Assembly: GCF_019649055.1 (NCBI RefSeq)
Contig: NW_026570268.1
Coordinates: 496,001-560,000 of the forward strand
Source of the DNA: Paramacrobiotus metropolitanus
Taxonomy: Eukaryota; Tardigrada; Eutardigrada; Parachela; Macrobiotidae
Reading direction: 5' to 3'
Length of the DNA: 64,000 nt
Below are positions 1 through 64,000 of the stretch, in pieces. Position 1 is the stretch's first letter; each line of letters starts with the position of its first letter. The notes under the pieces are model-generated. The model saw only the letters and a program-made list of their open reading frames with translations. It was not told the origin of the DNA and ran no database searches. Both the position numbers and the translations under genes were made by a program.

Positions 1-5
1 CTTAC

Positions 6-60
6 CGCGCTGTAAATCGGCGCACCTGCCAATGATGATGGACTGCCGGACGAGCAGCAT
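6..60 (-). CDS. Possible first coding exon of a gene leaving the left edge
   Basis: The first five bases read as a GTAAG splice donor on the minus strand. Upstream of it lies an open stretch that begins with ATG at position 60 and encodes about 18 residues starting MLLVRQSII, ending in phase 1. The next exon would lie outside the window, so the family cannot be named. A short hydrophobic-basic start could be a mitochondrial or signal sequence, but this is a guess. It lies head to head with the ataxin-2 gene, whose ATG is 858 bases away. Confidence 0.35.
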
Positions 61-917
61 TTTTTTCCGCGTCGAACACACCAACTTTCCGGCTGTCGCG
101 ATAATTCACAACCACGAAGAGAATTTCGAAAGAAACTCGGATTTCTTGATTTCTACATCAACATTGCAGGCACTGGATTTCACGGAATCGTCATAATACT
201 CATTTTCACATGCGTCTCCGCGGACAAACAATTACGGAATAAAGTGTATAAAATATATTAATAATAATTTACAGGAAAACAGACGAAAAAAATTAAAAAT
301 TAATCAATGCGGAACGATTGAACAGCTGATGCGAGCGGAATCACATAAACTACTAACTAACTAACTAACAAGTTCAAAGAACGCTTGGGAAAAATTTAGA
401 AACGCAATTAATTTTCAACGTAGAAATGTTACGGTACGTAGCATGCATTACGTACGATGCACGCGTGACGTACGTCATCGCAGCACTGTTTGGGTTTGTA
501 CTACTGACTCCGCCCTGTTTGCAAAGGCCGACGCACTGCGGTGTCGGTGCAAACGGCAAAGTGCAGCGGCTGCCCGCAGTAGCGCAGTGCACGCGTGACG
601 CCAACAGCCCACCAACTTCCTGCATTTTGACCGTGCAGTGTGTTGGGAAAACCGACAAACGGGAAATAAAAAACTCTGCACGAGAAGTTTTCCTGGAAAA
701 CTTTTGTATTTTGTGGATGTTCTTTCAGCGTGGGGAGCGAATGTTAATATTATCCATATTTATTCCTTATCTTTTTCCCTCCTTTGATATTCAGCCAGCT
801 ACGCGTTGTACAGCCGTGTTTTGGTGGATTTTATGCTGACATCAGTTGGCTTGTGATTTGCACAGTGTGGGCAAACTGGGACGTTGCTGATCGGGAATCG
901 TTGATAGGAGAGTGATT
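61..917. other. Intergenic region between divergent genes
   Basis: This stretch separates the left-edge exon from the ataxin-2 start. It holds no convincing gene. Positions 60-420 are ordinary AT-rich sequence, with a TAAC tandem run near 350-370. Positions 424-620 are GC-richer, with clustered TACGTACG words and two copies of CACGCGTGACG (around 460 and 590). It probably contains the promoter and 5' leader of the plus-strand gene. Confidence 0.6.
424..482. promoter_or_regulatory. TACGTACG-rich cluster upstream of ataxin-2
   Basis: Several overlapping words of the type ACGTACG and GGTACGTA occur within 60 bases, about 440-490 bases upstream of the ATG. Similar clusters lie upstream of eIF4H (12331-12430) and between NAC-alpha and eIF4A (24791-24836). 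The self-complementary CGTACG core suggests a dimeric DNA-binding factor. That it is regulatory is inferred from position and recurrence only. Confidence 0.4.
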
Positions 918-3900
918 ATGGCGTACGCGAGTAACCAGCGCACGGATTACGGACGCCAGTACAGGTGGGTGGAGTGCTGCAGGACGGGGAACAAGCGCAG
1001 CTGCCTCGAAGAGCGGCTGTTTTGGCTGTTGGGGGAGCTCACGGTTTGAGCAGCTGTTGCAGTGTTCGGATGATCGTTTCGTCTTGCTGATCGCCGTTTC
1101 TGGTGCTGTGGCGATTGGTGGCAGTCGATGCAGTAGTGGGTGATCGGCCCGATGTGTGGGGATGACGTTGTGGTTGTTTGCAGCAGCGGGAGCGGCCGCG
1201 GGGGCGCGGGGGGCCCCGCGGGGGACGGGGGCAGTCAGGGGCCGTCGCGGGTCCCCAGCGATCCGCCCTTCTCCGCCTTCGTCGGCAACCTGCACCAGGC
1301 CACCGTCCAGAGCGAAATCGGGGAGATGTTCAATCGCCAGAAGGTACGTTATGTGCACTGCAACACTGAACCCTTCCTGTTTACAGTTTGCCTCGTTTTC
1401 TTCGCTCGGCCTCTGGAGTGTACAGCTCCGTTTCCCACTTTCCTCTAACCGAGCGCCGCCTAAATAGATATATTATTCCGTAAATAAAAAGAAACTAATA
1501 TAAGTAACAAATAAATCCAAGAAATATAATTATATAAATTTAGGTGAGTAATAATTGTATATATATAAATATGGTAAATATCAGAAATGTATTAAAGACG
1601 TGAGCAGGTATTGTGTGATCTGCAGTTATTGTCGAGATGGTGAAGAGAGAAACGCCAGACAGAAGGTGCTTATGTTTAGGTGAAGAATATTCGTATGCTG
1701 TACGAAACGGAGAGCAAAAACTTCCGAGGTGGGTTCGCTGGTGTTCAGATGAGAATAAACTGAACTGTAAGCAGCACTGTACTGTCCACACAGGTGTGGC
1801 CTTTGTGGAATTCGTCGACAAGGAGTCCCTGACGGAGGCGCTGAATCTCGACGGAATGGTAAGATATACTTGAAATTTATTCACCGTACATTATGGCAAC
1901 AAGTAACAACCGCCGCGGCACGAAAAGCGACGTTTATTCATTTGATTTCTTGCTGTGCTGACTGTTAACCGTCTGCGCCCCCCTTTTTCTAGGTGCGTCG
2001 CGGCCGCAACATCCGCGTGGACGTGGCCGACCGCGACCGGTACCGCGACCGCGCCAACCGCTTCAGCAACGACCGCGGCGGCGCAGCGCGCGGACGCGGA
2101 GGTAGGAATGCGGATTACCTCCTAATTGCGGCGAATTGTAGTGCAGTGGCTCCGGTGTGTTGCAGGCAGTCGCGGCGGATATGCGCGCAGCGACGCCGAG
2201 GCCGTGGTGCCGCCGCCCGCGGCCAGTCCGGCCTCCACGGCGTCCACTCCACATTCCCAGCTGAACAGCAGCCAGAACAGCCACAACAGCAACCGCTCCG
2301 TCACGCTGCCCGAGCCTGTGCGTAAATAAATGTCCAATTTTATCCTTTATTCTGAATATTCGTGGTAATTATTTTTGCACGTGTTCTTGCGCAGGTCAAC
2401 GACATGATGAGCAACCCGCGCATTGCGCATCCCTGCATCAAGGCGGTGGTAAGGGCTTAATTACGAATAAATACTAAGAACATCTGAAATGTGAAAAAAA
2501 AACGTGAAAACTTATCTGTACATATTTACGGTTGTATAAATTAGAACATTTCTCCAATAAACAGATTGAAGCAGGCTTTACGGAGAAATGTGTGTTTGTT
2601 CCTTGGCAGGCGTCGGAAGTCGTGGCGGACACAATTACTGGGGTCAGTTTCGAGGGCGTCCTGCAGTCCTTCAACAAAAAGGTGCGTTTTTCGCTTACTT
2701 AATGTGCCAGCATCGTTTAAGGATGCTTGTTTTTTTTTCTGTTGATTTACCATCAGTTACTTAAATTGCATAATCTAAAAGTGTACCTCTGTATTTTAAT
2801 TGTAATAATTTTCATTTATAGTGATTGTGTTATCAGTTATAGAATAATGGTAATTTAATTGTGAGTTTGGTTTTGAAAAACGAATGTGCATCGCGTAGGG
2901 AGATACCGCCCTGGCACAAGCGCATAAAGTGGCCGCCAACCGGCAGCACGTGGAGTTTGTGGATTTTGTGCTGCTGGAGCGGAAGGACCTGGTCAGCATT
3001 ACCGTGCGCGATATCGGGCTGCGTTTCCTGCGCAGCAGCCAGCCGGCGGTGACGCCCGCCAAGCGGCCCGACACCGGTCAGTCGACGCGTGCAATGAACG
3101 GCTTTGGTTTGTAACTAAGCGTTTGTTTTTGCGTTGCAGTGCTGGCGACGGACGAGGCGCTGGCCAAGACGCCGTCCGCTGCTGGCAATCAGTCGGCGCG
3201 TAATCAGCCCAAAGAACTGGTCAAATGGGAGCCCGATAACGATCTGGAGATCCACCATCGCCTTGATCATTTGGTACACCATTCCACTCTCATCATTTGC
3301 ATTGATTTGTTCTTTAATAGCTGAGAATCGTATTTTATTTAAGTAATTTTCGTTTATCGATTTAATTGATTATCGGTGACGATGTGTTATGCGTTTAGGG
3401 CACCGGGTGGAGCGCCGAGGACATGTTCCGTCAGAACGAGCGCAATTTCGGCGTGAAATCCAGCTTCGACCAGTCCATGTCGCAGTACACGTAAGTGTTC
3501 CTAAAAAATAAATTTAAAATTTATAAAAGTTGCAGAATGAATGGTAGATGTATCTAACAAATTAATTTTGAATTGATTTAAAATCACAGCGTCCCGCTGA
3601 CGATCCACGACGGCACGGACGAAGGCCGGCGGAAGATCTCGGAGGCGCAGCGTCTGGCGGACGAGATCGAGCGCCAACCCGACTACCGGCAGCGCGCCAA
3701 CAAGGAGAACGCCGACGAGCACAACGAGGAGGAGCTCTTCAGCGCCGTGGTGCGCCCCGGCGGCGACCGCGACCGCCACCACGACCGCAACAACACCAAC
3801 ACCCACCACGACCGCAACAACGACTTCCGCTCCTCGGCCGGCGCCCGCCACCCCCGACATTCCGCCCGCGGCGCCCACGCCAGCGACAGTATTATCATCA

Positions 3901-6663
3901 CGCGCAACCCCGACATCCAGACCACGCCCTCCTTCCCCGCCCACCGGGAACCGGCGTCCGTGGGGGGTGGGCCGGCGCCGGCGGTGGCGGTGGCGGCCAA
4001 GGAGAAGGTGATGGGTTCGCACGGCACGCAGACCAGCTACAGCGGCGCGATAGCGGCACGCCGCGATAGCAGTGGACGAACGGAGGCGCCGGTGGCGACG
4101 CCGGTGCCGGCCAGTCAGCCGCGCGCGCCGCAGGCGACGTCCGCCGCGTCGCAGCCGAAAATCCGCTCGTTCGATAAGGATTACACGCCGCGCGCCAGTA
4201 CGGAGGGGAAGAGCGGCGTGCAGCGCTCGCCGGACGCCACGCCGCAGCGCAGCCAGACGCAGAATGTCTGGACGCGCTCCAGCAACGCGCCCTCCGTGCC
4301 CAACATCGCCGAGGCCGGCAAATCGGCCATCCGCAAGTCCTCCTGTACGTGTGCAACATATAATGGATTTTTTCTTATTTTTTTAATTTTTTTCTGATTT
4401 TTTGTCGAAATTTATTTGGAATATTCTTAGGTTTTTATTACGATGTCTCTAGTTATTTTAGGATTTTCTAGTTGTAACTTGTGAAGTTTGTTTGGATTTT
4501 TTGGGGATTCTTTTGCGATTTTGATGAAGATATTTTATGATTATTTTTATTGGTTATTTAGTTTTTATATTTTTGTGTGATGACTAATCGGCATGTTTTT
4601 AGCGCCGTCCGAACGGAAGAACGTAAGCGTCCACGATAACCGCCACCACGAGGAGCATAGCAGCGGCGGCGGCAGTAAGCCGGCGCCCAGTCCCGTCTCC
4701 CACCGCAAACAGAAGAGCCCGCACGAGAGCGCCTCGGCGCCGGACAGTAGCAGCGCGAAGCCGCCGCCGGCGGGCGGGCACGTGGACGTGAGCAAGTCGC
4801 AGCTGAACCCCGAGGCCAAGGAGTTCACGCCGCGCCTCCCGGCGCCGCCCCCCGCGCTGCACGTCCCCGCCCACGGCCCCGCCGACTCGCCCTCCCCCGT
4901 CCACGCCGACCTGGCCGGCTACATGCTGAACGCGCCGCCGCCGCAGCAACACCAGCAGCAGCAGCATGCGCAGCAGTTTGTCTACAGTGTCCTGCCGGCT
5001 GGTAAGTCTCCTTCAGTTCAATATTGATTTGTAATCTTATCAGTTGTTTTTTCCCTTATGAACATTAATGATTTATAAATCTGGAATGTATAAATGAATA
5101 AATTTCTTCACATCTGTAAATTATTAATGCCGTAAAAGATTATTAATAATTATTCAATATTCTTCTGTTCAGTTAGATTTTTTCTGGTGCAGGCAGTTTC
5201 CGTGAGATCCCCATGAACGCGTACGCCAACAACGCCGGCAATCCCTACGCGAATTACGCGCTGAACCAGACGTCGCCGGTGGGCAGTCCGGCGCAGATGA
5301 GCGCCATGCACAACGTCTACAGCGCCTCCCTCATCGGCCAGCAGCAAATGGGCGCCCCCATCGCGCAGTTTCCGCCCTCCTCGGTACGCTGTTGTCGGCA
5401 TATAAATTTTGTATTCAAGTTTTTAAATTATTAACCGATCAGTATAGTAATCTGAATTTTTTATTTAAACTACTTAATTTTAAGCGCATGGAATCGACTT
5501 TACGGGAAATTTATTTTTATTCCAGTTTAATTGATTAAACTGCCTATCAGCTGTCGATCAGTTCAAGGAAATAAATTGGATATTTATTTTAAACGGAATA
5601 AATGGAGTAAATTAACCTGGGAATAATTCAGAGTGCAGCGTGATAAAATCAGTTGAATTGCAGCGCGACAACGGCCTACTGCAGATGTACCAGCCAGTCA
5701 GCGCCGCCATGGTGTCGATGCCGCAGCAGCAACAGCCGCAGCGCATGGTCATCGCTCCGCAGGCCAGCTACCAGGAAATCAACCCTTCCTTCTACGGTAT
5801 ACGCGGCATATTTCCCTTAATCTTCACGCAGTGCGGCTAATAATCAGCGGCGTTTGCAGGCTACCAGATGAACATGAACGTGCCCGCCTCGATGTACGCG
5901 CCCATCCTGTACCAGGCGCAGGCGCCCCCGGGCGGCCCCTTCCAGCTGCCGGCCAACGGCGCCGGCTTCCTCATGAGCCACGCCCATCCGGGCCATCCCC
6001 ATCCGCAGCAGCATCCCCAGCAGCAGCCGCAGCACATCCCCGTCAGCGCCGCCATGCAGCAGGTACATTCGCTTTACAATTCAATTAAAAAAGACACTGG
6101 TTGTGTTTTCCTCCCTTCATTTGCAGAAAGTGTAGATTAAATCTAGTTGTCTTTAAAATGGAAATTTAAAAACTTTAAAAGAAAATCCGCTCAGAATATT
6201 CAGATAAAAAACGGAATAAATCAACAGCAAAATTAAAATTACAACAAATTTTGCATATTCAGTGATTTTGGACTACACGTGAAGATTCCATTCCTGAAAC
6301 TTTAAAAAAAATAAATGCACACTGCTTTGCTAAATCATGAATTAATAAACAGTACATAAGCAGCAGCAGTAAATAGTTAAGCAGTAAATAAAAGAATAAA
6401 AATAAATAAATTTGCTCTTCTCAGATACACTTGAAAAATTTAAAAGCAGGATTAATCGGTGGATTTTTATTTGAATTATTGGGAATTTATTTGTAGAAGA
6501 CTGTAATAAAATGTGAAAAATGGTTGTCTGTTTGCAGATGCTGCCGGGTAACTACAATGTCATGATGATGGCCGGCGGGCAGAACGGGCCCCCGGGGGGC
6601 ATGCTGGTGCGCGGGCCCCCGCAGTTGCTGCATCCGCACCATCTGGCCGGTCCGCCGCAGTAG
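918..6663 (+). CDS. ATXN2: Ataxin-2 with an eIF4H-type RRM at its N-terminus
   Basis: Seventeen exons join in phase to 972 codons: 918-964, 1184-1343, 1680-1728, 1794-1858, 1993-2101, 2166-2317, 2395-2448, 2610-2681, 2899-3076, 3140-3273, 3399-3490, 3590-4344, 4603-5001, 5193-5383, 5664-5796, 5860-6062, 6538-6663. Residues 44-125 form an RRM like that of eIF4H (RNP2 AFVGNL, RNP1 FRGVAFVEF). Residues about 205-290 form the Lsm domain and 341-430 the LsmAD domain (GWSAEDMFRQNE). A PAM2 motif near residue 688 (LNPEAKEFTPR) should bind the MLLE domain of poly(A)-binding protein. The rest is low-complexity, rich in Gln, Pro and Ser. Ataxin-2 controls mRNA stability and translation in cytoplasmic RNP granules. 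Known ataxin-2 proteins lack an RRM, so the N-terminus is the odd part: it copies eIF4H exons 1-5 with the same splice phases. The ataxin-2 identity is firm; the join at 2317/2395 needs transcript proof. AATAAA signals lie near 7052 and 7095. Confidence 0.85.
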
Positions 6664-9416
6664 GCTCTCCCTCTTCCCCTTTCTCCTCCTGTTTTCGGGA
6701 AGGGCGGACCGCGGTTCCTGGTCGGTCGGGTGAATGCGCGCTGTGATCGCGGACGGGTCGGTTGGAGATTTATTGGACCGAGAGAGAGAGAGTTGCTGAT
6801 GTTGGCGCCGCGGTGGGGCGCTGGTTGTTTTTTAACCTGGCGTCGGGATCTGAGTTGGATTGCGGAATTTTGACGAGGCGGTTGCTTACTAAAACGGCTG
6901 TCGGTGGTGTGTCTTGCTGGTCGTTGTGTTTCTATTTTTTGCGTTCTGATATTCTTTCCTAGTTTGTAAAGTGGCTGAACAGAGGCTGATGAGGATGAGG
7001 ATGATTGTGTGCAGTCCGTCGGATGTTGCTGGTTTTTTTACGTGCTGAACAAATAAACACACAGACAAGCTGCAAATTGCGGTTAATATGATGGAATAAA
7101 AATCATAAAAATAATATTGCGTATATTACTGCCGTCATTAAATATTGCTGTGAATATGGTTTCTTCAAATATTGCTTGCGTGTTCACTTTTTATGTTGGC
7201 AGATTTTTTAATTGCACGGATAAAAGCACAGAAAAATTTCAATAATTTCCCCAACTGAAATGTGGAATTAATCATTTTTTTAAAATTTTTAATCAACTTT
7301 TTTATTATTACATTGAGTACAGCCATTTATACAACGACCGTATTGAATTTTCTACTAAGAATTTTCGTATACCGTGGAATACAGGAAAAAGTTTTGCCGC
7401 TGTTGGCGCTCTTCCCGAAACAGATACTGTACTATCTTGCTGTATACAGACTTCCTGCACTTCCTCGCTGCCCACAATCTGCTGGCAGAATCTGCCATTA
7501 TCCGGGTTGGACCCTGGATTCTGTCGCGAAGGCGCGCTGACCCAGACGCATCGGATGACCAGACGCAACGGCTGCGAACCGACCCGACCGGATTGGAGTT
7601 AGCCGATAGTTAAACTGTTTAGCGGAGAAAGTACAGTACTATACAGGGATCGGGTCGTACTGTACTGTGCGCTGTTTTTCCTCATTCGCTTCTGTATTTT
7701 AATACTGCAGTTCACTTGTACTCAGTGTCGTACTTCAGCCGATTTTCTTCTTATTTACGGCGCATCGCGCGATTCTCGTGCACTACACTGCAGTTTAGTG
7801 TTGCATCGTACAGGGAGACGGAATTTCATCTGCCCCAGGCTCCGCCCTTCTGTGTTCCGATTTGCCGATGCGCCGATGCTGTACGATCGACGTTCTCACT
7901 GGCTTGCACGCAGCTGCGAGCGGATGCAGTTCGAATCGGCTTTTTCAGTTTTGTCTTTTTAGCGCCGAGAGTTTGGCATGTTAATTTTGAAAGCCTCAAT
8001 CATTTCCGGGTTTCCTCGTCTGCTCGCGACTGCTGTTGTTTCCCTCCGGGTCTGCGACATTTCTAGTTTTTTATTAAGTAATCACATTTTAATCAGTGCC
8101 GCGCCTACGATTCGCCGGGACAGCGTGTCTCCGTGGCTTCCGCTTCCCGCTCGTGCAGATCGTCATCTTCATGAGCGGAAACCGGAGCCACGGGAATGCG
8201 TCCTTCCATCTGTGCCAGCGCTGTGCCACTGCACGAGGAAGCGCCGCATCACCGCCAATCAGATACGAACTGTATCTAAACGCCGCCGCGGCCTTATCCC
8301 GGGAAGGGGCATGCCCACGGAGGCCGCCGTCCGTCAGTTTCCCGCCAGCCGGTTCTCAGCGCACCGGCTGCGGTCGGCGCCGATAACCCGTTGGTGGGCA
8401 GCGGGCGTTCCGTGGGAGCCGGGTGGACGGGGAGAAGGACGCGCTGGCCGTCGCCACCAGCTGAAGCCGGGTTCGGCAGTTTAACGGGGCACCGTTGCAC
8501 GGGATCGATCCGCTGTACCCGGGCAGCGGTCCTCCGCGGAACTGCAGCGCCTCACCGGGCAGGACACCATGGGATCCGCAACATCCTCCTTCCTCACTGT
8601 CAATTCCTAATCTTGTCGATTAGGATAGACACTCCTCATTAAATTTTATCTTCAGAGTAAGAAACATTTTAACTATAAATCAATCATTTATTTCTCTTTA
8701 AAATGGATTTATCATGATTTAATTTGTCTATAATTTTTTACTAATTATTGCTAATAATGATCTGATATTACAGTAATGCTGTTGACCTACCGTGGATGTA
8801 TGAAGTCATGCAATTATAAATTACAAGTTTTAATTTAATATCCTCATTGAATATTTTATGTAGATTGATTTATGAATGAATTTAAATTTGTGCATTAATT
8901 TTTTACTTGCATATGTACTTGTTATTTTCTTCTTGATTATTTACGGCTTTCTGTTTTTCCATTTCATTGTTTTTACACCAGAAAATCGGAAACGATTAAA
9001 CGTAAAATTAGCAAATCTCATTTTTGTGAATTGATAATTTTCCCAACAATTTCAATTTATTTTGTAATTTACATCCGGTAAAATGTGAATCAGTCCAAGC
9101 GCAAGATTTTATTGTACTTACATAGTTGAAAATAACACTGTCTAATTTGTTCATCTGACTGCGTCGGCATCATTTTGTCGGGTTGACCGTAAGGAACAAG
9201 CGTGCAGTCGCCACACACAACGCAACAGCGAAACGCGTCAAGAAATCCGAAACAGAAAAAAAGGGTTAAACAAACGAATTACTAGCCACTACTCTACGTC
9301 AAGCATGCTGGGATAGATAGATAATGTAAATGAAGGAGTCCGTGCTAGTCGGCGGATAACGATGAAGGGTTGTCAGTCTTTGGATGTGGCTGGGTCGGGC
9401 GCGCTTCCGGCTTTCT
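6664..9416. other. Convergent intergenic region with a GC-rich island
   Basis: Ataxin-2 and eIF4H converge on this 2.75 kb. Positions 6664-7110 look like the ataxin-2 3' untranslated region. Positions 7300-8090 are mixed in composition with repeated GTACTGTAC words near 7630-7670. Positions 8090-8610 are much more GC-rich and partly open in all three plus frames, but no frame shows a known domain. Positions 8640-9400 are AT-rich and featureless apart from the likely eIF4H 3' untranslated region. Confidence 0.5.
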
Positions 9417-12090
9417 TCAAACGGAATCCTGCTCGCTGCCCTTGGACACCTGCCGCTCGACGCCCGCCCCGGGCCCCGCCCCCGCGGCGGCAGCGGCGGC
9501 CGCCTCCTCCTCGGGCTTGGCCTCGCGCGGCTTCCCGCCGCCGAAGATCTGGCGCGTCCGCTCCGACGTCTCCGCCAGCTGGTTCAGCGGCGCGTCCACA
9601 CTGCGCGGCTGCAGCTTGAGCCGGGGCCGGTCAGCGGCGTCCGCTGTACACAAATCACACCGTTATATTTATTCACATTTCTTCCTCAGAATTATTTACT
9701 GTAATTTATCGCGGCTTTTTTATTCTGTATTTTTTACCATTTTTCCATTACCTGACACGGTGTTTTTATTATTATTGTCTTAGGTTTTTCTTTATTTATC
9801 TATTCTGCATTCGTTACGGTAACTTGCGTTTATCTTATAATTTCTACAATTAATTCTTACCGTTTTATATGATTTTTCCTCGATATGATTTCATTGCTAC
9901 TCATTATTTCACTCATTTCACATTCAATAATTCATTTCACATTTTTTCCTTTGTTTATTCGGATCTTAATGATATTTTTTATACCATCCCTTTTTAGGTT
10001 TATTACTGTTATAAATTTATAATACATTTGTTATTCACTAGTACTTATTTAGTATCATTTAATCTTGTTTTTATTTTTTTATTAGCTTATTTTCTATTTT
10101 AGCAGGTTATTAAACTAATCCATCGTATTTTTAACGAATATGTTTCTCGATATTTACCGGGATCCGGCGCCTTGAAGTCCGCATAGGAGTCGGAGTTGTT
10201 CCTCTCGCGGTCGCCGTAGCGTCCGCCTCGCTCGTGCCCGTACGAGCCGCCGCGTCCGCCCTGGTAGTCGCCCTGCCGCCCGCCCCGGTTGCCGTATCCC
10301 CGCCGCTGCCGCGGCGGTCATTGTATCCACCACCCCCGCTGCCGCGGTACTGGTAACCGCCGCCACTGCCGCGGTAGTTATCCGTCTGGTTGTATCCCCC
10401 GCCGCCGCCGCCCCCGTACCCCCGGTCGCCCCCCTCGTAGTGGCTGCCCCCGCCGTAGCCCCCGCGGTCCCGCTCGCCGCCGTAGTAACCCCCGCCGCGG
10501 CCGCCGCGCCCTCCGGAGGAGTACCCGCGGTCGCGGTCATTCCCGCCGCGGGAGTCGTAGTCGCTGTAGTTGGAGTCGGTGCGCGCGTACCCCCCGCGGG
10601 TGCCTGTCAAGAAACAACCGATCAAATTCTCTTGATTCAATTATAATTATTATTCTTCGATTTATTACTGTTTTTTACTGTCTTTTTTTATTACTGTTTT
10701 TCTTTATATTTTTTCACGATTTATTTTTTTATTTTTCTGTTCGAAATTTATTTACGCCTCAACTGGCCGCGTGCCTGTTGCGAAACAACCGATCGAATTC
10801 CGTTTATGCAATTATAAACCATTTTTCTCTGATTTAAAACCGTTTTTCTAACTCATTTTATATTTTTTCACGATTTATTTTTTTGTTTTTCTGTACGATT
10901 TTCTATTTACGCCTCCACTGACCTCCGCGGCCCCCTCGGGGCGCCCCCCGGTCGCCGCCGCGCTCACCGCCGCTGCGGCGGTTGCGGCTCTGGTCGGCCA
11001 CGTCGACGCGGATGTTGCGGCTCTCCAGCACCTGCAAGCAGGCGCAAAGGCTCACTTCCCCTGTAACGCGACAGCTGACGGAGCCCCCTTCCGTGGCTGC
11101 ATACTTACCGCGTTGTTGAGGCTCAGCGCGTCCAGGAGGGATTCCTTGTCGTAGAACTCCACGAAGGCCGTGCCTAACGGAGCGACAACACATTGCAACC
11201 GTATTCTCACGCGGGAACGCGACAGTAGAAAATATGTACTCACCTCTGAACTCGTCCGTCTCTTTATCACGCAGCATCCGTACCGATTTCACCTGCAATA
11301 ACCATTTTTATCACTTCGAAATAACTCACCAAATAATCCTAACATTAAATAAGCCTACGATTAAAACAGCAAAATCACAGAAACAAATTATGATGATTTT
11401 TTAAGGGCAAAATAACTATCAAAAATAATAACAATAATTATATTCAGGAAATATTCCTCAGTAATAAAATGGTAAAAAATAACTGGTGATGAAACTTCAA
11501 CTAAAAATCGCAGTAAAATCGAAAAATTGATTATAACCATTTTTCAAACTGCAAATCCATACCAGAAAATAATAGTAATAATGTATCACATATTTCAATA
11601 ATCCTAATAACGAAAAGAATGCAATCAGATTACCAGGGAATTAAAAATAACGGCTCACCTTGTTGCGGCTGAAGATCTGCTCAATGTCGCTCTGGATGAG
11701 ATTGGTGGGCAGATTGCCCACGAAGGCATTCCACGGCGGCTCCACGGGGATCCGCGACGAGCCGCTCTCCGCCGAGCCCCGTCCGCTGCCGCTGCTGCAA
11801 CCACACACACCGTCAGTTCAACTACCCGCGCAAACGCACCACGATCACCCAGCTGCAACTGCAACACGCTCGCTTCGCTCGTCGCCAGCACCCAGCCCAG
11901 CAGAACCCGTCGAGCAAACGGCTCCCGGGCGCTGCGCCCCCTGCTTTGCCAATGCCGAAGCAGACCGGACAGCAGGCATGCTGGCCCGTAATACAGAGCG
12001 GCCGCAACGGCGCCCCCTCGGCAGACGACCGCCGGGAACCCACCTGTACTGGCGTCCGTACTCGGCTCGCTGGCTACCCGCATACGCCAT
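9417..12090 (-). CDS. EIF4H: Eukaryotic translation initiation factor 4H
   Basis: Seven exons on the minus strand: 12044-12090, 11659-11794, 11244-11292, 11109-11173, 10923-11031, 10158-10603 and 9417-9643. The product of about 359 residues has one RRM at roughly 35-116 (RNP2 AFVGNL, RNP1 FRGTAFVEF), a long RGG/YGG-rich middle and a C-terminus with PLNQLAET and IFGGGKPRE, matching the end of animal eIF4H. eIF4H stimulates the RNA helicase eIF4A, whose gene lies 13 kb away. The family is usually near 250 residues; the extra length is the expanded glycine-rich region. The sixth exon as given is one base short: the RGG frame is lost at the CCCC run 10298-10301 and resumes one frame over, and the last splice phase only works if one base is added. 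This may be an assembly error or a real lesion. An inverted partial copy of this gene heads the ataxin-2 gene. Confidence 0.85.
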
Positions 12091-13342
12091 GGCAGATGAT
12101 CCAATAACTCAGGCTGATTCAACAATGCGCCGTCTCCCTTTCCCTTCCAATACAACACCGAGACACACGGGAAAATTTAGCTGGCTGCACGAGGAATGCG
12201 CGACGGCTTGGTTGCCCTGGAAAGGGGAGAATTTGGCCGAAGAGGACCGCGATTTCGAATAAAATTTATCACTTTTTTTGCATGCAATCGGCCTCTGCAG
12301 TCTGCATTTGGAAATCTCTGCCAGTGCCTGGCCGTACCGTACGCACTACGTACGTCGCTGCACCGTGCACGGGCAAACGGTACGCTGGGATGCGTACGAT
12401 GCTACGCACGTCAGCGCAGCGTACGCCTTCAGACACACGTGCCGCGCTGCGTTTGTCGCTTCAAAACCCGAAAAAATGCATTTACTAAAGTAAATTAAAA
12501 ATTAGACTACTGCGCAATGCGTATGACTTTTTAATTATTGTGAGCATGCCATTTATTTACTCTTATGTATATTGCTTATTTAATTTTATTTAATTTGGCT
12601 GGTTTTATGTTGTTCCTTTGACTTTATTTGTATTTATTTTAATCCTCCCGCTTCATTTAATTAATTTAGCTAATTTTATTTGTTTTGTTCCTCCGTTATT
12701 TACTCGTACATCGTTCTGGTAATTTTATAATTTGCCTATTTTTTTATTTTTTTAATGCTAACATGTCATATAATAATTACCGGAATTTTCAAAAATTATT
12801 TTCCAAACTGCAACAGAAAATTCAGAGAAATATTGAAAAACCGGTTAAATCATATTTAATTTAAATTGCCAAGATTGCTTAGTGTCTCTTTAATTTTGAG
12901 CCATTTGCGGACCAAGGACATAACATCCAACGAAACACGTGTGATCAACCCAATTAGTGCCGGTTATAAAGAAATGTAAGCCAACCGCTCTCTCACAAAA
13001 TCAGACAAAACCAACACATCTTCCCGTAACTGCGTGCAATCAGCGATTTCCGGTCAGAGAAAGAAAAACAAAAACTGTAACAGAGCATAACAGGTTAGGA
13101 ATTGGCCGACCACCGCCACCCGCGCCGGATCCGGTGCAATTAGTTTGTAAAAAGCAACACAAGCCAAGAAAAATACAGCGATACACTCTGAGAATTAATC
13201 AAAACGTAATTAGCTGGATTATTCAACACAAGAAACGACAACCGTCCAGCCGTCCGAACCGGCTACTCGTCGCCAAGATGCCGCGGTAAATAGGATTTTC
13301 TTTCTCATTAACCGGCAAGAATCATCGTTTCACCGACATTGA
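12091..13342. other. Region between eIF4H promoter and 4E-T 3' end
   Basis: The eIF4H start faces right and the 4E-T gene ends here, both on the minus strand. Positions 12091-12500 form the likely eIF4H promoter and contain the TACGTACG cluster. Positions 12500-13340 are AT-rich and probably hold the 4E-T 3' untranslated region. No further gene is seen; an open plus frame at 12957-13289 has no recognisable features. Confidence 0.5.
12331..12430. promoter_or_regulatory. TACGTACG-rich cluster upstream of eIF4H
   Basis: About six CGTAC or GTACG words, including ACTACGTACGTCG, fall within 100 bases and 240-340 bases upstream of the eIF4H ATG. The flank is not alignable over length with the flank of the paralogous ataxin-2 N-terminal exons, so the likeness is in motif content rather than obvious copied sequence. 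A role as promoter element is inferred. Confidence 0.4.
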
Positions 13343-16300
13343 CTAGGAGCCACTGCAAAACAAGCACGTCTCGCATTATTAGAATTTTTTTAAAATTTCC
13401 TTTAATTTTTTCTTCTTGAAAATCAAAATTTGTTCATCCTCACTCTTAAATTTATTTATTACTGAGATTCATTATTCATTTATAATATTCACTGCTTACT
13501 TATTCTATTTTTTTATCATTTTATTTACTACTCAAAGATAAACTAAATAAGGATTAAAGAAAATCAGAGATAAAAACAAGAAAAAATAAACAAAAACCAA
13601 TACGATTAATTGATTAATTCTGTTCCGCAACCCGAATAAGACGGGCTGTAGAAGAAAATTAATAACGTTGTATCTAAATAATCAAGAAAATTTTTTACTG
13701 ATAAATAAGGCAGAATAAATAGAAATGAAATACGAATAAATAAGAACAGCATACTCGTCAGCGTAGGACGGATGAGCGGCGTTCAAGCGCTGGAAGTTGA
13801 GCAAGGAAGGCGGGAGGACGTTGTGGCCCTGGCGCAGTTGCTGCTGCTGCTGTTGCAGCATGAGATAGCGCTGGTGCTCCTCGTCCATGGTGCGCGGCGG
13901 CGGCAGCTGCTGTTGCTGCTGCTGTTGGTGGTGGTAGAGCTGCAGGAAGCCCTCCGCCTCCCGCTCCATGCCCATGACGCCCTCCAGCAGGCCGCCCGCC
14001 CCGGCCGGCGCCGGCGTCGACGACGTGGAGGAGCTGCTGCCCGGCAGGGAGCCGCTGGTGTCGCTGCGCTGCAGCGTCTTCCGCATCACCGCCGTCGGCA
14101 GCAACGGGTTCCCGCTCGACGACGGCCGCACCACGCCGCCCACCGCCGGCCCAGGAATGCTCATCTAAACCCCAAGCAATAATAATTCGTCAATAAAATA
14201 TTAAAACAGAATAAATTTAATAAATACCAAATATCCAATTAAGAATAAAAATGACTAAAGATTTAATTCAATTTTTTACCTGATTGTGCATGCGGCTGTG
14301 GCTGTACTGCTGCTGTTGTTGTAGCTGCTGCTGCTGCTGTTGCAGCTGCATCTGGCGCATCCATTCCTGGCGCTCGGCCAACTGGCGGGAGTGGGCGGCG
14401 TTGCGCTGCTGCTGTTGTTGCTGCTGCTGCTGCCAGAGCAGCATCTCCTGGGGCGGCGGCATGGGGAAGGGCTGGCTGTGCGGGAAGCTGGGATGGGGGT
14501 GGTGTGAGATCAGGTTAGGAGGGAAGTGCGCCGGCGCCACGCCGTGCGCCGCCGCCATCTGGTTCCCGGGGCCGACGCGCACGGGTCCACCTGTCATGAT
14601 AAACACTTCATCAAAACCGCCACAAATTTTCAAAAACAATCATGAAAAATATTCATACATTTTTAAATTTTAAATACGTTTTCTTTCCGATTTTTTAAAT
14701 TTTCAATAAATTTTCCTTAATATCTTATTCATAAGAAGGCTCATTCATAACTGTTTTGTTTTGGAAATAATAAAAGAGCATTTCCGTTGGAAAAATGAAA
14801 AATGAAATTCAATAATTTGTGAATTTCAGTTGTGTTGTTTGCGGCCTTACCGAACGCAATCCGATGAGCAAACCGGTGCATGGGACTCATCGGCGGCGGG
14901 ACGGTGGGCGCGTACTGCGCCGGTCCGGCTCCCGGCGGCATGGAGTTGCCAAAGGGCGAGAAAGAGCGGTGCATCACGGCCGGCGGCGGCGCCGTCTGGA
15001 AGGGCGCCGGGAAGGGTCCTCCCGCCGCGGTCATCCCCGGCGGCGGGGCCCCACCGCCCGGCTTGATCTCCAGCGCCTTCATCAGCGAGTCCTTGCGCTG
15101 CTTCATCTGGATGAGCATGAGCAAGATGCCGTGGTCGAAGTGGCCGCTGTCGCGCATGTGCGTCAGTTCCTGCACCGAGAAGTTGAGCAGCTTGTGCAGA
15201 CTGGGATCGTCGGGGATGGCCAGGTCCGGCGGCAGCGGCGGACTGGGCTGCGGCGGCTGGCTGGGCGGGGACACCGCGGTGAAGGGGGCGTGGAGAGGCT
15301 GCTGGGCGGGGGGCGGCATGAAGCGCGACTGGGTGAGGGGCGGCGGGGGCGCGGCGGACTGCAGCTGCTGTTGGTGTTGCTGCTGCTGCGCCAGCTGGTG
15401 TTCGCGCTCAATGTCCTCCATCGTTTTGAATTTCGGCTGGCTGACGGCGCTGGCGACTGGCACCACTACAACAAAAGAAACAAATTCGGTTAGAATGAAA
15501 TATTCATACAAGACATAAATGGGAGGAATAACAAAGACATTTCAAAATAACATCGCAACAAATAAATTACCAACTGAATTTAATCCGCTTAATATTAATT
15601 TCGTTTAAAATAAACAAAATGGTATTCAATGGTAAATATTCAAAATTTAGTGCTTATTAATTAGAAAAATTCACATACGATCACTAATTACTTTAACAAA
15701 AAATTCAACTGATTATATTCCAACCTTGCGCTTTACGCTGGAGCATCTGTAGTAAATTCCGCCCGGCCTCCTGCGGATCCATCCCGAAGACGGCCTCCTG
15801 TTGCGGCGAGTATCCCGGCGCCGACGCTTCCGCCTGTGAACGCTCCGAAGACACGTCCAAGCCGGAGAACAACGCGCTGAAACGGCTCCCGCCCGCGGCA
15901 TTGGCATTCCGATCCTGCAATATCAAGATTTAGACACAACCAAGGATATCACTGAAAAACGACTGACCTCGATGACAGGCGGCGACTCCGCTTTGACGGC
16001 CTTCGTTTCCGGCGGCGCGGGCTTTTTAACGACGTTCTCCACGGAGGTCGTCTTCTCCGGAGCCTCCTTGTGCGTCTCCTCGTCTTTAGCGTCGTCGGTC
16101 CCGCGCAAATCATCATCAAAGCCCTTCAGCTCCATAATATCGTGCCGACTGCTCGGCCCGTCCTCCATCCACGCCGGTTCGTCTTCATCCGAGTGCTCGA
16201 GATAGTACGGCGACTCTTCTTGCTTATCGCCGTGATCTGCAAGAAAAAGGCTACGGTTTCGGCTGTTTAGTTCAATGAAAGCGCAGTCTTACTGGATGGA

Positions 16301-18429
16301 CGCCCTCTGTCAAAATTCTCCCGGTTATCCCGCGTATTGTCCCGGTGGTCGCGGTCAAAACGGTCCGGTCGGCGGAAATCCCCGCGGTCCTGATTGTTGC
16401 GGTCGCGGTTGAAGCGGTCGTTGTGGAAGCCGTAGCGCTGACTCGCCGATGACGTCCCGCCGCGGTTGTTGGGATAATCCCGGGAATTGTAATTATTGCG
16501 CGACGGATAATTGTCACGATCGCGTCTGTAAAAGCGCAAAAAATACGATTAACACATGCGCCATTTCAAACATGTAAAAGTGTTTTAAAAAGCTATTAAA
16601 AATATGAACAATTTTAAAAAAATGGTGAAAAAGCTGTTAAACTGAAGGGATTTTTCAAAACGTTTTAAAGCATGTAAGAAAGTTTTTTTTAAAAAAATCT
16701 GTTAAATTACAAAATTTGTCAGAATCTACGCACTCGTTCTCGCGGAAATCCCGCTCACGGGCCGGCACCTCCTTGGTGACGAAGGCGCCGGCCTGATTGC
16801 GGATGAGGATCTTCTGCGGCGACGCGGCGGAGGCCGCCGGCTGGCAGCCCGTGGTGAAGCTGCGCCGCTGCGGCGCCAGGGAGATGCCCGAGTCGGAGAT
16901 GTTGGAGTCCTGGCGGAGGTAGCTCCCGCGGCCCTCCGGCGCCCCGTTGTTGGCGACGGGGGCCGGCGGCTCACCGTTGAGGCTGGAGGGGGCGGCGGCG
17001 GGGGGCGGCTGCGCCGAGGCCACCAGCTTGAAGAGCCATGGGTTGGAGTTGGCCTTGGCGCCTTCCAGGGACAGCGCCGAGGGACAGCGACGGGATAGGG
17101 GCGATTTGGAGAGGAGCATCAGCTGGTCCACGGAGTAGTTGCGGCGCAGAGTGTCCGCCGATGGTTTCTTCTCACCTACACAAGTGGGAATCAGAATCAA
17201 TGCTTGGATATAAGATGGGAGTATTACGTACCGATCAGGCGATCGTGACGGGAATTTACGGATGTATAACAACAATTAAAAATAATTACAGGCAGCATTC
17301 CGATCAAATACTACTCAGTGCGCGAACACTACAAAACCAGAAGGATTATACGCATGGCAACAAGCCAGGCTACTTCCGGTCGCGTGAGTTTCCCATACAC
17401 TGGATACGGAATGCGACCAGTATCATATAGATGGCGAACAATTACGTACCGTAAAAGCGGTAAAACAAAGTGATTTGCAGAAAATTGGCATAGTACCAGT
17501 AAATACGTTGTACATACATGTACAGACAGTACTGTACTTCACTGATCAATAATGATAAATAGTATGAACGCAGATAATGGAGAAACTTTTTCTACAGAAT
17601 GCTCATTACTCGTACAGTTAATCAGGTAAGTACTGTAATAGTACGTATGGCACGAGTATTTAACGAGTAAGTATTTTATTGGCATTTATTACATACTTAC
17701 CGTAACAGGCGTAACTTACGATTTAATTATTATTTAAAAATTACTACGACTTCGTCTTCAAAGCGTGGCTCAATAGCAAGTTCAATCAAGTGATAAATTA
17801 TTTGTTATCATGATCACAAATCACAATAATTATCAAATCATTGCAATGTTACTCATTTATCATCTTCACGGTCACTTTTTTACCGTCTGAAACAAGCAAG
17901 TACGGTACTTACATACGAATAATCGGTTTAATACGAGCTTCTGATCACACAATTCATGTAAAACACTAAGGCCTCGTCCCGAATTCGAAGCGAATCTCGT
18001 TGCGATACAGCAACTCCACCTCGCGAGGTGGCTTCGCGTACCGTATCTGTAGGCGTGGCTACTGCGTACAGCCACCTCGTGCGGTTGAGCAACCGTACCA
18101 AAGCGAGATTCGCTTTGAATTCGGGACAAGGCCTAAGATTTAAAAAAAATGCTAAGAAATCAAGCATATTTACTGCACTTGTATGGAATTACTAATTAAC
18201 AATTCATAATAATTTTAATTAAAATTAACAAGTTAATCTGTTAATAATAATTAAAATTACCCATCTTCATTCTGTAATCTATCGGGAACTATGTATGTAT
18301 CAGTATAATGATATAATCCCAAGAAACGACATCTCCCCATACAGACAGTGCAGCCACTTGACTACGACTTCAGCGAGGTTAGTCATTAGTGATTAGTCTT
18401 ACGGTCTTACCGTGTTCCATTTCCTGCAT
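13343..18429 (-). CDS. EIF4ENIF1: eIF4E transporter 4E-T
   Basis: Exons on the minus strand: 18411-18429, 16734-17175, 16293-16525, 15968-16236, 15725-15914, 14851-15465, 14280-14590, 13755-14164 and perhaps a 10-base terminal exon 13343-13352; together about 832 codons in phase. 4E-T carries eIF4E into the nucleus and into P-bodies and represses cap-dependent translation. Tyr20-Leu25-Met26 (YSVDQLM) is the YX4L-phi eIF4E-binding motif. An RD/RN-rich stretch follows, then the conserved EPAWMEDGPSS and ELKGFDDDL block typical of 4E-T, and long Gln- and Pro-rich regions in the C-terminal half. The start is a 19-base exon encoding MQEMEH. If the last donor (GTATGC at 13749-13754) is not used, the frame reads on to a stop at 13682. 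Intron 1 is over 1.2 kb and carries a Harbinger-like MITE. The gene is divergent from DRG1. Confidence 0.82.
17970..18133. mobile_element. PIF/Harbinger-like MITE in 4E-T intron 1
   Basis: This 164-bp element has imperfect terminal inverted repeats of about 32 bp that begin GGCCTCGTCCCGAATTC on the left and end GAATTCGGGACAAGGCC on the right. It is flanked by the direct repeat TAA at 17967-17969 and 18134-18136. A three-base TWA target duplication is characteristic of the PIF/Harbinger superfamily. The interior has further palindromes such as CACCTCGCGAGGTG and no coding capacity. Confidence 0.75.
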
Positions 18430-19445
18430 GGCTCAAGGACGCCTTGACGAGGGAACCCAGCGAATCAATCAACGCCCAGCACCGTGAGGATGATCTGTAC
18501 AATCCTATTTGACGAAATAGACGGGGACTACCCAGTAAATTCTCTATTCTGTGAAAGACGACTTTTTGGCAGATACGGATCAGAGACAGCAGCCAACGCT
18601 GTTCGACACTGCAAACTGCGATCAAGCGATCCACACCACTGTTACAGAGGGGAGTATGACGAAGTTATAGTAAAAACTCAACCTATGAACATATTCAACC
18701 TGATGTCTGACGGAAGAAAGACGAGCACAAACGCGAAAATGGGGAAGGAGCGAGGATTCTGGGAAAACTATTACTAACTACACAGTCTACACTCTGCACT
18801 GCACTGAGACTACAGAATCACATTGCCAGCGTCGAACACTCAAGGAGAATCATATGTACACAGAGTCAACGCTGCACTGCCGAATCCACCTTAACCAGCA
18901 ACCGAAAAACAAGGGGGGAAAATGGAAAACTCAACGAACTCAATCACATCATTCCGAAGGTAGGTTATTTGAAAAATAGGGAAATTTATTCTGGTCTGAC
19001 AGTTGTTTTTCCTACGATTTTCTCTGCGAGTTCCTGCGTGAAAACGCGGCGCATGCGGCGATACAGGAATGTGTACGGTGTGTTTGTACGCAAACACACT
19101 GCAATGAACAGCAGCCAGCTGGCTTGCATAAACTGGTTCATGCTGACGTCAGCAAAGTAATTTGATACAAGTGGTGAATGGGTGTACTGGAAAACCGGTC
19201 CTCCTCGTTTCCCTGTAGTCTACCGCCAAATTGTACGTTAGTGCACTTACATACGACTCACGTCGTCCAATTCCGCTGTTAAAATTAATTTGTTTCTTAC
19301 TTTTTTGAGTTTTTTGAATAATTTTGATTTAAAAATTTCTGGATCTGCCCCATTGTGTATCTCAGTTGTTTTTGGCCTGTACGCTTCCTCTGGTTCGAGG
19401 AACTTTATTTGAGGAGGAAAAGAAGCACCAGAGAAACCAGCAAAA
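18430..19445. other. Divergent promoter region of 4E-T and DRG1
   Basis: About 1.0 kb separates the two start codons. No conserved coding is seen. The stretch 18780-19270 is GC-mixed with repeated CACTGCACTG and GTGTACGG words; a strong TACGTACG cluster is absent. The DRG1 leader probably begins after 19270. Confidence 0.5.
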
Positions 19446-22255
19446 ATGAGCGTACTGCAGAAGATCGCCGAAATCGAGGCCGAGGTACGTATGCGTAATG
19501 GTGAGTCTTCCAGGACGCGCTGCGAACTCTGGAAGCATCCAGCGTCGTTGGGGAGGTGAAGAATATCGCGTGTTAGAATTCTGCAGAAGAATCGTGATTA
19601 TCGATTGATCAGCGCAATGCAGTGTGCGTGTGTTGGCACAGATGAATCGGACGCAGAAGAACAAGGCGACGAGCTACCACTTGGGTCTGCTGAAGGCCCG
19701 CCTGGCCAAGCTGCGCCGCGAACTCATCACGCCCAAGGGCGGCGGCGGGGTAGCCGGGGAGGGCTTCGACGTGGCCAAGACCGGAGGTGAGTGAAGGGGG
19801 CGGTTAGCGTCCGCAGGGAAGCGAGCGGACAGCGCCCGTGTTCGGCTGCGAACGACGATAAACGGATACAAATAACAAATTGAAAATGTTTTTAATAATT
19901 TGTATTTTTGCTGGTTTAATTTTCTGATACACGAATCGATACGTTAATACGCATCGGAGCAGTAGTTTTTTGTTTATGTATTTTTTAGCAGCCTTGTCGG
20001 TTTATTTGCTCATATGAAGGTGAAAGCGAAAATTGATTGAAATTTTTTTACTGGTTTTAAATAATTTTATAATTTTTGTTGGTATGTAAATGTTTAGATA
20101 CCTACAAACTGGGATTTTTTCACTACCCTAGTTTGGAGTAAATTTGCTGGTTTAATTTTTTTTAAACAAACTACAATTTCTTCGTTAATTTGGGGTATTT
20201 TTGTTAGTTTAGTTGTTGAATACGAATTGGAGTTTTTTGGTAATTTGTGAATAATTTCGTCGGTTTAATTGTGTGAGATGGAATTGAGTAGGATGCTTTG
20301 TTTGCAGACGCGCGTATTGGATTTGTCGGTATGGAAGGGATCATGGGGGAGCCGGCGCCGCGTAGCTGGCCCACTTGGTCCTCGTAGTCAGTGGCCGTTA
20401 ACGCCCGCAACAGCATTAGCGCAGTCGTAACCGTGTCGTGTGTGCAGGCTTCCCCTCCGTCGGCAAGTCGACCCTCCTGACCAACCTGGCCGGCGTCTAC
20501 TCCGAGGTGGCCGCCTACGAGTTCACCACGCTCACCACCGTGCCCGGTATGTGATCTTGCGGTCCCTGCCTAATTAATCAGACAAAAAAGAGCATAATTC
20601 TCTTCAATTAGAATTAATTTAAAATTATTTATTAGAATAAATTAAGCATTGATTCGGCTTCTTCTCGGCAGGCGTCATCAAGTACAAGGGCGCCAAAATC
20701 CAGCTGCTGGACTTGCCCGGCATCATCGAGGGGGCCAAGGACGGAAAGGGCCGTGGCCGACAAGTGATTGCCGGTAAAATACACAATAACACAATTAATC
20801 ACATTATTTTTCAATGTAGCAAAATAAATAAAAGTATACCCATTTTTATTAGTGATAAAATCGTACTGGTTCTGGTAATTATTTAGCATGTTGGGATAAT
20901 GAAAAATTGATAAACTAATGAAGTATTGGGCTGCGAAAAGCCAACTACTGTACGTACCGGCCTTCGTTAAAGCGCTACTTTTGTCGTTTGTCGTGTAGTT
21001 GCACGGACGTGCAGCCTGATCTTCATCGTCCTGGACGTCCTCAAGCCCCTGCAGCATAAAAATCTCCTCGAATACGAACTGGAAGGCTTCGGTATCCGCC
21101 TCAATAAGACGCCGCCCAACATTGGCTTCCGGAAAAAAGATAAAGGCGGCGTCAACCTCAACGTGCTAGTATGTTTCACTCTGATAATAACTGATGAAAA
21201 TGACCGCCAGTTTTTGCAGCGAATTTTTTTGTGCTCGTATTTCTTCCCGGTTACCGTTTTTATTATTTGAGAAATTTATTTGTTTATTATTCCTTCGTCG
21301 GTTCAGTGGTATTCATTCCTGTTTATTATATCATAATGTCGCAGGATTGTTTTCTGAATTTATTTGTGCGGGGCGTGCGGTTGCAGCGGATGATGCAGCG
21401 TTCTAATTGCAGGTGGCGCAGAGCGAGCTGGACCTGGAGACGGTGCGGGCCATCCTGGCCGAGTACAAGATCCACAACGCCGACGTGACGCTGCGCTACG
21501 ACGCCAGCGCCGAGGACCTCATCGACGTCATCGAGGGCAACCGCATCTACATGCCCTGCATCTACATCCTCAACAAGATCGACCAGATCTCCATCGAGGA
21601 GCTCGACATCATCTACAAGATCCCGCACTGCGTCCCCATCTCCGCCCACCACAAGTGGAACTTTGACGACCGTAAGTGTTAGTTTTTTTTTCATTATTAG
21701 ACGAATTAAATCCCAGTACTGTCCCGCGAGTACAGTAATTAAATTTTTTTCTAATTCAGAAAATTAATAAGAATTGATACTGGTTTACCAATAAAGGTTG
21801 TCAATTAAAAAAGAGTGAGTAATAATTTTTCATAATTCAAAAATGAAATCAGGATTCGCAATAAATTGCTGCCAGTTAAATAAGAGTGGTTAATATTTTT
21901 TATAATTGTAAAAATTAACTATGACCGCGTGGTTGTAGTAATTGACAATTGTCGACAGTTAAATAAGAGTGATTAATAATTGTTGGCAGTACTGGAGAAG
22001 CTGTGGGAGTATTTGAAGCTGGTGCGCATCTACACGAAGCCGCGCGGCCAACTGCCGGACTACGACTCACCGGTGATCCTGACGCAGGAGCGCTGCGCCG
22101 TGGAGGACTTCTGCATGAAGATCCACAAGACGCTGATCAAGGACTTCAAGATCGCCCTGGTCTGGGGCTCCTCCGTCAAGCACCAGCCGCAGCGCGTCGG
22201 CAAGGACCACCAGCTCAACGACGAGGACGTGGTGCAGATCATCAAGAGGGTGTAG
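19446..22255 (+). CDS. DRG1: Developmentally regulated GTP-binding protein 1
   Basis: Eight exons join in phase to 366 residues: 19446-19484, 19642-19786, 20308-20328, 20448-20546, 20672-20773, 20999-21168, 21413-21671 and 21990-22255. Human DRG1 has 367. Recognisable are the start [21 protein letters not shown], the P-loop GFPSVGKST at 69-77, the switch II motif DLPG at 115-118, the G4 motif NKID at 246-249 and a C-terminal TGS domain from about 290. DRG1 is an Obg-family GTPase that works with the partner DFRP1 on translating ribosomes. The third coding exon is only 21 bases. An AATAAA signal sits at 22666-22671. The gene converges with NAC-alpha. Confidence 0.93.
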
Positions 22256-23033
22256 ACGACATCCACTACCGTAACTCGTTGCGCTGTGACGGCAGCGCCG
22301 CGGATCTGCCGCTGGGCCATGTGATGATAGCATTCAGTTTCAGACGTATTTTGCACGCGTTGTTGAACTGTCCTGAAAGTTTTTTACTCGGCGTTTTCTT
22401 GCTTGATATCAACTTGTGGAAAGTGGCGACGTTTCCACTCATTGAACCCGGAAAACAATGAGATCTTACGTTTTGCTGAAGTTATCGTACGATCGGATAG
22501 CGAGATCTTTCTGATTAATTTATTAGATTCAGAATGAATTAAAAACTCTTATTAATAAATAATTTGTGTAAGCGAATAATTATTGTAGTTATTTAATTTA
22601 GTCTAATTACTGGCATAATTTTCTAAAAACTTTATTTATAATTTACGTGTTTTTAGATTTTTATGAATAAAAGTTTGACTAAGTTGTAATTTTATCATAC
22701 AAAAATTTGAGAATAATACTGTTTGAACGAAACACGATGCAGCGCTCGAACCGATATTGTTATCACTTTGTACCCCGTCAAAACACGTCATGCCATTCGC
22801 TTGAGGGACACTGAATAATCCGTTAAAGAGCAGAAATCAACAATAAAACGTAAACTATCCGTGCCCATGCACAACATGACCACAAGACTGCGTCCCCGTG
22901 AAAAAAAGTCAAAAGAGAAGTTAGTTGTACAAACAGCGCCCGCAGCGGGCAATTTGGCGGGCAGCAACCGGCGTCGTCAGAGAGGAGGATGCACGGAGCA
23001 CAGCACAAAAGGAAGAACCCCGTCCCGCGCTCC
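22256..23033. other. Convergent 3' region of DRG1 and NAC-alpha
   Basis: The DRG1 3' untranslated region runs to the AATAAA near 22666, and the NAC-alpha 3' region occupies the right part. The sequence is AT-rich on the left and mixed on the right. No gene or repeat is seen. Confidence 0.5.
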
Positions 23034-24653
23034 TCACATCGTCAGCTCCATTATCGCTGCAACCAAAGCAACCGCGGTCAGGATAAACAATTACAAACGT
23101 GACCGGAGAAGCAGTACACATTAAAAACTGTGGAAAAGGGCTGAAAATCAAACCCTATCAATTCAAAATTTATCCCATTTTATGATTTAAACGAAATCGA
23201 TAAAAACAATTACGAATATTCAAACTGATGTTCCGAATATTTTATATCAGGAACAAAGCATTTTTATAAAATATTAACGGGAATTTTCAAAATTTCATTA
23301 AACCGGTAACCGCTTTGATCACTTCGCAATTTGAAATTCTATTGAATAATAGTTTAAAAAATCCACCGTTTAATTTTAAACTGATTTGACTGGAAGGTGG
23401 AAATGTGAAACGTTAGAAGGCAGTTCCAACTTCAAGCCTACCGTTGACGATGTCGCCGTCGTTGCGCTTGAGGGCTTTGACGGCGCGGGAGCGCTTGACG
23501 CCGGCCTGCGTCATGACCAGGTTGATGTCGCCCGAGTCCAGGCCCGTCTCGTCCGGCTCCACGCCGGCCTCGTCGTCCGACTCCTCGATCTTGGTGGTGG
23601 CGCCGCCGGGGCCGCCGCCCTCCTTACTGCCCTCGCCCTTGTCGCCGCCGGGGCCGCCCACGTCCAGGCCCTTGCGCTCGTCCCCGCCGAAGTCGGCGGT
23701 GTTGCGCAGGCGCTCCAGCGACTGCAGGGAGGCCTGGTGGCCCATGTCCTCGATCTTCGCCTCCCCGAAGATGATGTAGTGGTCCGACCCGGGGTGCCGG
23801 TACACCTGCAACCACGTAAAATGACGTCCGAATTACAGTGCAAAGAGAAAATGACGACTTACATCGGGATTGTGAATCACGAAGAGAATGTTCTTCGATT
23901 TGCGGATTGTCACTTTGGTCACTCCGGGGACGGGCTTCAATCCCAGCTGCAAAATCACAAAATTAAATCACATGTTGATTCATCGGATTCCAAGAACTGA
24001 ACGATTTAATCATTTAAATTCAAACAAAAATTTAAATTACGTAATAAAATCACTACTTGCCGCACAGCAAATTCACGATTTACCATTAAAATTTAACCCG
24101 CTATTTTTATTTCCCAAAACATTTAAAATTTAAGGTTTCAGTTTATTAGGAAAAGAAAAAATCGCAGTAAATAAAATTCTATCTACCACAGGAAGGGAAG
24201 CAGATTTCGCAAAAACAACACTTCCGACTGCCAAAATGTTTGCCGTTTCTAACAAATCGCACCACAGAAAAGCCCAGTCGGCACTAAAGTCAATGTGCCA
24301 CAGCCGAACCGGAATCCGCGCGGTTGCGCTGCAATTACCTTGAGAAGAACCTTGCGGGCCTTTTTCTCCCCGCGGCTCTGCTTGCCGATGTGCACATTCC
24401 CCGCCCCAGACAGATCAAGGTTGCCTTCCCCGGCCGCCGCTGCTTCTGCTCCCTTGCGGCCCGCACCCGCGGCCCCACTGCCCTCAGCAGCCTCGTTCTC
24501 CTCCAGAGCAGGGACGTCGTCATCCGACTCGGAGGATTCTTCATCAGCATTGGCACCTGATTCTTCCGTATCACCGCGACCGCCCAATTCCTTCTCGATC
24601 AAGGACTTCTTGGCTGCGTCATCGCGCGTCGAATCGCTGGCTAACACGACCAT
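23034..24653 (-). CDS. NACA: Nascent polypeptide-associated complex subunit alpha
   Basis: Four exons on the minus strand: 24339-24653, 23863-23946, 23442-23805 and a 23-base terminal exon 23034-23056. They join in phase to 261 residues. The NAC domain lies at about 87-155 ([20 protein letters not shown], then [18 protein letters not shown]), and a C-terminal UBA domain ends in AIMELTM, as in other animals. NAC-alpha pairs with NAC-beta (BTF3) at the ribosomal exit tunnel and shields nascent chains from mistargeting. The first 85 residues are acidic and Ala/Gly-rich. A Gly-rich insert of about 40 residues between NAC and UBA makes the protein longer than the usual 215. The terminal exon falls well outside the open frame of exon 3 and was found by searching for the conserved ending. 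Confidence 0.92.
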
Positions 24654-25087
24654 TTTTAGCAGTAGAAAAATAATCTACGGGAAGTTATGTATCCGAAAAT
24701 CCGAACAGAAATCGGGAATTACGCAGCGCAAACAGGAAAAGGAAAATTTCCGCAGATTAAATGGAGGCGCATGCGGAGCGGCGTTACGGAGGCGTACGTT
24801 ACGTACTACGCTTACGGCGTAATGCGTACGGTGTCCACAATTCACGTAACGGTAACCGTAGCAGTGGAGTGTTACGCGAATTGTGATTGGCCCCCAGACC
24901 GCATTAACTCCGCCCACTTACTCGTGGCCTGGCTCGAGTGTGAGTCTGTGAACTGTGAAGCGGCGGAATGACTGATCCGTAGACTTTCGCAAGCGTCGAT
25001 TCTTTACCGATTTTCGGTTCCACAAAATCTGCAACTTGAAGCTTTTTCGAGTACTTCCCGTATTTACCCATTTTGTTCACATCGACA
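24654..25087. promoter_or_regulatory. Divergent promoter of NAC-alpha and eIF4A
   Basis: Only 434 bases separate the ATG of NAC-alpha from that of eIF4A. Positions 24784-24862 carry a dense group of TACG words, with the core at 24791-24836 (GGCGTACGTTACGTAC). A shared bidirectional promoter for two highly expressed translation-linked genes is inferred from the spacing. Confidence 0.5.
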
Positions 25088-28356
<3,269 letters not shown>

Positions 28357-30576
28357 TCTGACTTTCCTTGAGAGAGAGAGAGACGGTTGGCTCCCTGACT
28401 GGACGATGAGGCGGTTCGGCGTTGCGGATGTGTGTTTTTTGGCGGGTGGCGTTGATGACGCGGCCGTCAGACAGACAGACGCATGGTTTAACGTTTCTTG
28501 GTAATTTTCTTCTTTTTTTGATGACGGGTACCTTAATTTAGTGTCAGTGGCGCGGCGTGCACGCGACAGTGGCGGCGCGATCCTCGTGGTGGTCATTTGT
28601 ATTTTCCTAATGTTTCTTTTCTTTTTTGCCTGCATCCCCGCTGTTGCTGCTGTTCCGTGCTTGGCTTGTTATTATTCACTTAACATTAAAAACACAAGGC
28701 ATTTTGCGCAGGCGGGGCTCGATTGGTACCCTAGTTACTTAATTAGCGGCGGTTTGACGAACAAGTCACAGCTCGTAATGAATACATTGAATTTTTTAAA
28801 TAAATTAAATAATAGTTATGTTGTAATGATATTAATCTCAGTGAGAATTCAGTCGATACATGAACCGGCGGTACGCTACTGCCACCGCTACTCGAATGCG
28901 TCGCAGCTTCTTGTATGGACAAAATATCAGGAATTCATTCGGTGACTGTAATGTGCAAGGTACACAATAATAATATTATCTGTATGCAAGTGTAGTTTGT
29001 GTGTACAATACAATATGAATGCAGTACATGTTTTGTTAGATACACTACTGTAAGAAAAAGCTAGTGTAGTTTACAACCAACTGTACAATGGGATATAGAT
29101 ACAGGAATTTTCAATAATTAACACGTAAAAATATTGTACATGTATCATGCATTGACAGTATACATGGACAGTTAATAAAACATGTCCCAATTTGTTTGTT
29201 TCATTACATTACTCTACATATTACTATCGAGTTGTATCAACACCAGATACCGGTATTGTGTGTTACCCATTAATAAAATTTAATATCATGTTTGTAAGAT
29301 GACATCAAGTGTACCAAGCGGAAAACGGCGGCTCACTACACTGGCAGTGGCCTGAATGTAGCCAGTACAGTACTGGTTAAGAAATAAGAGTCTATGCGGG
29401 CGCCGGAAGCGTACAAATGAATAATCTGTCGACGTCAGCGGGAAGGATGTGTGCATTGTAGCCTGTACCGAATACAGATGGGTCGCCGGTGGAACTACGC
29501 ACGTACCGTACATGTGTACACTGCGATGTACCCCTACTCCGCGCGGCGTTTATATCGTATGTTTTGTATATTCTACAGTAGTTGCAGCGGTGTGCGAGGT
29601 TAGTTTGTGTTTTTGTAGTACTATTAGTATCTGCTAATCTTATCTGCGTAGTGCTATACAGCTTATTTTAGCTAGTCGCGCTAGTTCGTCAAATTAGCTA
29701 GGCCCGTCATTTATCTTGTGCATTGTACATTAATTATAATTATATGCCATTTTACTATCTAATAATATATTATTCCATTTATTCGCATCTTGCGGCATCG
29801 CGCTATAGCAGTCGACGTATAACACTTCTTCTAATCTGTCTGCGGAGCCCGATCGTAATTACGTTTCTTATCCTTGGGAGGTTTGCAAGTCGCAGCGGTT
29901 TGGTAGCGGCGTTAGTTATTTTCTGTTATTATTTTCCTTCGGCGGGATTGTCGATTAGCGGGATAGCGATATTGTCGTGTAAAGTAGCCGCGATTAATTA
30001 ATCACCGTCGCAAGTACAGCTAATTATTACGGACGTTGAATATCATTTCTACATGCAAGACCGCATTCCGCTGCATGAGCGGACGGGGCCGGGGATTTAA
30101 ATTAAGGGAGCGGACGAGCGGAGGCAATAAGATAATAAGATATATATCCTGCAGGCAGAAGCTGATCCGTTTTGCGGGACGCGACGGTAAAAAGGTAGGC
30201 TGACAGACTAAACGGTATAAGAGTATAGTGTACATGGATATACGTCAACGTTAGACGCTAGGCAGGTACCGGCGGGAGCTGGGCCTGCGCAACGTTGAAC
30301 GCTGCATGCAGCTGCTATGTCGCGCTCGCGATCTGGCTCGCCCAGCTGCTGCTGCTGCTGCGTCAACCGATGCCGAACACTGCTCCCGCGGCCGCCACAG
30401 CAAACTGAGTATTGTACAATGTACACCGAGCAGTAGTTTAATTTATGCCCTATACTGCCAGTAGTTCCGCATATTATGTACGCAGATACCCTAAGACTTA
30501 GTAGCGTTGTATATAGATAGTAGTAGTACGTGCTGTACGTACTACTCACACCGGAAGCGACAATATTATAATTATA

Positions 30577-30682
30577 CAGTACCGTACATTCAACTCTTCT
30601 ATAGTAAAATTTTTTTTTGTAATATCAAAATTTGATATTACAAAAAATAATTTTACTATAGAGAGTTAAATGTACGGTACTG
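30577..30682. mobile_element. Mariner-like foldback MITE
   Basis: The 106-bp element is almost entirely two inverted arms of about 53 bases. The left arm starts CAGTACCGTACATT and the right arm ends with its complement, AATGTACGGTACTG, with a few mismatches and one-base gaps. It is flanked by TA on both sides (30575-30576 and 30683-30684). CAGT-type ends plus a TA target duplication fit the Tc1/mariner superfamily. It has no coding capacity. Confidence 0.75.
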
Positions 30683-30706
30683 TAAAAAAACAATACAAAT
30701 ACTGAC

Positions 30707-30733
30707 ATTACAAACCATTTAATGGTTTGTAAT
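30707..30733. repeat. Perfect 27-bp palindrome
   Basis: ATTACAAACCA and its exact complement TGGTTTGTAAT flank a five-base centre, giving a short hairpin 24 bases after the foldback MITE. It may be the remnant of another foldback element. Confidence 0.5.
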
Positions 30734-31640
30734 TTCGTATAAACAAGACCACAGCAAAGCTGCCAAGAGAAACAACATCGGGCACAAATCATTCCCGATC
30801 GGTAAAATTAATTATTTATTATACATTACATCTAGTGAACATACCAGTGCATGTTATACGTACTGTACTGTACTGCAATATCGTCATCGTCAGCGCATAC
30901 AATATAGATATATTGTACGACATATATATATATAGATAATATTAAATTACCGGTGTTATATAAAATGCTATACAAGTACTGATCGCGCATCCGAAGTCCT
31001 GACTTGCAGTGCACACAGTAAACACTGGTACATGTACTGGTGTGAAGCAGAAGGGTGTGTTACAGCGTGTCAGTGCGGACAGGGTGCAGTCGGCAACATT
31101 TGGGCCTACGTTGCCGACCGGCAGTCTGCTCGTTGTGCGGACGGGCTGTGCATGTGGAGCTGCCTGCTACGAGCAGCCTAGTGAGCCTACGCCGCTGTAG
31201 AACCGTGCAACAGCGCTTCTCGCTGGGCCTGAGCCCGCTGCCGTACCGGCGGAACCGGTATACGTATTAAAAAGCAGTGCATAACAATTACAGAGTATGT
31301 TCCCCGCATACAGACATTCTGTACAAGTACTGCTGTTTGTCGGCTCAATGCCACCCACTAGTACGGCTGTACTGCCATCGGCATTTCCGCCGCACGCTAT
31401 CGCTCGGCAGCTGTATACCAGTGATTTACTATCACTTCTGCTGCCCTTTCATTCAAATTCCACTTTCCATTTCATGTACATAATATTATATATGTCACAG
31501 AAAATAATAATGATATTAATAAGTTTCCCCATTAATACGTTTGCCTGCGTCGTGGGAAACAAATTCATGGATTTTCCAACGCCGCTAGCGATTTCAGGTG
31601 TCATTCCAAATGTATAAACTCGATTATTTTACGAAGAGTG

Positions 31641-31753
31641 TTAATCGTGGCCGCCAAGATAACAATGATTGCAAGGCGCCGGTACACTACTTGATAGTTC
31701 AAATTTAAACTTTAAAAAACAACCGAAATCTCGATCTTCTCTTGGGTTAAAAG
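31641..31753 (-). mobile_element. 5'-truncated LINE 3' end, short copy
   Basis: On the minus strand this matches the 3' portion of the LINE fragment at 35496-35879 over about 110 bases, including the last reverse-transcriptase codons (FNPREDRDFGCF) and the start of the 3' untranslated region. It is a severely 5'-truncated insertion of the same family. Several substitutions and small gaps separate the copies, so it is not recent. Confidence 0.6.
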
Positions 31754-32235
31754 TAATTAGTTCCAATCCGCGCGGACGTATTTGTATGGGTACTGGCTAT
31801 TGCCGAATCAAAACACACACAAGTTGAAATAATTATCAAGTACTTACAGTAATAGCATTAAATTAATATTATGGACTGTATTCCCAAGTCAAAATTCACC
31901 ATCGTAATAATCATTATTATTATTAGAGTACTCGCATTAACCAGTAAGCAATGTAAGGATGATGTACGTGTGAATCGGTGTGATCATAGTCCAGTTAATT
32001 ATGGTGAATGGTGATGATAACACGGATCGGACCTGCGTGTGTTCTCGTACTGCAGACCGGAAGTACCTACAGTCCCACTGTCCACATATACACATTATGT
32101 AATTGCATTTATTTGCAGCGCCAACCGATAGGTCACTGACAACTGCAACGCCCATGGTATACCGTGGCGCTAGCTGCATAATACTGTAGATGAGTGGCCG
32201 GAGGAGGCGGGCAGTGTCCAGTTGAAGTAGTGGGA

Positions 32236-35200
32236 ATGGACAAGAGTTTCGCCGGCACCGCTCCCGCTCCCGGCAGTCCCGCCGCGGCGTCCGTGCAGCC
32301 GCAGCGCAACGGCTCCGTCAGCGGCAGCGGCAACGGCAGTCCGCAGATGCATCTCCACGCCGCCGACGCCAGCCTCCCGTCCACGCCAGATGCGGCGGCC
32401 GACGTTGGGTACGTCAATATATAGATAGTATCTGTATGTACACGCTAGATTATGTACAATATTCGCACATATAGATATACATATATAGATATAGATATAT
32501 AATTATCGCATATCTATACAAGTGCGTATATTTTACATTATCTAGTACATTATTTATATGCGTGCATACATAGATATATACGCATATTTATCGTTAGTAC
32601 AACAAGTAATTATACAATGTCTACATGCTGCAATTAGTTAAAAGTATTCGTTAAATGTACCTATAGACATGTACCGTATATATACTGTTATATCTATATA
32701 CGAGTATATATAAACACATGCCACCTTTTTCAGTTTTTTCAAACAATCCTGCATGACCTTGCCACTGCATAACTGTAGTTTGTTCTAATAACTATTCTTT
32801 TCAAAAGCGTAAAGCAGTTTCTTTTCGAAATGTTTAACTATGACGATTAGTGTATTAATTATAGTGCGATTTGAAACTGAAATGGGAGAACGGAAGGGAA
32901 TTGTGTCACGTGGTGTCTTATTGCAGGAAGATGTTCGTCGGTGGTCTAAATTGGCTGGTAAGTTGCGTCCAGCGTTGGGCCTTGCTTGAACTGAACTGCA
33001 GAATTAACGACGCTAATTTGTGTTTTTAACGCGCACGTGCAGACCAGCAGCGACTCGTTGAAGGATTACTTTAGCCGCTTCGGTCCGGTGAAGGAGTGCG
33101 TCATCATGAAGACGCCGCTGACGCGCAAATCCCGGTAATGAGCGCGTATGTGTACTATACTGTACAATACAAGGTCACACGGAATGTTGTTCTATATAAT
33201 GACGGTGTCTAATGCAGGGGTTTCGGATTCGTGACCTTTGTGGATCCGGCCGACGTGAACAAGGTGCTGCAGATGGCCCACCACGAAGTCGACGGGAAGA
33301 AGGTCAGACGTGACATATAGATCACAACTGACCGGAAATGAGTTGACTGGAAGTGTTGTTTTGGTGCGGACAGATCGATCCGAAGGTGGCCGTGCCCCGT
33401 CGGAGTCCGGCCGGCGCCACCAAGGTACGCCTAGCTGGTGACCTTTACGTCTTATATATACGAGTATACATATCTCATTGTAATACTTTTGCTACTTTTT
33501 CGTATACATAGATGTGTCATCCGTATAATATGTCTGTTATAATTATTGGAATATATATATAGATATAGCTATGTGGAAATATATTATATGTGGCATTATA
33601 TTTGTGAGTATTCACTGAACTGCATGGCCGCTGCAGACGCCGGTGGTGACGCGCACGAAGAAGGCCTTCATCGGCGGCCTCCCGGCCAACACCACGCCGG
33701 ACGACCTGCGCAGCTACTTCTCCACTTTCGGCACGGTACACACGCTAATGCACTTAATCTTCTGTTGTGGGTATCGCTTAATTACGGAATTAACAGGTGG
33801 AAGATGCTGTCCTCATGATTGACAAGAACACACGCCGGCACCGAGGTACTATCCATTTTGATTATTATGTGTGTAACAAACATATATATTCTTATGCCAT
33901 TTCTTTATAACATGTCAGTACTATTTTGTGCAGATGATGTTTTTATTTTGTATAATTAATGTATTAATTTTTTGCAAGTAATTTACCAATCTTGTAAAAT
34001 TAATTTATTGGGATTTTATAATTAATTAATCTTGCAGGCTTCGGCTTCGTGCACTTCGCCAGCGAGGAGACCGTGGACAAAGTGTGCGACATCCACTACC
34101 ACGAGATCAACCAGAAGATGGTCAGTGCGGGGAAAACGTGAATTTTACAGCTCCGCGTTCAACTGACATCATTTAGCCGGTGAAACTTAGTGTATTAATG
34201 TTTGCCGATGACCTTGCGCAGGTGGAGTGCAAGAAGGCGCAGCCGCGCGAAGTCCTGGCGCCGGCGCATCTGCGCAACCGGGCCAACGCCGGCATGGGCT
34301 TCGTCCTGCCGCTGCACGCGCTGACCGGCCGGAACGCGGCGGCCGGCGCTTACTGTACGTAGAAGAATGTAAACGGCTGTTGACCTTTACACATTTCTGT
34401 GTTATGATAATTGCATTGACCTGTCGGCAGTGCCCTTTCCGCCGTACGACGTCGGCGCGGCGGGATACGGCCGGCTCGGCGCCGGCTACCCCGGCTTCGG
34501 CATGCTGCCCTTCTTCCCAGGTTGGGACGCGCATTCCTCTTCCACTTTATCAGACTTGTTTAACAATTTATTATTTAAAAATTATCTGACTAATTTAACG
34601 TAAACCTAAATCGTAAATTTTAATCGTAATTGATATTCTAGCGACTACTAATTATAATACGTAGTAATCAGCCTTTGATAAAATTTATTTAATGATTTAC
34701 TTAAATATTGTACAAATTATCATTAAATAAGTAAGTAGTTAACCTGAAATTATTAACGAAATAAACAGGGATTTGACAGTTTTTGTCGGCTACTGTAACT
34801 GATCTGCAGTGACTTGACCATTTATCTCTACACTGCAGGTTTGCCGGCGTATTTAGGCTTTTACCCGCCCTTGGGCGGCGGTAGTCCTACCGATTCCGGC
34901 CGGCTGGACTCAGGTGAGCTATTTATATTATTTTCCTTATGGCGACCTTTGCGCGCATAATAAGTAATCAGCTTCTATATATCTGTACTTCTATAAATTA
35001 TATAAAACGGATGTATATAAGAGATATATACATGTACAGATATATAGATATATGTACGTGATATATAGATATATAGATATGTGCAGATAATAATATATAC
35101 TTACAAGTATCGGTCGCGCTAGCGCGCTACTTATATAGTATATACAGATATATATATTTAACAGATATATATGTATAGAGACGTGCGGGTATATTATGTA

Positions 35201-37387
35201 TGCAAATATAGATAATTAGTATCTATGTGTAAATAATTAGTATCTATATGTAGGTAATTAGTATCTATATGTTGTGTATCTATATGTAAATACAGATACA
35301 GCAGATACTTATATATAGATATGTAAATATAGATATAACAGTTATATATGTATAGAGACGTAACAGATATATCTATATATTTTATATGTATGATAATATA
35401 TAGATATGTAAATATAGATAAAACAGATATATATGTATAGAGACGTGCGGGTATATTATGTATGTAAATATAGATAATTAGTATCTATGTGTAAAAGTTT
35501 AATGGGCAATAGCCGCCAAAGTAACAAAAATCGCAAGCGCCGGTGCACTACATGAAAGTTAAAATTTAAACATTAAAAAAACAACCAAAATCTCTATCTT
35601 GTCTTGGGTTAAAAGGCAACGTGCTCAAAACAGCCGTGGCATTTCCTTTAACAACGGCCAGGCTGAAACGCTGCTTTAGGAAAGCAGTAGAACGCGCTTC
35701 TCCAGTTAAGTCTCGAATTTTACGGCCCATGAAATGCAACAGTTCACTAAAAGCGGGGCCAAATACTCCCAACGTCTCTATCACTAAAGGATAAAAGAAG
35801 TTTCCATTTTCCACAAACGAATATGTCCGGCGTTTGGAATTTTCAGCAAGCTGAGCGACGTGTCCAGGTTTCTTCGATGTCTATGTGTAAATAATTAGTA
35901 TCTATGTGTAAATAATTAGTATCTATATGTTAGTTAGTATCTATATGTTGTGTATCTATATGTAAATACAGATACAGCAGATATATATAGATATGTAAAT
36001 ATAGATATAACAGTTATATATGTATAGAGACGTAACAGATATATCTATATATGTATGATAATAATATAGATATGTAAATATAGATATAACAGATACATAT
36101 GTATAGAGACGTGCGGGTATATTTAAATGTATGTAAGTGTAGATAATTTTATATAGTATATGAAAGTACAGAATCTGATATAATAATAATTGTACAAATG
36201 CATGTTCGTCGGCATATCTTCTGTGTAAGAATGAAGCAGTGAACGCCGTTAAGAGAATTATTTAACGGTTATTTCCGGTGCAGTGAGTAAGCGGCTGGAG
36301 GAGATGTCGCTGCTGGAGCAGCTGACCAGCGCCGCGCTCAGCGGCTACACCGCCTCCGCCGCCACCTCCGCGGCATCGGCGTCCGCCTCATCCGCCCGCG
36401 CGGCTGGAGCGTCTGCAGCGTCCCGGGAGCGCGTTCCGCAGGCCGCCGGCCACTCGCGCTCGTCCCCGCAGAATAACCAGCCGACGACCGGCACCGCCCC
36501 GCACCGGACACCCTCCGGCGCCGACGGCCTCTTCGGTCAGTCGCCGTCGGGAGGCGCCTATCCCGCCCACGCGGCCCGCGGCCTGCAGGGAAAAGAGCCG
36601 ACCGGCAGCCTCCCGCCCGCCGGGACGCGGCCGGCCTTCGGAAGCCAGCCCAATGGACCACCGGCCAACCACGGCCCCGTCGGCACCGTCGGCACCGCCG
36701 GCCACGCCCATACTCTCAACCACGCCCACCTCAACCGGGTCTGTTCAATGTTCACCAGCAATTTATCTTTTAACAAATTAAATTTATAATTTACATTAAA
36801 TAAGTAACTTATAATTTACATAATTAATCAAATCAATTAAATTAAATTACAAGTTCTTGATTTGATTAATTTCTCTCTTACTGCCATTAATGCAGGTGCC
36901 AGTTTCTTAATTCGCTCATTTTACTGTACAGTACAATCTGTACATCCTTTTAATAAATTTCTCATTACGTTGCAATTAGGTTGTATTTAACTGTTACAAA
37001 TTTGAATTTATTTTCTAATTGTTATTATCATATTTTTTCTGGTATTAGTCAAGAAAATATTATTCGCAATATAGAGAAGACGTCGTGTATCAATAATAAC
37101 ACGCTTGCGAGATTGTACTTTAATAAAAATGGATAAAATGAAAATTTTATTTCGTGTTCAAGTTTTCTGAGTAGTTTGTATTTGTAACTGACTGGTATTT
37201 TAGTGTAAGAGTTTCTAACTGAATTCTAATTAACTTCTCTGACATTTTTCCCAACTCTAATTAACTGGCAATTATTTCGTAGTTAATTTGTTTGGCCGGC
37301 TTGCACAAATACATATATATTGATTGTTGTATTTGTCCAAAGGTCACTTTACCCGGCGCCGCATCCTTCGCTTCCGGCTACACATAG
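32236..37387 (+). CDS. MSI: Musashi RNA-binding protein
   Basis: Twelve exons are clear: 32236-32408, 32927-32957, 33043-33134, 33218-33302, 33374-33424, 33637-33735, 33797-33845, 34038-34120, 34222-34354, 34431-34520, 34839-34913 and one starting at 36284. RRM1 covers about 59-140 ([17 protein letters not shown]) and RRM2 about 153-230 (KAFIGGL, RGFGFVHF), joined by the Musashi linker with AVPRRS. The Musashi signature [11 protein letters not shown] follows, then a Tyr/Pro/Gly-rich tail. Musashi proteins bind UAG-containing 3' untranslated regions and repress translation in stem and neural cells. The 3' end is uncertain. Exon 12 can read to a stop at 36787-36789, or use a donor after 36738 in phase 0 to join either 36896 (ending VPVS) or 37343-37387 (ending FASGYT, faintly like the vertebrate ending FTNGYH). 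The 1.37-kb intron 11 holds a minisatellite and a LINE fragment. Confidence 0.87.
32409..32740. repeat. ATAGATAT-rich simple repeat in Musashi intron 1
   Basis: From about 32450 to 32710 the intron is dominated by irregular TATA, TATAGATA and ATATAC runs. The words resemble those of the intron 11 minisatellite (for example TATATAGATAT). It is simple-sequence DNA without coding potential. Confidence 0.55.
34975..36180. repeat. Complex AT-rich minisatellite in Musashi intron 11
   Basis: The block is built of repeated modules such as TATAGAGACG (near 35174, 35351, 35436, 36022 and 36102), TAATTAGTATCTATGTG and TATAGATATGTAAATA. Spacings of about 80-90 bases and twice that suggest a composite repeat unit. 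A LINE fragment at 35496-35879 interrupts it. The modules are variable in order and not perfectly periodic. Confidence 0.75.
35496..35879 (-). mobile_element. 5'-truncated LINE with reverse-transcriptase tail
   Basis: On the minus strand an open frame from the inner left boundary encodes the C-terminal end of a non-LTR retrotransposon reverse transcriptase: [33 protein letters not shown] and a stop at 35566-35568, followed by a short 3' region. The ETLG and QR-S-A-KGN pattern is typical of these C-termini. The direct repeat TCTATGTGTAAA occurs at 35484-35495 and 35880-35891, as a target duplication would, although the surrounding minisatellite contains the same word. The fragment is antisense to Musashi. 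Confidence 0.75.
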
Positions 37388-38226
37388 AGCAACCCGAGTC
37401 AGTTGTTGACCACTCACTGCGTGCATTTGTTCTCCCCGTCCGTATCCACAATTTTGCCGTCGCGTCATCAGGAAGCCACACCGGAAATCACAGCGTGTAC
37501 TTTGTTGTCAACTGCCATATTTATTTCTGCATAGCACTTTCGCCAGCCAGATCGGAGATTTGTTGTGTTCTGTTGCCGTCTCGATAGAAATCATATTCGT
37601 CCACGTAAATTGTTGTTAACTGTGCTAACCTTCGTGATCAGAATGCAGAGTTATTTATTTACAGAGAACAAGGTAGATTTTGCCGCGTGTTCGTTTAATT
37701 GTTGCTGCATGTGCTGTACGAAGTATCTGTAATTCTGTCTGTCTGTACTCGTGTTGAAAAAAATGGGATTAAATCATCGCTAATTTTACAGTCGTCCTAG
37801 AAATTTTTTTAAAAATTTTACTTAATTTTTTGGTTTCTTTTTCTTAATTTACCGGATTCGTATCAGCTGCAGGTTATTAATTCAAAAATCCTTTTACATA
37901 AATTGAAAAACATAGTGAAGATATTAAATTCAAAAAATTGCCTTGCAGTTCATTGCTGTGTTTTATTGCAAAAAATACACAAATATTATTACTGTATTCG
38001 TCGGTAAAAACTGTGGCTGATACAATAAACAGGAAATAAGCCAAACACACAGTCAGTCCGTTAAACCACGCAACCGCTGATAAAAAAATCAAATGCCAAA
38101 TACACTGGCCTACTCCCGAAAACAACAAACAAACAAACACTGCGGCTGCCGACATCCGGTTCATCACAGCTCTTTGGCAAAACAAAATGCGAAGAAAATC
38201 CCCACAGATCAAGAAACGCCATCCGC
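37388..38226. other. Convergent region between Musashi and NUP210
   Basis: This interval carries the 3' untranslated regions of two converging genes. The left half (to about 37600) is moderately GC-rich and the right half AT-rich. No further gene or repeat is seen. Confidence 0.5.
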
Positions 38227-41200
38227 CTACAGTCCGGTGTTGGGGGAGTGCCGGAAGAGGGCGTTGCGGGCGGCCCCGGGGGAGCGGCGCGAGGGGCTGT
38301 CGGGCAGGTGCTTGGCGCTGCTCCACAGCCGCACGTCGTCCTCCTCCGCCGGCGCCGACGACCACGAGCCGCGTTCGCGCAGCGGCGACGGCGGGGTGCT
38401 GCGCGGCGGCAGCGGGGGCACGCGCGCCGTCGGGGTGCCGCCGGGGCCGGGGGCGGCGGAGGGCGGGGCGTGGCCGGTGGCCGCCAGGTAGCGGTAGTAC
38501 TGCACAACGACAACTCGTTCAGCAAACAGCGGCATTTCCGCATTAAATAATGGAAAGGAAATAATTATCCATGTATCTAATTTACTACTCAATTATTTAT
38601 CAAGTAGAATAATTTGAAAAATTACATATCCAGTCTTAATTAAATTAAAGTCAACTGGTTAAATGGAAGTATTTTTACATTTCTTAATTTATTTTCACAT
38701 TTCTTAATTTACATTTCTTAATCTTAATTTCTTAATTTAAAACAATACGGATTTCGTGAATACTGCGGCGAAGAATATTAAACTACAATTAAGTATAATT
38801 CAGCTCTTTTATTAAATAATCAAAAAAGAAAATCTGCGACTAACGAATCACGGGAAAAACTTAAAATTCACAGTTTCAGCTGTTAATTTCCCAGTCAAAT
38901 TAACGGATTACGCGAATACTGCGGAAGGAATATGGAATAAGAATTAATTATCATTTAGCCATTTTACTGACCGATCTACAGAAAATCTATACATCAAATT
39001 TCTAAATCAAAGCAAAAACTCAACCGACCTGTTTATCCTCGACGCTCTGCTGGTACATCCTCCAGATGAGATACAGCACCGCCAACAAGCCCCCGATACT
39101 CAGCGTAGGTATCAACAAGGACCACCAGTCCGTCGCTCCACTGTGCGGCAGGGCGCGCACCATCTCCGGACTCAGGCGGATCTTGACGGGCACTTCGGTG
39201 CGCTGACCGGTGCGGAAGGATTCCACGAGGACGGAGGGCGGCTGGGCGCTGCTGGACAAGCGCTGAGCCAATCCCGGTCCGGACTGGAGGGTCAGCGGGT
39301 AGAGATAGGCTGAGGGGGCTTTCTGGTTGGGGGGTTTGGAGGGGATGTTGAGGCTGGCCGGCCAGGGCGCCGGCGACGGGTTGCCCACGTGCAGGATGGA
39401 CGGGTCCGAGGAGCGCACTTGCAGTGTCTGCTGGACGCCGGGGACCGCCACCACCACCACGCCGCTCTCCGTCTGCACACAAATTACTTTGAGAAACCCG
39501 AAAAAACAGTTTCTTCTTATTTTTTTTTACAAATTTTTATTCGAAAAACTGCAATTTTTGTAGCAAATCCGGAAAACTATCGATTAAATATTCAGCAACA
39601 TCTACGATATTAATTATGAAAATGGAAAGTCTTGCAATACAAATTTGAGAAAAAGTTTCAAATCATTAAAAACTGCTGCACAAATATTACAACCTGCAAT
39701 GATTTTAAAACTGTTGTTGAAATAGATTACAACCACACACCACTCTCCGTCTGCAATTGAAAAATTTTATTTTTAACACCGGAAAAATAGCTGCATAATA
39801 TTTTTACAGCTTTTTATTTCAAAACAATTTATTAAAATCAATTACGATGGAGAAAAAAACCGCTTTGATGGCCACCCACCTGGATGTGATTGATGTGCAC
39901 TTGGGGCGTGGCCACGAAGAATCCCGGGAGGAACTCCAGGTTGACGCTGCTGCTGTGTCCCGCCGTGTCCTTCACCGTCACCACGAGGTCCGCCTCGAAG
40001 CCGCTCAGCGCTTCCTCCGTCGGCTGGCTGCCACCGCGGCGCGCCTCCACATTACATACGAAATCGCCCTTCTCGTCCACTCCGGGCCGGACAGAGAAGA
40101 CGTCATCCGCCGTGACGCCGCCGGGATGGGCGCGACTGAAGCGCACTTCGCACTGGAACAGCTCTTCCTCGTCGTCGTCCCACGCTGCACGTTTCACGCC
40201 GACCAGAGAACGAAGCTGTGCATCCGAACACTCCACGTGGCCGCTGCCTTTTCCTACACGAAATATATGCATCCTTTGCAAAGGGAAACCACGCAGAATC
40301 TTCTTTTTTTAGTAATCATTTTAGTGTAATGTTTCATTTCATTTCTACAAATCTTCACCAATTTCCCCAAAATTCTGTGGGCGACTTTTTGTAAAAATTA
40401 TTCGGCTACAACTTTTCAATATTAAGTAATCACTTAACAAAAACTCGTGAACCAAATCGAAATCGTAAAAGAATTCACAAAAAATTATCTAAAAATAACT
40501 CAAAGAAAATTAATTAAAAAAATTACAGACTAACTGTCACTAACAAGAATTGGAAAACATTCGCGCAAAAATGAAAAATCGTTAAATTAAGTTTGGAAAA
40601 ATAAATAAAAATTTGTAGAAGTCAAATGAAAATTGCGTAAAAACCAAAAAGAAATAAAAAAAATAATCTATAAAATACCCAGTTTGATTTGGAATTTATC
40701 AAAAATTAAAAAGAATAAAATTGCGAAACCCCTAACGAAAAATCCGATAAAAAAAAATTTAGAAGGATTAAATAACGCTGATACTCACCGAAGACGACGC
40801 GCGCGCTCAACTTGCCGCTGTCCTCGTCGTTCTTCGCAACATTGCTGATAAAGGCTTTCTCCGCCGGCGCCGCCGCAATGCTAACCACCTGCGGGGGCTT
40901 CACCAGTAGTGTCGTTTTGGAGGCGACCGTCTGGGAGACGTTGTAGAAGACGATCGCCTGGCCAGGACCAACCGCCACGGCGATGCCCGACTGCCGGTCC
41001 ACGCTGACGACCCCCGGCGCCGACGACGTCCACACGCCCGACCGTCCGTCCGCCGACATCAATCCGCAGCGGAAGCACACCGCCTCGCCGACTTGAACCT
41101 CCACGTCGTGCGGCACGATGACGGCGCCCACGTGGATGTGCACGAAGTCGAACAGACCCGACCGTTCTTCGTCCCAGACTTTCAAAATCGTGCTCCCGGT

Positions 41201-44200
41201 TTTCGACGCTCGCACCATCAGGGTGCTGTTGCCGCTGTCGGTGTGCCAGTTGACGGAGACGATGTCGTTTCTATCAAAATAACGACACGCGTGGTCATAC
41301 CGTCAAAAGTGAAAATATACATAATTTTAAAATAAATCCTAATCTTTTGTACAAAACAAAAAATCAAATTTTTTTAAAGACACATCGCCAGTTGATTTTC
41401 AGTTGGGTTTTACACGTTCACGTAAAAATTGCTGTTGCCTTGTAACGGCGTGTTCTTTAAATGAAAAGTTTCCTGTTAATTCGCAGTTTCTCTTAAACAT
41501 TACAGAAATTCCAGCCAATTCTGGCGACTACGAGTCGGAATTTCATTGGTGACGGTGGTACTTACCGACTGGTGCGGAATTGCAGTCGGCTGAAGACCGC
41601 GTGAAATTCCCGACCCAGATTATCGTGATGGGTCACGCCAAAGCGCAGTGGAATGCCTAGCGGGATGTGCGCCACTTCCGGGCCGCTGCGCAGCGCGCTA
41701 TCCACGTTGATCTTAATAAAAGACGGTTCGTTGACCTGTAACAAGCGCGCTGCGTTAGTGTTTTAAACGACAAGCGGGAAGTTTCATTTAGATTTGAAAT
41801 TACCAATTTAAGTGACAAATTAAAAATAAAATCATCTTTCCAAATTAATTAAAACCAACTTTTCACCCACGCTGTTTTAAAGTTTCAACATATCAGAAGG
41901 AATCAAATTTTTTTCTCCTAAATTTCCTTTATGAAAATAAAATTCCACAAAATTTTCAGTTCCCGAATGCAACAAATTAAAACGAAAATCACCCAATAAA
42001 ACTAGATTAAATTAAATTAGCTGTAGTTTTTAAATACAAAATTACCTGCACGCCCCGCACTATCCGCGTCCGCTGCTCCTTCTCGCTAACGTCCACAACC
42101 AGCATCGCCCGCCCGGACTGCGCTCCGCTCTGAATATGTCCACCGGCCTCCACACCGACCACATCAGCTCCCTCCAGGACGCGGTAGGTCAGCTGCGCGC
42201 TGCCGTCCTTGTTGGTGCGCAGCTTCAGGCGGGCGTTGGGCGTCATGAGCAGGTTGTCGCAGTTGCACGCGGGCACCAGCAGCTGCGCCTCCTCCACCAC
42301 CGCTACGACTAAAGAGTCCTTGAACATCTTCCCGACGGGATCGGTGGCGGACAGGGACACGGTGACGGCGCCGGACGATCGCCCGACCAGTCGCATGGCA
42401 ATGTTGTTATCCTCCAGCACCGCCAAGCCCAGGGAATGGTAGACTGACTGGAGGCCGGCACTTTCCGGATTGTCGATGGACCACACGAATTTGTACATCG
42501 GCATCGTTGAGCCTGCAATTTAAGCCATCGAAATTTAATTTTATAATTCAAAAAACTGCCATTTTACAGTAAATATTTTTGAAAGAAATTGACCGGATAA
42601 TTTAAAACACTTTATTCGTAATTATGTTTAAAAATTTAATAATGTTTAAATTCCTTATCCCATACTATTGAAACTTTATACATACTTGTACATAGCAACG
42701 GAATATAAATATTCGAAAAACATATTTATTAACTAATTTCCGCACCGAACGTGAACGGCGTCTCCTGGTCTGTGAGACCGAACGCCACCAATGGCATTTC
42801 CTGGCCGACGGCGATGCTGCGGAGGGGAGCGCGGATGCGGACGCCCTTGAAGGGCACCACGTGGATAGTAACTTCATCTGAGGAATAGACCACGTCCTTC
42901 CCGGTCACGGGGTCGACGTCAACAATCTCTCCATAGATCTGCGTGTTGCCGGTACTGAGCGCCTCCACGATGCCCCCGCCGTCCACCGCGGCCAGTTTCG
43001 CCGAGCGCACGGCAAAGCGCAGAGAGTTCAACGGCTGTGGACCGCCTTCGATCGTCAGTTGCAGGCGCGCTTTCGGGATCATGGTGATATTGCGGGGCTC
43101 AATGTGCAGCGGCGGGAAAACCTGGCAAATCAATGTAATTTATTTTAAATTACCATACATTTAATTTACACTTTATTAATATTTATTTAAATTCTACTAA
43201 TTTAAAAACAGCATAATCGGATGCCCAATCAAATTGAGAAAACAAATAAACGTAATTAATTTTAAAATTAACATACATTTAATTTACACTTTGTTAATAT
43301 TTATTTAAATTCTACTAATTTAAAAACAGCATAATCGGATGCCCAATCAAATTGAGAAAACAAATATACGTAATTAATTTTAAATTAACATACATTTAAT
43401 TTACACTTTATTAATATTAATTCAATTTCTATTAATTTAAAATCAGAATAATCAGATGCCCAATGAAATTGAGAAAACAAGAGAACGCAAATGCAGTGTG
43501 CACCTGGATTTCCACGGAGTTACTGTGGATGTCAGCGGCCATGCCCTTCGTGCCTTTGAAGGCCACGCCGGCGCGACCGACGGCGTTGCCGTGGACGGAA
43601 TACAGGCGTTCAGTGGGGGAGTCGGTGGCTTCTTCACGCAGCGCCACCACGTTAGCGGTGTTGACGGGAACGATCTTGAGTAAGGGGAAGAGATCCACGG
43701 GGATGCGTTGGCCGGCGGAATCGTAGGCGCGCAGCAGCAGCGCGATGGAGCTGCCCAGCTGCACCTTGTCACCGGCGATCACTTCAATGCGAGCCAAGCC
43801 TGCAAAGAACAGTCCAAAAATTAAAGAATATTTATTCAAAATTACTGCACTTTTAATTAAGGAACGCAGTCATACTTTGAAAAATTACAATCTTCAACGA
43901 GATACTTTTAACAATAACTGCAAGATATATTTACGCGGATGTATGGAGAATTTTATGAGCAACGTACCAGCCACGGTGACGAATAGAACAGCCGGCTTGC
44001 CCGGCACACACAAATCATACGCCGTCAGGGAAAAATCTCCGTCCAGCAGCGGCCCGATGGCCACACTGCGGCTCTTCACATCGTAGTTAATCCGCGCCAA
44101 ATCCGGATTACTGGACACCAGGTGGAAATACCCCGAACCCTCCTTGATCCGCGTGCTCTCCTCGCGCCCGGGATAGTTAAACACGGTCAACTGGTCCTGC

Positions 44201-47200
44201 GGGAAGCGCGCCGGCTCCACCAGCGCCAACTCCACCGCCGCCGTCAGCGCCCGCGGCAGCGCACTGGACTCCGGGCTCTTCACGGCGTGCAGGGCGTCAC
44301 GGTGGTAGTGGTCGACGTGCACCGTCAGCGTCACCTTCCCGGCGGCGTCCAGCACGTGGACGGTCTTGTATCCCGCGGCGGCGTCGACGTGCTTGCGCTG
44401 TCCGTGCCAGAGCACCCGAATCCCGTGGGGATCTTTCAAGTCAAGGAGGTGTTTATCCGACACCTCCCAGGTGAAATGCAAGGAGCTGAAGTTGTCCAGT
44501 TTCCGGCCGAGCGAATCGAACACGTCGATGTCGATGATGGCGTCCTGTCCGCGGAGAACCGGGTAGGCGTCATTAGAGCGTTTGCGCCAGGGGCACGGCG
44601 GGAGTTTCTGCCCGGCGATGGGCTGGGGGCGGACACGGAGGATCAGTTGGGCCGGGTGGACGCAGCTGACGCGCCCGATGAGGCGGGTTTTGACCGGCAG
44701 CGGGAGGGTGGTCGAGGGGGCGTTGGCGATCTCCAGCGTCACGCTGTCGTCGCCGATTTTGCTGCACGTCAATTCCAGTAAGGTTACGGCGTCCGTCCCG
44801 CGGAGGGTCTGCGCGCGGACAATGCGGGCGCCGTCCTCACCTGCAAAATAGTCGTCTTTCAACACCAGCGAAGTCTTGCGTTATTTCATTGGAAAAATAC
44901 TGGTTACACTGTGTTATTTGCATAATTTACACACTAATAAGTAAAGATTATTTAATTCACGCCTTTTAAAACTTAATTTATAAACTACAAAGTATTAGCT
45001 ATTTCAAAACATTGCTCAAATCAATAAAAATGTGATAGTCTTCCTTAAAACTCCAATTTGAAAATCGAAAAAGTTGAAAAACTTGCATCAACTACTCGAA
45101 AAATAATAAATTTCTTAATTAAAAAAAATAAATTCATTAACTTCTGCGTTGAATATTTGAAAATATGTTATTATTAAATACAGTACATAAAACATGTACT
45201 GAATACACTCCGGGCAAGATCCAAAGTTTGTCTTACTGGCGGTGATGCGGTGATGTTCGGGATCGCGGATCCATGGCAAGGGTCCTCCACGGAATTGCAG
45301 AACGCGGCTGCTGCCGATGGCCAGCACCACCTCCTTCTCCCCGTCCACCGCTTCCATGGCATCGAACGCGCCGACCGTCGCCTCCGCACTGATCACCTCC
45401 TCTCCGGACACGTACGTCACCTTCACCGTGGAGAAACCAGCTTTCAGTGCTTTCAGGTAGACCGCGCTGCAGGCATCAGCCGACAGCTCCGGCTGGTTGG
45501 CACGTTCGATCCCAAAGACCTCTTCATCGCCCACCGACACACTGAGATTCAGGTGCCGACAATCCGTGAAGACCACCGGGGAAGCTTGTCCGGGGATGCG
45601 GCCGCGCAGAGCGACGGGAACGGCAAGAATATGACCGACTTCGGCTTCCCGTACCGCCGGGGGAAGAATCATATCGCTGACCGGGAGGATGTAGATGTTG
45701 GCGCTGTCGGAATGATCGTTATTGCGGACATCGTACGCGGTGACGACGGTATGCCCGTCTTTCATCCCAGAGGTGAGGCGTCCGGAGGAGGCGTCCACTT
45801 GGCACACGCTGCCGTCGCCGGTGGACCACGTGAAGGTGCCGCTGCCTCCGCTGGCCTGCAGTTGCATAGAATAGCTCCGTTTCGCGTCCCGGGAAGTCGC
45901 GTCCGAGGGGAAGAGCACCAGCGACGGACGGACGACGACCGGCGCATTAATTTCCACCGTCTGCACCTGAAAAAGGAAGAAGAGGTTAAATTTTAAAAAA
46001 AGCACGATTTTTTAAATTTCATTTGTGATTTTGTTTTAATTTATTCGAATTCCATTAAATTTAGTAGATCGATTTACGCAATAACGTTTTCATTTCAGCT
46101 TTTTTTATTTAATTTTTGAATATTTATTTAATAAAATTAAAACTTCTGCACCATTTTGAGATCGAATATAAACCGGATTAACCAGTTTCTAGCAGTGCAG
46201 GCTTACTTCAAAATAAACTGGGTATTATTAACAAATAGAAACCGAATATTTTAAATAACTGCCTTCCAAGAATTTTTTTGCACGATTAATTTTTTAGAAA
46301 TTTACCTTGGTAATGGCATTGGGAAAGCGGTGCAGCTGCCCGTTCTTCTGCACTACACCCAGCAACTGCGCCGTAATCTGCGTCTTGCCGGTCTTGATGG
46401 TTTTAACGTGACTGATGGTGCCGTTCTGCGCCGTGCGGATTACTTGGAAGAACAGCGGGTCCACTTGCAGTTCGATCCGCAGGTTGTCGCTGGGGAATAT
46501 CAGGTGGCTTTCGCGGTCATACAGCTCCGCGATGAAGTCATATTCGCGGAGATTCTGCAGCACCCACACGCGGCCGGGTTTCACCAACAAGTTCAGGTAA
46601 GCGGGCAGGACCACGTGGATGAGGGAGGACGGGTGCGCCGTGTCGCCTTCGATGACGTTGCGGTCTTTCAAGCGGACCTAGTACAACATACGCAGTGAAA
46701 TATTTTTGACAAATTCAAGCCGCATATTTTTTAATTTTATTTCCATTGTTGTGTAACCGGTTAACGGAATTTCCTGTTTCAAATTTTATTACAGTAATTA
46801 ATTTCCAATCAAAAGTGTTTCTCTATCGTTTCGTTTCTCTTTAAAGGATTGGAATAATGTTTAAGTCACGCTGATACCTGCAATCAAAAATATTAAATAA
46901 CTATAATTTCAAGAATTATTTCTAATTAATCTGGAAATTTTAACTGGCAACTTTAATTAAAAAGTGAACTGAATCTCGACCCACCTCGGTGTTGCCCAGT
47001 TCGGTGCAGGCGACAATGGAGTGCTTCTCATCCAGACTGCAGACGCCGTCATCCCGTAGCTGTAGCTGATACTGCGGCGACGGCATCGGAATATACGACG
47101 TGGTGGACTGTTTAATCTGCATCACCCGGTAATGCACGCTGCCCTGTGGTATTAAGTATACATCGTAGTCCGGCTGCAGGACGACGTTGGCCACCACCAG

Positions 47201-49205
47201 CAGCCGCACCGACGCCTTCCCGACCTCCCGCCACACGGGACTGGTTAACGCAGCCGAGACGATCGCCGATCCCGTCTGCAAACTCTCCAGCAGCACCATA
47301 TAGCCGCGTTTATTCACGGCTTCCAACGCGGCCACGGACGCCGGTGGTCGGTATTCCGAGTCGGAGAATTTCGTGAATTTTATGATGCTAGCCCCGTCAA
47401 CGAACACCTGTGAAGTAACCGGTCATTTGTTACATCTGCAGCTATCGAAAAACCGCAAAAAAATTACAACCAAAACCAGAAAAGATTTTTCAAAATCAAA
47501 ATTACTTTTGTTCCAATTTTCACATTTTCACAGCACTATGCCGAAAATCATTAAATTATTGACCGATCGGAAATTAACATTTAATTACCAGTTGTTATTA
47601 ACCGAGAAAATGACACGTACGGAATCGGCGCATCGGCCTCCGAAAAACAGCCGGAAACGTTTAAAAAAAATCGAAATTATTTTTATTTATTTACAGCGAA
47701 TTTTTCTAATACAAAATCATACGGGACGCCATCATAACTGTCATTCGCCATTACAATTAATTTAATTAAATTACTCATCGAAGTCTTTAAGCGTCTGGTT
47801 AATTCTGATTACGTAATGTACATATTAATTTTCTCGTTCGTCAAAAAAATGCCACATACGGAGTCATTGCGCACGTCGTGTTCGATGCGCCAGTCAAACT
47901 CCAGACCCTCCAGCGAGGAGAATCGATCCCCGTTGACGTCCTTGGCGCTGATCTCAAAGGCTTCCGGTGCGTCCTCCAGGAAGAGTTTGCGCGTGGTGGT
48001 GAAGATCTCCAGCGAAGCGATGCTGTCGATCATCACGTCGCAGCGGAGAGACTGCGAGGGATGCTCGGCCCAGATAATACTCGTCAGCCGCGATACGGAA
48101 CTGGAAACGGCCGAGACGACCGCGGCGCTGGAGCAGCTCACCCCGGCGGAAGAGGGCGCCACGTTGCCGTCGGCGTCCAGCAGCACCGGCGTCACGGTCA
48201 CTGCAACACAATCAATTTATCGTTCAAACTACTTCCTGATTCGCCACGTCCGTATCGCGCATGTTCAGTATTATTATTACGCCCGTGCAATAATTTGTCA
48301 AAGTGCTACGGTCCTAACTGCTGCAGTCACTGAAACCATCCTCTAGACGAACATACAACCTTCTTATTTTCCAGTGAAAAATACTTGACATTAAATTTTC
48401 AATTTCTCGCAGAGTTTACGGATAATCTTCCCAAATTTTATCGTTAAAATCACTCCGGTAACGTATCGATTAATTTCCCCCGATTCTTTCCTCGAATTCA
48501 TTCAATAAATCAGTCAATTAAATCAGCAGCGAATTAGTCAATAAACAAGTAATTAATGCATGTAAACAACAGAGAGATCCCGCTGCACTGTCATGATGTA
48601 TTGTAAGTACAGTAATCGCGAAGATGCGCGATAAAGGCGCGCCGCGGTCGATGACATAATACGCAAGTGTTTTCAGTTTTTACTTAACTACAGACAAAGC
48701 AGTAATACAGAGATCGACAGGCAGACATTTTTCTTATTTTTGCTGAATTTTACGTAGAGAGAAATTAAATTCAATAACAAATACCAAATGAAATGAATTA
48801 TATGAAATAATTATGACTAAAATTATTAGGAATTCAATTATTAAATTCACTGATAAGTGAAGCCTAAAATCATGACTGCCAATTTTTTATACTTGACATG
48901 CGTGGTTCTTAATCCACTCCAGCCTTACCGACATCCGTACGAGTGGAACGCCAAGTATAGCACCGCGCACTCTCCTTCTCCCCGTCCTCCGTGACGCGCA
49001 GTGTAAAATTGGCGACGACGCCATTGGCGGAGCGCGGCAGCAGCACGCGCGGCACATTGAGCTTATTCTGCTCCCCAGCGGCCACCGCCGCGACGCCGTC
49101 CCAAGAGGAGAGAAGGCCGGTGAGAGATACGGCCAACACGACGACAGAACAGCCGTTCCTGCTCAGCGGACTCGGCGAACCCGGGCCAACGGCCGTCTTC
49201 GCCAT
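38227..49205 (-). CDS. NUP210: Nuclear pore membrane glycoprotein 210
   Basis: Fourteen exons on the minus strand join in phase to 1,965 residues (human 1,887): 48929-49205, 47860-48200, 46985-47407, 46306-46677, 45237-45966, 43968-44840, 43504-43799, 42746-43121, 42046-42512, 41566-41735, 40789-41270, 39880-40253, 39029-39472 and 38227-38499. NUP210 is the single-pass lumenal scaffold of the nuclear pore. A hydrophobic signal sequence (about residues 18-44) is followed by KLNVPRVLLP, matching the mature start of the family. LTSIIWAEH, TTRKLFLEDAP and PDYDVYLIPQGSVHY are other recognisable family blocks, and a long array of Ig-like repeats fills the lumenal part. One transmembrane helix lies near 1844-1864 (SLLIPTLSIGGLLAVLYLIW). 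The cytoplasmic tail of about 100 residues is longer than in vertebrates and Pro/Ser/Arg-rich. Intron 7 contains a tandem repeat. The gene is divergent from AKAP10. Confidence 0.93.
43137..43490. repeat. Three tandem copies of a 118-bp unit in a NUP210 intron
   Basis: The word GCATAATCGGATGCCCAATC recurs at about 43211 and 43329, with a diverged copy at about 43446, spacing 117-118 bases. Copies 1 and 2 are nearly identical; copy 3 has more substitutions and abuts the exon at 43504. The repeat lies near the donor side of the intron when read on the minus strand. Confidence 0.85.
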
Positions 49206-49993
49206 GCTGCAGCGCCTGTCTGACGGTCGTGCTTTCGCGCCTCGACGCCCGATTCAAACAGCGGGATTTCCGCGCTTCACAATGCGCCAAGATTCCCGGT
49301 GTTTTCCCCCGCAACGACGGAGTGTACGGCGCGAGAACCCAGAAGAGGCACTTTCCGTTACAGCGACGCTGCGTATTTAGCCAGCTGTCGTTAAAGGAAA
49401 ACGGCGATACGGAAACACACGGCTCTCACGGGACACTGCAGGATTATACGCCGTAGAGAATTATCAAAAAACCAGTCTGTTATACAGTTACAAAACAATC
49501 AAGTGCTTTACCGAGATTCTGAAAAAAACTGAACTTTTGACAAAATTTAAAGTGACAAAATCACAAGTGAGAAACGTAGAAAAACCCGAGTCTGATGAAA
49601 AAGCATAATAAATTTAGCAACTATCGCCCGAGGTAGGTTGGCTGTGTGTCAGACAGCCCGTGTGTTCCAGGAATTTCGAAATGACGACATGATTGAAAAT
49701 AATTTATTTTTAATAATCGTACAGAATGTTTTATTTGGGAAGAACCTTTTTCTTTATGTGAAAAATATTTGGCAGTTAAATTTGTCTGGTCTTCTACGGA
49801 CAATATTCCCGGGTTTGGATGGGATCAGTTGACGACAACGATGGCGCAGGCAGTGTGATTACTGTAGTCTGTAGTGAAGCGAGCAGAAGCAGAATGATTA
49901 TTTGATTTTTATTTTTTGGCGTTGAATCTGCGCAGCTGTACTTGATCTGCAGTCGGCGTTATTACGTGATGGTGTGCGCCTGTCCCTGGCGCG
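49206..49993. other. Divergent promoter region of NUP210 and AKAP10
   Basis: About 790 bases separate the two ATGs. The first 250 bases are GC-rich and open in several frames, probably 5' leader of NUP210; the rest is mixed or AT-rich. No known element is recognised. Confidence 0.5.
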
Positions 49994-52883
49994 ATGGACT
50001 GCCCTGCAACGGATCGCCGCGCGGACGCCGTCTCCCTTGAAGAGGGGGAGATGTTGCTGCGAGGCGCCAGCGGAGTGGAATTGCAGGCCGAGGATGTGAT
50101 GCTGCCCGGGCCCTTCCAGCGCCACGAAGCCCTGGCCTACCTCATCGACTTCATGGAGGGCCGCGGCACGCTGCACCTGCTCCGCTTCTGGCTGGAGGTC
50201 CAGCACTTCTCCCACGTCCAGGCGGCGCCGCCCAGTCCGCCTGTCCCGAGTCAGGCTGATGCTTCTGTAGGATGCTGTTGCTGTCGGCAGCCGCCCGCGG
50301 GCGACGCTGCGCTGTCCCGTCCGCGCTTTCTGGATCTGGCGCATCCCGGGCGTCGGCGCAGTCCCTCCGCGATGGAGTTGCCGCGGGAGGAACTGACTGC
50401 CGAAAGGTAAAATGAACACCTGTTCGACATGCAGCGCTCTTAATTTTTATATCAATTTAATGGTGTTATCTTATTTAAATTGCATTTAAATTTTCAGTCA
50501 GATGGTTTTTGTTTGGTTTTTATTTGATCAGATAGTTTTTATTTTTAAATTAATGATTTTAATTTACCGTATATATTCCATATTTTAGTTGAGTCAGTTA
50601 TGGCTTATAGTTGAGTAATTTACTTAATTTACTTGAATTTAATTTTGAAACCCATTAATTCTCTTTTAATTTTGCTGTGATGGACAGGTCACAGATGTGA
50701 CTTTTTTATCAGTTTAACTTTAGCGTTTTTGCTGTTATTTTAATTTTATTATTTCGTTTAGTGATGCCAGTTCCGCGACGGAGTCGCCGTTGCCTCCACG
50801 ACTGGTCAGTAATCCCGGTAGGTTGCGGTGTCTGCGTGACAAGCGCTGTATTTGCGCGGAAGTGATTGTGAATCCGTCGGCTTTTGCGCAGAAATGGAGG
50901 AGTGTGCGCTGCGCATCTTCAGCCAGTACCTGGGTCTGGACGCGGCCGACGCGGTGCAGCTGCCGGTGGAGGACGCCGACGGGATGCGGCAGGAGGTGCT
51001 GGAGCGCATGTGCCGCGAGGACGGCCAGCTGGATCTGGACTGCTTCCGCGGCCCGCAGCAGGCCGCCTGGCAGCTCATTCAGTCGCGGTACACGCCGATT
51101 TCTTTCTGATTTAATGCCGATTTTTCATCAATCTTCTCATTATTCCGTCCCAATATAGAATTACATAATTTTGATCTTGATTTATTTTTTAATTAAAATT
51201 TTTATCATTTTTAATACTTCATTTAGTCACGGTACACCCCGATGTCTTGTTGATTCTGCCTGAAGTTTAATGACTACTGAGTACCGATTTTTCATATTGT
51301 AACTGATTTTTAATTTGTCTGTAATTGTGCTATAATTCTAGTTACCGGTACATTACAGTAATGTGATGTTACAGAATTTCCGCATGTACAATTGTACATC
51401 GTGTATGTGTAGCCGTGTTTCTTGCAGATATTTCGAGCAGTTCCGGTCGAGCTACCATTTCCTGCAGTACAAATCGCAGCTGGTGCTGGGCCAGCATTTC
51501 TACCTCTTCGACATCCTCAACAGTCCCGCCGCGCTGCCGTATTTTCTGGAGGTTAGTGACTGTAACTCATGCAACATTTTCAGTGAATTTTGACGGGAAA
51601 TGCCGGTGTTTAGTACACGGAATGCTGCGGCCAGGCGTACCTGGACGCGCTGTGCTTCCTGCTCAGCGGTCTGCAGTTTCTCCGCCATTCCGCGCGCGAC
51701 GGCGCTGGTGACGCTGATGTCGCCGGTGTGGCGCAAGTGCGCAGTGATGCCTGTGCCATCTTTGACAAGTACGTTGTCACATTATTTTACCTTATTTATA
51801 ATTTACGAAACAATATTATTAACCAAAGAAAAATGTCTAAATAATAATAACCATAGTTAAAATAGTTAATGATTAATTAATTAAAATAATCGCCTGATTT
51901 TTCGGACAGATATCTGTCCGTCCATAAATGCTCAGCGGTGTTAGCCGACATCGGCATCGCCGATGTCGTGGAGAAGAGTTTATCAGGTGACGATTGTGTG
52001 TGCGCGGCGTTCCGGCAAGCCGTGCTGGTCGTCTATGGATATTTCGCCCAGGTACTAAACGAACACCTTTCGCAATACACCGACTATTATATTTGTGTAT
52101 TTGTTTCGGCAGAACCATCTCAGCGCCTTCTTCCGCAGCCAGTCCTTTATGCGCTTCTTGATTGACCTGGAAGTGGCGCTGAAAGTGGCCTTGTTCGAGG
52201 CCGGCTTCGCTCCGTCCACGGCCAGCGGACCACCGGAAGTCAACGGAAAGGAAAGAGGACGGAAGCTGAATTCCGCTGCGAAGAGTCGGCCCGTGTCGCG
52301 CATGGAGAGCAGTGACGAGCCGGTGCTGACGCGCGGCAGTCGCAGCAGTATCGCCGACAGCAGCGACTGCGGCAGTTCCATCGATCTGTCGCTCGGTGTC
52401 GCCGATGTCTTCCCGTCCACCTCCAGGAACCTTAAGTTAGTGCCGATGTTGTCGCAAATTAATTGTTTTAAAAATACAAAATGAAGTGGATATAAGTTAA
52501 ACATTACACGAAATATTTAATCGATGAATTTACAAATAGAAAATCTTAAATCATTTTAACTTAAAATTTATACATAATTTGATGTTGTTAGAATTAATTA
52601 TTGATGTATTCAATGTACGTGTATATAAAATTGAAATTATGTGCCATCATGATACAGGAAGATGACCCTTGGGGAAGTTGACTCACTGGGTCATTTTGTC
52701 TCGTTCGGCGAGAAGGAGCCGGCGGCGCCGGTGACGGGCAGTCTGCACTTTCTGCACCGGACCATCCGCCGGCTGAAGAAGGAGGAACAGCGCCGGCAGC
52801 GCGACGAAGACGCCGCCAGTGAGGCGCAGCGCATCATCGACGACACGCTGCAGTCGGTGCAGTGCGGTCGGCCCTTCGATTAG
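49994..52883 (+). CDS. AKAP10: A-kinase anchoring protein 10 (D-AKAP2)
   Basis: Eight exons join in phase to 544 residues: 49994-50406, 50762-50817, 50892-51087, 51428-51551, 51614-51768, 51910-52051, 52113-52435 and 52658-52883. Human AKAP10 has 662. The first RGS homology domain is split: YLIDFMEGRGTLHLLRFWLEV at about 48-68, then a long insert, then YFEQFRSSYHFLQYKSQ near 222. A second RGS domain follows (about 315-395, ending FFRSQSFMRFLIDLEVAL). LGEVDSLGHF is a conserved AKAP10 block, and the helix DAASEAQRIIDDTLQSVQ near the end is in the place of the PKA-regulatory-subunit binding helix. AKAP10 tethers PKA to mitochondria and Rab-positive endosomes. The shorter length comes mainly from a reduced N-terminus and linkers. 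The C-terminal PDZ ligand of vertebrates is not obvious (ends RPFD). Confidence 0.85.
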
Positions 52884-53483
52884 CCGGTCTGCGACCTCAT
52901 ATCGACGGCGCGGATTTCCGGCAGCTGCGACACTGGACGACCAACAATAATTTGCAAGCGTGACAATAATGAATGTGATGCTGTTCTATGCTTTCTGCCT
53001 TTCCACGAGAGATTAAATGAATTTACTATTATTCCGCTGGCGAATATTCCAAAATAATCATACTAATGTTTTGTACAATTCCTGGTTAAATTGTTTTATA
53101 AAATTCGTGTTTATAAAATATTTATAAATTTTGCTGATGTGTGTGTTGAGCAGAACTGCTGTCAAAATTCAACAAATCAATAAATTGTGCAACTTTTCAA
53201 TCCAGAATAAGTAATTCAGTATGTACGAGTACCGAAGAATAGGTGGAAATATTGAGCGAGAAAATGCCGCAAGAATACTACGCAAAACTATGAGCGGGAC
53301 CGCGACTAGAACGCCCAACCGATCCATGAACCGCATACATTTCCAGTACCGTACAAAACCCCATTTCGTAAATGTAACTCTGGCAAATTAACGCGAACAC
53401 CCAACACGACAATATTAACTAAATCAACCGGATAGAAAACGGTGTGAACCAAGTGGAAAAGGAATACAGCCAGTCAATCCATC
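52884..53483. other. Convergent region between AKAP10 and UBE2K
   Basis: These 600 bases hold the two facing 3' untranslated regions. The sequence is AT-rich in the middle. No other feature is visible. Confidence 0.5.
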
Positions 53484-54623
53484 TCAGGGCGCCAGCTTCT
53501 CCGAGGCGCGGGTGACGTCCCATCCCGTCCAGGAGAGCGTGTCGCGGGCGTCGTTCTCGTTAAATCCCATGGCTACCAATTGCGCCACTTTATTGGCCAT
53601 CTCCGGCACGGTGGTGGGGGCGTGCGCGTGCACATGCGCCCAGTAGCGCGCCGTCAGGTCGAACAGGTGTCGGTTGCTCTTGAACTGACCGGCCACGATG
53701 GCGTCCTGCGGATCATCCGGCACCTGCGCAATCACCCTGATTATTCACTTATTTATTCAAATTTAGTTAGTAATTAATTTCTAATTATTTTGATACGGGT
53801 TTAATTGAAAGAAGAGAGAGGACGGAACGCAACTGGGGAGCTGAGGAGGGCCTGGACGGAGATGAGGACGGTGCGGAGCGTCATGGCGGCGGCCCAGTTG
53901 GTCTTGAGGATGTCCAGACAGATGGCGCCCGTGGCGCTGCTGACGTTGGGATGCCAGACCTTGGTGATGAAGCGCATCTCCGGCGGCCGGAACGGGTACT
54001 CGGGCGGGATCTTCACGTCGATCTGGAAGGTGCCGCCCTCGTAGGGGGTGCCCTGGGGACCCTTGATCGTGCCCAGCAGCTGCAATGAGAAGAGCCAACA
54101 ATGTCGCCGTTTTAATTCAAAATTAAATTAACCAAGGATTAAATTAGCATTAATTGGCATTAAAAAAGAAATAAATTATGAATTAACTGAATTAAACAGG
54201 AATTAACTGGATTTAAATACAAATTAAATCAGAAGATCATCAATTAAAATCAGAATTAATCACGATTTAATTAGGAACTGAAGTATAGTTACACCAGATT
54301 TAAATCACCATTAAATCAAATAAAAAAAATTCAGAAAGAATTACATAAGAATTACAATGAATGAAAGCAAACCAACATTCAACAAAATTGAAAGACAGTA
54401 AAAAAAATTAAAAATCGAAATTAAACCAGAATTAAATCGTAATAAAACTAAACGTTAAACGGCAATTAAATCAAAATTAAACTGCTGATTTTAACCCCGC
54501 TCGCACCTTGTCCAGCCGGCCGTCCACCGACTCGAGACTGACGATTCCCCGCTCCGCGTCCGTCGTCTTGGCCGCGTCGGCCAGTTCGCGCTGGATGCGC
54601 GTGATGGACATGGAGGTGGCCAT
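53484..54623 (-). CDS. UBE2K: Ubiquitin-conjugating enzyme E2 K (E2-25K)
   Basis: Three exons on the minus strand, 54507-54623, 53834-54079 and 53484-53723, all in phase 0, give 200 residues, the same as human UBE2K. The UBC fold includes [30 protein letters not shown] and the active-site Cys93 in GAICLDIL. The C-terminal UBA domain ([17 protein letters not shown]) is the hallmark of this class I E2, which makes K48-linked chains. Met at 54621-54623 is chosen as start because the product then matches the family length; an in-frame upstream ATG at 54660-54662 would add 13 residues. Donors are unusual (GTGCGA and GTTGCG). Confidence 0.93.
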
Positions 54624-56351
54624 TCTGTCCGCCAATCGACCAGCTCCCTCAACAACGCACAATTTCTCCCTCGGCGACGATTAGGTAGACGGTGGACGCC
54701 ACCAGCTAAAATTCTGCAAGCAGGCACACAACGTACACTAACTTCACATAAGATAAGCAACCAGTTTAGCTAGACAGCAGAGTAAGACTCGGTAAAAATC
54801 CTGCGGACTGGGTCAGAGGTTCGCGACGATCTCCAGCACGTTAATCAGTAATCACCGCGGCGAGAAGCAGTCGATCCTTACCTAGCGCAATACGGCCGCG
54901 GGAGCGCCACTCCGCATTCCCCGCACGCCAATCCTCAACCAAGCAGACGTCGCGGACAATGCAGTAAGAGTGTAAGGAACAAGCACGGGTGCGCTCGATA
55001 AATTATCTACTGCACTCTTGACTTGGGCTCCGCTGTTTCACTGCAAATATTTAATGGTATACTTTACAAGCTGAACTAGTACAAATACGAGATCCTGGAA
55101 TAAAGTTGGAAATACCAAAGTAACACGGCGCAAGATAAGTAATTCACAATAATAATGAGAATTTAGGATTAATTTCGCTTTTTCCAGTTTCTGCGAAAGC
55201 GAAAGCATGCATACGTAATGCTGTGCGTGGGGATAAATCATGGGTTATACAAATCCGCAGACCGAGAAATTCCCTGTATCTCAACCGAAATATTAGCGAA
55301 ATTGCATAGGCAGCCAGTACAGCATGTGTAAGGAAATTTACGGACATTCACGCTGTAAGGAAGGAAATTTACGGACAAAGCGCTTCTGCGCGTTTTCGCC
55401 ATTCAACCAGTGATCTAGGTGTGATGTGTGGAGATTCTGAGTTTTATGCTGATATTGTTTCGTCTAACTGCCTTTAGTGTCGGTAGAATTACAAATGTTA
55501 CACGTTGTCTTTGTAATGCTATCATCCTACATCGCTGCACTTGTACTGTGGCTTAATGATACGCTCTTCTGCTTCACGCAGTTCAACTTTCCCCTTATAG
55601 CCCTTATATTCCTGTAAAGCGGTCTTTCCCCTTATATGACTATATCCAATACTGACTGGCACGATAGAAGGGCTGGATAAATTAAATGAGATTTTCTTTG
55701 TAGTTTGCATGTTTCTTTCTTTACTTTGCCAGTTTGCCCCATGTATGATTTAACCAGTAAAGTACCATATATGACTACACTACGGTATATGCGCATTTAT
55801 TTCCGCCTACAGCAGCTTCTGGATTCCATGGGCGATATTTTCCGAGCTGGAACGGAAACCAGTTACAATGTAATTTCATTTGAAATGCCATTGCTGGCAG
55901 CAGCGACGGAGTTATGATTTATTCGCAAAATATAGGGCGTTGATTTGACGGGTTCCCTTTGTGTCAGAGACCGTCCTTGAATCATACAGGAAATGGAACA
56001 CAGAAAGATAAACCGCACCGAAGATTGTCAAGTAGCAGCGGTGTCTGTATAACTTTGGACATGTTTCTTTGCTAGCATTATTGATAAACCTCACTTAACA
56101 AATGGGTAATTTTATGATTTTTGGGAGGTAATTATTACTAAATAAGCTTATTTATTGATAACTGTAGAGTAACCCTGCACTTAACAGCGCTTTTGTACGG
56201 TATGAGCCGCACCACACTGTAATAACGTTCAACGGGTTCAGGACCGCTTCTTATTCACAAACGTACTGTACAAAACAGGAACGCTATACAAAACTATATA
56301 ACTGCACAAACGATAAAATCTGATAAAGGTATACTAAAAACTATACTGTCA
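54624..56351. other. Intergenic region upstream of UBE2K
   Basis: Positions 54624-55000 form the probable UBE2K promoter and leader. Beyond that, sequence is mixed and shows no intact gene. A short plus-strand open stretch at 55790-55917 contains DIFRAGTETSYN, resembling a cytochrome P450 I-helix motif, but it stands alone. The right end borders the transposase relic. Confidence 0.45.
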
Positions 56352-57736
56352 TCACAATTCAGCTAGATCGTTATCACCAGGTTCATCCGGTTCGATCACT
56401 TCAGGATTGTAGAAACTCAATTCCAAATCTTCGTTATCAGTTACTTGCTGATCGTTATCAGCGTCTTCATAGCTCTCACTACTAATGATGCCTGCACCGC
56501 GGAAACAGTTTTTTACACAGTCTACAGTAAGTCGTTTTAACGATTGGATACAAAATCAATAAACTCCTGTCGACTTGGTTTTTTCAAGTATCCAGCTCGC
56601 GTGCGAACGTCATCCTTCTGCTGTTTCTGCCAGGCCTCGTGTTCCTCCTTATAAAAGGTTTTATATGCTCGATTAATCCCGACATCCAATACGGGATGCT
56701 GTCCAGTCTGCCCGGCTGGAAAAAGAAACCTACAAAAACACGGTTAGTTAAATTGCTAGTGTTCCGTAATGTAGTTGAAGCAAATATTTGTGATAAAAGT
56801 TCATAAACACCTGTGCCACGTTCAGGTTTTCCAAAACTTCGGCACTACTGTTCAGCTTGTGCACTGGAACTTGGTTGCGAACCAGAGTGCGTGGACGCCC
56901 GTCATCGGAAAACGTTCTGCGGATCCAGGCGTGATCCAGCTGTTCGGTCCACCCCGCCGAAGAGGAACTTCCGACCACCACGTTGTCGGGAATGTTCAGC
57001 GACTTCATGATTTTCTCAGAAAACTGACCGGTTTTAGCAGCGCTTTTGAAATCTGTGTGGGCCGGAAGAATGCTGCCATCAGCAACAACAGTCAGTGTGA
57101 CCGTGAATCCTTCTATTTCGCCGGGAGAGTGGAGCAGACAAACATGTTTGGATCCAGTAGGGAAAATGGAACGCGGTTTTGGAGGTACCAGACGGACCAT
57201 CGTCTAATCCATGTTATAGACGTCCTTCATTCTGATTCAGCCTCCATTATGGTCCAAGTTACCATTCAGCTCAACCATGGTATCTAGAAACTCATTTTCA
57301 TCTTCGATGTACTGGACCGTCATTTCCGTCTTTATGAAAACATGCGTTGCAGCGCGGTATACAAGCCGCTGCCGTTTCTTGAAGTGAGAAACCCACTTTT
57401 TTTGGAAGCGTGGAACTGGTTTGTCGGCAGATGTTATCGACTGGCAATCCTCTTCTCTTCATGGCAAAGGTCGGCATTGGTGACACAGAGCCCCTTCTTT
57501 CCTTGGCTTAAAACTCACGAACGCAGCTCGGCATTCCACTTCTTAGAACCTCTATTAGTACAGTTCTTTAGTCGCTTCCCAACCGGCTTTCCGGCAGCAA
57601 ATCTTGCAACCCAGCGGCGCAAACTGCTCTCAGAGACAAAAGAATGCTTTCTGGCATACTCCTCATATGGTAAATTAGACTTTGCAAAGTGTAGAACGAT
57701 GCGCTTTATAATGTCCAAGGAGTAATCTTTAACCAT
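56352..57736 (-). pseudogene. Degenerate pogo/Tigger-like DDE transposase
   Basis: On the minus strand the start at 57736 (MVKDYSLD) opens an N-terminal helix-turn-helix-like region of about 70 residues. The catalytic region follows with VYNMD, then RSIFPTGSKHV, TVTLTVVADGSILPAH and VLDVGINRAYK, and the coding relic ends at 56352-56354. The order and motifs fit the pogo/Tigger (DDE_1) group of the IS630-Tc1-mariner superfamily. It is broken: a stop codon TAG directly follows the first catalytic Asp in NMD, the frame shifts between 57240 and 57510, and another stop and shift occur near 56540. Terminal inverted repeats were not found with confidence. It neighbours an intact LTR element, marking this gap as transposon-tolerant. 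Confidence 0.72.
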
Positions 57737-58113
57737 TTTTACTAATTTATGCTTTAACACACAAAATAAGTACACTAGATAATACTGATAAAGTAACAGG
57801 TTGCACAATCATACAAACTGTGTTGTCATAGTAATGAATCAATCGATCGATCGATCAATAAATCGATCGACCATTTAAGTGCGCTCACGTGCGTGCTCGG
57901 TGTGGCAACCGCATTGGGTGTTTGCGCCTAACCGTCGGCAGCATATGTGAATCGTGAACCCGCTCGTACAACGTACGTGCGTCTGCACTGTTAAAAATTC
58001 TGGCAAGTGGGAGGTTACTCTACTTACTAATTCCATGCGACTGAAGTCGATAGACTCCTATTGTAAGTCCAATGCTAAAATCTGGGTGTTTTTTTTTCTA
58101 AACAAAATAGCAC
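57737..58113. other. Short spacer between two mobile elements
   Basis: This holds a run of overlapping ATCGATCG words (57840-57870), a moderately GC-rich patch near 57880-57990, and the target site AGCAC (58109-58113) of the LTR element. No gene is seen. Confidence 0.5.
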
Positions 58114-58274
58114 TGTAGTGTACGTACATGTATAGACTGTACCTATTGTCGTATAGCAACGATGGTTATTGTGATACTTCTTACTTGTTGTTATTACCAG
58201 TTATCATTCAGTATCGATTGTACTGATGTGTGGTTAATTAATAAATATTAACTACAATACGGAGAGACTTCACA
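58114..58274 (+). repeat. 5' long terminal repeat
   Basis: This 161-bp repeat includes TTAATTAATAAATATTAAC near its end, with an AATAAA that could serve as polyadenylation signal. The presumed primer-binding site begins with TGGCGTGAAG just after the LTR; the matching tRNA was not determined. Confidence 0.9.
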
Positions 58275-58365
58275 ATGGCGTGAAGATAGTTAATCGGACT
58301 CGTACTGACTGGAGAGACAGAGAGAGTAGTGAGAAAGTAACGGCCCAAGTGCGGAAGGAAGTAGA

Positions 58366-59184
58366 ATGCCGCAGAATGGAAGTCTTCCGAGAGAAACCTT
58401 AAATGCGACGGGAGAAACACTGGTAGGCGTACCGGGACAACAGCTGCTGAGGATAACGCAGTTCGACCCTGACAGTGATGAATGGCCATACTGGAAGAAA
58501 CGCCTGAAGAACCATTTGTTTCTAACGAAAGTACCGAACGCAATGCAGTCTTCATTTCTGCTGGATTCGTTGTGCCCGAAGTCGTTCACACTTCTTTGCA
58601 AAATGTGCAAGCCGAAAGAACCGATGCAAATGCCAATTAAGGAACTCTATGAAATGCTGGACGCGGCATACCAGGAGTCGACCTTTTGGATAGCACAGCG
58701 AATTAAATTCTTCAGTGCGAAGCAGAAGACAGAGGAAACGCTGGTACAGTTTGCCAGCGAACTCAGGAGTAAGGTGGAACACTGCGACTTCCCAGAAGAC
58801 GAACAAGAGAAAAGCCTGATTGCTGTGTTTGTAATGGGAATGAAGGATGCAGTGACGAGAAAGGTCATGAGTCTAAAAGACTTCAAGACACTGAATGAAG
58901 CTTTAAAGGAAGCTAAAGAGAACGAAACGAAGAGAAAGGAATTAGGAATTGGAATTGAAAGTGAATCGGATCATGAAGTGAAGAAAGTCCGCAAATGGAA
59001 AGGAAAGAAAGGAATGAAAGGAAAGAGAGATCAGAGTCACGATAAAGATGAATGTTACCGCTGTGGTAAGTCAAACCACACGTCTAATGAATGCTTTTTC
59101 AAGGAGAAGGATGCTTCAATTGTGGTCAAAGAAGACATACAGCCCGAATGTGTTCAAACATTGGAAACAAGTACGTCACGGTAG
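58366..59184 (+). CDS. gag: Gag-like protein of the LTR element
   Basis: A single uninterrupted frame encodes 272 residues. The first 190 resemble retrotransposon Gag capsid domains of the Ty3/Gypsy type: FDPDSDEWPYWKKRLKNH, then an alpha-helical stretch with QKTEETLVQFASELRSKVEHCDF and FVMGMKD. A Lys-rich linker (GKKGMKGKRD) precedes one CCHC zinc knuckle at 230-243 (CYRCGKSNHTSNEC, spacing C-X2-C-X4-H-X4-C), which should bind RNA. There is no enzyme domain and no frameshift to one. The intact frame implies either youth or selection. It is not a host gene by context, being bounded by LTRs. Confidence 0.88.
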   Translation: MPQNGSLPRETLNATGETLVGVPGQQLLRITQFDPDSDEWPYWKKRLKNHLFLTKVPNAMQSSFLLDSLCPKSFTLLCKMCKPKEPMQMPIKELYEMLDAAYQESTFWIAQRIKFFSAKQKTEETLVQFASELRSKVEHCDFPEDEQEKSLIAVFVMGMKDAVTRKVMSLKDFKTLNEALKEAKENETKRKELGIGIESESDHEVKKVRKWKGKKGMKGKRDQSHDKDECYRCGKSNHTSNECFFKEKDASIVVKEDIQPECVQTLETSTSR

Positions 59185-59362
59185 AAAGGGATCCGTATGA
59201 CGTGTTGTAAGCGCCAAGGTGAACTGAAACTGAAGGGCGTACGTACTGGAAAGAACTAACAAAATGAACTTTATGTCAAGAATGGACATCGTTGCCAAGA
59301 AGCGTACTTAATGCTCATAAATTGTTGTTGTACTTTTACGACTGAAAAAGTGATGGGCGAGT

Positions 59363-59523
59363 TGTAGTGTACGTACATGTGTAGACTGTGCCTATTGTCG
59401 TATAGCAACGATGGTTATTGTGATACTTCTTACTTGTTGTTATTACCAGTTATCTTTCAGTATCGATTTTACTGATGTGTGGTTAATTAATAAATATTAA
59501 CTACAATACGGAGAGACTTCACA
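59363..59523 (+). repeat. 3' long terminal repeat
   Basis: This is the second copy of the 161-bp LTR, about 97% identical to the first by eye. The purine-rich AAAAAGTGATGGGCGAG immediately upstream is a candidate polypurine tract. Confidence 0.9.
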
Positions 59524-59528
59524 AGCAC

Positions 59529-60301
59529 ATAATAATCAAATCATATTTAAAGCACTAATCAAGCTCATAAGTGGTTGTGTGAAGCACTTGCTCGCTTCAG
59601 GCAATTAAAAAGTTACCTTGAAGTTGATAATCAAACAACATCAAAATGAATAGCCAGTATGATTTCTAACTATCATAACAAAACTAATTTACTAATAATA
59701 TTGTGCTTGCAAAAAGCTGCGCTTTGGAGACGCAATTGTTAAAGTTCTCAGTAAATGTTTTAGCTAACTATTATAATAATGAGCGGTTTCTCAGCCACTT
59801 CTTGCCCCCGGCAATCGAAGAGAATGCGTTGTGACCGTGATGAAAAGGAACGTGGGGAACGACTAGTTCCGACTTTGAAACAGTGTGCGATCTTAGTTTC
59901 GAACAAGGACGTTCGTTTAGTTCTAGTTTATTTAACGTTAACTCTTCCACAAGATGGAAAGACCGCTGTCAAAGATTAATCGAAAAAAAATGAAAAAACG
60001 AAAATGGACTTCTGTTTTTGTGTGCAACCAGTGAAATCGTTGTGCGAATCGCATCAACGTTGTGGGCGTGGCCAGTGGTCTGGTAAGTCAGTATTACGCA
60101 AAGGCAATAACAGATCATCAACTCTGAATCAGCGCGCTGCTCGCTCATTTTCTAGATTCTCTTCTCACTCCAGTTTTCCGCTTTCTGCACTTACGAAGTT
60201 TTGGTTTTACAAAATTAGCAGAAAAGCCGAAAACTTTGGAGTTCTCGCTCATTTCAATCGATCTTTTTTGTAGTTGTTGTGCTTGTTGGGCCCGTACAAT
60301 C
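59529..60301. other. Region upstream of C1QBP
   Basis: The left part (59529-59770) is AT-rich and the right part is probably the C1QBP promoter and leader. An open frame at 59779-59979 has no recognisable domain. A TACGTACG cluster is not present. Confidence 0.5.
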
Positions 60302-62174
60302 ATGTTGGGAAGCAGACACATACTGCGCGCGGCGCTGCCGTTGTCGCGAACGCTGTGCACACGCATTTCTCCGGGGAAGATCAGGAGCCCGGGATACGGC
60401 ATGGCTGCGGCGCGTTCCCTCACTCTGGCTTCTCAGCAGAAGATTCTGCTTCCTCTGATCTGTCAGCTACCGAAACGCGGCTTCCTCACCTCCGCTCCGT
60501 CCTTCGCGGAATCCCGCCGACTGGCGCAAGTCAAAAGTGAGCTCCCTGGTTCTACGCTCCGATTTTGGCTTTCCTTCCTCTTTCAAAAATCTTTGAAGGT
60601 TTTCAATAGATTGATTTTATGAAAAATCAATTTTAAAAACTATTACAGTGACAGCAAGGTGAAAAATTTATGGATGAAAGCGAAACTTGTCTCAGAAACT
60701 CCAAGTTGGAATTTTTTGTATTTTCTGGGTTTTTTGTTTCTGCAGGTGACGGAGAGATGGCCGAGTTCCTGGCGGAGGAGATCCAGGCGGAGAAGGAGTC
60801 CCTGAAGGCCACGGGGAAGGCGGTGCAGGTGAAGGGCTTCGATGTGTCCACCGACGACGCCGATGTGACGTTCAAGAAGAACTTCAACGGCGAAGAGTGA
60901 GTGGCGAGCCGAGGGGTCTCTCCACAACGGCGTTCTTCCTGTCGCTCTCATTTCAATTTTAGAAAATTGTGTAACGTTCGGGCAATCGACTGGCATATGA
61001 ATATTACATACGCTCATACCGGGAAATTTACCGAGCATTTATTGAACTTATTTAACAGCGTGTTGCGGTAAAACCGGGAAAGTTTAGTCGCGATTGCATC
61101 AGCCTGTTTTTACTGCAGAATTTCGATTGAATTTCTTTTTAAATTTTTTTAATTATTTTGGTGTTATGTGTGGGAGCGGAAATAATTTAAAGAACATCGC
61201 TGATTAAAGTCTTAACAATACTGATATAATTTTAAATGGATCGATGGATGGATTTCAATGGATTGAATTTTTAAAGTGGACTAAATTTATTTGATTTATT
61301 CGGTTAGGATCACGGTGCGCGTGAATGTCAATCACTCCGTGGAGGCCGAGTTCGCCGAGGACGAGCAGAATCCCGCGCAACAACAACAGCAGCAATCCCC
61401 CGATGCGCCGCCCATGACTAAGGTATGCGCGAGATTTTTCACTATTTTGCAGTCGCCGTTGATTAAGCCAGATGGTTTGTTGCGCGTGATAGATGGTTTG
61501 TCGACCCAACTTCTCCGTGACGGTCGTCAAAGGCGGCTACACGCTGTCCTTTGAGTGCTCGCAGCTGCGCGACGAGGAGGACGATGAGGACCAGCAGCTG
61601 GGACGCAATCAGCAGACCGAGGAGAACTACCGTATGTCTGCTCATAACGTGAACTAATTCTATCAAAATAATTTTTGTAATTAATCTCTAATTTATAATC
61701 TTAGTCTTTGTAATTTATTCCCCAATATTCACCATTTTTTAAAACGTTTGTAAATAAAAGAAGTGCACCTATTTGCTCGGAGAAATACATAAAAATTGCA
61801 AATAAAATACAGATAAATGAAATCAGCTCAAATAAATAAATTTCTAGCATAATTATAGCTTTGCTTGCAGAGGACATGTTCAGCATCGACGAGTTCTCCG
61901 TGTACAAGGGTGAACGTAAAGATATGACGTACGTCATGTCCGGCGAAGTGATGGACGGGGTATGTTTATTACTCAACGAAATGCATTATTAGAAATTTGT
62001 CGTGACATTAATGTTGATTTTTAACAGAATTTCTACGATAATCTGATGAACATGCTGGATGAGCGCGGCATCAACTCGGACTTCGTGCGCGAGCTGGTGG
62101 ACTTTTGCACGCTGTACGAGCAGAAGCTGTACGTTAATCTCCTGGAGAACCTGATGGGCATCGTCAAGCCCTGA
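60302..62174 (+). CDS. C1QBP: Mitochondrial matrix protein p32 (C1QBP, MAM33 family)
   Basis: Six exons join in phase to 291 residues: 60302-60536, 60746-60896, 61308-61422, 61493-61631, 61871-61959 and 62028-62174. Human p32 has 282. The Arg-rich, Asp/Glu-free N-terminus (MLGSRHILRAALPLSRTLCTR) is a mitochondrial targeting sequence. The mature MAM33 domain begins near 79 (DGEMAEFLAEEIQAEK) and contains ITVRVNVNHSVEAEF, acidic loops (EEDDEDQQ), SVYKG and the C-terminal helix pair NLMNMLDERGI and DFVRELVDFC. p32 forms a doughnut-shaped acidic trimer in the matrix that binds RNA and supports mitochondrial translation. An in-frame ATG at 60236 would add 22 residues, but the second Met gives the better targeting peptide. 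Confidence 0.92.
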
Positions 62175-62765
62175 GGCGGAGGGACTGTATCCAAATCAGC
62201 GTCTCAGCGGATGCGTCGTCCGCCGTCGTGTAGTTTCCGCTTCGCGGCCCTTTCGTTTTCTTGTTGTATATACCGCGCTGGAAGTGTTGCTTGGAATGCG
62301 CTCGCAAGATATTCCTTTTCTTTTTGTTTAATGGCATCGGCATGATACGCATCAGTGGTGGTTTACGCAGCCAGTTGTTCGTCGAGAAATTTGCCAATTA
62401 AAAGTTCGTACAAGGATTTTGACCGGTATTGGGATTAACTTTCGAAATTAACGACAACGCCATCCACAGATTAAAAATTAATCAACATAGTTAATAAATG
62501 CTAAAAAATGCCCTGTTATTGTCGGCATTTTGGCTGTTGAACTCATCATCAGTCAGCAGCACAGAATTTACGAGAAAATAACATTAAAAAATTCGGCTGA
62601 GATTAATCCAATATTCGACCGGAGCAACTTGCTTATTGTTAGCTGACTGAATAAAAAAAAACTTAGTCCGCTAAGGCACAAAATGATAAAAAAGGACCAG
62701 TTAAAACCTGTAAAACCCAACTGCGCGCGAAATAATTCCTATCGGCTATCCGATCAACTGCACAA
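62175..62765. other. Convergent 3' region right of C1QBP
   Basis: The C1QBP 3' untranslated region, with an AATAAA near 62493, faces the 3' end of the right-edge gene. No other gene or repeat is seen. Confidence 0.5.
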
Positions 62766-64000
62766 TTAGTCTGCAAAATCTTGGTAGCATCCGTGCAGCG
62801 CTGCCAGCGTCAGATTATTCAAAGTGGAAACGTCCAGTTGGCGCAGACGCTGCGCATACATGGCGTCCCACTGCAGAGGATCACCGGAGGGACGAGGAAT
62901 GTCCATCCTGATTAAAATAAATAAAAATATCATAACTGAGCAAATACAAATACAGAGTACAATCATTTCCGCTGTGCCCGAGTAACAAGATTTTCAAAAC
63001 CGCAATTCTCAAAAATTACTACAATATCATTATAGCAAGATTTTTCAAAAATGAAATCCATAAAAATTAGTACAATAATTCTGATAAAAATTCCCAAAAA
63101 TTAATCTGATATAATAATTATTATAAATCTCGAATCTGATCAAAAAAATACTAGTAATTGTTCAAAATATTAGTGGTCAGTGCCGCTTACTGCTTAAAAA
63201 ACTGGCGAATTCCCTTAATCCATTTGCGATCCTTCTTCACCTCCTTCACCCATCGCTCATACACCGCCGCGACCTTTTTCTGCACCTGGGGACCGACGGC
63301 CGGACAGCTGTCCGCCGCCGCGGCGACGAAGCGCCGCAACTGTTCCGCAACACGTTCTCCGCGGCGGAAACGCAGCTGCGGAATGACCACCACCACATCG
63401 CCGAGGTGCTGCTCGCTTTCGTCCCGCATCAGCTTCTCCAGCGGCGGATGCCAGCCGGTGCAGTCAAACAGCAGCAGTCGGGCGGAGGAGCAGATGGACG
63501 GCGACGCCATGTAGTTGACCAAGACTAGCTCGTCGCAAACGCTGAGCAGTGTGGTCAGAGCGTGCGTGGTGAACATGCCCTTGCCTTCGGCGACCGGGAG
63601 GCTCAGAAAAGGGACGGCTGACCAATCCGCCTCATCGTACCCGTTAGCCGCAATGATTTTCCGCAAACGGATGCCTTTGCGCTCCAGAACAAACTGGGCT
63701 CCGTACAGCCACGCATCGCCGCCCGGCAGCGTGACCTGGCCGTCGCCCATCAGCAGCAGTGTCTCGGTGTCGGGGCGGATGAAGCGGTCCAGGGTGGCCA
63801 GGAGGTGGTACTCCCCATACTCGGATTCCAGGCACCATTCCTGCTCATACGGCTTCTTCCCGGCCATGTCCAGCATCACCACCCGCTTATCCGTGAATTT
63901 TCCCAGAATCTCTCGCCACAACGCGCACACTCTGCTTACAGCAGCAAAATTAAAACAACTTAAACATCGCTTACATGATGCTTCTAATAAAAAAAATGAC
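62766..64000 (-). CDS. Unrecognised protein, 5' end outside the window
   Basis: Three exons are predicted on the minus strand: a partial one at 63975-64000, 63191-63931 and 62766-62907. They give about 300 residues with the start missing. The first visible residues are hydrophobic (VIFFIRSIIV if the splice is right), perhaps a membrane anchor or signal. The body alternates predicted strands and helices (TLLLMGDGQVTLPGGDAWLYG, ELVLVNYMASP) with a basic region near the end (WVKEVKKDRKWIKG). I do not recognise the family and see no catalytic signature. The small intron after 63191 is supported by GTAAGC, an acceptor at 62908 and matching phase. The frame is long and clean, so a real gene is likely. 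Confidence 0.6.

Follow-up and report, generated by a model that had tools for sequence, protein, structure and literature searches.

A 64,000-nucleotide stretch of the Paramacrobiotus metropolitanus genome (C48:496001-560000; hereafter, the window) contains a plus-strand locus that is best modeled as one chimeric gene, in which the 5' exons of an eIF4H-like gene precede ataxin-2. This model, predicted from the DNA, is in our assessment probably correct. The 17 exons, when joined over 918-6663, form one open frame of 972 codons followed by TAG, as an earlier note on this DNA had proposed, and 16 of the 16 introns have GT-AG boundaries (Table 1).

Table 1. Predicted exons of the chimeric gene and of the neighboring eIF4H paralogue (positions in the window)
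Feature	Coordinates	Strand	Content
Exons 1-5	918-964, 1184-1343, 1680-1728, 1794-1858, 1993-2101	+	Start codon, Gly/Arg/Ser-rich N-terminus, eIF4H-type RRM
Exon 6, apparently hybrid	2166-2317	+	Approximately the first 32 bases match eIF4H exon 6
Intron 6, junction, 77 bases	2318-2394	+	In-frame TAA at 2327-2329; AATAAA at 2325-2330
Exons 7-9	2395-2448, 2610-2681, 2899-3076	+	Ataxin-2 Lsm (SM-ATX) region
Exons 10-12	3140-3273, 3399-3490, 3590-4344	+	LsmAD and the region after it
Exons 13-17	4603-5001, 5193-5383, 5664-5796, 5860-6062, 6538-6663	+	PAM2, Gln/Pro/Met-rich C-terminal region, stop codon TAG
eIF4H paralogue with a canonical C-terminus	12090-9417	-	Located by genome searches with eIF4H
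Exons of the paralogue	12090-12044, 11794-11659, 11292-11244, 11173-11109, 11031-10923, 10603-10158, 9643-9417	-	The last exon ends in TGA

The assignment of the two parts of the 972-residue model protein, an eIF4H-type RRM upstream and ataxin-2 downstream, agrees with the earlier note and is supported by Pfam matches over the respective cut-offs to RRM_1 (residues 48-115, E 1.1e-10), LsmAD (residues 357-426, E 1.6e-10, 41.7 bits against a cut-off of 25) and PAM2 (residues 685-700, E 3.6e-6, 26.7 bits against a cut-off of 20), the PAM2 motif being SQLNPEAKEFTP. For SM-ATX, the match at residues 214-272 scores 18.4 bits in the full-length model and 23.5 bits in a scan of that region by itself, in both cases below the Pfam cut-off of 29.8, which weakens the case for the chimera; according to excerpts of a survey of ataxin-2 proteins, the Lsm frequently goes unrecognized in this family (PMC12898128). 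Among solved structures, the fused RRM is best matched by eIF4H (2dng, 4.3e-15), with eIF4B next (4.5e-10). A search of the PDB with the Lsm-LsmAD region yielded no match at E values up to 1, and PAM2 retrieved two designed proteins first and the Paip2 peptide 1jgn third (E 0.23). In the genome of 169.8 Mb and 533 contigs, LsmAD matched at a single place, in a search in which the controls were silent and a match could have been missed; subject to the same reservation, 918-6663 is the sole ataxin-2 locus that we detected.

The putative source of the RRM is represented nearby. The start codons of the two inverted eIF4H copies are separated by approximately 11 kb, and the minus-strand paralogue contains an RRM_1 domain (E 8.2e-15) and ends with an eIF4H-like C-terminus, RPRLKLQPRSVDAPLNQ...IFGGGKPREA. 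We liken this C-terminus, of the RPRLxLxPR type, to the conserved C-terminal region of eIF4H. In a six-frame scan of the window, the motif of this type occurs once, at 9629 on the minus strand, and was not found in the fusion gene. Exon 6 of the paralogue contains one frame break near 10305, in a G-rich run of this Gly-rich exon, and exon 7 fits the frame downstream of the break, which is likely to be a sequencing or assembly error or, less probably, a real lesion.

Exons 1, 3, 4 and 5 are of the same length in the fused copy and in the paralogue (47, 49, 65 and 109 bases, respectively), with exon 2 differing (160 vs 136 bases), and the residues encoded by exons 1-5 and the first part of exon 6 are identical at 85 of 150 positions (57%). 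At the DNA level, blastn aligned 918-970, that is, exon 1 with 6 donor bases, at 87% identity; the introns of the two copies show little similarity, and the DNA upstream of the start codons gave no significant match between them. The fused RRM is closer to the local paralogue (46/80 identical residues) than to human eIF4H (30/79) or eIF4B (28/79), which favors its origin from eIF4H, and the paralogue RRM is more similar to human eIF4H (38/79) than the fused RRM is. The RNP1 motif reads RGVAFVEF in the fusion, RGTAFVEF in the paralogue and KGFCYVEF in human eIF4H, so that the aromatic residue at position 3 is lost in the fusion, where it is V, and in the paralogue alike. For the eIF4H pair, Nei-Gojobori counts with the Jukes-Cantor correction give a dN of 0.38 and a dS of 0.69; the synonymous sites differ more (Fisher p of 0.005, and 0.047 for the RRM alone, on rounded counts), a contrast that modestly suggests constraint, which might act on either copy.

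The end of the homology between the two copies falls within exon 6. The last DNA match (blastn, 2163-2197, 80% identity, E 0.015) extends 32 bases into this exon, where the matching residues are GSRGGYARSD in the fused copy and GTRGGYARTD in the paralogue. When the whole of exon 6 was compared with eIF4H, the best local alignment reached approximately 2250 with one gap, but 2198-2317 taken alone (about 40 codons) shows no significant homology to eIF4H, its score being equaled or exceeded in 48 of 200 shuffles, so that the position of the predicted breakpoint within exon 6 is uncertain. The tail of the exon looks coding-like in the frame in which it joins ataxin-2: by a coding model for which exons 8-17 of the fusion gene served as the training set, it scores 1.75 bits per codon over introns with a GC3 of 0.88, compared to -0.21 and 0.98 bits per codon and GC3 of 0.60 and 0.62 in the other two frames. 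The Ser/Asn/Gln-rich stretch in this exon may be the former N-terminus of ataxin-2.

The chimera hinges on the junction of exons 6 and 7. Without splicing, the frame past 2317 stops after 197 residues at TAA 2327-2329, which is overlapped by AATAAA 2325-2330, so that the fused frame depends wholly on the splicing of the 77-base intron 6. The phase 0 joining of 2166-2317 to 2395-2448 that the earlier note had put forward withstands scrutiny as a prediction from sequence, given that the boundaries are GT-AG and the strong sites unique: 2317 is the only donor above 5 bits in 2166-2394 (the next, at 2364, has 4.5 bits), 2395 is the only acceptor above 2 bits in 2320-2609, and the phase at 2317 matches that of exon 7, an agreement expected by chance in one case out of three. 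Ranked among the 22 introns of the fusion and paralogue models, with a site model built from those same inferred introns, the acceptor (9.68 bits) is 8th and the donor (5.81 bits) 18th. On the plus strand of the window, 4.3% of the 3569 GT dinucleotides score at least as high as the 2317 donor and 1.0% of the 3138 AG dinucleotides at least as high as the 2395 acceptor. A scan for bacterial-type promoters, which is not meaningful for an animal, placed one site on the minus strand at the junction.

The modest rank of the donor, the ATG codons ahead of the Lsm and the presence of a stop codon together with AATAAA in intron 6 weaken the chimeric model, and two other readings of the locus draw on these same features. 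Under one of them, which we consider quite unlikely, the locus comprises two genes side by side, an eIF4H duplicate cut short at the TAA and an ataxin-2 gene that starts from ATG 2404 and relies on its own internal promoter or on internal initiation. The stop codon located 9 bases past 2317 with its overlapping AATAAA, as well as the two ATG codons, 2404 and 2407, directly before the Lsm, a position described as an ancient start of ataxin-2 (excerpts of PMC12898128), favor this arrangement. However, only 74 bases would separate the stop codon from ATG 2404, compared with an average of about 6.8 kb per gene in Paramacrobiotus sp. TYO, whose 170 Mb contain 24,903 genes (PMC8277472), and exon 6 would become a terminal exon that lacks the canonical eIF4H C-terminus. 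This short gap, the single strong donor and single strong acceptor that share the same phase, and the coding-like tail of exon 6 favor one gene. The other reading is that one locus has two outputs, with the splicing of intron 6 giving the fusion, and intron retention or intronic polyadenylation giving a 197-residue RRM protein that ends with PVRK, so that RNA processing would determine the balance between free RRM and RRM-ataxin-2. This scheme is compatible with the chimeric gene and, although unlikely, is the least so among the alternatives; the location of the stop codon and AATAAA at the very start of a short intron with a low-ranking donor fits it, but 8 of the fusion gene's 16 introns, intron 6 among them, contain AATAAA or ATTAAA, so that this signal does not stand out. 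An RRM-less ataxin-2 initiated at ATG 2404 or 2407, or a short RRM-only product, is possible.

The short spacing on the same strand and the acceptor just ahead of ATG 2404 would also suit an operon, in which a spliced leader added by trans-splicing at the 2395 acceptor would yield a separate ataxin-2 mRNA. A sentence of PMC7854359 that mentions trans-splicing and operons lists tardigrades together with nematodes and appendicularians; of the three references behind it, those available concern Oikopleura, nematodes and metazoans at large. Among the papers listed by the literature search, none dealt with tardigrade spliced leaders, and the H. dujardini/R. varieornatus genome paper contains 0 occurrences of operon or spliced leader; an Rfam search of the genome for SL1 RNA gave no match and, given that the controls were likewise silent, is uninformative. 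We regard the operon as highly improbable. Least probable of all is an assembly artefact that joined two loci: the likely source assembly combined Nanopore and Illumina reads (PMC8277472), and the adjacent eIF4H gene has the frame break in a G-rich run, but the window contains no N, the eIF4H and ataxin-2 parts are 77 bases apart, and the fused copy has remained intact while differing from the paralogue in sequence.

For the favored single chimeric gene, the best reading of its origin is that an inverted partial duplication of eIF4H supplied ataxin-2 with a start codon and an RRM, as the nearby paralogue suggests. Exons 1-5 of eIF4H, with the beginning of exon 6, are present as two inverted copies, of which the plus-strand one would have been fused, inside exon 6, onto the 5' side of the ataxin-2 locus. 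The plus-strand copy would be the derived one because it has lost the C-terminus and is more distant from human eIF4H. Transcription would begin ahead of 918, possibly at a promoter copied from eIF4H, although the lack of an upstream match between the two copies leaves promoter capture unsupported, and splicing of 2317 to 2395 would then produce the 972-residue RRM-Lsm-LsmAD-PAM2 protein. We tentatively extend this scenario to a proposal that has somewhat less than an even chance of being right, namely, that every ataxin-2 molecule in this tardigrade lineage bears an eIF4H RRM, since the sole ataxin-2 gene captured the first exons and presumably the promoter of eIF4H, resulting in a PABP-tethered RRM protein whose expression follows that of a translation factor and for which intron 6 may act as a switch to the free RRM.

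The genome was searched with two queries, human eIF4H (11 matches) and the fused RRM (9 matches), which together pointed to 11 distinct places outside the window. At the 8 of these that were inspected (L003, L004-L008, L010 and L018; the other three are C11, C62 and C39), no third eIF4H was seen, with the proviso that human eIF4H as query recovered a single exon of the paralogue and no exon of the fusion, so that a third copy interrupted by introns might escape detection. The eight inspected matches resemble, as we read them, proteins of the CstF64, PUF60, RBMX2, RBM39, U2AF2, RBM42, RBM28 and SR-protein types. A search of genome contigs for relatives, with the LsmAD region as query, produced 588 pattern matches, 0 of which were confirmed. 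In the genome of the window, a CAHS query gave 18 matches, the highest identity being 73%; CAHS proteins are specific to eutardigrades. Upstream of the fusion gene, a 114-base stretch (636-749) has a copy with 85% identity 4 kb further upstream (C48:492554-492666), the one other copy in the genome search, and the pair appears to represent a second local duplication. Divergent from the fusion gene, the minus strand of C48:490001-496000 encodes biotin carboxylase-type exons that, by our reading, belong to an acetyl-CoA carboxylase gene. Elsewhere in the window, we observed exons with NUP210 Ig-like domains 6, 7 and 9 over the Pfam cut-offs in one or another frame (43894-46011, minus strand), Gln/Pro-rich open frames with no Pfam match over cut-off (13682-15541, minus strand), and an open frame of 283 codons, probably of a retroelement, in which zinc-knuckle and gag-like matches stay below threshold (58333-59184, plus strand).

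The predicted protein shares with the ataxin-2 family (ATXN2/ATXN2L, Drosophila Atx2 and plant CID3/CID4) LsmAD followed by PAM2, with a candidate Lsm-like region placed before them as in the family, and a Gln/Pro-rich C-terminal region, but differs in having the eIF4H-type RRM in frame before the Lsm and a diverged Lsm that falls below the Pfam cut-off. With eIF4H and its paralogue eIF4B, it has in common a homologous N-terminus and RRM, but it lacks the Gly-rich middle and the RPRLxLxPR...IFGGxKPRE-type C-terminus of eIF4H and runs on into ataxin-2. The statement in the earlier note that ataxin-2 in known animals contains no RRM is not strictly right: in the excerpts of PMC12898128, predicted ataxin-2 chimeras are reported in about 5% of lower species, two of them with an RRM, namely, that of Coemansia with a C-terminal RRM and that of Pituophis, an animal, with an N-terminal RRM-bearing BRAP2. 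Those chimeras, which likewise add an RRM to an ataxin-2 core, are attributed there to neighboring genes, probably through read-through, with artefacts admitted as possible; unlike them, the present model contains a partial eIF4H paralogue of which a fuller copy still lies nearby. The main text of that survey has 0 occurrences of eIF4H or tardigrades. Plant CID class D proteins also combine a PABP-binding PAM2 with RRMs, two in their case, and are described apart from CID class B, which carries Lsm and LsmAD (excerpts of PMC4574140); the likeness is one of domain descriptions. In the titles and abstract openings listed on ataxin-2, eIF4H and tardigrade fusions or chimeric genes, an eIF4H-ataxin-2 fusion is not named, and 'gene fusion' occurs once in PMC5531438, within a reference title. 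Thus, predicted ataxin-2 chimeras with an extra RRM are already in print, and eIF4H as the partner would be new, as far as the literature search shows.

As to function, PAM2 would tether the fusion protein to poly(A)-binding protein, and Lsm and LsmAD would engage the usual partners of ataxin-2, as they do elsewhere in the family. With PAM2 and LsmAD intact by profile, the binding of PABP and of ataxin-2 partners is to be expected. The RRM would add an RNA contact in cis, lengthening the dwell time on mRNA and favoring the assembly of mRNPs or granules. Both eIF4B and eIF4H bind RNA via the RRM and stimulate eIF4A partly by holding single strands (excerpt of PMC3434475), but the absence of the eIF4H C-terminus from the fusion makes direct stimulation of eIF4A less likely. 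An eIF4A-cofactor role of the fused RRM, together with a bridge between the 5' and 3' ends of mRNA, is speculative, given the missing C-terminal region and the V at the aromatic position of RNP1. By residue count, RNP1 position 3 appears equivalent to F139 of eIF4B, the replacement of which by Ala reduced RNA clustering and helicase activity (excerpt of PMC13232145). A link between the two proteins has been reported in an animal model, apparently flies, in which eIF4H affects the toxicity of CAG-encoded ataxin-2 (excerpt of PMC11263328).

Ataxin-2 is a conserved regulator of mRNA with links to PABP and stress granules and to neurodegeneration in humans. With a fuller eIF4H gene nearby, duplication and joining become a concrete way in which an ataxin-2 chimera could arise, as opposed to the read-through favored in the survey. 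If true, a fusion of this kind would be a natural experiment, in a stress-tolerant animal, on what follows when ataxin-2 gains an RRM of its own.
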